Below, one piece after another: positions 1-64,000 of a stretch of 64,000 nucleotides of DNA. The number at the start of each line of letters is the position of its first letter. The stretch's first letter is position 1. The stretch is from Pseudomonadota bacterium. Its GTDB lineage: Bacteria > Pseudomonadota > Alphaproteobacteria > Rhodospirillales > Magnetospirillaceae. Location of the stretch: contig JAJZVW010000004.1 in NCBI GenBank assembly GCA_021847015.1, positions 1 to 64,000 on the forward strand. The letters are read 5' to 3'. The notes below the pieces were generated by a model, which had not been told where the DNA came from, did no database searches, and saw only the letters and a list, made by a program, of their open reading frames with translations. A program made the position numbers and the translations under genes.

Positions 1-1236
1 GATCTGGTGACGCTCACCGATGCCGGCATGGGGATGACCAAGGTGGCGGTGCGCATCACCTCGGTGGAGGAGGACGACAACGGCATCCTCACCATCGTCG
101 CCGAGGAATTCCCCTCGGGCACGGCGACGGCCACCGCCTATCCGGCGCAGGCCAACAGCAACGGCGTCACCATCAACCCCGCCGCCGTGCCGGCCCCGGT
201 CAATCCGCCGGTTATCTTCGAGCCGCCGGCTACCCTCACCGGCGGGGTGGCCCAGGTGTGGATCGCCGCCTCGGGCGGCACGAACGACGCCGCCGATCCC
301 AATTGGGGCGGCTGCAATGTCTGGCTGTCGGTGGACGGCACCGATTACGAGATGGCCGGCACCATCCAGGGCCCGGCGCGGATGGGTGTGGTCACCGCCG
401 GCCTGGCCGCGTTCTCGGGCACCAACCCCGACACCGGGGACACGCTGGCCGTCGATCTTTCGATGAGCGCCGGCACGCTGTCGTCCGGCACCGCCGCCGA
501 TGCCGCCGCCTCCCGCACGCTGTGCTGGTGCGACGGCGAGTTGCTGGCCTTCGAAACCGCCACCCTGACCGCCACGGGCAAGTACAGTCTCACCACCCTC
601 TATCGTGGCCTCTACGGCACCGCCGCCGGGGCGCACGCCAGCGGGGCGCAGTTCACGCGGCTGGATAGCGCGGTGTTCCGGTACGATTTGCCGCAGGCCT
701 ATGTCGGCCAGGCGATCACCGTCAAGCTCCAGTCCTTCAACGTCTGGGGCGGGGGCGTGCAGGATCTGTCCACCTGCACCGCCACCAGCTACACGCCCAA
801 GGGCACCGGCTTCCCCCTTCTGAACGCGGCCGGCACCTATGGCGGCATCACCGTCAACGCCTCCGGCCAGATCACCGCCGTGGCTCCGACGGCCGGGGTC
901 AATCCCTACGACATCGCCGGCTTCCTGCCGGGGCTTCCCGCCGCCGGGCAAGTGCTGTTCCGCATCGAGATGGTGCGCTCGGTCACCCTGCCGGCCGGCC
1001 TCGCCGGCAGCCGGGCCGTCTGCCAGGCCGCGCCCAACAACGCGATCTCGCTGCCGATCAAGCAGAACGGCACGACGATCGGCTCCGTCGCCTTCGCCGC
1101 CGGGGCCACCAGCGGCACTTTCACCTTCGCCAACCAGGTCGTGTTGGCGGTGGGCGACGTGCTGGAACTCGACGCGCCGTCGCCGGCCGACGCCACCTTC
1201 GCCGGCCCCAGCACCACCATCACCGGGACGAGGTAA
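1..1236 (+). CDS. Phage tail-tip / host-specificity protein, C-terminal part (partial)
   Basis: The frame is open from the first base, so the N-terminus lies outside the window; the first visible in-frame start is a GTG at base 7 and is probably not real. About 410 residues remain. They resemble the C-terminal half of tail-tip proteins of the lambda J / gene-transfer-agent type: a beta-rich segment ending in EEFPSG, a Pro/Ala-rich linker, then a block containing LCWCDGELLAFETA and TLYRGLYGT, which recurs in these proteins, and a fibronectin-like tail. The product would sit at the tail tip and contact the host surface. It heads a run of tightly packed late genes. The family call rests on recognition of these blocks only. 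Confidence 0.75.
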   Translation, partial: DLVTLTDAGMGMTKVAVRITSVEEDDNGILTIVAEEFPSGTATATAYPAQANSNGVTINPAAVPAPVNPPVIFEPPATLTGGVAQVWIAASGGTNDAADPNWGGCNVWLSVDGTDYEMAGTIQGPARMGVVTAGLAAFSGTNPDTGDTLAVDLSMSAGTLSSGTAADAAASRTLCWCDGELLAFETATLTATGKYSLTTLYRGLYGTAAGAHASGAQFTRLDSAVFRYDLPQAYVGQAITVKLQSFNVWGGGVQDLSTCTATSYTPKGTGFPLLNAAGTYGGITVNASGQITAVAPTAGVNPYDIAGFLPGLPAAGQVLFRIEMVRSVTLPAGLAGSRAVCQAAPNNAISLPIKQNGTTIGSVAFAAGATSGTFTFANQVVLAVGDVLELDAPSPADATFAGPSTTITGTR

Positions 1237-1238
1237 CC

Positions 1239-2708
1239 ATGGCCGACATCTTCTGGGACGGCTTCGACAAATACGCTCCGCTCTACGCCGTGCCGGCCAA
1301 CTCGACCATGGGCGGCGAGTGGACCACCGTGCCGCAGAACGGCATGTTCGTCGCCGGTCGCTTCGCGGGCAGCCTGGCGCTCCAGATCAGCTACGGTTCC
1401 ACCGCCAGCCGCTCGCTGCCGGGCAACTATCCCCGCCTGATCGGCGGCATCGCCATGCAGCCCAACCTGAACAACAACAGTGGCGTCCAGTTCGCCGATG
1501 CCGGCACCAACCAGTGCTCGCTGGGCTTCAATTCCCAGGGCAAGCTGGTGCTGTGGCAGGGAGGCTTGGGCGGTACCCAGATCGCCATCTCGTCGGCCGC
1601 AATCACCGCCAATTCCTGGCACTACGTCGAATGGGATCTGACCTTTGCTTCCGCCGGCACCTACACCGTCTGGATGGACGGCGTGCAGGTGTTCACCGGC
1701 ACCGGCAACCTGAAGAGCAGCGGCAGCGCCACTGCCAACACCGTGCTGCTGGGCGGCAACACCTGCAATTTCGACGACATGTACCTGTTCGACAGCACTG
1801 GCAGCGTCAACAACGCGGTGCGCGGCGATAGCCGCGTGGAGACGCTGTTCCCGACCGCCGACGCCTCGGTCGCCTTTACCCCGGGCCAGGGAGTGATCGG
1901 CGCCTGGTACAGCCTGAACGGCTCGAATACTTATATGTCGGCCAACCAACTCTTCCTGCGGAAAGTCACCCCGACGATGGCGGGGACGCTGGCCAGCGTG
2001 TCGGCGATGCCGCAATCCACGTCCGCCAGCGCCAATTTCAAGCCCGCCGCCTATGCCGACAACAATGGCGCGCCCGGCAACCTGCTTTCCAGCGGACCGC
2101 AAGTGACCGGGGCCACCGCAGGCACCGCCGTGACCATGGCGCTGACCACGACGCAGACGCTGTCGCCCGGCACGCCGCTCTGGATCGGCTATCTCACCGA
2201 CACGTCGCTGTCGATGCAGCGCCAGGACAACAGCACCTATTCCACCAATGCCGGCACTACCGCCAACGTCACCTATTCCAGCGGCGTCCCGGCCACGGCG
2301 CCCGGCATGAGCTCCGGCCAGTCCAGCCTGCAGGTCTGGGGCAACGTCACCGGGCTGTCCGGCAATTTCAGCGAGACCAACGAGGTGCCGCCCGGCGGGG
2401 ATCTGAGCTATGTGGCTTCGAGCACCGTGGGGGCCGAGGATCTGTATGGCTTCGGTAGCTTAAGTTCCACGCCGTCCGACATCGCCGGAGTCAAGGTGTC
2501 GGCGCTGATGCGCAAGACCGACAGCGGTGCCCGCACGGTATCGGTGCAGATCAAATCGGGCACTACCGAGGTCTCGGGCGCCGCCCAGGCCCCCGGCGCC
2601 TCCTACGCCTATTTCGCGGCCTATGCCGATGCTGATCCCAACACCGGGGCGGCCTGGACGGCCACCGGCGTCAATAGCCTGTCCGCCGGGGCCAGGATCG
2701 CGTCGTGA
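1239..2708 (+). CDS. Phage tail fibre-like protein with LamG/ConA-like fold
   Basis: A 489-residue protein beginning two bases after the tail-tip gene. The N-terminal ~200 residues look like a concanavalin/LamG jelly roll (FWDGFDKY start, then WHYVEWDLTF and YTVWMDGVQV strands). The C-terminal ~90 residues carry an RKTDSGAR block and end in a DADPNTGAAWTATGVNSL segment typical of phage fibre proteins. Its stop overlaps the GTG of the next small gene. The same C-terminal block recurs in the 359-residue protein downstream, so the two are probably duplicated fibre modules. The role in adsorption is inferred from position and fold. Confidence 0.65.
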   Translation: MADIFWDGFDKYAPLYAVPANSTMGGEWTTVPQNGMFVAGRFAGSLALQISYGSTASRSLPGNYPRLIGGIAMQPNLNNNSGVQFADAGTNQCSLGFNSQGKLVLWQGGLGGTQIAISSAAITANSWHYVEWDLTFASAGTYTVWMDGVQVFTGTGNLKSSGSATANTVLLGGNTCNFDDMYLFDSTGSVNNAVRGDSRVETLFPTADASVAFTPGQGVIGAWYSLNGSNTYMSANQLFLRKVTPTMAGTLASVSAMPQSTSASANFKPAAYADNNGAPGNLLSSGPQVTGATAGTAVTMALTTTQTLSPGTPLWIGYLTDTSLSMQRQDNSTYSTNAGTTANVTYSSGVPATAPGMSSGQSSLQVWGNVTGLSGNFSETNEVPPGGDLSYVASSTVGAEDLYGFGSLSSTPSDIAGVKVSALMRKTDSGARTVSVQIKSGTTEVSGAAQAPGASYAYFAAYADADPNTGAAWTATGVNSLSAGARIAS

Positions 2709-3019
2709 CCGGCGTCAACCTCACCCAGGCAGCGGTCGAGGTTCTGCGCGATGGCCAGGCCGGCATCCGCCAGGGCCAGGTCGCCGCCGAAGTTCTGATC
2801 GGCGGCGATCCCTCCGCCAATCTGGGGCAGGTGGCGGTCGAGGTGCTGCATGCCAGCGCCGCCGGTCCGATCGGCGTGCGGTCCGGCCAGGCCGCAATGG
2901 AGGTCTTGTGTCGGGGTGTTGCGCCGATGCGGCTGGGGCAAATGACCGTCGAGGTGCTGTGGGGTGGCGGCGGGGTGGTCGCTCCGTCCGCCGTGCCGTT
3001 CCTGTGGATCATCACGTAG
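2705..3019 (+). CDS. Small phage protein with repeated GQ-x-x-VEVL motif
   Basis: A 104-residue protein starting on a GTG that overlaps the upstream stop (GTGA). It is built almost entirely from about five imperfect repeats of roughly 17-25 residues with the core GQxAxEVL. Such repeats are common at the ends of phage fibre operons and suggest a small beta-structured appendage or fibre cap. No catalytic motif is visible. The gene is translationally coupled to the fibre gene before it, and a second fibre-plus-repeat-peptide pair follows. Function is unknown beyond an inferred structural role. Confidence 0.6.
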   Translation: MTGVNLTQAAVEVLRDGQAGIRQGQVAAEVLIGGDPSANLGQVAVEVLHASAAGPIGVRSGQAAMEVLCRGVAPMRLGQMTVEVLWGGGGVVAPSAVPFLWIIT

Positions 3020-3028
3020 GAGGAGGTC

Positions 3029-4108
3029 TTGGCTCTCACCCTGGAATGGGCCTGCGGCTTCGAGCAATTTGGCTCGCCGAACGATCTGGCCCAGATCGTA
3101 CAGCCCTGGTCGGCCCAACTCGCCAACGGCAGCTTCATGGGCATTTCCACCGGTCCGGGCGTGCGCACGCTGCAGGGGAATGGCGTGGTGCCCAAGGCGC
3201 TCAATCTCGGCAATTACGTCGGCAGCGGAGTCATCTGGGCGGTGCCCAATGTCGGCACCCGCTTCCTCGGCATGGGCTGGTTCCTGCCCAGCCTGCCGGG
3301 CGGAGAAGGCAACCTGTTCCAGATCACCGCGACGCCGACGCTTCCCGACGGCCAGGGCGCGGACGGGGTGCGCGTCACCCTGGACAACACCGGCACCGTC
3401 CGCATTCGCCAGAACGCCACCAACGCCGTGCTGGCGACCTCAGCCGCCTATGCCGTCGCCGGCAATAGCCAGTACTGGCTGTCGCTGTCGTGCAATCCCA
3501 ATGCGGGGTGGGTAACGCTGGCGCTCGACGGCGCCATCATCGCCACCGCGACCCTGGGGATCAGCTTCGCGCTCCGGTACATCACCTTCTGCTCGGCCGG
3601 CTGGCAATCCGGCGGCCAGAAAGTCACCATCGACGATCTGGTCTCCTACCTCACCGACGGCACAGACTCCGTCGCCACGCTGGTGCCACCGCGCTCGGTG
3701 TGGACCAGCCTGCCCAATGCCGTCGGTGACAAGACCCAGTGGTCGCGGGTGGGCGGCGCCGTCGCCAATTGGGCCTCGGTCGACGGGCAGGCGTACCAGA
3801 CGGGGATCTACAACACCACCAGCCAAGCCGGCACGCTTGACTACTACAACATCACCGACCTGCCCGGAGCCCCCACCACCATCGACGGCGTGGTGCTGAC
3901 CGCCTGTGCCCGCAAGGAGGATTCGGGGGCGCGCGCGCTCAAGCTCCACGCCCGCGTCAACGGCGCCGATGATGTCTCGCCGCCCTTCACGCTGACCACC
4001 GGCGCGGCGTTCTGGTACCTCTCGGCCACCTTCCCCCAGGCCCCCGGCGGGGGCGCCTGGACGCCCTCGGCGGTCAACCTCTGCCAGATCGGGCTGGAGG
4101 CGGCCTGA
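3029..4108 (+). CDS. Phage tail fibre-like protein, second module
   Basis: A 359-residue protein starting on TTG; the choice rests on AGGAGGAGG ending three bases upstream and on the protein continuing cleanly from there. Residues 1-220 resemble a LamG/ConA-like jelly roll (LTLEWACGFEQF start, YWLSLSC and WVTLALDG strands). The C-terminal ~80 residues carry RKEDSGARALKL and GGGAWTPSAVN, matching the RKTDSGAR end of the 489-residue protein upstream. Its stop overlaps the ATG of the next gene (TGATG). It is probably a second fibre or a duplicated receptor-binding module. Confidence 0.6.
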   Translation: MALTLEWACGFEQFGSPNDLAQIVQPWSAQLANGSFMGISTGPGVRTLQGNGVVPKALNLGNYVGSGVIWAVPNVGTRFLGMGWFLPSLPGGEGNLFQITATPTLPDGQGADGVRVTLDNTGTVRIRQNATNAVLATSAAYAVAGNSQYWLSLSCNPNAGWVTLALDGAIIATATLGISFALRYITFCSAGWQSGGQKVTIDDLVSYLTDGTDSVATLVPPRSVWTSLPNAVGDKTQWSRVGGAVANWASVDGQAYQTGIYNTTSQAGTLDYYNITDLPGAPTTIDGVVLTACARKEDSGARALKLHARVNGADDVSPPFTLTTGAAFWYLSATFPQAPGGGAWTPSAVNLCQIGLEAA

Positions 4109-4365
4109 TGGGCACGGTGGCCGATGTCGCCCAATTCGCCCTCGTCGTTGCCGGCGACGGGCCGGGACGGATCAGCGTTGCCGCGGGCGCCATCACCCTG
4201 GTGGGCAATGGCCCCGGAATCGCCGATGTCGGCCAGATCGGCATGGCCTGCGTCGGTGACGGCGTGGGTGTCGGCTCCATCGCCCAGGCTGCCGTTGCCA
4301 TCGTCGGTGACGGCGTGGGCCAAGCCGACATCGCCCAGGCATTCGTCACCGTGGTCGGCGGATAA
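4108..4365 (+). CDS. Small Gly/Val repeat phage protein
   Basis: An 85-residue protein coupled to the preceding fibre gene by a one-base overlap. It consists of about five repeats of 15-18 residues with the core IAQxAVxxVGDGVG, strongly patterned for a beta-solenoid or stacked-strand peptide. It occupies the same position relative to its fibre gene as the VEVL-repeat protein does in the first module. No cysteines in a motif, signal peptide or enzyme signature are seen. Structural role inferred; family unrecognised. Confidence 0.55.
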   Translation: MGTVADVAQFALVVAGDGPGRISVAAGAITLVGNGPGIADVGQIGMACVGDGVGVGSIAQAAVAIVGDGVGQADIAQAFVTVVGG

Positions 4366-4391
4366 ACCCTCATCCCGAAACAGGAGGCGGC

Positions 4392-4583
4392 ATGCGCCAC
4401 ACCCTCGCCGATACCGTCACCAGTGCCACGGCGCTCGCGGCGGCCTGGTGGTCCCAATTTCTCTCGCCGCTGCTCCAGGCCGCCATCCTGATCCTCACCG
4501 CCGCCTTCATGGGGCTGGGAGTGTTGTTGCGCTGGCGACAGTGGCGGGCACCCAACCGATCCAACGAGGAGGACCAAGTATGA
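4392..4583 (+). CDS. Small single-span membrane protein, possible holin
   Basis: A 63-residue protein with one clear membrane segment at about residues 25-46 (LLQAAILILTAAFMGLGVLL) followed by a basic patch (RWRQWR) and an acidic end. It is preceded by an AGGAGG ribosome site and its stop overlaps the next start (ATGA). It lies immediately upstream of a lytic-transglycosylase-like gene, the usual place for a holin, but sequence alone does not prove pore formation. Confidence 0.5.
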   Translation: MRHTLADTVTSATALAAAWWSQFLSPLLQAAILILTAAFMGLGVLLRWRQWRAPNRSNEEDQV

Positions 4584-5068
4584 CCGAACAGGGAATCGAC
4601 ATCCGCCAGCTCCGCGACCTCGTGGTGCGGCCGGCGCTGGAGGCCATCGGCCTGGGCGGGCCCGCCGCCGAGGAATTGATGATCGGCACCATCCTGCAGG
4701 AATCCGGGGGTGGCCACTGGCTGCACCAGATGGGCGCCGGCTCGGCCATCGGCATCTGCCAGATGGAGCCGGCCACCCATGACGATCTCTGGCGCAACTT
4801 CCTGCGATCCCGCTCCGACCTTGCCGCCAAGATCCAGCGGCTGATGGTCGAGGCGCAGGTGGGGGAGGACGGGGCCAGCGAGATGGCCGGCAACCTCTAC
4901 TATGCCGTCGCTATGGCCCGGCTGGTCTATGCCCGCGTCCCCGAGCCGCTGCCGCCGGCCGGCGACCTCGCCGCCCAGGCCGCCTACTACAAGCGCCACT
5001 ACAACACTGCCGACGGCGCCGCCACGGTGGCGCAGTACGTGGCCAATTGGCAGCGCGCCATCACCTGA
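4580..5068 (+). CDS. Phage lysozyme / lytic transglycosylase-like protein
   Basis: The chosen start is the ATG overlapping the upstream stop (ATGA); it has AGGAGG six bases before it and gives 162 residues. Residues 36-65 (GTILQES then GSAIGICQMEP) match the lysozyme-fold pattern in which a catalytic Glu, here E41, is followed by a G-x-x-Q segment, as in soluble lytic transglycosylases. The rest is helical and ends in an NTADGAATVAQYVANW helix. It would cut peptidoglycan during phage exit or entry. A virion-associated role is also possible; there is no signal peptide. Confidence 0.55.
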   Translation: MTEQGIDIRQLRDLVVRPALEAIGLGGPAAEELMIGTILQESGGGHWLHQMGAGSAIGICQMEPATHDDLWRNFLRSRSDLAAKIQRLMVEAQVGEDGASEMAGNLYYAVAMARLVYARVPEPLPPAGDLAAQAAYYKRHYNTADGAATVAQYVANWQRAIT

Positions 5069-5095
5069 CCAGCGCGTCCCGCCACACCTCCCACG

Positions 5096-5125
5096 CCGCC
5101 CGGCATCCGTCCGAGGCGGTTTTTT
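5096..5125 (+). terminator. Hairpin followed by six T's
   Basis: A short stem CCGCC/GGCGG with a 14-base loop is followed directly by TTTTTT. It lies between the lysozyme-like gene and the next phage gene. The stem is short, so it may only attenuate readthrough. Confidence 0.4.
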
Positions 5126-5148
5126 CATGCGCATGAAAGGAAACTCCC

Positions 5149-5826
5149 GTGGACCAGATCTCTCTCCTGGCCCTTTGGGCCGCCGCCTGGCCGTACATCA
5201 CGGCCATCGTCGCCGCCGCCTCGACGCTGGATGCCGCCCTGCCGCAGCCGGCGCCGGGATCGCACTGGCTGATCGTCCGCAAGGTCATCAGTTTTCTCGC
5301 CATCAACGTCGGCAATGCCAGCAACGGCAAGCAGCCGGACTTCGTCACCTGGATCGTCCGCATCGCCGAGCCGGTGCTGCAGGCGCAGGGGATCGCGCAG
5401 GTCCCGGCGGCCAAAGCGGCGGAACCCCCGGCCGCTCCGGCCCCCTCCACGACCGCCGGCCCCGCCGCTACCGCTGCCCTGGTCCTTGCCCTCGGTGCTG
5501 CCGGCCTGCTGGGCCTGTCGGCCTGCGCCAACCTCCAGGACCCGACCACCACCATCGTCAGCGTCGAGGCCGGCTACGGTGCGGCGCTGGCGGCCGAGAA
5601 CGAATATCTGGCCTCGGGCAAGGCCGATCCGGCGGTGGTCAAGACGCTGCACGACGCCCGAACCGGCGTGGCGCAGGTGCTCGATCCCATCGCCGCCGCC
5701 GCTGCCAAGGGCCAGGCCCCCACCAGCGACCAAGCCCTCGCCGCGCAGACGGCGCTGTCCGCCTTCCAGGCCGCGCTTCAGGCCAACGGCCTGACGCCGA
5801 AAGCCACCACCAGCACGGGGAACTGA
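5149..5826 (+). CDS. Phage membrane protein with internal lipoprotein signal
   Basis: A 225-residue protein from a GTG start with AAAGGA eight bases upstream. Residues 3-25 are hydrophobic (LLALWAAAWPYITAIVAAA), residues 45-80 resemble small phage proteins of unknown function, and an Ala/Pro-rich linker leads to a second hydrophobic stretch (about 107-124) ending in the lipobox LSAC with Cys126. The part after Cys126 is helical (ANLQDPTTT onward). The layout looks like a membrane protein fused in frame to a lipoprotein, reminiscent of embedded lysis lipoproteins. Whether the lipoprotein part is made alone from an internal start cannot be told. Position in the lysis block supports a late role. 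Confidence 0.5.
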   Translation: MDQISLLALWAAAWPYITAIVAAASTLDAALPQPAPGSHWLIVRKVISFLAINVGNASNGKQPDFVTWIVRIAEPVLQAQGIAQVPAAKAAEPPAAPAPSTTAGPAATAALVLALGAAGLLGLSACANLQDPTTTIVSVEAGYGAALAAENEYLASGKADPAVVKTLHDARTGVAQVLDPIAAAAAKGQAPTSDQALAAQTALSAFQAALQANGLTPKATTSTGN

Positions 5827-5829
5827 CCC

Positions 5830-6027
5830 ATGGACATCACGATCATCCTTCAGATCCTTGCCGCCGCCGCCCAGTTCCTGCCCGAGATCGAGCAGGTGCT
5901 GCCGGTGGTCGCCAAGATCATCGACGGGCAGACCGCCACCGAGGCCGATGCCGCCGCCGTCTACACCGCCATCCAGGCATTGGAGGCGCAGGTGGCCAGC
6001 CGGGAGGCTGCCGCTGCGGCAATCTGA
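5830..6027 (+). CDS. Small helical phage protein
   Basis: A 65-residue protein starting four bases after the previous stop. An N-terminal hydrophobic/amphipathic helix (ITIILQILAAAAQFLPEI) is followed by an Ala-rich helix. No motif is recognised. It is the last gene of the late run and is followed at once by a strong terminator. Confidence 0.5.
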   Translation: MDITIILQILAAAAQFLPEIEQVLPVVAKIIDGQTATEADAAAVYTAIQALEAQVASREAAAAAI

Positions 6028-6050
6028 TCAGCAGCAGACAACGTGAAGAC

Positions 6051-6091
6051 GCGGCCGGCCGAGGGAACCATCCCCTCGGCCGGCCGCTTTT
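6051..6091 (+). terminator. Strong intrinsic terminator closing the prophage late operon
   Basis: A perfect 15-bp stem with arms GCGGCCGGCCGAGGG and CCCTCGGCCGGCCGC and a 7-base loop is followed by TTTT. It sits 24 bases after the last phage gene and marks the end of the late transcript. Confidence 0.85.
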
Positions 6092-6640
6092 CGCGTTTGT
6101 GGCGGGCGCAAACCGGGGTCGCCGGGATTCCCGCCTCCGCCATCGGTTTGCCGCCGTTGCCGGCTCCGTTCCCTCCGACGCTCCCCGCGCTTCGCCGAAT
6201 TGGCCGGGTCCGGGTCCCCGATAATACAAATTTTGCCGGTCCCGCGCGCGGGCATCTCCGCACCCACCAGCCGGTGCACCTTGAGGAGAGCAGTCCCTTT
6301 GGGTGCCGCTTCTCACAGAATTTCGGATGGTGCCCTATAAGCCGGAACATCGCTATGAGCGATCCGAGTAGCACGATAGCATGACGTCCAGCCATGCTCG
6401 ACCATGCCGACGAAGATCTTGCGGCTTGGCTGGCGCGGATTGAACAGCCGGACGGTTCCTGATGCGGCGCCGGATGGCGTCTCCTGAAGGTCGGAGACCA
6501 GCTTGAAGACTGGGAGAGAAATGCAAGGGACGTGAAACGCGGGGATGAGGGAGGCTGGCCCATGCGCCGGGAACGCCTTTGCAACGGCTTGACCGGGATG
6601 GAACAGGTGTTCGCACCCCTTCCTGGCGCCTGCGTCATTC
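6092..6640. other. Gene-free stretch after the prophage
   Basis: No reading frame here has a start, ribosome site and codon pattern that can be supported. The open frames on both strands look like shadows or decayed sequence. An attachment site may lie here, since the phage genes end just before it, but no tRNA or matching repeat is visible. Confidence 0.4.
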
Positions 6641-7267
6641 CTATGCCGACGGTGATCGGGAACGCAGACAAGCGGACGATGGCAGCCGGCAGGCGGCCGA
6701 TCCAGCGGGCATCATCGCCGGTGCGACCAGCAGGCCGTGGCCGGGGAACTGGAGAAGGAGCCCCTGCGTCGAAAGCTCGGCATGGCGGACCAGATCTTCG
6801 GCGAGGACAGCGGTGTTGGCAGGCAGTTCTCTGTCCATGATGAACCGGGCATCGGCGTAGGTCAAAGTAACCAGAACTCCGTTTTCCAGTTCATCCTTTA
6901 GCTCATCCGTACTACCGTACAGATCGCCGATGAGCGATTCGATCGCGTTCTCATCGACGGCGGGAAATATGACAAGTGCCGGGCCGTCAAATGCGCGGAA
7001 CGCCACCAACGACCCGCGGTCTGCGGAGGCGAAAGCGTGCAGAAACGCCTGAGGCATTTCGGCGAGATACCCCATCGGTGATCGGCGCAGAGACAGACGG
7101 TAGGTTGCCGTCACACCGTCAAGTTCAGCCGTGCCACCATCGACAGCGCAGGCTCGCGTGGTGGCGCGAGCCATCGCGATCGTGGGTACCACGCTGGCCA
7201 GCAGGGCGGCAGCGCTGCCCTTGAGGAACCTCCGGCGGTCGGCGTTCAGAAGTGATCGGTCAAACAT
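6641..7267 (-). CDS. Tat-exported protein of unknown function
   Basis: A 208-residue protein with a textbook twin-arginine signal: RRRFLKG at residues 11-17, a hydrophobic AAALLASVVPTIAMA core and an A-x-A cleavage site near residue 33. The mature part has mixed alpha/beta character with an acidic stretch around GSTDELKDELENG and no recognised catalytic motif or cysteine cluster. The last ~25 residues are Ser/Arg-rich and may be misread or decayed. It is divergent from the helical-repeat gene to its right, with about 150 bases between. Confidence 0.55.
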   Translation of the reverse strand: MFDRSLLNADRRRFLKGSAAALLASVVPTIAMARATTRACAVDGGTAELDGVTATYRLSLRRSPMGYLAEMPQAFLHAFASADRGSLVAFRAFDGPALVIFPAVDENAIESLIGDLYGSTDELKDELENGVLVTLTYADARFIMDRELPANTAVLAEDLVRHAELSTQGLLLQFPGHGLLVAPAMMPAGSAACRLPSSACLRSRSPSA

Positions 7268-7419
7268 TTGCGAGTCCTCGGGAAGCGGGTGGCATCATGT
7301 TTGGCAAGGCTGACATGCCGGTGCGTCAGAAACAGTCGCACGGACCCCAGGCGCAACCGTTCGTGCGCCGGGAACGGACACACGGGAGGCTCATCCCTCG
7401 CCCGCCTTCAGGAACATCA

Positions 7420-8181
7420 ATGACCATGCGTCCGGATATGGCGGGCGACCCGGTATACTGGTCATCAGCCCTGCAGATGATGGATGGAGCGATGACGCGA
7501 ACGGTTACCCTGTGCGTCGATGAACTCATGGACGAGGCCGAGCGCGCCGCCGCGGCCGCGCCACGGCGTTCCAGGCTGCGCGCGCAAGCCTTCGCCAATT
7601 TGGCCAAGCACGCCGCCGCGATTGCAGCTGTCGAGCGGACTGCCCGCTATGTCGGATGGTCGGAACGCGAGTGCGTTAACATCCGGCTCTCCGACCGCGT
7701 CTGGATTTTCCGCACCCTGGTCCGGGCGTGTGTCGCGGCGGGCATGGAGGATGCAGCCACCCGACTAGCGGACCAGGCGGCGCATTTTGCCGCGCGGGTT
7801 CACCCTTTCGCGGATCGAAGGATGTGCCTGGAGCGGTGCGTGGAAATGTACCTGGCGGTCGGCGCCCCGGATTCGGCCCGCCGCGTGCTGGAAGCACTTC
7901 AGAAACTCCAGCGCAGCGAGATGCACGCCGCCGACGTCGCATCCGCCATGGCCATGGCCGGGCTGGTCGCCGAGGCGGAGACTATCGCGCGGTCCATCCG
8001 CGATCCTAGCTGGAAACATCGGGCGCTCGAAGCGATCGCCCGCGCCTACGCCAAGACCGGCGATATGGCCGCCTGCCGTGCCGCGTTGGACGACATTCCT
8101 GAAGCCGGATGGCGGGCCATGGCGCTGGCCGGGGTGGCCGAGGCTCTTGCCCTGGGGAACGCCAGCGGCTGTCAATGCTGA
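7420..8181 (+). CDS. Helical-repeat (TPR-like) protein
   Basis: About 253 residues from the chosen ATG, which has AGGA nine bases upstream; an open extension upstream overlaps the divergent Tat gene and is unlikely to be used. The protein is almost all helix, with repeating Ala-rich helix pairs (CVAAGMEDAATRLADQAAHF, then YLAVGAPDSARRVLEALQKL) of the TPR/HEAT-like kind and several cysteines. Such proteins bind partners rather than catalyse. It converges on the exonuclease gene downstream. No specific family is recognised. Confidence 0.55.
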   Translation: MTMRPDMAGDPVYWSSALQMMDGAMTRTVTLCVDELMDEAERAAAAAPRRSRLRAQAFANLAKHAAAIAAVERTARYVGWSERECVNIRLSDRVWIFRTLVRACVAAGMEDAATRLADQAAHFAARVHPFADRRMCLERCVEMYLAVGAPDSARRVLEALQKLQRSEMHAADVASAMAMAGLVAEAETIARSIRDPSWKHRALEAIARAYAKTGDMAACRAALDDIPEAGWRAMALAGVAEALALGNASGCQC

Positions 8182-8197
8182 ATGGACCGCCCCGCCG

Positions 8198-8728
8198 TTA
8201 CCTACGTCCCAGCGCCCCCAGGAAGGCCAACGCCAGCGCCAGCGCGTCATCCTTGGCGCGGTGGCGGCGCAACGTCGTCCGTGTTTCGTCCTGGGCGGCC
8301 GCTGGCACGGGCACGTCGGCTTCGACGGCACGGGAGCCATGTTTCAGCAGGGTGTCGGCCGGGAACAGCTCGAATTCCGGCGTATCGAACGCTTCCTCGA
8401 ACAATAGCCCCAGCCAGTGGCGGTCGAAGTCCGGCGCGTCGGTGAAGACCATTTTGCCCGCGAGTTGCCCGTTCAGGGCGCGCGCGACATCCATGACGCC
8501 CACGCCTTCCTGGTCGAGCCGATTCTCGCCGATGCCGTGGAGCCCCTCGGCGACGCGATCCCACTGCCCGGTCTCCCGCCACCGCCTGGTTGGGCGGACC
8601 AGTGCCGCCCATGCCGTCAAATCAGCAGCGCGGACAAAGCCGACCTCGATGGGATAGCCGCGTTCGCCAAGGCCGCTGGCCTCCACGTCGAGGAAGACGA
8701 TGCTGGAGAGCCTGATCCGGTCGCTCAC
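8198..8728 (-). CDS. DEDDh-type 3'-5' exonuclease (DnaQ/RNase T-like)
   Basis: A 176-residue protein starting on a GTG that overlaps the stop of the upstream methyltransferase gene (GTGA), so the two are translationally coupled. Residues 12-20 (FLDVEASGL) give the Asp-x-Glu of Exo motif I, DAPDFDRHWL supplies the second acidic site, and HRAKDD near residue 163 fits the H-x4-D of the DEDDh class. It should remove 3' nucleotides from DNA or RNA with two metal ions. Coupling to a TrmH-type RNA methyltransferase hints at an RNA substrate, which is inference. Confidence 0.75.
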   Translation of the reverse strand: MSDRIRLSSIVFLDVEASGLGERGYPIEVGFVRAADLTAWAALVRPTRRWRETGQWDRVAEGLHGIGENRLDQEGVGVMDVARALNGQLAGKMVFTDAPDFDRHWLGLLFEEAFDTPEFELFPADTLLKHGSRAVEADVPVPAAAQDETRTTLRRHRAKDDALALALAFLGALGRR

Positions 8729-9282
8729 GGCGCGGCTCCGGCATGGTGGACGAGGTGATGAAGAACAATGGCGGCCGCCGTCGCCACGTTGATGCTGTTG
8801 CCCATGCCGTGCATCGGAATTTCTACCGCGGCGTCGGCAAGGTCCGCGATGGCGGGGGACACGCCGTCGAACTCCGCCCCCAGCACAAGGCACACCGGGA
8901 ACCGGGGGACGAATTGATCCACCGGGACACTGTTGTCCGCCAACTCGGCGATGAGGACTTGGTACCCGTCCGCCTTGGCCTTGGCAACAACCTCGGCTGC
9001 GGAGTCCGCCTGGGACCACGGAACCCAGAGCTGGGTGCCGCGCGCCGCCTGGACCAGCTTGCGTTTCCTGAGGTTCACCTCCGCGCCACGGATGACCAGT
9101 TCCTCCACCAGCATCGCGTCGCAGAGCCGGAAGATGGCGCCGATGTTGTAGTTCTGGAGCACGCCGTCCAGGACGACCTTGATGGGGTGGCGCGCCTTGT
9201 GCCGGAATTCCGTCCGTCCGACTTTCGTGCGGCGAAGCTCATCTTTTCCCAACTGGCGCGGCGGTTCGGTGGTTGCGGCCAT
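8725..9282 (-). CDS. SpoU/TrmH-family RNA 2'-O-methyltransferase
   Basis: A 185-residue SPOUT enzyme. All three family motifs are present: NYNIGAIFR at 44-52 (Asn and Arg of motif 1), LGAEFDG at 134-140 (motif 2), and PMHGMGNSINVATA at 156-169 (motif 3, the S-adenosylmethionine-binding knot). It would methylate a ribose 2'-OH in tRNA or rRNA; the exact position cannot be told from sequence. The length is close to that of single-domain TrmH proteins. The downstream exonuclease gene overlaps its stop by four bases. Confidence 0.85.
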   Translation of the reverse strand: MAATTEPPRQLGKDELRRTKVGRTEFRHKARHPIKVVLDGVLQNYNIGAIFRLCDAMLVEELVIRGAEVNLRKRKLVQAARGTQLWVPWSQADSAAEVVAKAKADGYQVLIAELADNSVPVDQFVPRFPVCLVLGAEFDGVSPAIADLADAAVEIPMHGMGNSINVATAAAIVLHHLVHHAGAAP

Positions 9283-9332
9283 GGACAGTCCCCTCTCTTT
9301 GCGACAGAGGGGCAGGATGGAAGGGGGACCCG

Positions 9333-9809
9333 TCAGAAACGGACGTCGGGTTTCGATGCGCCTTCTATCACGGCTTTCACCCGCAGCAAGTCATCGGGCC
9401 GAACGTCGGTGTTGACCTCCAGCCAGCGGTCCTGGCTACCCCGGCGCTCGAGCTCCAGCAAGTCGACGGTGGACGGGTTGTCGTCAAGCCACAGGAAGTC
9501 GCCGCCGAAAGGGAGGACCGAACTCTTGTTGGCGTTCCACCGCGTTGGCCGGATCGCGCGGATCAGCGAAACCACTATGGCCGGCAATTGCGGTGCCGCC
9601 ATGGCAAGACGGAACGCGAGGAGGATGCCCTCGTGGCTCCCATTGGCATCGCGGGTGGTGAGCCAATGGCAATCATGGTTGGCGACGGCCCAGTCCATGA
9701 AGTCCAGCGCATAGGGCGCCAGTTCCCAATCGGTATTGAAAGGAGCCCTCGTTGACCGGCTGCGCAGCAGCACACCGTCAAGATCGATGAAAAGCTGGCG
9801 TCCGCACAT
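9333..9809 (-). CDS. HAD-superfamily phosphatase-like protein
   Basis: The start gives 158 residues and is chosen because GGAGGG lies five bases before it; longer open extensions upstream lack a ribosome site. FIDLDGVLL at 7-15 carries the two catalytic aspartates of HAD motif I, LTTRDAN supplies the motif II threonine, and WLDDNPS the acidic motif IV. The compact form resembles small HAD domains seen beside RNA-repair and accessory genes. The substrate is unknown. It lies downstream of the methyltransferase/exonuclease pair on the same strand order but is separate from them. Confidence 0.65.
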   Translation of the reverse strand: MCGRQLFIDLDGVLLRSRSTRAPFNTDWELAPYALDFMDWAVANHDCHWLTTRDANGSHEGILLAFRLAMAAPQLPAIVVSLIRAIRPTRWNANKSSVLPFGGDFLWLDDNPSTVDLLELERRGSQDRWLEVNTDVRPDDLLRVKAVIEGASKPDVRF

Positions 9810-10002
9810 TCCCGCCCTCCATGCTGGCCCGGCGCCAGCATCGGCCATGGCTACGTCAGATTGGGGCGCACGGTCGGCAACAGCGGCAGGGCCGGTGAGC
9901 GGCGCCAGAATAGGACGTCGGCACGTCCAAATCTGACGTGTGGCAGCAAGATGATGGCCAAAATCACAATCGCGGCAGGGCGACGGAACGCGCGCCAACA
10001 GG

Positions 10003-10419
10003 GTGAAGGCCATGTCGAGGATAATCCACCATATTGACGAAATCGGACGCCGGAAGCAGCGGGACGTGGTCTTCGTCGCGTTCGACCCCGGTCTAACCAA
10101 AGGCTGCGAGACGTGGACGAGACTGCCCATCCGCCAGCAAATCATCGACTGGCTGGACGCTGAGGACATCGCCTGGACCCCGTGCGCGCATTTTGCCAGC
10201 GAAAACCACATGTGCGTCTACCGTGGGCAGATTTACATCGATGTCCCGCATGACCCCGAGGATCCCGGCTACAGGAAAGTGGCCGCCTATTTCGAGTTTC
10301 CGGACGGCACCATGCGGCTGCCGGGTGTCACCCTGTATCACTTGCCGCTCTCCATGGCGATGACGAACGCCCACCACGATGAACCGGGCTTCTGGGAACG
10401 GTGGGCGGAGAACTTTTGA
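10003..10419 (+). CDS. Hypothetical protein
   Basis: About 138 residues from a GTG start, or 135 from an ATG nine bases later (SRIIHHIDEIG), which may be the true start. It is a soluble alpha/beta protein with FVAFDPG and YIDVPHDPEDPGY segments and several His and Trp residues towards the C-terminus (MTNAHHDEPGFWERW). No known family is recognised. Codon use matches the neighbours. It precedes the WYL regulator by about 75 bases. Confidence 0.5.
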   Translation: MKAMSRIIHHIDEIGRRKQRDVVFVAFDPGLTKGCETWTRLPIRQQIIDWLDAEDIAWTPCAHFASENHMCVYRGQIYIDVPHDPEDPGYRKVAAYFEFPDGTMRLPGVTLYHLPLSMAMTNAHHDEPGFWERWAENF

Positions 10420-10493
10420 CGCGGCAAACGCTCGCGTCGGTGGTATGAAACAGGGTGAGGACGTTCTTGTCGGGCGAGCGGACAAAACCGAGG

Positions 10494-11510
10494 ATGAGGT
10501 ACGAGAAGAGCCAGGCGCTGTTGCGGCTCGCCATCGAGATGCAGGCCACGGCCGAGGGAGTGACTCTCCAGGACATCATGGCGGCCCATGGCGTCAGCCG
10601 CCGGACCGCCGAGCGCATGCGGGACGCCGTCTGCCAAGTATTTCCGCAGGTCGAGGAATTCGACGCGGGCGACGGCTTCAAGCGCTGGCGCGTCTCGTCG
10701 AGACGCCCGATCACCGCCATACCCGTGACCACGGACGAACTGACGGCCCTGCATTCCGCGGCCGAGACATTGCGGCGTGCTGCCCGTGACGACCAAGCCG
10801 ACATGCTCGGCTCGGTCTCGGCGAAACTTCGTAGTCTCTTGAAGACCAATGAACTGTTGGCGATGGAACCGGATTACGAGGCAATGGCGCAGGCCGAAGG
10901 ACTCGTCTTCACCCCGGGTCCGCGACCCCGCATCGATCCCGTCGTCCTGGCGGAATTGCGTGAGGCGATCAAGGGGCCCAATGAGGTTGATCTGCTGTAC
11001 CGAGCACGGTTCTCCGGCGAAGAAGGGCGCCACAAGGTCCAGCCCTACGGCTTCCTCTATGGTAGCCGCCATTATCTGGTCGCGCGCCTGCCCGGTCTCG
11101 AATCCGGAGGTTTCCGCCTGTTCAGTCTCTCCAATATCGGGGAGGTTAACAGGCTGGAATCAAGTTTCACGCGGCAAGCGGATTTCAGTCTGGAGCAATA
11201 CGCCGCCAATTCGTTCGGGGTCTACCAGGAGACGCCGTTCAAAGTGGTCTGGCGCATCTCCCCGGACGTGGCCGACGACGCCCGCACCTTCCTGTTCCAC
11301 CCAACCCAGGAGTTCGAGGAGCAGGCCGACGGCTCGCTGATCCTGCGCTTCGAGGCTGGCGGGCTGGTCGAGATGGCCTGGCACCTGTTCACCTGGGAGG
11401 GGGAAATCCAGGCATTGGAGCCTCCCGAGTTGCTTGAGACCATCCGCGTTATCACCAGGAGCTTCGTCGCGGCGCATCCCATCGGTGGCAAGGATGTGGC
11501 GGACGGCTGA
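10494..11510 (+). CDS. WYL-domain transcriptional regulator
   Basis: About 338 residues from an ATG chosen because relatives begin MRYEK-like; a GTG 39 bases upstream is an alternative. The N-terminal 60 residues form a winged helix-turn-helix (MAAHGVSRRTAERMRDAV). The middle holds the WYL ligand-binding domain (about residues 160-235; VDLLYRARFSG, YGFLYGSRHYLVAR) and the end a WCX-type extension. WYL regulators sense nucleic-acid fragments or nucleotides and often control phage defence and DNA-repair genes. It lies directly upstream of a PD-(D/E)XK gene, which may be its target. Confidence 0.85.
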   Translation: MRYEKSQALLRLAIEMQATAEGVTLQDIMAAHGVSRRTAERMRDAVCQVFPQVEEFDAGDGFKRWRVSSRRPITAIPVTTDELTALHSAAETLRRAARDDQADMLGSVSAKLRSLLKTNELLAMEPDYEAMAQAEGLVFTPGPRPRIDPVVLAELREAIKGPNEVDLLYRARFSGEEGRHKVQPYGFLYGSRHYLVARLPGLESGGFRLFSLSNIGEVNRLESSFTRQADFSLEQYAANSFGVYQETPFKVVWRISPDVADDARTFLFHPTQEFEEQADGSLILRFEAGGLVEMAWHLFTWEGEIQALEPPELLETIRVITRSFVAAHPIGGKDVADG

Positions 11511-11584
11511 TTGTAGTGTAGCTAGAAATCGCGTTCCGGCCTATCGATAGCGAGGTGGCCGCTGACCTCAGACGGAGGACAGTG

Positions 11585-12079
11585 ATGAAAGAAGTCTTCG
11601 ATATGATCGTCGGCTGTTTGCGCGACAGTAGAACATTCCCTACCATCGCTGAAAGTGATGGTTCGTTCGAGAACTGGATTCTGTGGGAGGCTTATGCTGC
11701 CTGCACGACACGCGGCCACAAATGCAGCGTCACTCCGCGTTATCAAGACTCGAACAAACGAGGCGATCTGCTTGTAAGGCGAGTAGATGGTCACGATATA
11801 ATGATCGAGTTTAAAATAATTGGTGACTGTACCCAGGATAAGTACATTCACGCCATAAATGATGACTACCGTAAACTCGAGAGCCTTGCGACTGGCATAG
11901 AGCCATGTCGCGGCCTACTTATTGTCGTTATGACGTCACCGATAGGAAATATCTTGAAGCGCCCATCATGGACAGATTGGCTTCCTAGGCTGGAATTTTG
12001 GGTCAAACCATCCCTGAAATATCAATTCTATTTTGGCAAACAAGGGCAAGCGCTTATCTACGGCTGGCCCGTTGTGTAG
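11585..12079 (+). CDS. PD-(D/E)XK nuclease-like protein
   Basis: A 164-residue protein; the ATG is set by GGAGGA eight bases upstream. The motif is readable: Glu35 in an N-terminal helix, Asp61 (KRGDLLV), then Glu75-x-Lys77 (IMIEFKI), the usual E-D-ExK layout of restriction-endonuclease-fold proteins. It is richer in A+T than its neighbours, which suggests recent transfer. It follows the WYL regulator by 74 bases. It could be a restriction-type effector or an orphan toxin; the target is unknown. Confidence 0.6.
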   Translation: MKEVFDMIVGCLRDSRTFPTIAESDGSFENWILWEAYAACTTRGHKCSVTPRYQDSNKRGDLLVRRVDGHDIMIEFKIIGDCTQDKYIHAINDDYRKLESLATGIEPCRGLLIVVMTSPIGNILKRPSWTDWLPRLEFWVKPSLKYQFYFGKQGQALIYGWPVV

Positions 12080-12149
12080 ATTAATACAGAAACCCATCCC
12101 CGCAGGATAGCCGCGTACGCGTTGACAGGCGGCCCAGCCGACAAAGGCC

Positions 12150-12420
12150 TGTCCGTCCGATTCTGACGGAAACCAGGGGTAATACCCTGGCAACGGCAGT
12201 AATGGCGCCGACAGCGCCTTTGGCACGGAGGGACGATATGGAGTTTGCGGTGGACCTGCTCTCGGCGCTACGCAAGGCCGAGCGGGTGGTGGTGTTCACC
12301 GGGGTGGGGGGAGGATCCGCCGAGAGCGGAATCCCGACATTCCGCGATGCGCTGACTGGGCTGTGGGAGCAATACAAGGCCGGGGACTTGGGGACCGGGA
12401 GGTGTTCCTGTGGGAGCCTC
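12150..12420 (+). repeat. Left copy of a duplicated sir2 5' region
   Basis: This stretch, beginning GTCCGTCCGATTCTGACGG, repeats the promoter region and first ~60 codons of the intact sir2 gene found near 13.1-13.3 kb, with scattered mismatches and small gaps. The match stops at GGGAGCC. Together with the right copy it brackets an orphan gene. Confidence 0.8.
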
Positions 12421-12447
12421 AGCCACCAAACCGTGAGCGCCGCATGA
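12238..12447 (+). pseudogene. Truncated Sir2 N-terminal fragment
   Basis: The first ~55 codons match the intact sirtuin downstream (MEFAVDLLSALRKAERVVVF against MEFAEDLLSALREAERVVVF) and keep a ribosome site GGAGGGA. The nucleotide-binding GAGVSAESG loop is altered to GVGGGSAESG and the match is lost after about residue 52, where a short unrelated tail ends in TGA. It lacks the catalytic His and zinc cysteines, so it cannot be an enzyme. Its stop overlaps the ATG of the next gene. Confidence 0.8.
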
Positions 12448-13109
12448 ACCGCCGAAGGCCCCAAGCCAAGATCGCCAAGGCGGATGGTCTTTTACGGGTC
12501 AAACCCCGTCGCCAATTTCATCGGGTGTTCCTGGATTGGTTAGCCGACAACGGACACAGGTTTTCCATCGACTTGGCGTTCTGCCGGCGAACCGACGAGG
12601 ACTTGACGTTGTCCTTTGTCGGCATCAACCCCATGATTTCCGCGTCCATCGGCCAAGGCGGGATGTGCATTACCGTGACTTGGCAGGGAGAGTGCTGGGA
12701 TTTCCTCGGGGACTGGGACTCGGTGCCGAAAAAGTTTCCAAGGGGATACGCATGCAAACTGTGCCATAACTATTTCCGGCAGCAGTATCCCGGAAATGAA
12801 TTCACAAAATTTTTCGAGACCAGGGAAGATGTGTGGATTGACTGCGTCTTTGAACCCTTCCTGGAATGGGTGAACACGGAACTGGCGCCGGCGCGTTGGA
12901 TAAAGCTTTGTCAGTACAGAGGTGCGACCTGGGCAAAGCTGCTGAATACGTGCGGTCAGAAGTATGCATTGGACGATATGCGGATGCGGAACTTCATCGA
13001 CACATTGAACCCTTTGGAATCCCCCGGAGACCAGCAGGAGGAGGTGGGCGAAAACGATTTCGCCATTTACGTATTTTGCCGCCAGCCAACCGGGTCCGTC
13101 CGATTCTGA
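12444..13109 (+). CDS. Orphan protein between duplicated sir2 segments
   Basis: About 221 residues from an ATG overlapping the stop of the sir2 fragment (ATGA). It is basic at the N-terminus (NRRRPQAKIAKADG), then mixed alpha/beta with CKLCHNYF near residue 105 and several Trp and Cys residues. Its last codons (TGSVRF) run into the right copy of the duplicated sir2 region. No family is recognised. Composition is slightly lower in G+C than the flanks, consistent with insertion. Confidence 0.5.
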   Translation: MNRRRPQAKIAKADGLLRVKPRRQFHRVFLDWLADNGHRFSIDLAFCRRTDEDLTLSFVGINPMISASIGQGGMCITVTWQGECWDFLGDWDSVPKKFPRGYACKLCHNYFRQQYPGNEFTKFFETREDVWIDCVFEPFLEWVNTELAPARWIKLCQYRGATWAKLLNTCGQKYALDDMRMRNFIDTLNPLESPGDQQEEVGENDFAIYVFCRQPTGSVRF

Positions 13110-13330
13110 CGGAAGCCAGGGATACTACTCCCTCCACGGCGCCGACAGCGCCAATGGCACGGAGAGGCGAGATGGAATTTGCGGAGGATCTGCTCTCGGC
13201 ATTGCGCGAGGCCGAGCGGGTGGTGGTGTTCACCGGGGCGGGGGTGTCGGCCGAGAGCGGAATACCGACATTCCGCGATGCGCTGACCGGGCTGTGGGAG
13301 CAGTACAAGGCCGAGGAGTTGGCAACCGAG
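13096..13330 (+). repeat. Right copy of the duplicated sir2 5' region
   Basis: This is the functional copy of the duplicated stretch: a GTCCGTCCGATTCTGACGG leader, a GGCGCCGACAGCGCC hairpin and the first part of the intact sirtuin gene. It matches the left copy about 950 bases upstream. Confidence 0.8.
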
Positions 13331-13936
13331 GAGGCCTTCCTGCGGGAGCCGGATCTGGTCTGGGGATGGTATGAATGGCGGCGCCTGCGGGTCATGCGGG
13401 CCAATCCCAATCCCGCCCATCGCGCCATCGTCGCCTTGGCCCGGCGGATACCGAAGATGACGCTGGTCACCCAGAACGTCGACGACTTGCACGAACGGGC
13501 AGGCAGCGCCGACGTCATTCACGTCCACGGCAGCCTGTTCCACCCGCGGTGCCATGCCTGCGGCCAGCCCTTCGCCCTGGGCGACGAGCCCCCAGTCGAG
13601 GCGGAGGGCGCCCGCTGGCTGGCACCTCCAAGATGTCGGCAATGCGGCGGCCCGGTCCGGCCCGGCGTCGTCTGGTTCGGGGAACTCCTGCCGGAAGATC
13701 AATGGGATCGCGCCACCGAGGCCACGGAAAATTGTTCGCTGTTCCTCTGCGTCGGCACATCATCGCTGGTGTATCCGGCGGCCCAGCTTCCCCATACGGC
13801 GGCATATCGGCAGGCGACAGTGGTGCAGGTCAACCCTCACCCCACCGCTCTCGACAAGGTGGTGCGGCACAATGTCGTCGGGCTCGCCGGGGAGGCCATG
13901 CCGCAGCTACTGGCCGCGGCATGGCCAGAGGACTGA
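13172..13936 (+). CDS. cobB: Sir2-family NAD-dependent protein deacylase, class III type
   Basis: A 254-residue complete sirtuin; the ATG follows GGAGAGG by six bases. The NAD-binding GAGVSAESGIPTFR is at 22-35, TQNVD at 100-104, the catalytic histidine at 119 (HVHGS), and the zinc cysteines at 127, 130, 155 and 158. Tyr67-x-x-Arg70 is the acyl-pocket pair of class III (SIRT5/CobB-like) sirtuins, which favour succinyl- or malonyl-lysine over acetyl-lysine. It would remove acyl groups from lysines using NAD. An FtsZ-like gene begins 44 bases after its stop, so the two are probably co-transcribed. Confidence 0.92.
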   Translation: MEFAEDLLSALREAERVVVFTGAGVSAESGIPTFRDALTGLWEQYKAEELATEEAFLREPDLVWGWYEWRRLRVMRANPNPAHRAIVALARRIPKMTLVTQNVDDLHERAGSADVIHVHGSLFHPRCHACGQPFALGDEPPVEAEGARWLAPPRCRQCGGPVRPGVVWFGELLPEDQWDRATEATENCSLFLCVGTSSLVYPAAQLPHTAAYRQATVVQVNPHPTALDKVVRHNVVGLAGEAMPQLLAAAWPED

Positions 13937-13980
13937 GCGTGGGTACACCCATAGGTATAGGCGACTGAAGGGGACGGCAG

Positions 13981-14844
13981 ATGCGAATGGCACCACTCGC
14001 CCTCGGACGCCGGGAATTTCTCGGAATCGGGGCTGCGGCCACCATGGCTGTCCTCGCGCGTCCCTCTGCGGTGATGGCCGCCAGCTTGTTCCCGGACGTC
14101 CGGCAGCCGCACCGCAATCTGGACTTTCTCACCGATTATTGCACCCCGCCCCGGGTTGTCGTGGTCGGCGAAGCGGGCGCGATCAATGCCTTGAAAGCGC
14201 GCGGGATAAACGGTGTCGATTTCATCCTCGCCGATTCCGCCGCCACCGGCTTGGCGAATGGGGTGGCCGCAGCCGACATCGTCATATTCATTCCAGGAGC
14301 GGACAGCGGCACGGACAGCAAGCTGGCAGGCATGGCTCAGGCAGCGCGAGAGATGGGCACCACCACCGTCGGCATGGTCAACGAGAAGTTGGTGCGTACC
14401 GATCAGGATCTCCAGGAATTGGAGGAAACACTCGGCACCTTAGTTGTCGTTCAGAACGCCAGTGCTGACGAAGGCGCCTATTGGGGGGTCCGCTCTTTGA
14501 TCGATCCAGTGACCCTGCCGGGCCTCATCGGCATCGACATGTCGGACATCAGCACGGTTATCGGTGCGAATGGCAAAGGTAAGATGACCACGGCTGTCGC
14601 CCACGGCAATCAGCGCGCCGCAGCCGCGACCGAAGCCGCCATGGCCGGCATCGTGGTGAAGGACGTCAGAAGGGCGCTGGTCACCATAACAACCGGCGCT
14701 GACGCGACTCTGCTGGAGATAGATGAGGTTTGCAACCACGTCCTCGACCGAGTCGGTCCCGACGCCGATATTGTTTTCGGCGGACCAGTCGATGAAATGC
14801 CAGTGGGCAATATCAGGGTGTCGATGCTCGTTATTGAGAGTTGA
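13981..14844 (+). CDS. Divergent FtsZ/tubulin-family protein with Tat signal peptide
   Basis: A 287-residue protein; GAAGGGGACGG lies just before the ATG. Residues 9-15 (GRREFLG) with a hydrophobic core and VMAAS cleavage site form a twin-arginine signal. The mature part aligns by eye to FtsZ end to end: VVVVGEAGAINA against the VIGVGGGGGNAV region, GVDFILAD against GVEFFAVNTD, ADIVIFIPGADSGTDS against ADMVFIAAGMGGGTGT, then LPGLIGIDMSDISTVI for the T7 loop and LVTITTGADATLLEIDEV for the C-terminal subdomain. The GGGTGTG loop is lost, the T3 segment is deleted, and in T7 the Asn is Gly while both Asp (186, 189) remain. GTP binding is therefore doubtful. It is likely co-transcribed with the sirtuin. 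Confidence 0.75.
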   Translation: MRMAPLALGRREFLGIGAAATMAVLARPSAVMAASLFPDVRQPHRNLDFLTDYCTPPRVVVVGEAGAINALKARGINGVDFILADSAATGLANGVAAADIVIFIPGADSGTDSKLAGMAQAAREMGTTTVGMVNEKLVRTDQDLQELEETLGTLVVVQNASADEGAYWGVRSLIDPVTLPGLIGIDMSDISTVIGANGKGKMTTAVAHGNQRAAAATEAAMAGIVVKDVRRALVTITTGADATLLEIDEVCNHVLDRVGPDADIVFGGPVDEMPVGNIRVSMLVIES

Positions 14845-14976
14845 AGCCGGCTCCTTGGATGTCCGGGCGGGGTCATATCGTACCATCCGTCTCGGACATA
14901 CTGGCCCATGTCAACGTGTTGTGAACCGCGTGAAGATGGCCGACCATGGCTGGGCCATCTTCGAGGGAGGGCTCTC

Positions 14977-16464
14977 ATGACCGGCCGCCACCTGACGAAA
15001 TCCCGCTACCTCGCCGGGCTGCAATGCCTGCGCCGCCTGTGGCGGCTGGTCAACGACCCGCCGGACTACGAGGACCCGCCGGCCGGCTCCCCGGCCGAGG
15101 CCGGCCAGGAGGTCGGCCGCAAGGCCCACCTGCTGTTCCCCGGCGGCGTGCTGGTCGAGGATGAACCCTGGCAGCATCTGGAAGCAATGGCCCGCACCGC
15201 CGCCCTGATGGCCGACGCCTCGGTGCCGGCGATCTTCGAGGCGGCCTTTGAGCATGCCGGCGTCCGTATCCGCGCCGACGTGCTGGAGCGGCTTCCGGGC
15301 GGCACCTGGGGCTTGCGCGAGGTCAAGAGCAGCAGCGGGGTCAAGGACCACTATATCGACGACCTAGCCGTCCAGGCCTTCGTCCTCAACGGCGCCGGCG
15401 TCCCGCTGAGCTCGGCCCAGCTTCTCCACGTCGACACCGGCTACGTGCGCGGCGCGGACGGCATCTGCTGGCCGGAGTTCTTCGCCCGGGTCGATCTCGA
15501 CCAGGAGGTGGCCACCCTGCTGCCGGATACCCCCGGCCGCCTTCCCGCGTTGCGTCAATGCCTGTGGGCTGCCGAGCCCCCGGCCGCCGAACCGGGCGGC
15601 CAGTGCGGCTCACCGGTCGCCTGCGAGTTCTGGGACGACTGCACCGCCGGCAAGCCCGAGGACTGGATCCGCTATCTTCCCCGCCTGAGCGAACGGCGGC
15701 GGACCGAACTGGCGGCGCTGGGCATCGAGTCGATCGCCGCCATCCCGCCGGACTTCCCGCTGTCGGCCAAGCAGGCCATCATCCGCGACGCCACCGCCAG
15801 CGGAAAACCGTTCGTCGCCCCAGACCTCGCCCGCCTGCTGGGACGGTTCGGCCCGCCCGCCCAGTACCTCGACTTCGAGGCGATGATGCCGGTGATCCCG
15901 CTCTATGCCGGCACCCGCCCGTACCAGGCCCTGCCCTTCCAGTGGTCGCTGCACACCCTGGGGGCCGACGGCAGCCTCGGGCACCGGGAGTTCCTGGCCG
16001 AGAGTGGGGTGGACCCTCGGCGCGCCTTCGCCAAAACCCTGATCACGGCCCTGGCGGACAGCGACCTGCCGATCATCGTCTATTCCACCTACGAGCACAG
16101 CCGGCTGAAGGACCTGGCGGCCTTCTTTCCCGACCTGCGCCCCGCGCTCGACGCCATCATCGCCCGCCTGGCCGACCTGCTGCCGGTGGTGCGCGGTGCC
16201 GTCTATCATCCCGAATTCGGCTTCAGCAATTCGATCAAGGCGGTGGCCCCCGCCCTCTGCCCCGGCTTCGGCTACGACGATCTGGAGGAGGTGGCCGACG
16301 GCGCGATGGCCTCGGCCGCCTTCGTGCGATTGGCGTCAGGTGCCATTCCTCCGGGAGAGGAGGTCAACCGCTTGCGGGATGCGCTCCTGGCCTATTGCCA
16401 GCGCGACACCCTGGCGATGGTGGAGGCGCACCGCGGGTTGTTGAAGCTGGTTGGCCGGCACTGA
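14977..16464 (+). CDS. Cas4-like PD-(D/E)XK nuclease fused to DEDD exonuclease domain (DUF2779 type)
   Basis: A 495-residue protein; the ATG follows GAGGGAGGG. The first ~220 residues resemble Cas4/RecB nucleases: GLQCLRRLW near the start supplies one cysteine, LREVKSSSG near residue 110 the E-x-K, DLAVQAFVL the following helix, and CGSPVACEFWDDC the remaining three cysteines expected for a 4Fe-4S cluster. The C-terminal half is the DUF2779 type, with YLDFEAM (Asp-x-Glu), IIVYSTYEHSRL and YCQRDTLAMVEA, as in DnaQ-like exonucleases. It would degrade DNA or RNA ends. A giant SNF2 helicase follows 206 bases later on the same strand. Confidence 0.75.
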   Translation: MTGRHLTKSRYLAGLQCLRRLWRLVNDPPDYEDPPAGSPAEAGQEVGRKAHLLFPGGVLVEDEPWQHLEAMARTAALMADASVPAIFEAAFEHAGVRIRADVLERLPGGTWGLREVKSSSGVKDHYIDDLAVQAFVLNGAGVPLSSAQLLHVDTGYVRGADGICWPEFFARVDLDQEVATLLPDTPGRLPALRQCLWAAEPPAAEPGGQCGSPVACEFWDDCTAGKPEDWIRYLPRLSERRRTELAALGIESIAAIPPDFPLSAKQAIIRDATASGKPFVAPDLARLLGRFGPPAQYLDFEAMMPVIPLYAGTRPYQALPFQWSLHTLGADGSLGHREFLAESGVDPRRAFAKTLITALADSDLPIIVYSTYEHSRLKDLAAFFPDLRPALDAIIARLADLLPVVRGAVYHPEFGFSNSIKAVAPALCPGFGYDDLEEVADGAMASAAFVRLASGAIPPGEEVNRLRDALLAYCQRDTLAMVEAHRGLLKLVGRH

Positions 16465-16670
16465 CCCGAGCAATGTTTGGGCTACGGAGTGATGCGGGTA
16501 ATGCTGGGGCAAGGCCGCAGGGAAGGTCGGTTTCCACAACGGCAAGGTTGATGTCGAGCGGCCCCGTGGCGTCGCTCGCCGAGGCATTCGGAAAAGGATG
16601 GACGAAAGGCCCATTCCTCCTTTGAGGTGTCGCCCACACGTCGATCTCCCCACCTTGAGCCGCCACTCCC

Positions 16671-20801
<4,131 letters not shown>

Positions 20802-21343
20802 GCGGCGGCGGAGAGACATTCCCTGCTTGATTCCAAGGAGCCCCTGTTTGCCTCATCGGAATTCCCTGTTCCAACAGGGATCCCCGACGGCGTCAACGCC
20901 ACGCTAGGGTTGCCGGGCCGTATTGTCGTGCTAGTCGGAGATCGGAAATTGTCATTGATAGTCCGGTGAAAACGGCGCTCACGCGCAGCCCTCCGCCATG
21001 ATCCGACCTGCCTACGGACATCTGACAGCACCCGCAACTGATTAATTTCGTTGCGGAGAAGGTTCGCCGCCAGCCCCCACCCCTCCGCCACCCCCAGCCG
21101 AAGGATGCTGGGATCAAACCATCTCTTGGCGCCTCGGATGCACCCTTCCGCCAGGAATCACGCTACAGCCGAGATATCCCCCCTCCTTATCGCCGTCGTC
21201 GTAGCGGCGGAGAAATCGGCGGGCCGACCCTCGCCCTCTTGGCGGGCTTGGCATCGCCCAAATCAGGCACAACTTTTCCTTGACCGTGCCGCGTCACTTC
21301 GATAGGAACATATAGTGAACATACGCGGTCAAAGGAAACGCCA
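20802..21343. other. Gene-free stretch
   Basis: No supported gene. Open frames on both strands lack ribosome sites and codon bias. There is a short inverted motif TTCCCTGTTCCAACAGGGA near 20862, possibly a weak terminator for the helicase gene. Confidence 0.4.
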
Positions 21344-21848
21344 ATGCCTTACAACCCTGCGGAACCGCGCGATTCACAGGGCCGATGGGCCAGCGGGGGA
21401 AACGGCTCCGGCCGGGACCCCGCCAGCATCCTCTATCCCCCCGTTCGCGGACGACGCCGCTTATAACGGTGAATACCATGATCAGGTTGTTCAGTGGTTG
21501 CTGGAGCTCTTCGCAAAATCCGCCGTTTCCTGCATCAAGAGCGTTCCGATAACGACTATCGATGGAAGTACGACCGCAATCCCTGATCTTGTATGCAAAT
21601 CGCCGGTGGACGGCTCTCTCAGTTTGATCGAGGTCAAGACGGGGATGAATCCAACGTTCACCCCGAGCCAGCTCCAGGTCTACGCGATGGCCCAGTTCGA
21701 CAACCACGTCGTTTCATCCACTGACAAACTTGCGCCATTCGGCGTCCCACGCGGCACGACTCTGCCGGCAATTGACGTGGATGTGATCTACGCCACCCCT
21801 GGAAAAGAGATAGTACCGGATCAGCCATTCAGAAGCTTCCTGAAATAA
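21344..21848 (+). pseudogene. PD-(D/E)XK nuclease toxin-like protein, interrupted by a frameshift
   Basis: The natural start is an ATG with AAAGGA seven bases upstream; it reads MPYNPAEPRDSQGRWASGG, the opening of many phage-head or toxin-carrier proteins, but hits TAA at about codon 41. The body lies in the +1 frame: PPFADDAAYNGEYHDQVVQW, then IPDLV and LIEVKTG (Asp and Glu-x-Lys of the nuclease fold) and an FTPSQLQVYAMAQF helix, about 130 residues to the stop. The shift falls between about 21400 and 21450, where runs of five G and six C occur. It may be a real decay, a sequencing error or programmed. The next gene looks like its immunity partner. Confidence 0.55.
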
Positions 21849-21877
21849 CGTCATTATTCACCACGGAGAAAAATACC

Positions 21878-22309
21878 ATGGCCGAAAAGACCTCGAAGGA
21901 CAACGGCCTGCCCGATTATGACATCCGGCTGCTGACAGGGCCTGTGATGAAGGAAAAGCCAAGCCGCCAAGTTATGCTGCATGCGATTTGCAGTGGAGGT
22001 CTTCTCAACAAGCGCGACCTTGCCCTGAAAATAGGGGAACTCCTAGCGTACAGCGTTTACCCTAGGGAGGAAATGGATCGCCAACGGCCCTTGGAAATCC
22101 GGGACGACGGCGACCGATGGACCATCATCGGCAGCTATAACAGGCAGATGAAGGACGGCCGAGGCCCGTTGAAGGTGGTCTTGCGCAAATGGGATGCGGC
22201 CGTGTTGGATCTGGCCACTCCCATGCTTTATACGGCCCCGGAGGATCAGGGCAAAACGCCTGATCCGGGGGAAACCTTCAAGCGCTGGGTCGAGTCGAAG
22301 AAGCCCTGA
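21878..22309 (+). CDS. NTF2-fold immunity-like protein
   Basis: A 143-residue protein; GGAGAAAAA precedes the ATG. Residues 45-110 (LALKIGELLAYSVYPREEMD, then QRPLEIRDDGDRWTIIGSYN) match the pattern of NTF2-fold immunity proteins, in which a helix with a conserved Tyr precedes a Q-[KR]-P-x-x-[VI]-x-D-x-G-x-x-W strand. These bind and block polymorphic toxin domains. It starts 29 bases after the nuclease-toxin-like frame, the usual toxin-then-immunity order. It may now be an orphan immunity gene if the toxin is truly broken. Confidence 0.6.
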   Translation: MAEKTSKDNGLPDYDIRLLTGPVMKEKPSRQVMLHAICSGGLLNKRDLALKIGELLAYSVYPREEMDRQRPLEIRDDGDRWTIIGSYNRQMKDGRGPLKVVLRKWDAAVLDLATPMLYTAPEDQGKTPDPGETFKRWVESKKP

Positions 22310-22361
22310 CCGCAGCCCCGAAGGTCATCACCAGTCTCGTAGACCAGAAAGAGGTTCCCGT

Positions 22362-22378
22362 GGTTACGGTTGGTTACG
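22362..22378. repeat. GGTTACG-type repeat, left copy
   Basis: The 17-base motif GGTTACGGTTGGTTACG occurs here and, with one mismatch, near 24857. The two sites bracket a 2.5-kb block with recombinase and toxin-antitoxin genes. Confidence 0.5.
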
Positions 22379-22403
22379 ATGACATTATCTGTACCACTGG
22401 CGC

Positions 22404-22459
22404 CAATAGGTTGCACTATCACCGTAATGTGCAATAGGTTGCACTGTCACCGTAATGTA
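22404..22459. repeat. Two tandem 28-bp repeats
   Basis: Two adjacent 28-base units start CAATAGGTTGCACT and end CACCGTAATGT plus one base, differing at two positions. They may be iterons or recombinase binding sites; no gene overlaps them. Confidence 0.7.
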
Positions 22460-22739
22460 CAATTTTCGGGATCGGTCACCATCACCACCCATAGGCTACA
22501 CTATAGCCAGCCAGCCTAGCGCCGTGAAGCCCAGTGGAACGACACACCACACACCCATCAATGGCTTTGCCAATTCGCGGCAATCACGGAATCGAGAGTT
22601 TGGTGCTGCACCGTCGTCAATTGGGTCTGTCCCATGGGCGGCGGGGTCATCGTCGCCATGCCAGCCACGAGGTTCTGGACCTGAGTGTCCATCAGCGCCG
22701 CATGCGCCGCCACACCTTGAGCTCACCACCTGTCTCACC

Positions 22740-22870
22740 GATGGGGTGCAGTTCAGCACTGTCACCAGAATCAATTCGTTCAGCGAGCGCTCCCGCCCGG
22801 CTTCCAGCATCCGCTTCCAGCGATGGGCGCGAGCGAGCACCTTCAGCAGGGTGTCGTCGGGGGCCGCGCA
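22740..22870 (-). pseudogene. Fragment of a site-specific recombinase C-terminus
   Basis: On the minus strand the frame reads DDTLLKVLARAHRWKRMLEA followed by GRERSLNELI. This is the conserved C-terminal motif of serine-recombinase-type proteins in alphaproteobacteria (LARAHRW-K-R-L-L-E-x-G-x-x-x-S-I-x-E-L). The expected continuation is missing and neighbouring frames are broken, so only a remnant survives. It shows that a mobile element once occupied this region. The rest of 22310-23012 holds no supported gene. Confidence 0.5.
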
Positions 22871-22966
22871 CAGGCGCTGGGTCGACGGGCAACGGTGTTG
22901 TTCTCCTGGGATGGAAACGCCGGCATGGGATACCAAGTGCGCCACACCTTATAGAAGGTTCCCTTT

Positions 22967-22983
22967 TGGTCCGTATCGGACCA
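22967..22983 (+). promoter_or_regulatory. Palindromic operator upstream of parDE
   Basis: TGGTCCG and CGGACCA form a perfect 7-base inverted repeat around TAT, 30 bases before the antitoxin start. Type II antitoxins usually bind such sites to repress their own operon. Confidence 0.55.
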
Positions 22984-23012
22984 TAATGCCGACGTCACCT
23001 AGGGGGTTCATC

Positions 23013-23222
23013 ATGGCCGTCAACGTCAAACTATCAGAATCGCTCGTCGAGCAGGCCAAATGCCATGGCCGCGTCCAACATCGTTCGGTGCCCAAACAGA
23101 TCGAGTACTGGTCCCAGATCGGCAAGGTGGCCGAAGAGAACCCCGATCTGCCGTTCTCGACGATCCGCGACATCCTGATCGCCCAGCAGGAGACCGCTAC
23201 TGAAGAATACCGCTTCGACTGA
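23013..23222 (+). CDS. ParD-like antitoxin
   Basis: A 69-residue protein starting MAVNVKLSESLVEQA, the pattern of the ParD-like antitoxin family: an N-terminal DNA-binding strand, then SVPKQIEYWSQIGK and a NPDLPFSTIRDIL helix that would bind the toxin. AGGGGG lies ten bases before the ATG. Its stop overlaps the toxin start (TGATG), the usual coupling. A palindromic operator lies just upstream. Confidence 0.8.
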   Translation: MAVNVKLSESLVEQAKCHGRVQHRSVPKQIEYWSQIGKVAEENPDLPFSTIRDILIAQQETATEEYRFD

Positions 23223-23494
23223 TGCGGCTACTCGTCACGCCCACGTTCTCTCGTGCCGTCAAGAAACTTCGCCCCGGACAGAAGGCGGAACTCGACGAGG
23301 CTGTGCGGGCCATCGCCGACGCCCCAACGCTCGGTGACGCCAAGGTCGGCGATCTTGCCGGCGTCCAGGTGTTCAAGTTCCGCCTGAGCAACCAGCTCTG
23401 CCTGCTGGCCTACACCCAGGTGGACGAAGAGACGATCAAGCTGCTTGCCCTTGGATCGCATGAAAACTTCTATCGCGACCTCAAACGATCCTGA
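23222..23494 (+). CDS. ParE/RelE-family toxin
   Basis: A 90-residue protein with the RelE/ParE fold pattern: TPTFSRAVKKLRPGQKAELD, a VFKFRLSNQLCLLAY strand pair and a C-terminal LLALGSHENFYRDLK, the conserved end of this group. It would act on the ribosome or DNA gyrase; sequence does not decide which. It is coupled to the antitoxin gene by a one-base overlap. Its 3' end overlaps the converging DUF7220-like pseudogene by 14 bases. Confidence 0.82.
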   Translation: MRLLVTPTFSRAVKKLRPGQKAELDEAVRAIADAPTLGDAKVGDLAGVQVFKFRLSNQLCLLAYTQVDEETIKLLALGSHENFYRDLKRS

Positions 23495-23702
23495 CCCGAA
23501 GCGCCTCGAATAACCGCAGCAGGGTATAGCGGTGGATGATCGACACCACGGTGAAGACGGCTCTGATCGCTAAATCGTCCGACAGGCTGGTGCACAGGCC
23601 GAACTACTGAACCACCAGCGCCTGGGTGGCCACAGCGATTCCATATCCGACCGCAACATTGGCCAGGGACTCGACCAGGGACATGCGGCGCGATTGCCTC
23701 AT
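23481..23702 (-). pseudogene. DUF7220-like small membrane protein with in-frame stop
   Basis: Read on the minus strand from an ATG at 23702 the frame gives MRQSRRMSLVESLANVAVGY, then IAVATQALVVQ, an in-frame TAG, then FGLCTSLSDDLAIRAVFTVV and SIIHRYTLLRLFEALR to a TGA. This is the full length of the small two-span DUF7220-type family found on phages and mobile elements, interrupted once near codon 36. Because both halves stay in one frame it is a nonsense allele rather than a chance match. Confidence 0.6.
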
Positions 23703-24083
23703 CAGGCTGCTCCTTGGTTAGCCAAGGAAATCGCAATATCCTTATGCTCCACCTCGACCACCAGGTCGGTCAGTGCCGATGGCGCGCCGTATCGGCCGCG
23801 GGGGCCAAGCAAGAACAAAGCACGAACAATCCGCTTGACGGCCGATTCAACGTGTGGTTTGACTCTCCGCGCCGGCCGATTTGCGTTCGGACCTCCCTCG
23901 CCCCCTTACCCCAAGCCAGCGTCTCTCGTCCCGCCACGAAGGGCGCGGGAATGGCGGGCGCTCGCCACACACGCTCTGAACTCTCTGAAGTGCACGGCCG
24001 CCGACCGGCCCGGGTATCGCGATGGCCCGGGCGTTCCATTCCGCACACCCCGAACTCCGCCCCCGAACCATGGAGCAGGCGCC
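23703..24083. other. Gene-free stretch
   Basis: No supported gene on either strand; the open frames are Arg/Pro-rich shadows of high-GC sequence. It contains the upstream region of the Cys-rich protein gene. Confidence 0.4.
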
Positions 24084-24506
24084 ATGAACGACGACTACCC
24101 GATCCTTCCCGGCCTGGACGAAGCCCAAGCGCGACAGTATGGTTTTCTCGGCGCGTTGAACAGGTTGATTGACGCGCATACCCAGGACACTGGCGCGCCG
24201 CCGTCACCCGATGAGGTGAACGCCCTTGCCCTTATCGCCTTCGGCCAACACGGCGGGCGGAGCACGAACGCCGACGACCAGTCCCAGGGACAGCAAGGCG
24301 GCACCACCGACGGAGGGAGTGACGGGAACGGTGATGGCGGCCCGGAAACCGCATTCGACGACCCCGACTGTAGTGAAATTCGTGCGCAGTGCCACGAACA
24401 ATGTTGTGATGAAAGTGTTGGCTGCGGTAATAAGTCCGATTCGTTTGGCCTTTTACGCAGATGCACGAGAAAATGCATGGAAATACATGGATGCCACGAA
24501 TACTAG
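24084..24506 (+). CDS. Small protein with Cys-rich C-terminus
   Basis: A 140-residue protein; GGAGCAGG lies before the ATG. Residues 1-55 are a helical domain (YPILPGLDEAQARQYGFLGA), 58-90 are a Gly/Asp/Gln-rich linker, and the last 45 residues hold eight cysteines (96, 103, 107, 108, 114, 127, 131, 137). Such a pattern suggests disulphides or metal binding, but there is no signal peptide. The base composition falls from GC-rich to AT-rich near codon 90, as if the tail came from elsewhere. The family is not recognised; a small AT-rich gene follows. Confidence 0.5.
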   Translation: MNDDYPILPGLDEAQARQYGFLGALNRLIDAHTQDTGAPPSPDEVNALALIAFGQHGGRSTNADDQSQGQQGGTTDGGSDGNGDGGPETAFDDPDCSEIRAQCHEQCCDESVGCGNKSDSFGLLRRCTRKCMEIHGCHEY

Positions 24507-24538
24507 ATAGTAGCACTCAACGCAATGAGGGGCACAAT

Positions 24539-24829
24539 ATGGAACGAGAAGCCGCATTACGAATAATATACAGCATTGTCGCCGCAGAAAAACACCTTGG
24601 AGACATCGATTCCGTAATATCGGAAATGCCGGATAGCGACGAACGAAAACAGTTTATCGCAGGACTCGGCGCAATAATGTATGCGATCAACTTCAGCTTC
24701 GTTTTTAAAATAGTAAAGGAATTCCCAGATCTCGACCCCGACAAAGACAAAAACTTTCCAACCCCGGTTTACAAGCCGCGGGACGACAATCCACCAATCC
24801 CGGCATCGGGACAGGGAACCTCGTCCTAG
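24539..24829 (+). CDS. Hypothetical AT-rich small protein
   Basis: A 96-residue protein with GAGGGG seven bases before the ATG. An N-terminal helix pair (REAALRIIYSIVAAEKHLGD and QFIAGLGAIMYAINFSFVFK) precedes a Pro/Asp-rich disordered tail. No family is recognised. The low G+C content against its surroundings and its closeness to the Cys-rich gene (32 bases) suggest the two arrived together. Confidence 0.45.
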   Translation: MEREAALRIIYSIVAAEKHLGDIDSVISEMPDSDERKQFIAGLGAIMYAINFSFVFKIVKEFPDLDPDKDKNFPTPVYKPRDDNPPIPASGQGTSS

Positions 24830-24856
24830 GCGCAGGTTGCCCTTTGTCCCTCCCAG

Positions 24857-24894
24857 GGTTACGGTAGGTTACGGGTTACGGGTTACGGGTTGCG
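24857..24894. repeat. Tandem GGTTACG heptamers
   Basis: Five copies of GGTTACG (the last is GGTTGCG) lie nearly head to tail; the first part repeats the motif found at 22362 with one mismatch. The array runs straight into a palindrome. Confidence 0.7.
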
Positions 24895-24913
24895 GTGACA
24901 GCACTGTCACCGC
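24892..24913. repeat. 10-bp perfect inverted repeat
   Basis: GCGGTGACAG and CTGTCACCGC form a perfect 10-base inverted repeat around CA. It could be a protein-binding site or a hairpin ending transcripts that converge here. Confidence 0.6.
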
Positions 24914-25065
24914 ATTCTGGGCTGCGTCGGCGCCACACCACGAGGAAACGGGTCTGCGCGATTCCCGTATTCCCGTCGTGACCAGGCGGCCAATCGGCCG
25001 GGACGCCCGACCATGGTTGCCTGACCCGACGCGGAGGTCGCGCCCCTGGCCGCCGACAGCATTGG

Positions 25066-25653
25066 CTATCGCCAGGACACGATCTCGGGTTTCTTGCGCG
25101 GCACCGGCGGTGTCGATCCCGCCGGCGCACCGACGATGATGGGAGCGATGGCCGTCCACTCGGCGGGCACGCCGAGATGCGCCTTCCATTCCGGCGTATT
25201 GAGGGCACCGACCGCGAAGCCGATGACGCAGGTGCCGAGGCCCTTGGCGCAGGCCGCCAGCATCAGGTTCTGCGCCGCCAGCCAGCAATCGGCCGCCACG
25301 AAGGGGCCCATCGGCTTCGCCCAGATGACGACCAGCGTGCCTGCGTCGTAGAAGATGTTGAAATCGGGAGTGTCAAGCCGGTGCTGCAAGCGGAGCCTCT
25401 GCCCGGGCGGAAGATTCCGCATCTGCTCGCCGAAGGCGCTCTTGGCGCTGTCGGACAAATTCCGGAGCATCCCGCGATCCTGGACGACCGTGAACGCCCA
25501 GGGCTCCTCATGCACGGCCGTCGGCGCCTGGACCGCGGCATCCAGGAGGGCGAGGACGGTCTCGCGGTCGAGGGGCGGCCCCTTGTAGGACCGCACGGCC
25601 CGCCTCGAATAGATGGCCTCCAGCGCGCTCAGGCCCGTGTCGCGGTCGCTCAT
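25066..25653 (-). CDS. Nitroreductase-family FMN protein
   Basis: A 195-residue protein from the ATG that gives MSDRDTGLSALEAIYSRRAV. YSRRAVRSYKGPPLD at about 14-28 is the FMN-phosphate-binding start of the family, followed by AAVQAPTAVHEEPWAFTVV and a C-terminal KGLGTCVIGFAVG. It would reduce nitro compounds or quinones with NAD(P)H through bound FMN; the natural substrate is unknown. It is divergent from the iron alcohol dehydrogenase, with about 150 bases between. Confidence 0.85.
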   Translation of the reverse strand: MSDRDTGLSALEAIYSRRAVRSYKGPPLDRETVLALLDAAVQAPTAVHEEPWAFTVVQDRGMLRNLSDSAKSAFGEQMRNLPPGQRLRLQHRLDTPDFNIFYDAGTLVVIWAKPMGPFVAADCWLAAQNLMLAACAKGLGTCVIGFAVGALNTPEWKAHLGVPAEWTAIAPIIVGAPAGSTPPVPRKKPEIVSWR

Positions 25654-25804
25654 GGCGGCGATCCTCCGTAGCCGATCCAGCATGAGCCATAGAATGGCCC
25701 TGAGGCGCGGGGCCGCATTGATGCGGGTTAAGGTCTATCACCCCTCGCCTTGTTCGCCGTCCCGAGGCATCATCCCGGCGGACGCAACAGCCGGTTTCCC
25801 GAAC

Positions 25805-27001
25805 ATGCCGCCCTTCCCCGCCTTTTCCATCACCGCCCTGCCGCGCATCGTCTTCGGCGACGGCCGCATCGCCGATCTGCCCCGCGAGGTGGCTGCCCTC
25901 GGGCGGACAGCGCTGCTGGTCACCGGTGCCCACTCGTTCCGCGCCGGGCCTTACCGGGCGCCGCTCATGGCGGGCTTCGCCGAGGCCGGGGTGGCGGTCG
26001 AAACATGGGAGGTGGCGGGCGAGCCCACGCCCGACCTGGTGGACGACGCGGTCGGCCGTTTCCGTTCCGCCGGCATCCAGGCGGTGGTGGGCATCGGCGG
26101 CGGCAGTGCCATCGACGCGGCCAAGGCCGTCGCCGGATTGCTGCCGACCGGCGCGTCCATCATGGATTTCCTGGAAGGCGTGGGGCGCGGCAAGACCTAT
26201 GCGGGACCGGCCCTGCCGCTGGTGGCGGTTCCGACCACCGCCGGCACCGGGGCCGAAGCGACCAAGAACGCGGTGCTGTCGCGCACCGGCGCCAACGGCT
26301 TCAAGAAGTCCTTCCGCGATGATCGGCTGATGCCCCGGCTGGCCCTGATCGACCCCGCCTTGCTCGCCACCTGCCCGCGCCCCGTCATGGCGGCGAACGC
26401 CATGGATGCGCTGACCCAGCTCATCGAGTCCTATGTCTCGATCCGCGCCAATCCCATGACCGACGCCTTGGCCCTGGCGGGGATCGAGGCGGTGCGCGAC
26501 GGTCTGTGGCCGGCGATCGAAGGCGCCGGCGCGGCCGCGCGCGAGGGCCGTGCCCGCCTGGCCTTTGCCGCATTGATGTCGGGCATCTGTCTGGCCCAGA
26601 CCGGGCTGGGCGCCGTGCACGGCATGGCGGCGCCCCTGGGCGCGGCTTTTGGCGTTCCCCACGGCGCGGCCTGCGGCACCTTGCTGGCGGAAACCACCCT
26701 GGCCAATATCGAGGCGCTCATGGAGCGCGATCCGCTGGGCCCCGCCCTGCCCCGCTACGGGCGCATCGGCGGCCTGTTGGCCGGGCAGGCGCGCGTCTGC
26801 GGCGGCGACGGGCTGATCGTGCTTTCCGACGTGCTGGACGATTGGGCCGAGCGCCTGGACATGCCGCGCCTGTCGGTCTTCGGCATGACCGAGGCCGACA
26901 TCCCCGCCGTGGTCGCCGCCTCGGGCGGGAACAGCATGAAGACCAACCCGCTGGTTCTTACGGCCGAGGAACTGACCGACATCCTCAAGCGGAGGCTGTA
27001 G
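25805..27001 (+). CDS. Iron-containing alcohol dehydrogenase family protein
   Basis: A 398-residue protein of the usual length. GGGSAIDAAKA near residue 97 binds NAD(P), TAGTGAEATKNAVL follows, and the metal site is DPALLATC with HGMAAPLG near 271 and PHGAACG near 284. The second metal position, normally His in MDALTHAIE, is Gln here (MDALTQLIESY); some subfamilies share this, so it need not be inactive. It would interconvert an alcohol and aldehyde. The start was chosen where similarity begins; an open extension upstream is not supported. Confidence 0.85.
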   Translation: MPPFPAFSITALPRIVFGDGRIADLPREVAALGRTALLVTGAHSFRAGPYRAPLMAGFAEAGVAVETWEVAGEPTPDLVDDAVGRFRSAGIQAVVGIGGGSAIDAAKAVAGLLPTGASIMDFLEGVGRGKTYAGPALPLVAVPTTAGTGAEATKNAVLSRTGANGFKKSFRDDRLMPRLALIDPALLATCPRPVMAANAMDALTQLIESYVSIRANPMTDALALAGIEAVRDGLWPAIEGAGAAAREGRARLAFAALMSGICLAQTGLGAVHGMAAPLGAAFGVPHGAACGTLLAETTLANIEALMERDPLGPALPRYGRIGGLLAGQARVCGGDGLIVLSDVLDDWAERLDMPRLSVFGMTEADIPAVVAASGGNSMKTNPLVLTAEELTDILKRRL

Positions 27002-27010
27002 CCCGGCCGT

Positions 27011-27757
27011 TCAGCGCGGGCCGCCCTCGACCCCGTAGCGCCGCTTGATCTCGGCCACCCGCGCGGCGTTGGCGGCAAGCCAGGAATCGAGTTCCGCGGC
27101 CACCTCCGGGTGCGTCGCCGTCGATAGGTGATACGACCCCCGGCTGTAGGGCAGCGACGGATCGAACACCAGACCGCCCGGTCGGCCAAGGACGGCGCCA
27201 AGGACATGATCGGCCACCGTGACGTTGACATAGGCGCCGTCGACCCGGCCCAGCAGAACTTGGCGGAGCAGACGGTCGATACGCGTATTCTCCTTCAACT
27301 TCACCGAGCCGTCCCGCAGGCGTCCGAGCCACGCGAAGGGAGTGAACCCAGCCACCGTGCCGAGTGTGGTGACACTCTTGCCGGCGCGTCCGGGCAGAAC
27401 CATGACACCGTCGGTGTAATCCATGAGCGGCCGGGAATAGCTGACGGCGACGCCCCGCTTGGACTCCGTCGCCCAATCGGGGTTGTCGGGAAATTTGGCG
27501 TCGATCCCGCCCGAAACGAGATCCGCGTACAGCCGCTTGATCGGCTCCGCCTTGTAGACGAGCCGGTATCCTTTGGCGGCCGCGAAAGCGTCGAGGATGT
27601 CGCGCGCGGTGCCGCGATAGGCGCCGTTCAGCCAACCATAAAAGGGGTAGTAGTCGATCTCTTCCACGCCGACGACGAGCGTCTTCTCGTCGGCCCGGAC
27701 CGGACTGGCCAGAACCGCCAGCGCAACCACCAGAACCGCCCGCAGCCAAGGCTTCAT
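27011..27757 (-). CDS. Periplasmic solute-binding protein (family 3-like)
   Basis: A 248-residue protein with a Sec signal (WLRAVLVVALAVLASPVRA, cleavage before DEKT). The mature part begins TLVVGVEEIDYYPFYGW and has the two-lobed pattern of amino-acid-type binding proteins, with PIKRLYADLVSGGIDAKFPD and VDGAYVNVTVADHVL segments. No permease or ATPase gene is adjacent, so it may feed a distant transporter or serve as a sensor. It converges on the alcohol dehydrogenase gene, nine bases apart. Confidence 0.75.
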   Translation of the reverse strand: MKPWLRAVLVVALAVLASPVRADEKTLVVGVEEIDYYPFYGWLNGAYRGTARDILDAFAAAKGYRLVYKAEPIKRLYADLVSGGIDAKFPDNPDWATESKRGVAVSYSRPLMDYTDGVMVLPGRAGKSVTTLGTVAGFTPFAWLGRLRDGSVKLKENTRIDRLLRQVLLGRVDGAYVNVTVADHVLGAVLGRPGGLVFDPSLPYSRGSYHLSTATHPEVAAELDSWLAANAARVAEIKRRYGVEGGPR

Positions 27758-27774
27758 CGGCCCCCTCCCATCCC

Positions 27775-27900
27775 CTAGAGCCGTTCGCGTTCAGACGCGA
27801 TCGACTCCGGGTTCTTGTGCGTGAAAAAGCTCCGCTTTTTCAATGCTCAATCGCCGCTCTGGCTTGCGAGCGCGATTCGATGTGATCGCATCGCGCTCTA
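27775..27900 (-). repeat. Dispersed intergenic palindromic sequence with terminator hairpin
   Basis: On the minus strand this reads AGAGCGCGATGCGATCACAT and then a hairpin GAAAAAGC/GCTTTTTC around GGA. The first block is a very common intergenic motif in alphaproteobacterial genomes. The hairpin at 27823-27841 could end the histidine phosphatase transcript. Confidence 0.6.
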
Positions 27901-28509
27901 ACCGGCCGGCTCCGCACACGCCATTCGTCGCACCGAACCTCCCGCCAGAACAAAGAACGCATCCTGGGGGCTGTCCTCGGTGATCCCGGTTTCGGGGTCG
28001 CCCCCGGCATAAAGCGCACGCAGGACCTTGCCCGCCACCCCATGGGTGACCACCACCAGCTTTTCCCCGGCATGGCGCGCGGCCAACCAGTCTGCGATAC
28101 GCCGCGCCATATCGTCCAGGGTCTCGCCGCCCGGGCAGCGGAAAAACCACGTCTCCCGCCCGGTGCCCGACATCAGCTCGGGATGGCGTTCGTCCAGCTC
28201 GGATTTGAGCAGGCCCGTGAACACGCCGGTCCCCACCTCGATCAGCCGCGGATCGTACTCGATCTCGTGGAAGGGCAATCCGGCGGTCTCGCATAGCACG
28301 GCGGCGGTCTGGACACAGCGGGCGAGCGGACTGGACAGCACCCGCCAACCCGCTTCGTTCCCGATCAGGCTCCGCACGGCGGCACCATAGGATTTGGCCT
28401 GCTCAACCCCTTTCAGCGTCAGCGGCGACGCCGCATCCGTATGGCCCTGAATCCGCTTGACCCGATTCCAATGGGTCTGGCCGTGACGGAAAAGGATGAT
28501 CGTGGGCAT
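27898..28509 (-). CDS. Histidine phosphatase superfamily protein
   Basis: A 203-residue protein. RHGQTHWN at 8-15 carries the catalytic His9, a second Arg is in SSPLARCVQTA near 60, and the second catalytic His is in VVVTHGVAGKVLRALY. Members act as phosphoglycerate mutases or broad phosphatases; sequence does not choose. It lies downstream of pheT on the same strand with a 13-base gap, so it may share that transcript. Confidence 0.85.
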   Translation of the reverse strand: MPTIILFRHGQTHWNRVKRIQGHTDAASPLTLKGVEQAKSYGAAVRSLIGNEAGWRVLSSPLARCVQTAAVLCETAGLPFHEIEYDPRLIEVGTGVFTGLLKSELDERHPELMSGTGRETWFFRCPGGETLDDMARRIADWLAARHAGEKLVVVTHGVAGKVLRALYAGGDPETGITEDSPQDAFFVLAGGSVRRMACAEPAG

Positions 28510-28522
28510 CGGCGTCGCCCCG

Positions 28523-30919
28523 CTAGCTCCGCAGCACGCCGCCGGTCGCCTTGGCGACGGCGTCGACGATCTTCCTGGCCACGGCCTCGATCTCCTCGTC
28601 GGTGAGGGTCTTCTCCACCGGCTGCAAGGTCACGGAGAGCGCCAGTGATTTCTTGCCCTCGCCCACGCCGGGGCCTTCATACACGTCGAAGATGCGCGCG
28701 TCGGCCACCAGCGCCTTGTCGGCACCCTTGGCCGCCCGCACCAGGGAATCGGCCGGGACGGGGGCATCCACCACGAAGGCGAAATCCCGCTCCACGGGCT
28801 GGAACGGCGACAGGCGCAGCAGCGGCCTGGCCTTGGTCGCCTTGGCCTTGACCGGGGGAATGGCTTCGAGGAAGACCTCGAATGCCGCCACCGGCCCCTT
28901 GACATCCATCCTGGCCAGTGTGCCGGGATGCAGTTCGCCAAAGACGGCGACGGCCTTGTTGCCCAGCCGGAGCGTGCCCGAACGGCCGGGGTGATACCAG
29001 GCCGGCGCCTCGGGCGCGACCATCAGCGATTCGGTGTTCATCCCCGCCGCCGCCAACGCCGCCAGGGCATCGGCCTTGGCGTCGAAGACATCGGCCGCAC
29101 GCTGCGTCACCGCCCAATGCCGGGGCGCAGCCGCGCCCGCACGAATGCCGGCGGCCACGGCGCGCTGCTGCCCCGGTTCGGGACCGTCGAATTGCGGTCC
29201 GATCTCGAATAGCCCCAAATCCCTGAAACCCCGGTCGGCGTTCCGCCCGGCGGCGGCCACCAGATTGGGCAGCAGCGAGGGGCGCATCATGTCGAGGTCG
29301 CTGGAAATCGGATTGGCGAGCCGCATGGCCGGATCGCCACCGCCGAACAGGCCGGACTGGGCCGCCGGCAGGAACGACCACGTCACCGTCTCCACCAATC
29401 CCCGCGCGGCAAGCTGCCGGCGCACCCAGCCCTGGCGGCGCTGCGCCGGCGTCAGAACGGGCTTGGCGATCGAGGGGCGCGGCAGGGACACCGCCGGAAT
29501 GGCGTCGAAGCCGTTGACGCGGATGACCTCTTCCACGAGGTCGTGCTCGGCGGCGATGTCGCCGCGCCAGGACGGCGGCGCCACCAGCAGGCCGTCGGCA
29601 TGCTCGGAAACGGCGCACCCCAGGGCGCGCAGGATGTCTTCCTGCCTGGCCTTGGCGACGGCGACGCCCCCGAGTTCCTCGACCCGCCCGGGGCGCATGA
29701 CGACGGCGGTGCGCCAATCCGGTTCGGCCCCCGCGACGACCAGCTCCGACGCCTCGCCGCCGCACACGGACAGGATCATGCGCGTGGCGATCTCGGCCCC
29801 GGCCTGGACGAACGCGGGATCGACGCCGCGTTCGAACCGGAAGCGGGCATCCGACAGGATCTCCAGCTTGCGGCCGGTGGCGGCGGTGCGGATCGGATCG
29901 AAATAGGCGGCTTCGAGGAACACGTCGACGGTCGAATCCGTGCAGCCGGACGCCTCGCCGCCGATGATGCCGGCCAGAGCCTCGGGGCCGGAATCGTCGG
30001 CGATGACCGTCATGGACCCGTCCAGGGCATAGGTCTTGCCGTTGAGAGCGGCCAGCGTTTCGCCACCCTGCGCCAGCCGCGCGCGGATGTCGCCCTTGAC
30101 TTTGGCCGCGTCGAAGACGTGGAGAGGGCGGGCCAGATCGAAGGTGATGTAGTTGGTGATGTCCACCAGGGCCGAGATCGGCCGCAGGCCGATGGCGGTC
30201 AGGCGATCCTTGAGCCATTGCGGGCTTTCGCCGTTCCTGACGCCGCGGATGAAGCGGCCGGCGAACAGGGGGCAGGCCGACGAAGCCTCGGGTGCGAAGT
30301 CCAGGCGGACGCCGATCGGGCTCTTGAACGCGCCCGGTACCGGCGCCGTATCCAGGGGCTTCAGGGTGCCGAGCCCCGATGCCGCCAAATCCCGCGCCAC
30401 CCCGCGCACGCCCAAGCAGTCGGCGCGGTTGGGGGTGATGGAAATCTCGATCACCGGATCGAAGCTCATCACATCGACCAGCCGCGCGCCCACCGGCGTA
30501 TCCTCGGCCAATTCGGCGATGCCCTCGTGGTCCTCGCCCAGCTTCAATTCACGCCAGGAGCACATCATCCCCTGGCTCTCGACACCGCGCACGTTGCCCT
30601 TCTTGAGCACGTCGCCGGTGACGGGGATATAGGTCCCCGGACGGGCGAGGATGACCTTGAGGCCGGCACGGGCGTTGGGTGCCCCGCACACCACCTGGAT
30701 GGTCTCGGCTCCGGTGGCGACCTTGCACACCCGCAGGCGGTCGGCGTTGGGGTGTTTCTCGGCCTCCAGCACATGGCCGACGATGAACCCGGAGAGTTCC
30801 CTGGCCGGGTCCTCGACGCCCTCGACCTCCAGGCCCAGCATGGTGAGGCGCCGGCCGATCTCGTCCGGCGACGCATCGGTGTCGAGATGCTCGCGGAGCC
30901 AGGACAGGGTGAATTTCAT
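28523..30919 (-). CDS. pheT: Phenylalanyl-tRNA synthetase beta subunit
   Basis: A 798-residue protein from [12 protein letters not shown], the standard beginning. A tRNA-binding OB domain ([17 protein letters not shown], about 50-70), the B3/B4 editing core, the B5 domain and a C-terminal ferredoxin-like anticodon-binding domain ([13 protein letters not shown] onward, about 705-798) follow in the normal order. With PheS it forms the alpha2-beta2 enzyme that charges tRNA-Phe. Its ATG overlaps the pheS stop (ATGA), so the two are translationally coupled. Confidence 0.97.
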
Positions 30920-32040
30920 CGGGTCAGCCCTCCGGACAGCGTCGGCACGTCGATCGGCAGGAAGCCGTAATGTTCGAGCCATCGCAGGTCGGAATCGAAG
31001 AAGGTGCGCAGGTCGGGAATGCCGTATTTCAGCATCGCCACCCGTTCGACCCCCATGCCGAAGGCGAAACCCTGATACTCGTGGGGATCGATGCCGCAGG
31101 CGCGCAGCACGTTGGGATGGACCATGCCGCAGCCGAGGATTTCCAGCCAGCCCTTGCCCGTGGGCGTAGGCCCGCTATCGTTTTCGGATTGCGCGCCTTC
31201 GCGCGCGTAGCCGATCTTCAGTTCGCCCCCCTCGCGCGAGCAGCCGATGTCCACCTCGGCCGAGGGTTCGGTGAACGGGAAGAAACTGGGGCGGAAGCGC
31301 ACGGGAACGTCGTCGACCTCGAAGAAGCTGCGCACGAACTCGATCAGGCAGCCCTTGAGGTGTCCCATGTGGGTCGCCTTGTCGATGACCAGCCCCTCCA
31401 CCTGATGGAACATCGGGGTGTGGGTCATGTCGGAATCGCAGCGATAGGTGCGCCCCGGGGCGATGATGCGGATGGGGGGCTTCTCGGTCAGCATGGTGCG
31501 GATCTGCACCGGCGAGGTATGGGTGCGCAGCAGGTTGCGCGTGCCGTCCGGCTTTTCGCCGAAATAGAAGGTGTCGTGCATCTGCCGGGCCGGATGCTCG
31601 GCGGGGATGTTCAGCGCGGTGAAGTTATGGAAGTCGTCCTCGATGTCGGGACCTTCGGCCACGGCGAAGCCCATCTGGGCGAAGATGGCGGCGATCTCCT
31701 CCATCACCTGCGAAATCGGATGGACCCGGCCCTGGCGCTCGGGGCGCACCGGCAAGGTGACATCCACCCGCTCGCGCGCCAGCCGCTCGTCCAGCGCCTT
31801 GGCGTCCAGTTCCCCTTTGCGGACGGCGATGGCGGCGGCGACCTCGTCCTTGACGGCGTTCAGCGCGGCGCCGGCCGCCTTGCGCTCGTCCGCGGTCATG
31901 GCGCCCAGACGGCTCATCAGGCCCGAAATCGCGCCCTTTTTCCCCAGAGCGGCGACGCGCGCGGCGTCCAGCGCCTCCAGGGTCGCCGCCCCAGCCACGG
32001 CCGCCAGGGCTTCGGCGCGGATGTTGTCGAGTTCGTCCAT
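30916..32040 (-). CDS. pheS: Phenylalanyl-tRNA synthetase alpha subunit
   Basis: A 374-residue protein from [12 protein letters not shown]. The N-terminal helical coiled coil is followed by the class II catalytic core: [19 protein letters not shown], motif 2 at [10 protein letters not shown] and [20 protein letters not shown], and motif 3 [20 protein letters not shown] near the end. Normal length. It lies between rplT and pheT; the 101-base gap to rplT contains G+C-rich inverted repeats that might attenuate transcription. Confidence 0.97.
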
Positions 32041-32141
32041 CGGGTTCCTCACCAATACCGCCGGCTTCGCGGGCGTTTTACGCGAAAAGGGGCCGCACCT
32101 TACGGGCGACCCCTCCACGAAAAAACCGGCTGTCGAAAGCC

Positions 32142-32498
32142 TTACTGGAGGGCGGCCTGGGCCTTACCGACCAGCGCCTTGAAGGCCTCGGGCTCGCGGG
32201 TCGCGATATCGGACAGGACCTTGCGGTCGAGCGCGATCCCCGCCTTCTTGAGGCCATCCATGAAACGCGAATAGGTCATCCCGTGGGTGCGGACGCCGGC
32301 GTTGATGCGCTGGATCCACAGGGAGCGGAAATTGCGCTTGCGGACGCGGCGATCGCGATAGGCATAGCGCAGCGCCTTTTCGACCTTTTCGATCGCGACG
32401 CGGAAACAGGTGCTGGCGCGGCCGCGATAGCCCTTGGCCAGCTTGAGAATCTTCTTGTGGCGGGCGTGCGTGGTGACGCCCCGCTTGACGCGAGCCAT
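32142..32498 (-). CDS. rplT: 50S ribosomal protein L20
   Basis: A 118-residue protein, standard length, beginning [20 protein letters not shown] with the very basic N-terminal tail that threads into 23S rRNA and the [13 protein letters not shown] continuation. It is needed early in large-subunit assembly and in many bacteria represses its own operon. It follows rpmI by three bases. Confidence 0.97.
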
Positions 32499-32501
32499 GG
32501 C

Positions 32502-32705
32502 TTAGTCTCCGTAGGGCAGGTAGTGCTTCTTGACCTTGTCGGCGTCACCCTCGAACAGGATGAACGTGCCGCGGGCCGTGCGCTTCATGTCCTGCGGCTT
32601 CTGCGAGAGGCAGTGGCGCTTGTAGGCCACGTTGCCCTTCACCTTGCCGGTCGCGGTGAGCTTGAACCGCTTCTTGGCGGAGCTCTTCGTCTTCAGCTTG
32701 GGCAT
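32502..32705 (-). CDS. rpmI: 50S ribosomal protein L35
   Basis: A 67-residue protein beginning [20 protein letters not shown], the conserved L35 N-terminus, and ending in KKHYLPYGD. It is the first gene of rpmI-rplT-pheS-pheT. The start is the internal ATG; an open extension upstream is not part of the family. infC, which often precedes it, is not present in the sequence upstream. Confidence 0.96.
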
Positions 32706-32866
32706 TTTCGCTTTTCCTCGGGTGCTGGATGTCGAGCGATGCGCGAGCGGCAAGGCATGCCCTTACAGGCCCTGTCCGCTCTGAGAAGCGACGCTTATAT
32801 CGGCAAGCCGGCCCGATTGCAAGGCCGGTGCGCCAGCAGTTTTCATTATGCGCTCTCGCTCATGAT

Positions 32867-32950
32867 GTCATCCCGACCGAGCGTGAGCGAGCGGAGGGAT
32901 CCTTCACCCGACAATGCCGGAAAGATCCCTCGCCCGCGGCTCGGGATGAC
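32867..32950. repeat. Palindromic intergenic element
   Basis: Outer arms GTCATCCCGA and TCGGGATGAC, with inner arms AGGGATCCTTC and GAAAGATCCCT, make an 84-base imperfect inverted repeat. It is the GTCATCCCGA-type dispersed element common in this bacterial group and lies upstream of rpmI. Confidence 0.75.
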
Positions 32951-32994
32951 GACGAAAACCCCATGATGAGAACTGCTGCCGGTGCGCGGGGCCG

Positions 32995-33609
32995 TCAGAC
33001 CCCGCCTTCCACCGTGGTATGCGCCCGCGGGCGCACGTCCCGCCGCGTCCACAGCAGCGAAGCGATCCCTTCCGCCCGGCGCAGCGCCTTGTCGAGGGTC
33101 GCCATGGTCCGGGTCAGATCGGGGGTGTCGTCGCCCAGAAAGGCGCGCAAGACGTAGAGGTAGATGCCCATCAAGCCCTCAAGACGAGCCATCCCGCCAA
33201 GCCCGGACGAGGACAGTCCGGCCGCCTCCAGGGCCAGCGCCATCGACCGCAGGAAGCGCCGGGCGCCGCAGAACAGGGTGAGGGGATCGTCGCCGGATTC
33301 CCGGAGGATGACCATGAGGGCGTGCCGATCCGGCGCCATGGCCTCGAACCGGCGCATCAACACCTCGAACAGGCGGTCGCGGGCAACCTCTCCCGGCTCG
33401 GGTCCGGCGGCCAGCATGCGGCTGTCGACCGAGCGGAAATAGGCGTCGAGCAGGGCCGCCTTCGAGGGAAAACGCTCGGCCAAGTCGGCGAGCGGCAGTT
33501 GCGCGCGTTCGGCGATATCCGCCAGCGAGAGGGAGCGCCACCCCCGCTCGGCCGCGAGTGCGAGGGCGGCGGCGATTGCGGCATCGGCGACGTGCGGTTT
33601 CTTTGCCAT
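32995..33609 (-). CDS. TetR-family transcriptional regulator
   Basis: A 204-residue protein. The N-terminal helix-turn-helix is clear (AERGWRSLSLADIAERAQLP, then LAERFPSKAALLDAYF), followed by an all-helical ligand domain with GARRFLRSMALALEAAG. The start MAKKPHVAD is chosen because the family homology begins there. It is divergent from the aminotransferase gene, with 227 bases between, and may control it or itself. Ligand unknown. Confidence 0.82.
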   Translation of the reverse strand: MAKKPHVADAAIAAALALAAERGWRSLSLADIAERAQLPLADLAERFPSKAALLDAYFRSVDSRMLAAGPEPGEVARDRLFEVLMRRFEAMAPDRHALMVILRESGDDPLTLFCGARRFLRSMALALEAAGLSSSGLGGMARLEGLMGIYLYVLRAFLGDDTPDLTRTMATLDKALRRAEGIASLLWTRRDVRPRAHTTVEGGV

Positions 33610-33833
33610 GATCAGGTTCCCGGACAGCGAGGACGTGTTGGCGGACGGCACCTTTGGCGATTCCATGAATCTAGGTCGCGCAGCGGTTCCGGCAATCTCC
33701 CCAAGAGACGGTCGCCTCCCCCGTCGGATGGGGATTCCCCGCCAAAAGTGCATGGCGGGAAAATCGTCGTAATCGCTTGCGAACGCTCGGCCCCCGACGT
33801 TACTTTCGCCCCACAGGATTCCCAGCGGGGTAG

Positions 33834-35039
<1,206 letters not shown>

Positions 35040-35081
35040 CGGCACGGGGACGCCCCCGCCACCGGGCGCCGTCGAACCCGT

Positions 35082-37796
35082 TCATTGCGTCGGCACAAGA
35101 CCGCCCGCCGCCAATTTGCGCGCGATCCAGTGTCCCATCGCCTCGTTCGGCCCGCCGTCCGCTTTCACGCGGCAGACATCGTCGCCGCTGTCGATCACGG
35201 TAACGGGAGCGCGGACGTCCTCGACGTGAAGATCGCCCTGCTGGCCCTGCTGCGTCCTGCCCTGGACATGGACGATACGGGCGCCCCCTGCGGATATGTC
35301 GGCCAGTTCCCCCTCGACCTGGCCGTGAGCGCAGGCGACCCTGGCGTCGGCCTTGACCGCATACCGTTGATTGGTGCGGCGATCGACCTCGGGCGTCGCC
35401 GTGCGGACCACCCTGGTCAACACCTGCCCGAGCTCGGCGACCTGCTCGGCCATGGCCTCCAGCAGGGTCTCGACCATCGCCGCCTGCTTGCCGGTCGATG
35501 AGGCTTCGCTGGCGACGGCGACGATGCGCTCGGTCACCTCCTGCGCCGCCTGCGCCGATTGTTGGACATTGCGGGCGATCTCCCCGGTGGCGGCGTCCTG
35601 TTCCTCGACGGCGGCTGCCACCGAAGTGGCGATCTCCTCGACGCCATGGATGTCTTCCACCACGTCGGCGATCGCCGAGGTCACCCGCTGCGCCATCTCC
35701 TTCAGCGTGGTGATGCGGGCGGTGATGTCCTCGGTCTGCCGGGCGGTCTGGTTGGCCAGGTTCTTGACCTCGTGGGCCACCACGGCGAATCCCTTGCCGG
35801 CATCGCCGGCGCGCGCCGCCTCGATGGTCGCGTTGAGCGCGAGCAGGTTGGTCTGGCTGGCGATTTGGGCAATGACCTGGACGACGTCGTCGATGGCCGC
35901 CATCGCCTGGGCCAAGCTGGCAACCGTGGCCGAGGCGTTGCCGGCGGCGTCGACCGCCTCGCCGACCATCGCCTTGGACCGTTCGACCTGTGCCGCGATT
36001 TCGCGGATCGAGGCCGAGAGCTGTTCCGAAGCCCCGGCGACCGCCTGCGCGTTGGCGAGGCTCTGCTCGGCCGCGGCGGCGACGCGCTGGGCGTTTTCCT
36101 CGACGCAGGCAGCCGATTGGGCCATGCGCGCGGCGGTGCTGCCGACCCGCCGACTTTCCTCTCCGACCCGGCTTACCACGCCCGAGGTCTGGGTCTCGAT
36201 CGTGTCCGCCATGGTAAGGAGCGCCTGGCGGCGGGCTTCCTCGCTGGCGCGGCGCTGCTCTTCCTGTTCCGCCGTCAACCGCTCGACGGACAGGGCCTGT
36301 TGCTGGAATACCAGCAGGGCACGGGCCATTTCCCCGATCTCGTCGCTGCGTTCCAGGGACGGAATGACGATTCCGGCCTGGCCGCCGGCGAGATCGCGCA
36401 TGGCCGCGGTCAGGCGGATCGTGGGGCCGACGATACCGCGGATGATGAGGGTGGTGAGCAGCCCGGTCGCCAGCAGGGCGGCGGCGGTCAGGCCGTTGAA
36501 CACGGCAAGCCGATGATCGGCCTGATCGAGCGCGGCGTCGGCGGCCTGAGCCAGGGCGCCGACGGCTGCCGTTTCGATGCGCCCAATCCCGTCCACATGG
36601 CGGGATGCCACGGTCAGCCAATCCTGCGGGGATACGCCGGTTGCGTTCCCCGCCAGCAGCCGCTCTTTGAGCGATTGGAAGCCCTCGTCATTGGTCGTGA
36701 ACAGGGAGCCAAAGGTCTTGAGCCACGATTCCGGCAAATTGGCGACCGCGACGGCGAGATGTTCCCGCTCGGCGGCCGCCTGATCGACGAACGTGTCGTG
36801 GGCGGCGGCGATCGTCCCGTCGGCGAGGGCACCGGCGCCCTCCCCACGGAACCGCGCGGCCGCCTCCTTGGCCTGGGCGACATTGTCGAGCACCGAAAAC
36901 GCCGCGCGCAGATCGGCGGAGGCGCCCGGCGGCATCGCCGACTCGCCGGCTACAAGCAGGGCGTCGATGGCGGTGCCGTAGAAGGTGAGGATGTCGTCGG
37001 AGGACATCGCGCCCAACTGCGGGCGGATGTCGTCGAGATGGCGGACGATGTCGCCGGCGGTGCCGAACCGTTCCAGCCCCGCGTCCGGCGGATCGTTGGC
37101 CGTGGCGAGAGAGCGGTCGAAGTCGGCAAGGGCCGCCCGTGTCGCGGCCTGCGCCGCGTCGAGCGGCCGGCGCCCGACCGAAAGCGCCTGTTCCCTCTCA
37201 AGCGAATCGGCCAGGGACGTCGCGGCGCCGATGACGGCGGCGATGCGATGAATGTGTCCGGCTTTCCGCGCGGTCCGCATCAGGGAGACATCCGTCCAGC
37301 CGGCGACGAGAACGACCAGCAGAGCGGGGATCGCCACCACGGTCCATACCCGCGCCGAAACCCTTCCGGCCCAAAAGCGGCACAGACGCCGCCACAGGCG
37401 GGATACCCGGCGGTTGCTGCCGGAACACTCGGTGGCGGCGTCGCGCTGCCAGCGGACCAGGGCACCGGACAGCGCGTCGGCCGCTTGGGCGAAGGCACCC
37501 TCCGCCAAGTCGGCTTGGGCGCCATGCGTATCGCCACCCAACGCCTTCGAAAGGCTTGAGGCCGCCGCCCGGTGAAAGTCGGCATGCAGGCGCACGACGG
37601 TGCGATACTCGCGGGAATCGCGAACCGAACCCGGCAGCGACGGGTCATGCAACCATGTGCCGAAGGCGCAACGGTGGTCGTCACCCACATCTTCCGGCTT
37701 GTACTCGCTATACCCGCTGTCAATGGTCTGCCGGATGCGCGTCTTCCACGCGGCATGCGCCCCGAACGCCTTGGCGACCTCCTCGTTGATCCCCAT
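35082..37796 (-). CDS. Methyl-accepting chemotaxis protein with N-terminal CZB and C-terminal PilZ domains
   Basis: A 904-residue chemoreceptor; GGGGGAGGAG precedes the chosen ATG. Residues 8-120 look like a zinc-binding CZB domain ([26 protein letters not shown]). A membrane segment ([18 protein letters not shown]) leads to a periplasmic domain of the nitrate-sensor kind, a second membrane segment ([16 protein letters not shown]), HAMP, and the signalling hairpin with its tip [20 protein letters not shown] and [16 protein letters not shown]. The last ~90 residues hold a PilZ c-di-GMP-binding pattern ([10 protein letters not shown], then [10 protein letters not shown]). It would signal to a CheA kinase, possibly tuned by zinc and c-di-GMP. 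Confidence 0.88.
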
Positions 37797-37885
37797 GCTC
37801 CTCCCCCGAAGATATGTTTTCAACGCGAGTGGGGTGTATATCGCAATACTCCAGGCTCTACTAGTTGGATAAAAATCCTCTCAAA

Positions 37886-37901
37886 ATTCTATATATAGAA
37901 T
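37886..37901. promoter_or_regulatory. 16-bp AT-rich palindrome upstream of the chemoreceptor gene
   Basis: ATTCTATATATAGAAT is a perfect palindrome in an unusually AT-rich patch between the chemoreceptor and the tRNA gene. It could be a regulator site or part of a promoter. The rest of 37797-38177 shows no gene. Confidence 0.4.
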
Positions 37902-38177
37902 ATATCGAGAGTGGCTATCGGCATCGTCGGAAGCAATGCTGTGCGCAATACAGCCGAATACCGAAATGCGGCATCTCTCGAACTTCCGTGGACTCCCGCG
38001 TCCACGATCCGCGGATGGTTTTGGCGGCCGAAGCCGGTCAGTTCGCAACGCTTTGGAGATTGCCGGCTTGCGCATGCAGCCACCGCGCCGAACGCCGTCG
38101 ATGCGCTCGGTCTTCGATCTTGTCCGCGCGCAAGCGATGATCGGCGGGGGTCATGGAGGGAGCGGGGGAGGACGGTG

Positions 38178-38253
38178 TGGTGGGCCCGGCAGGACTCGAA
38201 CCTGCAACCAGACCGTTATGAGCGGCCGGCTCTAACCATTGAGCTACAGGCCC
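38178..38253 (-). tRNA. tRNA with CAU anticodon, probably tRNA-Ile2 (lysidine-modified)
   Basis: A 76-nucleotide cloverleaf with encoded CCA. Acceptor arms GGGCCTG and CGGGCCC pair with one wobble, the D arm is AGCTCAATGGTTAGAGC, the anticodon stem GGCCG/CGGTC holds the loop CTCATAA, and the T arm is GCAGG-TTCGAGT-CCTGC. Positions 4 and 5 are C pairing with G, the feature read by TilS, which marks the CAU tRNA as isoleucine-type rather than elongator methionine. The assignment is an inference from these identity elements. Confidence 0.85.
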
Positions 38254-38340
38254 CACCGGCGCCGACGATAGCCGACGGTGTGACGATTTCAAGGGATTTG
38301 GACATCCCTCCCCGGCGCGCGGGGAGGGATGCGGAGGGAC

Positions 38341-40320
<1,980 letters not shown>

Positions 40321-40410
40321 TAACACCACCGCTCCTAGAGATACATGCACGCGGACCGCCGCCTCTGCCGTCCCCGGGCGGCTGGGCGGTCCCGCGTACC
40401 GACAAGACCT

Positions 40411-42261
40411 TTACGAGCCCGGCGCCCCCGGGACGCCCGGCTCGTCATCGATATCCACGCCTCGGGCCCGGCTGATCAGCACGGCGGCCAGATAATCGGA
40501 ATTGGCTTCCGACGGGTCCCGGGCGAAAGCCTCGGCAGCCGATCCGGCATCAGCCTGCAATTCCTTCCGCGTGTACAGGGTAAAAATATGCTCCCAGAGT
40601 ACCTTGGCGTCGGAGACGGCATCGGGCCGGGCGATCTTGTATTCATTCGCGTCCAGCAGGGAATCCAGCACTCTGGAAAAACCGTCCGACCGGAGATGGG
40701 CGCAAAGGGCATCCGAGTCAAGGGCGTGAGCCATGTCAAGGTGCTTTAGAATCCCCCGTCTGAGATTGTCAAGCTCCGAATCCGAGAAACCGGTTTCCCC
40801 CAGACGTTCGGCTGCGGTCTCGATCAAGGTAGGATGCTCGATCAGCAGCGCAAGGAGGAAACGTTCCTGACGGACGGCGCCGCCCATCGGCGGCACCGGC
40901 TTGGCCACTCCGGGCAATTTCCCGTCGGGCCCGCGCAGCGCCGATGCCGGGGCGGCGCCCTTGCGCATCGGCCAGCGCGGCGACCCGGCGCGGGCGGGCC
41001 GCAGACCGGCGCGCAGCTTCTCGCGGAACGCCGTCCAGTACTGCCACTTGACGGTATCGTCGGCGATGCCGAACGCCCTGTCCTTCAGCTCCTTCTCCAG
41101 CAGCGCCCGCCGTTCCGGAGTGTCGAGCGCCCGCCCGGCGGATGCCAGTTCCCACACCACATCGACCAGCGGACGCGCGGCATCGAGCACGGCCTGCATC
41201 GCCTGCGCCCCCCGGGATTTGATCAGGCTGTCCGGATCTTCGGGATGGGGGAGAACGGCGAAACGGAGCGACTTGCCGGGTTTGAGGATCGGCAATCCCC
41301 GCTCCGCCGCGCGAGCCATGGCCCGCTGACCGGCGGCATCGCCGTCGAAACACAGCACCGGCTCGTCGGCAAGACGCCACAGCTCCTCGATCTGCTCGAC
41401 GGTGAGAGCGGTGCCGAGCGGCGCCACCGCGTAGCCGAACCCGGCCTGGTGCAGGGCGATCACATCCATGTACCCCTCGACGGCCAGCGCCACCCCGCGC
41501 TCGCGGGCCCGGTCGCGCGCATGGGCGAGGCCGTACAGGGTCGCCCCCTTGTGGAACAGGGGGGTGTCGGGCGAATTGAGGTATTTGGGCTGCCCGTCGC
41601 CGAGCGTGCGCGCCCCGAAGGCGATCACCCGGCCGCGGCGGTCGGTGATGGGGAAGGTCACCCGCCCCCGGAACATGTCGAAGGCGGGACCGCCGCCGTC
41701 CGGCTTCTTCAGCAAGCCCGCTTCGACCAGCAGGGTTTCCGGCAAGGTTTCGCTCATCAGGGCGCTTTTCAGCGCCTCGCGCCCGTCAGGCGCCCAGCCG
41801 AGCCGGAAACGGGCGATGGTCTCGTCGCTGACCCCCCGGCGCCGGAAATAGGCGAGCCCCTCCCGACCGGCGGCCCCGCGAAGCTCGCGCTCGAAGAAGG
41901 CGCAGGCGGCCTCCATGGCGTCGTGCAGCGACGCCCGGCGCGCCTCCTGGCGGCGTTCCTCGGGCGAGGCGACGGGGACGTCGAGCCCCGCCTCCGCCGC
42001 CAGCGTCTCGACCGCCTCGGTAAAGGAAAGGTGGCCGGCGCGCATCGCGAAGCCGATGGCGTCGCCATGGGCGCCGCAGCCGAAGCAGTGATAGAATCCC
42101 TTGTCTTCGTTGACGGTGAAGCTGGGCGTCTTTTCGTTGTGGAACGGGCACAGCCCATGGTGCTCGCGCCCCTTGCGGACCAGCTTCACCCGCCGGCCCA
42201 CGACCGCCGCCAAGGAAACGCGGCTGCGCAAATCTTCAAGAAAGCGTGGCGGAAACGCCAT
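40411..42261 (-). CDS. dnaG: DNA primase
   Basis: A 616-residue protein of normal length. The zinc finger is at about 38-63 (CPFHNEKTPSFTV and YHCFGCGAHGDAIGF), the RNA polymerase core follows with GYMDVIALHQAG and FDGDAAGQRA of the TOPRIM domain, and a helical C-terminus binds DnaB helicase. It makes the RNA primers for replication forks. The stop is 90 bases before the rpoD start on the same strand. Confidence 0.97.
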   Translation of the reverse strand: MAFPPRFLEDLRSRVSLAAVVGRRVKLVRKGREHHGLCPFHNEKTPSFTVNEDKGFYHCFGCGAHGDAIGFAMRAGHLSFTEAVETLAAEAGLDVPVASPEERRQEARRASLHDAMEAACAFFERELRGAAGREGLAYFRRRGVSDETIARFRLGWAPDGREALKSALMSETLPETLLVEAGLLKKPDGGGPAFDMFRGRVTFPITDRRGRVIAFGARTLGDGQPKYLNSPDTPLFHKGATLYGLAHARDRARERGVALAVEGYMDVIALHQAGFGYAVAPLGTALTVEQIEELWRLADEPVLCFDGDAAGQRAMARAAERGLPILKPGKSLRFAVLPHPEDPDSLIKSRGAQAMQAVLDAARPLVDVVWELASAGRALDTPERRALLEKELKDRAFGIADDTVKWQYWTAFREKLRAGLRPARAGSPRWPMRKGAAPASALRGPDGKLPGVAKPVPPMGGAVRQERFLLALLIEHPTLIETAAERLGETGFSDSELDNLRRGILKHLDMAHALDSDALCAHLRSDGFSRVLDSLLDANEYKIARPDAVSDAKVLWEHIFTLYTRKELQADAGSAAEAFARDPSEANSDYLAAVLISRARGVDIDDEPGVPGAPGS

Positions 42262-42324
42262 CGACGCCAGCCCCTTCCAGCTTGCAGCCGGCCCGTCCCG
42301 ATGCCGGGACGGCGCTGCCCGGGA

Positions 42325-42783
42325 TCAACCGCCGAGCGTCGCCTTGACCCGTGCGCTCGCCTTGGTGAAATCCATTTGCCCGGCGAAGCGCTCCTTCAGC
42401 AGGGCCATCACCCGCCCCATGTCCTTCAGGCTGGCGGCCCCGGCCTCGGCCACCACCGCGGCGACCGCCTCGTCCACTTCCTTTTCGGACAGCTGGCGCG
42501 GCAGGAAGCGCTCGATGACGGCGATCTCCTCCTGCTCCTGCTGGGCGAGCTCAAGACGCCCGCCTTGTTCGTAAAGGGCGATGCTTTCGCGGCGCTGCTT
42601 GATCATGGACTGAAGCATCTGCCGGATCTCGTCGTCGCCGACGCCCTCGGAAATCCCCTTCGGCCGGGCGGCGATATCGCGATCTTTCAACGCCGCCAGA
42701 ATCAGGCGCACCGTCGAAACCGTGCGAACATCCTTGGACAGCATTGCGGTTTTCAAGGCGTCGTTGAGCTGCTGGCGCAGCAT
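42325..42783 (-). CDS. GatB/YqeY domain-containing protein
   Basis: A 152-residue protein, beginning LRQQLNDALKTAMLSKD and containing QEQEEIAVIERFLPRQLSEK and LKDMGRVMALLKERFAGQMD, the tail domain shared with GatB amidotransferase subunits. It probably binds tRNA or a protein partner; its precise task is not known. It opens the yqeY-dnaG-rpoD cluster, 63 bases before dnaG. Confidence 0.9.
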   Translation of the reverse strand: MLRQQLNDALKTAMLSKDVRTVSTVRLILAALKDRDIAARPKGISEGVGDDEIRQMLQSMIKQRRESIALYEQGGRLELAQQEQEEIAVIERFLPRQLSEKEVDEAVAAVVAEAGAASLKDMGRVMALLKERFAGQMDFTKASARVKATLGG

Positions 42784-42915
42784 GGCGTCTCCCCCATTTG
42801 GACCCGGCGCCCGTGGAAAGCTGACAGGCTAACGCAAAAGCGGGCGGAAAGGAAGAGCGAAGGCGGCTGGGCAGCCCCTTGAAAAAACTGAATTTTTCTG
42901 GCGGCAGAGCGGGGC

Positions 42916-42944
42916 TTGACTCGGCACCGTCTTTTCATTACACA
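42916..42944 (+). promoter_or_regulatory. Candidate sigma-70 promoter for carA
   Basis: TTGACT and TACACA are separated by 17 bases in the gap between yqeY and carA. The leader to the carA ATG would be about 180 bases. The remainder of 42784-43127 shows no gene. Confidence 0.5.
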
Positions 42945-43127
42945 GCGCCCGATTTACCGACCGCAACCGGGATCCAAGGGGGCCCGCAGGGGAGGACAGC
43001 GCCAGCATTCGGCTCGGTCCTCGCGCCGTCGCGCGACCTGGGTACCACGACCCTACCTCCTCCGATATAATTGAGGGGGACGTGCGCCTGGCCGATGGTT
43101 CGGGCGTATAGAAACGTAAGGACGGAC

Positions 43128-44303
43128 ATGCTGCACCCGACGGATTCCCGCTTCGATATTCCGCGCCCCCCGGGCGCCACCGGCGCCCTGGTGCTTGGGG
43201 ACGGCACCGTGCTTTGGGGCAAGGGCGTGGGCGCCGAGGGTCAGGCGGTCGGCGAGGTGGTGTTCAACACCGCCATGACCGGTTACCAGGAGGTTCTGAC
43301 CGACCCCTCCTACGCCGGACAGATCATCACGTTCACGTTCCCCCATATCGGCAACGTCGGCACGAATCCGGAGGATGTCGAGACCGGCACGCCCGCGGCC
43401 CGGGGCTGCGTGCTGCGCGCCGACGTCACCGACCCCGCCAACTGGCGGTCCACCCGTCATCTGGACATGTGGCTCCGGTCGTTCGGCATGGTCGGCATCA
43501 GCGGAATCGATACGCGGGCCTTGACCCGCCGCATCCGGGAAAAGGGCGCCCCCAACGGGGCCATCGTCCACGCCGCCAACGGCGAATTCGACCTTGCCGG
43601 CGCCTGGAGGATGGCCAAGGAGTGGCCCGGCCTTGAGGGTATGGACCTGGCCAAGGACGTCACCTGCCGCCAGACCTATTCGTGGGACGAGGCGGAATGG
43701 ACGCTGGGCAAGGGCTACGGACGGCAGCAGGCTCCCCGCTTCCATGTGGTCGCCGTGGATTTCGGCGCCAAGCGCAACATCCTGCGCTGCCTGGCCGCCG
43801 CCGGCTGTCGGGTCACGGTGCTTCCGGCCACCGCCACCGCGGACGAGGTGATGGCGCTGCGCCCCGACGGCGTATTCCTGTCCAACGGGCCCGGCGATCC
43901 CGCCGCCACCGGCGCCTACGCGGTACCGATGATCCGCGGCGTCCTGGACACCGGCACCCCGCTGTTCGGGATCTGCCTCGGCCATCAGATGCTCGCGCTG
44001 GCGCTGGGCGGCCGGACCTTCAAGATGGAAACCGGCCACCGCGGTGCCAACCACCCGGTCAAGGACCTGGCCACGGGAAAGGTGGAGATCACCAGCCAGA
44101 ATCACGGCTTCGTGGTCGATGAAAAGAGCCTGCCGGGCGGTGTGACGGTCACCCATCGCTCCCTGTTCGACGGCTCGCTCGAAGGCCTGGCGGTGGACGG
44201 CAAGCCGGTGTTCAGCGTGCAACACCACCCGGAAGCCAGCCCGGGCCCGCAGGACGCGCACTATCTTTTCGATCGGTTCGTGGCGATGATGGAACGTGCC
44301 TGA
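43128..44303 (+). CDS. carA: Carbamoyl-phosphate synthase small subunit
   Basis: A 391-residue protein; AAGGA lies five bases before the chosen ATG and in-frame TTG or ATG codons upstream are less likely. The N-terminal domain includes VVFNTAMTGYQEVLTDPSYA and the amidotransferase half has the catalytic Cys283 in GICLGHQML and the His/Glu of QHHPEA. It hydrolyses glutamine and passes ammonia to CarB, for arginine and pyrimidine synthesis. carB follows 96 bases later. Confidence 0.96.
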   Translation: MLHPTDSRFDIPRPPGATGALVLGDGTVLWGKGVGAEGQAVGEVVFNTAMTGYQEVLTDPSYAGQIITFTFPHIGNVGTNPEDVETGTPAARGCVLRADVTDPANWRSTRHLDMWLRSFGMVGISGIDTRALTRRIREKGAPNGAIVHAANGEFDLAGAWRMAKEWPGLEGMDLAKDVTCRQTYSWDEAEWTLGKGYGRQQAPRFHVVAVDFGAKRNILRCLAAAGCRVTVLPATATADEVMALRPDGVFLSNGPGDPAATGAYAVPMIRGVLDTGTPLFGICLGHQMLALALGGRTFKMETGHRGANHPVKDLATGKVEITSQNHGFVVDEKSLPGGVTVTHRSLFDGSLEGLAVDGKPVFSVQHHPEASPGPQDAHYLFDRFVAMMERA

Positions 44304-44399
44304 TGCCCTTGCCGTCGCGGCGGCGCCCGTCCCGGCGTCCGGGCGGCAAATCCCGATGACGCGCCGTTCCCCCGTTTGCCCAGTCATATAAAGGCCGCC

Positions 44400-47654
<3,255 letters not shown>

Positions 47655-47664
47655 GAAGGGGGAT

Positions 47665-47696
47665 CGGCCGCGCGTCCACGCGGCCGCCCTGTTTTT
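47665..47696 (+). terminator. Intrinsic terminator after carB
   Basis: An 8-bp stem CGGCCGCG/CGCGGCCG with a six-base loop is followed by CCCTGTTTTT, 10 bases after the carB stop. It probably separates carAB from greA. Confidence 0.7.
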
Positions 47697-47713
47697 CTGC
47701 CCGGGGTTTCTAC

Positions 47714-48187
47714 ATGGAAAAGATTCCGATGACTCCCACTGGCCTCGCCCAGTTGGAGGAGGAGCTTAAGACTCTCAAGAGCGTGGAACGACCGGCTGTC
47801 ATCCGGGCGATCGCCGAGGCCCGCGAGCATGGCGACCTCTCGGAGAACGCCGAGTACCACGCCGCCCGCGAACGGCAGAGCTTCATCGAGGGGCGGGTGG
47901 CCGAGCTGGAGGATATCATCTCCCGCGCCCAGGTCATCGACGCCAGCCAGCTGTCGGGCGACCAGGTGCGCTTCGGCGCCACGGTGACCTTGGCGGACGA
48001 GGATTTGGACGAGGAGGTCGTCTATACCATCGTCGGCGCCCACGAGGCCGACATCAAGGCCGGGCGCATGTCGGTCCATTCCCCCCTCGCCCGGGCCCTG
48101 ATCGGGAAGCACATCGGCGACACCGTCGAAGTCACGACCCCCGGCGGTTCCAAATCCTACGAGATCGTCGACGTCCGATTTGGCTGA
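47714..48187 (+). CDS. greA: Transcription elongation factor GreA
   Basis: A 157-residue protein of standard length. The N-terminal coiled coil ([20 protein letters not shown]) carries the acidic tip [15 protein letters not shown] that enters the RNA polymerase channel, and the C-terminal FKBP-like domain ends in ITTPGG-like [17 protein letters not shown]. It rescues stalled polymerase by promoting transcript cleavage. Confidence 0.97.
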
Positions 48188-48291
48188 GCGGCCGGAAAGC
48201 GTTTTCTCTTACCGCCTCCGGCCCTGCCGGGGTGACGATGCACGGCCGCCCCGCGCATCCGGTGCACCGGCCCCCCCCTACCGGAACCGCG

Positions 48292-48792
48292 CTATTCGGA
48301 TTCCGGCTCCGGCCCTGCTTCGACGTCGACCGGCACGCCGGGCTGAGATTTCGAATTGCGGATCGCCAGCGCGCTCTTCACGTGGCTGATGTTGGGCGCG
48401 GCCGTCAGCTTGGAGGTCAAAAACCTCTGATAGTCGTCCCAGTCATGCGCAACAACCTTAAGCAGGAAATCCGTTTCGCCGGCCAACATGTGGCACTCGC
48501 GCACTTCCGGCCACCTCGTCACCAGATCCTCGAAGGCGCGCAGATCGGCCTCGGCTTGGCTTCCCAGGCCGACATGCGCGAAAATCGTGACGTTGAACCC
48601 CAGCACCGTCGGATCGATCTCGGCATGGTAGCCTTTGATGCAGCCGGCCTCCTCCAGAGCACGCACGCGGCGCAGGCAGGGGGGGGCGGAAATGCCCGCT
48701 CGACGGGCCAGTTCGACGTTGGTCATCCGACCGTCGGCCTGCAAATCCGCCAGAATCCGGCGGTCGATGCGGTCGAGTTTGACCCGCTGCAT
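48292..48792 (-). CDS. Lrp/AsnC-family transcriptional regulator
   Basis: A 166-residue protein. The N-terminal helix-turn-helix (DRIDRRILADLQADGRMTNV, then ELARRAGISAPPCLRRVRAL) is followed by the RAM ligand domain (ECHMLAGETDFLLKVVAHDW). Such proteins sense amino acids. It is divergent from the peroxiredoxin gene. The start is the ATG giving MQRVKLDRIDRR; the longer frame upstream is not conserved. Confidence 0.93.
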   Translation of the reverse strand: MQRVKLDRIDRRILADLQADGRMTNVELARRAGISAPPCLRRVRALEEAGCIKGYHAEIDPTVLGFNVTIFAHVGLGSQAEADLRAFEDLVTRWPEVRECHMLAGETDFLLKVVAHDWDDYQRFLTSKLTAAPNISHVKSALAIRNSKSQPGVPVDVEAGPEPESE

Positions 48793-48827
48793 TATGGAAC
48801 TCCAAAAGGCACCCACTTGACGAAATT

Positions 48828-48856
48828 ATATTACAATGCGCTAAAGCGTCAGCCAA
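48828..48856 (-). promoter_or_regulatory. Candidate promoter for the Lrp-family gene
   Basis: On the minus strand TTGGCT and TAATAT are spaced by 17 bases, with the gene start about 36 bases beyond the -10 box. Confidence 0.5.
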
Positions 48857-49057
48857 GCGTTACCTCGCGAAAGCCCATGCCGGCGGATTGTCTACCATCG
48901 TTTGGCCGGACGGCGCCGTCGGGATGCAACCTTTGGCGTTATTATCGGTGCAATTCCCCCTCACTGCATGCCTTGTTAAAATAATTCCATCTTGTATGAG
49001 GTGGCGGTAGGGACTAAATTGCCACCACCTGATACCATGACAGAGGGAGCCAGAAGG

Positions 49058-49681
49058 ATGAGCGAAGCCTCCGTTATTCCCGCGGTGCTGGTCGGCAGGC
49101 CCGCCCCGGACTTCACCGCGCCGGCCGTGATGCCGAACAATGAGATCACCCCGAATTTCAACCTGAAGTCCTACCTGGCCGGGTCCTACGGGCTGGTCTT
49201 TTTCTACCCGCTCGACTTCACCTTCGTGTGTCCGTCGGAGATCCTGGCGCACGACCACCGCCTCAAGGCCTTCGCCGACAAGAACGTGAAGGTCGTCGCC
49301 GTCAGCATCGATTCGCATTTCACCCACCTGGCGTGGAAGAATACTCCGGTGGACAAGGGCGGCCTGGGCAATGTCCAATTCCCCATGGTTGCCGACATCA
49401 CCAAGGACGTTTCGCGCAATTTCGGCGTCCTGCTCCCCGACGGTATCGCCCTGCGCGGTTCCTTTCTGATCGACCGCGCCGGAATCGTGCAGGTGGCGCA
49501 TGTGAACAACCTGCCGCTGGGCCGCAACGTGGACGAAATGCTTCGTCTGGTCGATGCGCTGCAGTTCACCGAGGAACACGGCGAGGTCTGCCCCGCCGGC
49601 TGGCAGAAAGGCAAAGCCGGCATGAAGGCCAGCCAGCAGGGCGTGGCCGACTACCTGGCCAAGCATAGCGGCGAACTCTGA
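49058..49681 (+). CDS. 2-Cys peroxiredoxin (AhpC/Prx1 type)
   Basis: A 207-residue protein. The peroxidatic Cys58 is in FTFVCPSE and the resolving Cys178 in GEVCPAGW, so this is a typical 2-Cys enzyme that reduces hydrogen peroxide and organic peroxides. GGGAG lies ten bases before the ATG chosen; another ATG 21 bases upstream is possible. The thioredoxin reductase gene follows and probably supplies its reducing power through thioredoxin. Confidence 0.94.
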   Translation: MSEASVIPAVLVGRPAPDFTAPAVMPNNEITPNFNLKSYLAGSYGLVFFYPLDFTFVCPSEILAHDHRLKAFADKNVKVVAVSIDSHFTHLAWKNTPVDKGGLGNVQFPMVADITKDVSRNFGVLLPDGIALRGSFLIDRAGIVQVAHVNNLPLGRNVDEMLRLVDALQFTEEHGEVCPAGWQKGKAGMKASQQGVADYLAKHSGEL

Positions 49682-49803
49682 TCAAGCCATCATCCGGGCG
49701 ATAGGGTGCCGCCCCCGGTACCCTTCGTCGGGAGGGCGGCCGCTTGCGCACCGTCGCGAGGGTGCCTATCCTGGACGGAAACGAGAAGAGAAGCGGGAAG
49801 ACG

Positions 49804-50772
49804 ATGGGCACCACGCACCATACGAAAGTGCTGATCCTGGGTTCGGGGCCGGCCGGTTGCACCGCGGCCATCTATGCGGCACGCGCCAACCTGGATCCGA
49901 TTCTGGTGGCCGGGCTGCAGCCCGGTGGCCAGCTCACCATAACCACCGATGTCGAGAACTACCCCGGTTTCGCGGACGCCATCCAGGGCCCCTGGCTGAT
50001 GGAGCAGATGCAGAAGCAGGCCGAACATGTCGGTGCGCGCTTCATGCACGACACCATCGTCGAGGTCGACGTCTCCAAGCGGCCCTTCCGCTGCATGGGC
50101 GATTCCGGAGACGTCTATCTGGGCGACACCCTGATCATCTCCACCGGCGCCTCGGCGCGCTGGCTCGACATCGAGTCGGAACGCCGGTTCCAGGGTTTCG
50201 GCGTTTCCGCCTGCGCCACATGCGACGGCTTCTTTTTCCGCAACAAGAACGTCGTGGTCGTAGGCGGCGGCAATTCGGCGGTCGAGGAAGCCATTTATTT
50301 GGCCGGCATCGCCGCGAAGGTCACCCTGATCCACCGCCGCGATTCCCTTCGCGCGGAAAAAATCGCCCAGGACCGTCTCTTCGCCAATCCGAAGGTCTCC
50401 GTGCGCTGGGACAGCGCCATCGACGAGATTCTCGGGAGCAGTTCCCCCCCCAGCGTCACCGGAGTGCGTCTCCGGAACGTGAAGACCGGGGAAATGTCGG
50501 AGCTCGCCGCGGACGGCGTATTCATCGCCATCGGCCATTCGCCCAACACCGAATTGTTCAAGGGAAAGGTCGACATCGATTCCGAAGGATACGTCGTCAC
50601 CACCCCGGGAGCGACCACCACCAACATCCCCGGCGTCTTCGCGGCCGGCGACGTCCAGGACAAGGTCTATCGCCAGGCGGTGACCGCCGCCGGCACCGGC
50701 TGCATGGCGGCACTGGAAGCCGAGCGGTTCCTCGCCATCCATGGACACATGGCCGAAGTTGCGGCAGAGTAG
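49804..50772 (+). CDS. trxB: Thioredoxin-disulfide reductase
   Basis: A 322-residue protein with FAD-binding GSGPAG at 13-18, the redox CATC at 137-140 (SACATCDGFFF), the NADPH-binding GGGNSAVEEA and the C-terminal GVFAAGDVQDKVYRQAVTAA. It reduces thioredoxin with NADPH. It follows the peroxiredoxin by 122 bases on the same strand and precedes a LysR gene by 60. Confidence 0.96.
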   Translation: MGTTHHTKVLILGSGPAGCTAAIYAARANLDPILVAGLQPGGQLTITTDVENYPGFADAIQGPWLMEQMQKQAEHVGARFMHDTIVEVDVSKRPFRCMGDSGDVYLGDTLIISTGASARWLDIESERRFQGFGVSACATCDGFFFRNKNVVVVGGGNSAVEEAIYLAGIAAKVTLIHRRDSLRAEKIAQDRLFANPKVSVRWDSAIDEILGSSSPPSVTGVRLRNVKTGEMSELAADGVFIAIGHSPNTELFKGKVDIDSEGYVVTTPGATTTNIPGVFAAGDVQDKVYRQAVTAAGTGCMAALEAERFLAIHGHMAEVAAE

Positions 50773-50832
50773 CCGCGGAATGGGGAGCGCCGGCCGAACG
50801 GGCCGGCGCGACGGGGAACCCGTTGGGGAAAA

Positions 50833-51726
50833 ATGGACTGGGACAAACTCAGGGTTTTTCACGCCGTGGCGGAGGCGGGAAGCTTCACCCATGCGGGCGA
50901 GGTGCTGAACCTAAGCCAGTCGGCGATCAGCCGCCAGATCGGCGCGCTTGAAGAGAGTCTCAGCCTGCCGCTCTTCCACCGGCATGCCCGCGGCCTGATC
51001 CTGACGGAGCAGGGCGAACTCCTTTACAAGACGGCCCGGGAGATCTTTTCCAAACTGGCGATGACCGAGGCTCTCCTGACGGAAAGCCGCGAACGTCCGC
51101 AGGGCCCCCTGAAAATCACGACCACGGTGGCTTTCGGATCGCTGTGGCTGACTCCCCGCATCAAGGAATTCCTCGACCTTTACCCCGACATCCAGGTGAC
51201 CATGGTCCTCCATGACGGGGAACTCGATCTCGCCATGCGCGAGGCCGACGTGGCCATCCGCATGACCCCCCCGCGTCAGCCGGACCTGATCCAGCGCCAC
51301 CTGCTGACCATGAACTACAACGTCTATGCCGCGCCGGAATATCTCAAACGGCACGGCATGCCCAGAACCGCCGAGGATCTCGACAACCACAACATCATCG
51401 TATTCGGCGACGATCAACGCGCGTCCCTGCCGGTGGTGGACGTCAACTGGCTGCTGGGCGCCGGCGCCACCGCCTCGCGCCTGCGCCGCCCGGTCCTGGA
51501 GGTCAACAACATTTACGGCATCTACCGGGCGGTGAAGTCCGGACTGGGCATAGCCGCCCTTCCGGATTACATGAGCCCCGAGACCGACAACCTCGTCCAT
51601 GTGCTGCCCGAACTCAAAGGGCCATCCCTCGACACGTATTTCGTGTATCCCGAGGAACTGCGCCACTCCAAGCGCATCGCCGCCTTCCGCGACTTCTTGT
51701 TGCACAAGATACAGGAAACGCCCTAA
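50833..51726 (+). CDS. LysR-family transcriptional regulator
   Basis: A 297-residue protein. The N-terminal winged helix (LRVFHAVAEAGSFTHAGEVL, NLSQSAISRQIGALEESLSL) is standard, and the rest is the periplasmic-binding-like effector domain (GPLKITTTVAFGSLWLTPRI). It follows trxB closely on the same strand, so it may share the redox transcript or control it. Effector unknown. Confidence 0.93.
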   Translation: MDWDKLRVFHAVAEAGSFTHAGEVLNLSQSAISRQIGALEESLSLPLFHRHARGLILTEQGELLYKTAREIFSKLAMTEALLTESRERPQGPLKITTTVAFGSLWLTPRIKEFLDLYPDIQVTMVLHDGELDLAMREADVAIRMTPPRQPDLIQRHLLTMNYNVYAAPEYLKRHGMPRTAEDLDNHNIIVFGDDQRASLPVVDVNWLLGAGATASRLRRPVLEVNNIYGIYRAVKSGLGIAALPDYMSPETDNLVHVLPELKGPSLDTYFVYPEELRHSKRIAAFRDFLLHKIQETP

Positions 51727-51879
51727 GGCACCGGAACGGCGGCAGCCGGGCGGGCTAAAGTCCATGAAAAAAAGGTCATTATACAGCGAGAAAACGGGAA
51801 AAGACATGTCATCTCCGCATACCAAAGACCTCATTTTTTGCATGGTTGTGAGGCCCAACCTGTCGTAAACAGGAGTGGT

Positions 51880-52040
51880 GGAGCTGCTGCATCACAACGC
51901 TCACGAGTTCGGACGGGCGCCTTACCCCGTCCTTTTCCCCGGGTGCGACGCCCGGGTCTCCAGGGTCTCTGACCCTACGTCTCTAGACGTGAACCTCCCT
52001 GTACGACTTAGCCCTCGGCTCGACCGAGGGCTTTCTTTTG
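51880..52040 (+). ncRNA. Candidate structured RNA: array of five hairpins ending in a terminator
   Basis: Five perfect hairpins lie in a row: GGACGGG/CCCGTCC followed by TTTT, CCCGGG/CCCGGG, AGGGTC/GACCCT, ACGTCT/AGACGT, and GCCCTCGG/CCGAGGGC followed by TTTCTTTT. A single-stranded GAACCTCCCTGTACGACTTA sits before the last hairpin and could pair with ribosome binding sites. No reading frame fits. The final T-run sets the strand. The RNA family is not recognised; the promoter is not clear. Confidence 0.5.
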
Positions 52041-52350
52041 GGCACGAGACCGGTTCCGATCAATCGGAATCCGGTCCAGGTTTGTCTTGCCCTCGCCGGG
52101 CGCAGGCTCCGCCTGCTTGGCCGCCGCCTCAATGGCGGCATTCATAGATTTTGCGGTCCGATTCACCAGACGGAAGGTTCAGACCATGAACCTTCCGTCC
52201 GGATTGGACCACTGGCGGACAGGGGCCGCCCCCTCCCCCGCTCTTAGGGCCGCATACCGCCGAAAAAAGGCCCGGGCACGGTTGACGCGCCGTCCCGGGG
52301 AAATTATCTCCATCGCAACGCAGCATACATCCGGCAGTTGGAGACCGCAC
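52040..52350. other. Hairpin-rich gene-free stretch before the phasin gene
   Basis: No gene is supported. Strong inverted repeats continue here: ACCGGTTCCGAT against ATCGGAATCCGGT near 52050, and a perfect 13-bp stem GACGGAAGGTTCA/TGAACCTTCCGTC near 52171-52201. The stretch is probably a leader or further structured RNA for the phasin gene. Confidence 0.4.
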
Positions 52351-52791
52351 ATGGCCGGCCCGCAGAATGCGCAATTCCCCGATATCGGCATCGGACGCTT
52401 TCTGGGCGACTTGCGGATACCGGATTTCTCCGTGGACGCCTTCGCCACCAGCCAGCGGCGCAATTTCGACACGCTGACCCAGGCCGGACGCCTCGCTTAC
52501 GAGGGCATGCAGGCGGCGGCACAGCAGCACCTGGACATAATGCGCCACACCATGGACGGGATGGTCCAGGCCGCCAAGGGCATCGCCGAACCGGGCACCG
52601 CCCAGGACAAGGCATCCATGCAGATGGAAATGGTCAAGACGCTGCTGGAGCGGACCTTCGCCGATATGCGCGGGGTCGGCGAGACGATCGCCAAGGCCAA
52701 CACGGACGTCTTCGACCTCCTCAACCACCGCCTGGCTCAAGGTTTGGACGAATTGCGCGAGGCGTTCACGATCGCCGCCGCGCCGCGTTAA
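52351..52791 (+). CDS. Phasin-family protein
   Basis: A 146-residue helical protein. Residues 40-140 carry the phasin pattern (QRRNFDTLTQAGRLAYEGMQ, then AKANTDVFDLLNHRLAQGLD). Phasins coat polyhydroxyalkanoate granules. The start is the ATG giving MAGPQNAQFPDIGIG; the longer open frame upstream crosses hairpin-rich sequence. ubiA follows 33 bases later. Confidence 0.8.
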   Translation: MAGPQNAQFPDIGIGRFLGDLRIPDFSVDAFATSQRRNFDTLTQAGRLAYEGMQAAAQQHLDIMRHTMDGMVQAAKGIAEPGTAQDKASMQMEMVKTLLERTFADMRGVGETIAKANTDVFDLLNHRLAQGLDELREAFTIAAAPR

Positions 52792-52824
52792 CGGCGCGGT
52801 CGCCTCAAGGAAGACGCCACCATC

Positions 52825-53775
52825 GTGACAGGGGCGGCGGTTTCGGTTATCCATCCGCTCATGGCACCGGCGTGTTCTCTCGACGGCGACATCCCGGTGG
52901 GGAACTGGATCGACCGCCACGTCCCCACCCTCATTCGCCCCTACTTGCGGCTGATGCGGCTCGACCGCCCCATCGGCACGTGGCTGCTGCTGTTCCCCTG
53001 CTGGTGGAGCGTCGCGCTCGCCTCGCCGGGTTGGCCGTCACCGTGGCTGATGACGCTGTTCGCCCTGGGTGCCGTGATCATGCGGGGCGCCGGCTGCACC
53101 ATCAACGACATCGCCGACCATGAATTCGACGCCAGGGTGGCGCGCACCGCATCGCGGCCGATCCCTTCGGGTGCCGTCAGCGTGCGCGGGGCGGCCATTT
53201 TCCTCGGCGCCCAGCTGCTGGTGGGCCTGCCGATCCTGCTGGCCCTCAACCGCTTCGCCATCCAGGTCGGCATGGCATCCCTGCTGCTGGTCGTTCCCTA
53301 CCCCCTGATGAAGCGCTTCACCTATTGGCCACAGGCTTGGCTGGGGCTGACCTTCAACTGGGGCGCCCTGCTTGGGTGGGCCGCGGTCCGCGGCGATATC
53401 CAGGCGCCCGCGCTGATGCTGTACGCGGCGGGCCTGTTCTGGACGCTGGGATACGACACGATCTACGCCCACCAGGACAAGGAGGACGACATCCTGGTGG
53501 GGGTCAAATCCACCGCGCTGGCGCTCGGGCATCTCACGCGCCCTTGGCTGTGGGCCTTCTACGGCCTGACCCTCGCCCTCGTCGCGGCCGCCGGACGCGC
53601 CGCCGGCCTCAGCTGGGCCTTCTATGCCGCGCTTGGTCCTGCGGCGGCGCAATTGGCCTGGCAGGCGGCCACGGTGGATATCGACGATGCGCGCGACTGC
53701 CTGGCCAAATTCAGATCGAACCGCTGGTTCGGCTGGGCCCTGCTGGCGGCGGTGGTCGCTGGACGGATGGGGTGA
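52825..53775 (+). CDS. ubiA: 4-hydroxybenzoate polyprenyltransferase
   Basis: A 316-residue integral membrane protein with seven to nine predicted spans. The first Asp-rich motif is NDIADHEFD near residue 94 and the second DTIYAHQDKEDD near 212, which bind the prenyl diphosphate through magnesium. It attaches the polyprenyl chain in ubiquinone synthesis. The GTG start is preceded by AAGGAAG; an ATG 36 bases later is an alternative. Confidence 0.93.
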   Translation: MTGAAVSVIHPLMAPACSLDGDIPVGNWIDRHVPTLIRPYLRLMRLDRPIGTWLLLFPCWWSVALASPGWPSPWLMTLFALGAVIMRGAGCTINDIADHEFDARVARTASRPIPSGAVSVRGAAIFLGAQLLVGLPILLALNRFAIQVGMASLLLVVPYPLMKRFTYWPQAWLGLTFNWGALLGWAAVRGDIQAPALMLYAAGLFWTLGYDTIYAHQDKEDDILVGVKSTALALGHLTRPWLWAFYGLTLALVAAAGRAAGLSWAFYAALGPAAAQLAWQAATVDIDDARDCLAKFRSNRWFGWALLAAVVAGRMG

Positions 53776-53777
53776 GC

Positions 53778-54443
53778 ATGACGCCTTGTCCGGGGACCAC
53801 CGTCGATGCGGCCGGCTTCATCCGCGCCAACACCGAAATCGCGCACCCGCCCGCCTGCCCTGAAATCCGGCTGTGGATGGCCACCGAGGTCACGCCTTTG
53901 TGGGAAGCCACGGAAGCGACGCTGGAGTGCGCCAATTTGCCTCCTCCCTATTGGGCCTTCTGCTGGGCCGGCGGACAGGCGCTGGCGCGCCACGTGCTCA
54001 ACACCCCCGCTTTGGCGTCCGGCAAGCGCGTGCTCGATTTCGCGGCCGGCTGCGGCGTCGGCGCCATCGCCGCCGCCCGGGGCGGGGCGGCGCGGGCCGA
54101 GGCCGCCGAAATCGATCCTTTTGCGGCGGCGGCGATCGGATTGAACGCGGCCCTCAACGGCGTCCCGGTCGAGGTGCTGTGCGACGACATCGTCGGAGCC
54201 GAATGCCGGTGGGATGTGGTGTTGGCCGGAGACGTCTGCTACGAGCGCCCGATGACCGAACACATCTGGCCCTGGCTGAGGCGCCTCGCCGCCGCGGGCG
54301 CAACCGTGCTGATGGCCGATCCGGGGCGGGCCTATCTCCCCAAACACGGGCTGCTGGAGGTGGCGCGATATACGGTCGCCACCTCCCTGGAACTGGAGGA
54401 CTGCACGCAACGCGAGGTGGCAGTCTACCGGATAGTCGGTTAA
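53778..54443 (+). CDS. Protein-lysine methyltransferase-like protein (ETFB-KMT/PrmA type)
   Basis: A 221-residue protein. The S-adenosylmethionine site is VLDFAAGCGVGAIAAARGGA near 85-105, followed by AEIDPFA and the catalytic-side motif LAGDVCYERP near 153, as in the METTL20-type enzymes that methylate electron-transfer flavoprotein beta. The substrate here is an inference. It starts two bases after ubiA ends, so the two are co-transcribed. Confidence 0.75.
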   Translation: MTPCPGTTVDAAGFIRANTEIAHPPACPEIRLWMATEVTPLWEATEATLECANLPPPYWAFCWAGGQALARHVLNTPALASGKRVLDFAAGCGVGAIAAARGGAARAEAAEIDPFAAAAIGLNAALNGVPVEVLCDDIVGAECRWDVVLAGDVCYERPMTEHIWPWLRRLAAAGATVLMADPGRAYLPKHGLLEVARYTVATSLELEDCTQREVAVYRIVG

Positions 54444-54474
54444 AACGGGAACCGTCCCAGCCTGGGAGGCGGTC

Positions 54475-55248
54475 ATGTCGACACTGGTCATCGAGCCGAT
54501 TCCGGTTCTGTCCGACAACTACGTCTATCTGGCGCACGATCCCGAGACGGGGGCCACGGCGGCCGTCGACCCGCCGGTCGCCGAGCCGGTGCTCGCCGCC
54601 CTGGCGCGCAAGGGCTGGCGCCTTTCCCACATCCTCGCCACGCACCACCATGGCGACCACATTGCCGGCAACGTCGAACTCAAGCAGGCGACCGGCTGTA
54701 GCGTGGTCGGGGCGCGCAAGGACGCCGCCCGCATCCCCGGCATCGACATCGAGGTCGCCGAGGGCGACAGCTTCCTGCTGGGCGCCGCCCCCGCCGTGGT
54801 GATGGAAACGCCCGGCCACACGTCCGGCCATATCGTCTACTGGTTCCCGGATACGCCCGCCCTGTTCTGCGGCGACACCCTGTTCTCGCTGGGCTGCGGC
54901 CGCCTGTTCGAAGGCACGCCGGACGACATGTGGTCCAGTCTCGTCAAGCTGCGCGGCCTGCCGGCGGAAACCCTCGTCTGCTGCGCCCACGAATATACCG
55001 CCACCAATGGGCGCTTCGCCCGTCTGGTCGAGCGGGACAACCCCGCGCTCAAGGCCCGCATCGACCAGGCGACCCGTCTGCTGGCGGCGGGCCGTCCCAG
55101 CGTGCCCTCGACCATGGGCGTGGAACGCGCCGCCAATCCTTTCCTGCGCGCCGATGTTCCCGCGGTCGCCCGCGCCGTCGGGATGGACCCGGGGAGCGAC
55201 CCCGCCATCGTCTTCGCCGAGCTGCGGCGACGCCGCAACGCTTTCTGA
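54475..55248 (+). CDS. gloB: Hydroxyacylglutathione hydrolase (glyoxalase II)
   Basis: A 257-residue metallo-beta-lactamase-fold enzyme. THHHGDH at 56-62 binds the two metals, with further ligands in TPGHTSGHIVYW, CGDTLFSLGCG and CAHEYT. It hydrolyses S-lactoylglutathione to lactate and glutathione. Length and C-terminus are those of GloB. A glutathione S-transferase gene follows 21 bases later. Confidence 0.94.
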   Translation: MSTLVIEPIPVLSDNYVYLAHDPETGATAAVDPPVAEPVLAALARKGWRLSHILATHHHGDHIAGNVELKQATGCSVVGARKDAARIPGIDIEVAEGDSFLLGAAPAVVMETPGHTSGHIVYWFPDTPALFCGDTLFSLGCGRLFEGTPDDMWSSLVKLRGLPAETLVCCAHEYTATNGRFARLVERDNPALKARIDQATRLLAAGRPSVPSTMGVERAANPFLRADVPAVARAVGMDPGSDPAIVFAELRRRRNAF

Positions 55249-55269
55249 CCCCAGCCCCTTGGAGGTTTC

Positions 55270-55872
55270 ATGAAACTCCGCATGTCCACCACCTCACCTT
55301 ATGCCCGCAAATGCCTGATCGTCGCCAGCGAGGCGGGAATCGACGGGCGGATCGAGCGCGTGCCGACGTCTCCCTGGGCGGCGGACACGGATTTGCCCAA
55401 GGACAATCCTTTGTCCAAGATTCCGACCCTTATCACCGACGACGGCGATACCCTCTACGACTCGCCGGTCATTTGCGAATATCTGGATTCGCTGCATTCT
55501 GGCCGCAAACTGATCCCGGCCGCCGGCAGCGACCGCTGGCGCCAGCTCAAGCTCCAGGCCTTGTGCGACGGACTCCTCGATGCGTCGGTGATGGTGCGCG
55601 TCGAGACCGCCACCCGCCCCGAAGACAAGCGCTGGCCGCAATGGATCGAACGCCAGAAGGCGGCGATGGTGCGGGGCCTGGATAGCCTGGAGCGGGAATG
55701 CGCCCAATGGGGCGAGGAATTCCTGATCGGCCAGATCACCGCGATCTCGGCCCTGGGCTATATCGACCTCCGGGGCATCCTCGATTGGCGCGCCGGCCGC
55801 CCCCGGCTCGCCGCCTGGGCCGAGCGCGTCTCCCGCCGCCCTTCGGTCGCCGCGACCGTGCCCAAGGAGTGA
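55270..55872 (+). CDS. Glutathione S-transferase family protein
   Basis: A 200-residue protein. The N-terminal thioredoxin-like domain (MRMSTTSPYARKCLI region, with NPLSKIPTLITDDG and LYDSPVICEYLD) binds glutathione and the C-terminal half is helical. YARK at the start resembles a Ser/Tyr-type active site. The substrate is unknown. It overlaps no neighbour; GGAGG lies five bases before the ATG. Confidence 0.87.
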   Translation: MKLRMSTTSPYARKCLIVASEAGIDGRIERVPTSPWAADTDLPKDNPLSKIPTLITDDGDTLYDSPVICEYLDSLHSGRKLIPAAGSDRWRQLKLQALCDGLLDASVMVRVETATRPEDKRWPQWIERQKAAMVRGLDSLERECAQWGEEFLIGQITAISALGYIDLRGILDWRAGRPRLAAWAERVSRRPSVAATVPKE

Positions 55873-55876
55873 CGCC

Positions 55877-56362
55877 GTGAACGCCGCTTTCCGAAAGCTC
55901 GTGCCGACGGCGGCACTGGCCGTCGCCTTGGCGGCGTGCGCCGGCACGGATGAACTGAGCCGCTTGCAGCCGCCCGGCTACATCGCCGACGCGCAACAGC
56001 TCGTGGCCCGGGCGGACTGGAGCGCGCCCGAGGTGGTGACGGTGGCGATCAGCGACTACGCCTTCACGCCCAACGAGCTGACCTTCCATCGCGACCGCCC
56101 GGCGCGCCTCGTCCTCAAGAATACCTCGGACACCGACCATACCTTCGTGTCCAAAGGGTTCTTCCAGGCGATCGCGGTCGAACGGGTGGCCGGACCGGAG
56201 GGTGAAAAGTCCGGCCCCTATGTGGAAAAGATCGTGATCCCGGCCGGCCAGACCAAGGAACTCTGGTTCATTCCGGGGCGCTATGGCGCCTGGACCTTCG
56301 AATGCACGAGGCCCGGCCATGCCCTGCTGGGCATGACGGGCGTGGTCAACGTGGTGAAGTAG
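55877..56362 (+). CDS. Cupredoxin-domain lipoprotein
   Basis: A 161-residue protein with a lipoprotein signal ending in LAAC (Cys21). The mature part is a cupredoxin: the type 1 copper ligands fit His88 (DHTF), Cys143 (FECT), His148 (GHAL) and Met153 (GMTG). It would carry electrons at the outer face of the inner membrane or in the periplasm. It begins four bases after the GST gene, as if in one operon. Confidence 0.8.
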   Translation: MNAAFRKLVPTAALAVALAACAGTDELSRLQPPGYIADAQQLVARADWSAPEVVTVAISDYAFTPNELTFHRDRPARLVLKNTSDTDHTFVSKGFFQAIAVERVAGPEGEKSGPYVEKIVIPAGQTKELWFIPGRYGAWTFECTRPGHALLGMTGVVNVVK

Positions 56363-56373
56363 GCGGGGCCCCA

Positions 56374-56399
56374 AGGGGGCTTTCCAGAGAAAGCCCCCT
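56374..56399. terminator. Bidirectional hairpin between convergent genes
   Basis: An 11-bp perfect stem AGGGGGCTTTC/GAAAGCCCCCT with loop CAGA sits between the cupredoxin gene and the end of ftsH. There is no T-run on either side, so termination is presumed. Confidence 0.6.
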
Positions 56400-56407
56400 G
56401 TCCGGCC

Positions 56408-58264
56408 TCAACCGGCGGTGAATGCCGCGTTTTCCAGATCCGAGGCCAGCCGTGAGGTGCGGATGATCTCGTTGATCTCCGTTCCCGACAGCGATTCCCG
56501 CTCCAGCAGGGCTTGGGCCACAGCTTCGAGTTGGGCGGCGTGGGTCTCCAGAACGGCCAACGCCTTGCGGTGGGCCAAGGAGGTCAGTTTGCGGACCTCG
56601 GTATCGATCTTGCGCGAGGTTTCATCCGAACGCATGCCCTCGGCGGTGTAAGGATCGGCGTGTGCGCCGGCGAAGGCGACCATGCCGAGATCGGCGCTCA
56701 TGCCCCATTCGGTGACCATCTTGCGGGCGATCCGGGTCGCCATCTGAATATCGCCCGCGGCACCGGTGGAAACATCGTCATGGCCGAAGATCAGTTCTTC
56801 GGCGGCGCGCCCGCCCATCGCCACCGCCAGGTCGGCCTCAAGTTTCGAGCGGCGCAAGGCGGGGCTGTCCTTTTCCGGCAGCCGCACCACCATGCCCAGC
56901 GCCTGGCCGCGGGGAACGATGGTCGCCTTGTGGATGGGATCGGACGCCGGCATGTGCAGGGCGACCACCGCGTGCCCCGCTTCGTGATACGCGGTCAGCC
57001 TGCGGTCCTCCTCGCTCATAATGGTCTGCCGCTCGGTTCCCAGCAGGATGCGGTCCTTGGCGGCATCGAAGTCGGCCATGGTCACCTTGTCGTGGCCGGC
57101 CCGCGCGGCGACGATGGCAGCCTCATTGACCAGATGGGCAAGCTGGGCACCGGAAAAGCCCGGCGTGCCGCGGGCCACCAGATGCAGGTCCACCTTCGGC
57201 GACAGCCTCACCTTGGCGGCGTGCACACCCAGAATTTTCTCCCGTCCCGCGACATCCGGGGTTTGCAGGACGACATGGCGGGAAAAGCGCCCGGGACGCA
57301 GCAAGGCTTCGTCGAGGATGTCGGGACGGTTGGTGGCGGCGATCACCACCACCCCGGAATTGGGTTTGAAACCGTCCATCTCGACGAGAAGCTGGTTCAG
57401 GGTCTGTTCGCGCTCCTCATGGGCGGCCCGCGCATTGGCGCCCGAGCGCTGCCGCCCGACCGCGTCGATTTCATCGATGAACAGGATGCACGGCGCCTTC
57501 TTTTTCGCGGTGGCGAACATCTTGCGCACGCGGCCGGCACCGACGCCGACGAACATCTCGACGAAATCGGAACCCGAAATGGAGAAGAAGGGCACGCCCG
57601 CCTCCCCCGCCACGGCGCGAGCCAGCATGGTCTTGCCGGTGCCAGGCGGCCCCGACATCAGCACGCCGGTCGGCACCCGCGCCCCAAGGCGCGAAAAGCG
57701 AGAGGGGTTCTTCAGGAATTCGACCACCTCCATCAGTTCCAGCTTCTCGTTGTCGCAGCCGGCGACGTCGGCGAACCGCACCGCGGTGTCCGCGGGGGAT
57801 GCGAGCGTGGCGCGGCTGCCGCCGCCGACCGGCGCCCGCAGGCGGAAGAACCACAGGCCGAAGGCGACCGCCCCCAGAACGATGATGTTGCCGACCACAG
57901 CCAAGGCCGTCTCGCTGCCCAGGCCGGTGCCGGCCGAAAACGCCTTGTCCGGTTCGAAGACGACCTTCGCCCCTTTTCCGGCCGCCTCGTCGGCCAGCTT
58001 GGCCGCCACCGAGGGCGGCACCGCGGCGCTCAACGCCCCGTCCCCACGCGCTTTGGCGACCGCAGTCCCGTCCGCGTAAAAGGTGAGGTCGGTCACGTTG
58101 CCGTCCGCGATCCGCGCGCGCACGGCGGAATAGCTGGATTCCTTCACCGCTCCGGGGCCGTTGTCCGCCGTAAGGCCGCGGTACAGGGGGTAGCTGACCG
58201 CCCCCACGAGCACCAGACCGAGGAGGGCCAGCAGGGCGATCAGGAGGTATTTCCTTCTGCTCAC
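56408..58264 (-). CDS. ftsH: ATP-dependent zinc metalloprotease FtsH
   Basis: A 618-residue protein. Two membrane segments (7-27 and 119-140) flank a small periplasmic domain. The AAA+ module has Walker A GPPGTGKT at 205-212 and the [19 protein letters not shown]; the protease has HEAGH near 427-431. It extracts and degrades membrane proteins. The periplasmic part is short and Ala-rich, so this may be a second FtsH rather than the essential copy. Confidence 0.93.
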
Positions 58265-58470
58265 AATTCGCTCTTCCGTTCTAGCCAGTCAGGGGTACCG
58301 TCACCAAGGTAAGCAACTGGGTACGGCTTGGGACCCGCGCAGAGGGGGTGCGGGTCGATTTTTCGCCGTCCCGGCAGCGGTGAGCACCTTTTTTGCCGGT
58401 GATTAAGCGCCGGATTTCGCCGAAGACACGGCGTTGACGCTTCCCGATTCCCTTCGAACGAAATCCCGCG

Positions 58471-60123
58471 CTATCCGACGGCCCGCAGCGTGACCACGAA
58501 GCGCGCCCCCACCACCTTGCCCGAGGCATCTCTACGGTTCTCGGCACGGATGCGTCCGCCATGCGCCTCGACGATCTGCTTGGAGATCGACAGGCCGAGC
58601 CCGGAATGGGTGCCGAACTTTTCATCCTTGGGCCGCTCCGAGTAGAAGCGCTCGAAGATGGCCTCCAGCTTGTTCTCGGGGATTCCCGGCCCCTCGTCCT
58701 CGACGGCGATGCGGACCGCGCCGTCTTCCCGTCCGGCCGCCAGGGTGATGGTACCGCCAGCCGGGCTGAACGAAATCGCGTTGGCGATGAGGTTGCGCAG
58801 GACCTGCACCAGCCGGCTTTCGATCCCGGACACCACGAGGGGATCGCCGAGGGGAGCGTGGACGGTGAAATGGAGGCCATCCTCCTCGGTGGTGGAGCGG
58901 TAGACCTCGGCCAGCGTCTCGACCATGGCAAGCATCGCCACAGGTTCGGTCTCGGCGCGCGACAGTTCGGCATCCAGCCGCGAGGCATCGGAAATGTCGG
59001 AAATCAGCCGATCCAAGCGCTGGACGTCGTCTTGGACGATCGCCAACAACTTGCGCTGCTGTTCGGGATCGGTCACCCGCGCGGCCGTCTCCACCGCCGA
59101 GCGCAGCGAGGTCAGCGGATTCTTGATCTCGTGGGCCACATCGGCGGCGAAAGCCTCGATGGCGTCCATCCGACGCCACAACGTTTCGGTCATCTGCGTC
59201 AACGCCATGGACAGGTCGCCGATTTCGTCGCCCCGGTCGGAAAGGTCCGGAATCTTGTGCCGCCGGCCATGACCGTGGCGCACGTGCTCGGCGGCAAGGG
59301 CGAGGCGGCGGACCGGCCGCGCGATCGTCCCCGCCAGATACAGGGAAAGCAAGGTGGTGATCATCAGCACCACCACGAAGATCTCCACAATCGCCAGACG
59401 CACCTGAAACAAGGAACGGGCGATGTTGGCACCGTCGGCGGAGACCATGAGGGCGCCGACCACCTGCTTGTAGCGCTGCACCGGCACCGCCACCGAGATG
59501 ATGATCCCGTGGCGTTTGGCCCTGACCGCCGTTTCGATTCGGCCGGCCAAGGCGGCCATCACCTCGGGATAGATCTCGGCGTGCTGGTTGAGCGGCTCGA
59601 CGTAGCGGGGCAACGTCTTCTCGTCGGGCATCCAGGTGGTGATGCGGCCCCAAAGGTGACGCAGGCGATGATGCCAGCCGTTTCCACCGACTTCCGGCAA
59701 CTCGTCGATCTGGACGATGACGCCGTCGGCGGATCGCAGGATGCGCGAATCGGCGGCGAGATCGCCCACGGGATCGAACAGGCGTGCCCTGACCTGCGCC
59801 GGCTCGGCGAGGCGGCGGACCATTTGCTGGGCCAGTTCGCGATTGAGTTCCAGCAGACCCAGCGCCTCTTCGTTGACGGCGCCCTCGCCGATGGCGCCGG
59901 CGACCATCTCCGCCTGGGTCGTCAAGCCCTGCAACTCGGCGTGGATCAGACCTTGCTTGTAGCGGTCGAGATAGAACAGCCCCACCACGAGGATGACCGG
60001 GGCCAACAGGTTCACGGCGAGAATGCGCCGGGTCAGCGGCGACGCGAACGGCCGCCACCGCCTCCGGAAGCGCGCGGGCCCGACCTTGGCCGGCTGGCCC
60101 CCGGAGTCAGGGAGCGTCTTCAC
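58471..60123 (-). CDS. chvG: Sensor histidine kinase, ChvG-like
   Basis: A 550-residue protein from a GTG overlapping the end of the response-regulator gene by 17 bases. Two membrane segments (34-54 and about 265-287) bracket a periplasmic domain, followed by HAMP, the phospho-accepting His in [20 protein letters not shown] near 330 and the ATPase domain ([38 protein letters not shown]). ChvG proteins sense acid and envelope stress. The symbol follows the family; the native stimulus here is unknown. Confidence 0.88.
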
Positions 60124-60811
60124 GGTATCGGTATCCGACTCCGTACAACGTCTCGATATGGCCGAAATCGTGATCGACTTCCCGGAACTTCTTGCGCAGG
60201 CGCTTGATATGGCTGTCGATGGTCCGGTCGTCGACGTAGATGTGCTCGCCATAGGCGGCATCGATGAGCTGGTCGCGATTCTTGACGTGACCCGGCCGCT
60301 GGGCCAGGGACTTGAGGATAAGGAATTCCGTGACGGTCAGATCGACCTTCTGGCCTTTCCAGGTACAGACATGCCGCGAGGCGTCGAGCACCAGGTCGCC
60401 CCGCGCCAGCGTGCCCGAAGACGACGCGTCGGTGCCGTCCCCGACCGCCTCGACACGGCGGATCAGGGCACGGATGCGTTCAATCAGCAGCTTTTGCGAA
60501 AAGGGCTTCTTGATGTAGTCGTCGGCGCCCATCCTGAGGCCGAGCAATTCGTCGATCTCGTCGTCCTTCGAGGTCAGGAAGATCACGGGGATGGCGCTGG
60601 TCTTACGCAACCTCTGAAGAAGCTCCATGCCGTCCATGCGCGGCATCTTTATGTCGAGAACGGCCAGGTCGACGGGCTGCGCCGTCAAGCCGCGCAGCGC
60701 CTCGGCGCCATCGGTGAAGGTGCGGACCTTGAAGCCTTCGGCCTCCAACGCCATGGATACCGACATCAGGATATTTCGGTCGTCATCGACCAGAGCGATC
60801 GTATTCGCCAC
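60107..60811 (-). CDS. chvI: Response regulator, ChvI-like (OmpR/PhoB type)
   Basis: A 234-residue protein. The receiver domain has the acidic pair DDD near 9-11, phospho-accepting Asp53 ([13 protein letters not shown]) and the Lys in YIKKPF; the C-terminal winged helix is of the OmpR type ([36 protein letters not shown]). It lies upstream of and overlaps the kinase gene. In relatives it controls exopolysaccharide, motility and acid response. Confidence 0.93.
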
Positions 60812-60904
60812 GCGTCATACCTCCCTGGGGCGATGAACGAGAGGGTTACCGAAACCTCCAAGCGCCGCAAGCCCGCGCGGGGGCCGCTCCCCCCAATGAT
60901 CAGA

Positions 60905-60934
60905 TTGACGCCCCTTTTGTGGCGAAATTATAGT
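60905..60934 (+). promoter_or_regulatory. Sigma-70 promoter for the cobalt transporter
   Basis: TTGACG and TATAGT are spaced by 18 bases (17 if the -10 is read TTATAG). Transcription would begin close to the first base of the riboswitch. Confidence 0.7.
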
Positions 60935-60940
60935 CCCTGT

Positions 60941-61160
60941 CGATGGTTCTTCGCATCCCTTGGATGCGAAGTGAAAAGGGAACCCGGTGCGGTGTCCGAA
61001 AAGGCGCCAACCCCGGGGCTGCCCCCGCAACTGTAAGCGGAGAGGGTTCGGCCGCGAGCGATCGCCACTGGCCGGTCCGCCACGATCCACCGGCGGACGG
61101 AACACGGCCGGGAAGGCTATGCCGAACCTCATGACCCGCGAGCCAGGAGACCTGCCATCG
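60941..61160 (+). promoter_or_regulatory. Cobalamin riboswitch
   Basis: The outer stem CGATGG/CCATCG closes a region with GGGAACCCGGTG, the conserved B12 box core GCTGCCCCCGCAACTGTAAGCG and GAGCCAGGAGACCTGCC at its end. These are the defining elements of the cobalamin riboswitch. It lies 107 bases before cbiM. When B12 is abundant it should shut down expression of the cobalt importer downstream. Confidence 0.95.
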
Positions 61161-61266
61161 CATCAGCGTGCGCACGCTTTTCCGGGCGGGGTGACCCGGA
61201 AAACGGAATCCGGTCCCGTGTCGTATCGGGGGCGGAGTGCGCCGCACCCGTATGTGAGGTGGACCT

Positions 61267-61932
61267 ATGCATATCATGGAAGGATTCCTTCCCATCGGCC
61301 ACGCGGCCGCGTGGACGGCCATCGCCGCCCCGTTCGTCGTCACCGGCGCCCGCCGCCTTGCCCGCCAGTTGCGGGACCGGCCGCAGGACCGTCTGCCACT
61401 GGCCGCCGCCGGGGCGTTCGTGTTCGTCCTGTCGGCCTTGAAGCTGCCCAGCGTCACCGGATCATGCTCGCACCCGACCGGCACCGGGTTCGGCGCGCTG
61501 GCGTTCGGACCACCGACGATGGCCGCGCTGGGGACGGTCGTGCTGCTGTTCCAGGCGCTGCTGCTGGCCCATGGCGGTTTGACCACTCTCGGTGCCAACG
61601 TCGTCTCCATGGCCGTCGCCGGCCCCTGGACGTCCTGGGCCGTCTATCGCCTGGCCACGGGCCTGCGCGCACCCCAGGGCCTGTCGGTGTTCCTCGCCGC
61701 CTGTCTCGGCGACCTCGCCACCTACACCGTCACCTCGCTGCAACTGGCCCTGGCCTTTCCGGCGGCCAGCGGCGGCGTGGCGGCCGCCTTCCTGAAATTC
61801 GCCGGCATCTTCGCCCTCACCCAGGTCCCTCTCGCCATCGCCGAGGGCCTGCTGACGGTGGTGATGGTCAACGCGCTCGAAGCCCGCGGAATGGCCGCCC
61901 TGTCGGGCAAGTTGACCGAGGTGCGCCCGTGA
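61267..61932 (+). CDS. cbiM: Cobalt ECF transporter substrate-capture protein CbiM
   Basis: A 221-residue membrane protein beginning [14 protein letters not shown], the metal-binding N-terminus of the CbiM family in which His2 helps coordinate Co(II). [17 protein letters not shown] is the conserved loop, and about six membrane spans follow. It captures cobalt in the CbiMNQO energy-coupling-factor transporter. It is the first gene after a cobalamin riboswitch and its stop overlaps the cbiN start (GTGA). Confidence 0.94.
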
Positions 61933-62222
61933 GCCGGCGCGGAAACGCCGCCCTCGCGCTGGCGGCGGCCGCGATCGCGGCGGCGCCGCTGGCCCTGCCG
62001 GTCGGGGGCGATTTCGGCGGCAGCGACGACAAGGCCGCGGCGGCAATCGCCGCCACCGGTTACCGCCCCTGGTTCACGCCGCTGTGGAAGCCCCCCAGCA
62101 CGGAAGTCGAGAGCCTGCTGTTCGCCCTCCAGGCCGCCCTGGGGGCGGGAACGCTGGGCTACGTTCTGGGGCGGACGCACGGCGGCAGGCCGCCGGGAAA
62201 GGCCGACGATGGCGAGCATTGA
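61929..62222 (+). CDS. cbiN: Cobalt transport protein CbiN
   Basis: A 97-residue protein from a GTG overlapping the cbiM stop. Two membrane segments (about 5-25 and 60-80) flank an extracytoplasmic loop with [20 protein letters not shown], the CbiN pattern. It helps load cobalt into CbiM. It ends 14 bases inside the cbiQ gene. Confidence 0.88.
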
Positions 62223-62946
62223 CCGGCTGGCCCAGACCAGCCCGTGGCGCACGCTGCCGCTGGCGGAAAAGGCGCTGCTGGCGCTCGGGCTGCTGCTTCT
62301 GGCGCTGGTGCTGCCGCCTTGGCCGGGCGGGGCGATCGTCCTTGCGGTCGCCGCCGCGACCGCCATCGGGCTGGCCGGCATCCCGGCCGCGCAATGGCTG
62401 GCGATTTTCGCGGCGCCCTTCGGCTTCGTCCTGACCGGGGCGGCAACGCTGGCGTTGGGATGGGATTCCGGCGGTTTCCGGTTCCTGCCGGACGGCGCCG
62501 TGGCGGCACTGGCCATGGTGCTCCGCTCCGCCGCCGCGGTGTCGAGCCTGCTGCTGCTGTCGCTGACCACGCCGGCCACCGATTTCGTGCGCGGCGCCCA
62601 ACGGCTTGGGCTGCCGCCCGAACTGGCGGAAACGGCGCTGGCGACCTACGGCTTCCTGTTCATCCTCCAGGACACCGCCACCGCCATGCACGCCAGCCAG
62701 GCGGCCCGTCTGGGTTATGACGGTCCCGGGCGTGCCCTTCGCTCGCTCGGGGGATTGGCCGCGGCGTTGCTGCCCAGGGCGTTCGAACGGGCGCGGCGCC
62801 TGGAAACCGGCCTGGCGGCCCGGGGCTTCGACGGCCGGCTGCGGGTCCTGGCGGCGGCGCGGACCATCTCCCCGATCCGCGTTTCGGCCATTCTGGCGAC
62901 TCTCGCCTCGGTGGCCGGAACCGGCCTGTGGGCGGCATGGCGATGA
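62209..62946 (+). CDS. cbiQ: Cobalt ECF transporter T component CbiQ
   Basis: A 245-residue membrane protein starting inside the end of cbiN. It has four to five spans and the ARG-containing coupling helices typical of T components (ASQAARLGYDGPGRALRSLG and ERARRLETGLAARGFDG). It transmits ATP-driven motion from CbiO to CbiM. The ATPase gene overlaps its end. Confidence 0.92.
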   Translation: MASIDRLAQTSPWRTLPLAEKALLALGLLLLALVLPPWPGGAIVLAVAAATAIGLAGIPAAQWLAIFAAPFGFVLTGAATLALGWDSGGFRFLPDGAVAALAMVLRSAAAVSSLLLLSLTTPATDFVRGAQRLGLPPELAETALATYGFLFILQDTATAMHASQAARLGYDGPGRALRSLGGLAAALLPRAFERARRLETGLAARGFDGRLRVLAAARTISPIRVSAILATLASVAGTGLWAAWR

Positions 62947-63773
62947 TGCCGCCCCCCCTCCTCGAAGCCCGCAGACTGGCGTACGCCTACGTCGGCGGAA
63001 CGGCCGCCCTGACCGGTCTCGACCTCACCATCGCGCGCGGGGAGCGCCTCGCCGTTCTCGGCCCCAACGGCGCCGGCAAGACCACCTTCCTGTTGCACTT
63101 GAACGGCACCCTGCGCCCGGCCGGCGGCCAGATCCTCTTGGACGGCCGGCCGGCCCGCTACGACCGCGCGAGCCTGGCGGCCTGGCGCCGCCGGGTTGGC
63201 CTGGTCCTCCAGGACCCCGACGACCAGTTGTTCGCCCCGACGGTCGCCGAGGACGTATCCTTCGGCCCTCTCAACCTCGGCCTTTCCGATGACGAGACGC
63301 GCGTGCGGGTCGAGGATGCCCTGAAGGCCATGGGCATGGACGCTCTCGCCGGCCGGCCGCCGCACATGCTGTCCTTCGGCCAGAAGAAACGGGCCGCCAT
63401 CGCCGGCGCGGTGGCCATGCGCCCGGAGCTTCTGGTCCTGGACGAACCGACGGCAGGGCTGGACGCCGCCGGAGCGGCTGCCCTGCTCACCGTTCTGGAA
63501 GGCCTTCATGCCGCTGGCACAACCTTGGTCTTCGCCACGCACGATGTCGATTTCGCCTGGGCCTGGGCCGACACGGTCGCGCTGTTCGAGGGCGGAACGG
63601 TCACCGTTCAGGGGAAAGCCGAAACCGTGCTTGCGGATCGCGCCATGCTCGGGCGGGCGAATATGCCGTTGCCCTTGCTGGCGGAACTGGGGATGGCTGC
63701 GGGCGGCAGGTTGCCGCGCCGGCGGGCCGAGGCCGTGGACCTGTTCCGGGCTATGGCCGGCCGGGATGGGTGA
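62943..63773 (+). CDS. cbiO: Cobalt ECF transporter ATPase CbiO
   Basis: About 276 residues from the ATG overlapping the cbiQ stop; other ATG codons lie six bases before and three bases after it. Walker A is GPNGAGKTT, the Q-loop VLQDPDDQLFAPTVAEDVSF, the signature LSFGQKKRAAIAGA and Walker B LLVLDEPTAGLD, with the H-loop in ATHDVDF. It powers cobalt uptake. It completes cbiMNQO. Confidence 0.94.
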   Translation: MMPPPLLEARRLAYAYVGGTAALTGLDLTIARGERLAVLGPNGAGKTTFLLHLNGTLRPAGGQILLDGRPARYDRASLAAWRRRVGLVLQDPDDQLFAPTVAEDVSFGPLNLGLSDDETRVRVEDALKAMGMDALAGRPPHMLSFGQKKRAAIAGAVAMRPELLVLDEPTAGLDAAGAAALLTVLEGLHAAGTTLVFATHDVDFAWAWADTVALFEGGTVTVQGKAETVLADRAMLGRANMPLPLLAELGMAAGGRLPRRRAEAVDLFRAMAGRDG

Positions 63774-63918
63774 CGGGACCGAAGGAGGGCGGATCGCTCG
63801 CCGGAAAAGAGTCTTCGCCGGCCAGTGCGACTTCGTCCTTCTCCTGGCCGCGTTCGACGGATTTGGACACCGGGCGACGCTTGTCGTCATCGCCGGATGG
63901 TTTTTGGTGTTCACCCAT
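63751..63918 (-). CDS. Small conserved hydrophilic protein
   Basis: A 55-residue charged protein from the ATG giving MGEHQKPSGDDDKRR and ending in EDSFPASDPPSFGPV, a tail shared by many small alphaproteobacterial proteins of unknown function. It overlaps the end of cbiO by 23 bases on the opposite strand. No function is recognised. Confidence 0.6.
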   Translation of the reverse strand: MGEHQKPSGDDDKRRPVSKSVERGQEKDEVALAGEDSFPASDPPSFGPVTHPGRP

Positions 63919-64000
63919 GCCGCTCGCCCTCCTGGCTTCGGGAACGACGGGGATGTGGGCATCCGCCGTGGCGGCGGCAACGATGCACAAGGGGAAAAAA

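Follow-up and report, generated by a model that had tools for sequence, protein, structure and literature searches.

The interval between a lysR gene and a phasin gene (52351–52791) in the window, by which we mean the whole 64,000-nucleotide stretch of DNA analysed here, is occupied by a succession of hairpins. This raises the question of whether the hairpins belong to one regulatory RNA and, if so, to which kind. We find that the interval consists of two unrelated halves, a small-RNA gene with its control region (51806–52039) and a set of dispersed repeats (52048–52217), with the phasin gene downstream of both (Table 1). Judged from its sequence, the segment 51878–52039 reads as a single small-RNA gene with a promoter, five hairpins, a CCUCCC segment and a terminator. 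It probably encodes a trans-acting antisense RNA of the AbcR type that belongs to the trxB–vtlR locus and is linked to the regulator VtlR; the slot, the operator and the motif layout together lead to this assignment. Elsewhere in the window, a cobalamin riboswitch was detected (60927–61173, + strand, 116.8 bits).

Table 1. Features of the trxB–lysR–small RNA locus and the adjoining repeats (coordinates of the window).
Feature	Coordinates	Strand	Basis or remarks
trxB, thioredoxin reductase	49804–50772	+	TIGR01292, 409 bits; synteny; heads the conserved trxB–lysR–sRNA unit
lysR, VtlR/LsrB homolog, predicted activator of the sRNA	50833–51726	+	Pfam HTH_1 and LysR_substrate
Predicted LysR/VtlR operator ATGTCATCTCCGCAT	51806–51820	+	7/8 match to ATGC-N7-GCAT
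Predicted promoter	51843–51871	+	TGG at 51843–51845, −10 TAAACA at 51866–51871; start near 51878
Predicted sRNA, about 155–162 nt	51878–52039	+	Fold, conservation, promoter register, 60.4 bits to the family model
Decayed PhaR-like palindrome GCTGCTGCATCACAACGC	51883–51900	+	At the transcript start; not intact in the window
Hairpin 1	51911–51932	+	7 bp; from sequence and fold
Hairpin 2	51938–51956	+	6 bp CCCGGG/CCCGGG, 8 with one G-U
Hairpin 3	51962–51976	+	6 bp
Hairpin 4	51977–51990	+	5 bp in the fold; family form ACGUCUCCCAGACGU
Anti-Shine-Dalgarno segment GAACCUCCCUGU	51991–52002	+	CCTCCCTGT present in 39 of the 41 loci found by BLAST
Hairpin 5	52010–52032	+	9 bp, then TTTCTTTT
Intrinsic terminator	52010–52039	+	Terminator scan; both-sided changes in 9/9 pairs
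First dispersed palindromic repeat	52048–52140		Genome-wide DNA matches
Second dispersed palindromic repeat	52135–52217		Genome-wide DNA matches

Anatomy of the small-RNA gene

The five hairpins that an earlier note on this DNA had described as ending in a T-rich terminator are all present in sequence and fold, where they span 122 bases. The fold of a 171-nt stretch surpasses those of 199 out of 200 dinucleotide shuffles (z −3.9), and the terminator-like site was located by a scan with a chance expectation of 0.9 in the region. Two of the 41 BLAST-found loci depart from the core of the anti-Shine-Dalgarno segment: L060, which has CTTCCCTGT, and L066, a chance match. In the 120 loci selected by pattern, the segment is invariant by construction. 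The note had also taken GAACCTCCC to be single-stranded. This holds for the family consensus fold, in which the C-rich segment is unpaired, but only partly for the window copy: its minimum-energy fold (frequency 0.0085) pairs 51991–51993 and 51995–51997, and in its centroid structure 7 of the segment's 12 bases are paired. This partial pairing slightly lowers our confidence in the AbcR-type reading.

The window copy, in a relative of Magnetospirillum, is a divergent one and among the lowest-scoring of its family. Its operator is imperfect and lacks the TG-N3-T element, its PhaR-like site is decayed, and the flank of its anti-Shine-Dalgarno segment is shorter by one base. The family form of hairpin 4 holds CUCCCA, which is the M1 motif of AbcR (PMC5461406); the window copy has CUCUAG instead, and M1 is lost.

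Further stems of 12–13 bp had been noted past 52040, before the phasin gene. They exist, but they sit in the dispersed repeats, outside the small RNA, and are explained by them. The segment 52040–52340 folds better than all of 100 shuffles (z −5.8). A 401-base DNA query matches this genome at no fewer than 13 places, and 41 of 61 genomes contain at least one match; among the matches listed, most correspond to parts 208–301 and 250–304 of the query, some in tandem, and fewer to part 296–382. A 24-base core of the first repeat occurs at nine places in this genome with up to three mismatches, and at the same threshold no more than 5 of 21 genomes contain it. First-repeat copies are tandem in some relatives, with a period of 100 bases in G033 and 68 in G021. 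We considered the repeats as part of the small RNA and rejected this, since their copies are scattered in this genome and in relatives.

Family distribution and covariation

Sequences matching 51900–52040 were found in 40 of 149 genomes, this one included. A covariance model built from 46 sequences, the window copy among them, matches in 47 of 61 relatives and in 153 of 289 class genomes (E ≤ 0.001), counts in which near relatives are not independent; this genome has one match. The weak matches include RNAs that score as SorX, and the 20 best loci of the class search have no Rfam match at cut-off. Scanning the named collection by pattern gave at least 120 loci. Those listed comprise 55 from Rhodospirillales, 18 from Acetobacterales, 7 from Hyphomicrobiales, 34 without an assigned order and 6 from other orders, two of which lie outside Alphaproteobacteria (Bdellovibrionales, Thiotrichales) and are perhaps mislabelled. 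Three MAG contigs titled Rhizobium sp. Q54 (L100, L123 and L147) also carry the family, and their labels may be wrong.

In 90 of the 120 loci listed, the gene immediately upstream, on the same strand, is a lysR homolog; the remaining 30 divide into 10 with too little upstream DNA, 5 with lysR elsewhere in the locus and 15 with no lysR match. Two nearby copies of the RNA occur in L053, L057, L058, L062, L064, L078 and L168, and L249 has three family-model matches in a row. Seventy class genomes have no family-model match, 19 of them with a LysR match at E ≤ 1e-60. CCTCCC occurs within 700 bases behind this LysR in five of the 19 (L268, L269, L273, L275 and L278), with a perfect operator dyad in L268 and L275, and was not found within that distance in the other 14.

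Across 109 aligned matches the stems are 94.1% paired, and the covariation score is 0.510, compared to 0.146 for shuffled alignments; slid partners reach no more than 0.155. Fitting of this alignment to the family model favours its score. For 21 closer relatives the score is 0.099 versus 0.062 shuffled, and the count of further pair types is below that of the shuffles (5 versus 7.0). Both-sided changes were observed in 5/5 pairs of hairpin 3 among the 109 sequences and in 0/5 among the 21 closer ones, and in 3/6 pairs of hairpin 2 among 21 sequences. Hairpin 1, misaligned in alignment A5, was left out of the count. Hairpin 4 and CCUCCCUGU hardly vary across the family, and hairpin 4, being almost invariant, gives no covariation evidence. 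Thus, a covariance search in related genomes, which had been proposed as a check, finds stems that covary, and the idea of a structured regulatory RNA with an anti-Shine-Dalgarno segment gains support from the predicted promoter, the terminator, the wide conservation and these stems.

Operator, promoter and the VtlR-like regulator

The LysR protein of the window is 53.1% identical to the annotated VtlR of Rhizobium leguminosarum and 51.4% identical to the S. meliloti LysR located behind trxB; the closest named LysR is that of L177 (89.5%). It contains no cysteine, and the same is true of 72 of the 104 LysR ORFs extracted from related loci. The thiol switch described for LsrB (PMC11975290) thus cannot operate in these proteins. 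That paper also calls LsrB unique to Rhizobiales, and another has already reported that trxB–vtlR is conserved throughout the class (PMC7486931).

Of 150 distinct loci, 102 have a perfect ATGC-N7-GCAT dyad (a T-N11-A box) ahead of the RNA (shuffle mean 0.4); other half-site spacings (3–6 and 8–11) occur in 0–3 of the 150. Four loci were excluded by hand before these counts (L066, L056, L028 and L046, a chance gene match or not behind lysR), and the set also excludes duplicates and loci with fewer than 300 bases upstream. The window itself holds 17 matches at 7/8, so its operator is not significant when taken alone. The full published box, GCAT-N3-TG-N3-T, is present in 29/150 family loci (shuffle mean 1.5). 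When the 102 boxed loci are anchored on the operator, TGG at +37 to +39 and TA at +60 and +61 recur in 61–83% of them, base by base. This places the predicted start near +72 from the operator and the box centre near −65, and the distance from GCAT to the start is 61, as for abcR1.

The link to AbcR comes from four Rhizobiaceae loci (L317, L318, L319 and L325), fetched out of six matches and taken from plasmid-collection records. Each carries trxB–vtlR followed by two ar15 RNAs, and in every case GCAT-N3-TG-N3-T precedes the first ar15 by exactly 61 bases; the full dyad is found at abcR1 in L317, L318 and L325. One of these records, CP090106.1 (L317; 3.7 Mb), is labelled plasmid pSymB and carries trxB–lsrB–abcR; it is probably mislabelled, as we take this locus of S. 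meliloti to be chromosomal. The box of S. meliloti abcR1 has been reported at −61 to −49, with LsrB required (PMC8844928), and in A. tumefaciens the gene order is trxB–vtlR–abcR1–abcR2 and VtlR binds the abcR1 promoter (PMC7486931). Contrary to the former, the latter reports that AbcR of S. meliloti is not under the control of LsrB.

Nine of 25 matching vtlR-type regions were fetched. Four hold ar15 and one SorX, and the other four (L320, L322, L323 and L324) have no Rfam match at E ≤ 0.1 and no family-model match at E ≤ 1. In L321, L322 and L324, no trxB was found in the vicinity of lysR. In L323 (Tistrella pTM3), trxB–lysR is present and the small-RNA slot is empty. An RNA copy with a perfect operator (G406:C4:125825–125930) lies ∼4.8 kb from trxB–lysR if G406:C4 is Tistrella pTM3, where the small RNA has probably become detached from these genes.

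A second candidate control site is the PhaR-like palindrome. The motif core of S. meliloti PhaR, YGCRNYGCR (PMC12542648), occurs 40–160 bases before the RNA core in 78/150 loci (shuffle mean 4.9, maximum 13). It is present in 62 boxed loci, in 46 of which its first occurrence is at +79 to +83, just past the predicted start. The phaR gene was found in 55 of 61 genomes, including this one; G014, without a phaR match, also lacks the motif core in its RNA copy (L048), a single case that proves nothing. Alternatively, the palindrome may form a hairpin at the 5′ end of the RNA, and loci without it show other inverted repeats there, as judged by eye.

We propose that the VtlR/LsrB-like LysR from the neighbouring gene would bind the ATGC-N7-GCAT box near −65 and activate transcription of the RNA, and that the PHB sensor PhaR may repress it through the start site in about half of the related loci, the site in the window being decayed. 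The RNA would expose CCUCCC between hairpin 4 and the terminator, and this segment would pair with Shine-Dalgarno regions, above all in mRNAs that encode the solute-binding proteins of transporters, and block translation.

Predicted targets

Candidate targets were defined by the pattern ACAGGGAGG-N4-9-ATG, the complement of CCUCCCUGU ahead of a start codon. It occurs at 101 places in 26 genomes. The reversed pattern has 11 places, and the composition-matched GACAGGAGG pattern, a control picked after the first target list had been seen, has 73. All 99 loci for the 101 places (two nested pairs) and 70 of the 73 control places entered the comparison; ORFs shorter than 100 residues (26 target, 21 control) and one duplicate each were dropped. 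Solute-binding proteins, identified by Pfam, account for 15 of 72 target ORFs versus 3 of 48 control ORFs (one-sided p = 0.023); L326 and L464 among the controls were scanned singly, and the third was taken to be L426. Signal-peptide-like starts, assigned by a simple rule, follow the same direction (33/72 versus 12/48, one-sided p = 0.016). A sixteenth target case, a third NMT1 member, appears in only one results table and is outside the 15.

The target prediction for the CCTCCC segment, also suggested earlier as a check, thus points to enrichment of solute-binding proteins in relatives. This genome contributes four ORFs to the test, none among the 15. Four of the 15 come from G037 and three from G005, a genome without a family-model match, so that further RNAs with CCUCCC may play a part. 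According to published work, AbcR RNAs silence transport mRNAs through two anti-Shine-Dalgarno motifs (PMC8844928, PMC5461406).

Relation to SorX and MmgR

In sequence comparison, this RNA is nearer to SorX than to AbcR. It could be a SorX-type RNA that shares its descent with Rhodobacter SorX, in which case AbcR would occupy the slot without being related, a possibility that we regard as real, if unlikely. SorX (RF02784) is the best Rfam match of the window copy at 28.9 bits, and both SorX and SorY (RF02651) of Rhodobacter share the CCUCCCUGUUnGAC block before the terminator. Copies linked to lysR also grade into SorX: two of 16 weaker-match loci exceed its cut-off of 46.6 bits (L248, and the lysR-linked L251 at 47.0 bits), and in Paracoccus denitrificans an RNA scoring 52.6 bits (L321, 4037–4125) lies directly behind a VtlR homolog, with trxB not adjacent. 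However, the window copy itself is below the cut-off, and SorX exceeds it in 1 of 61 relatives. Moreover, SorX of R. sphaeroides arises by RNase E cleavage of the ompR-1 3′ UTR, whereas here lysR lies upstream and the RNA has its own predicted promoter. The earlier statement that the RNA matches no family is therefore accurate for the window copy as regards Rfam cut-offs, but in slot, operator and motif layout it has a counterpart in AbcR.

That the RNA belongs to the mmgR family (suhB, alpha-r8; RF00519) and acts on PHB storage and the phasin gene next to it is improbable. MmgR shares the arrangement of a hairpin, CUCCCU (within CCUCCCU here), GACUU and a terminator, and its promoter in S. 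meliloti carries a PhaR site (PMC12542648), as many promoters of the present family appear to do. However, the window copy scores 27.9 bits, below the cut-off of 41, the location differs, and a separate mmgR/suhB over the cut-off is present in this genome (G000:C19:26985–27059, 63.5 bits); membership was rejected on these scores. A PhaR-type site, CGCAACGCA, is found at 52314–52322, some 30 bases ahead of the start codon of the phasin gene. The phasin link implied by the title of the earlier note is not borne out: tblastn, which may miss distant phasins, gave no phasin match in the 120 loci listed, and the phasin mRNA ranks 36th of 47 as a pairing partner. These two results do not support the phasin gene as target or conserved neighbour, and its proximity looks coincidental.

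It is very improbable that the hairpins are only the terminator region or 3′ UTR of a trxB–lysR operon, or repeats, with no separate RNA: the position directly behind lysR, the dispersed repeats that follow and a sigma-70 consensus scan that found no promoter at the small RNA would fit, but the operator, the −10 element and the anti-Shine-Dalgarno core are conserved, and copies occur without a lysR match in 15 of the 120 loci listed and in tandem in seven loci.

Comparison with AbcR

What seems to be new is the RNA itself, a family unlisted in Rfam that follows vtlR and carries the abcR1 operator in Rhodospirillales, Acetobacterales and others. According to PMC3712013, AbcR (alpha-r15) is a family found in Rhizobiaceae and Brucellaceae, and a supplementary figure of PMC8844928 presents predicted abcR homologs in several alphaproteobacteria. 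We found no report of the RNA in the available text of papers on AbcR with VtlR/LsrB, SorX, Rhodospirillales genera or an Azospirillum LysR, a comparison that leaves the sequence tables of PMC7685610 aside; in searchable full texts, strings from the RNA core matched only papers on human cells or cancer. The family opens the origin of AbcR and SorX to testing, offers non-pathogenic hosts for the study of VtlR, and questions a cysteine switch as the general VtlR signal. As a tentative view, which we consider somewhat less likely than its opposite, vtlR and its small RNA would form an ancestral alphaproteobacterial module, the class-wide RNA being its older form and AbcR and SorX-like RNAs local descendants or replacements. 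The older form might read the VtlR signal, not via cysteines, together with PHB status via PhaR, and so rank uptake against storage.

The ar15 covariance model (RF02345) has no match at E ≤ 5 in the region and none in the 289 class genomes, this one included, a result that says little alone; it does match in the four Rhizobiaceae loci. As the family model does not match ar15 there, nor the ar15 model this RNA, common descent with AbcR is not shown, and since the covariance model fails we do not claim ar15 membership.

The likeness to AbcR1 and AbcR2 of Rhizobiaceae and Brucellaceae is one of position, control and layout. Both kinds of RNA occupy the slot behind trxB–vtlR/lsrB, which is also the arrangement in the window, and the ATGC-N7-GCAT operator with GCAT at −61 is common to both, although the window copy matches its dyad at 7 of 8 positions and lacks TG-N3-T. 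They share one CUCCC motif in a hairpin, one between hairpins, and a terminator, although the window copy has lost the hairpin motif. AbcR RNAs bind Hfq and repress mRNAs of ABC transporters; solute-binding-protein targets are published for AbcR and predicted for the present family, from a sequence-based enrichment in relatives. In contrast, the second motif of AbcR (M2) is GUUCCC (PMC5461406), where this family has CCUCCC. AbcR RNAs come as several copies, usually in tandem, whereas this genome has a single copy and some relatives have tandem ones. Finally, unlike AbcR, many copies of this family carry a PhaR-like site, and their presumed regulator mostly lacks cysteines.
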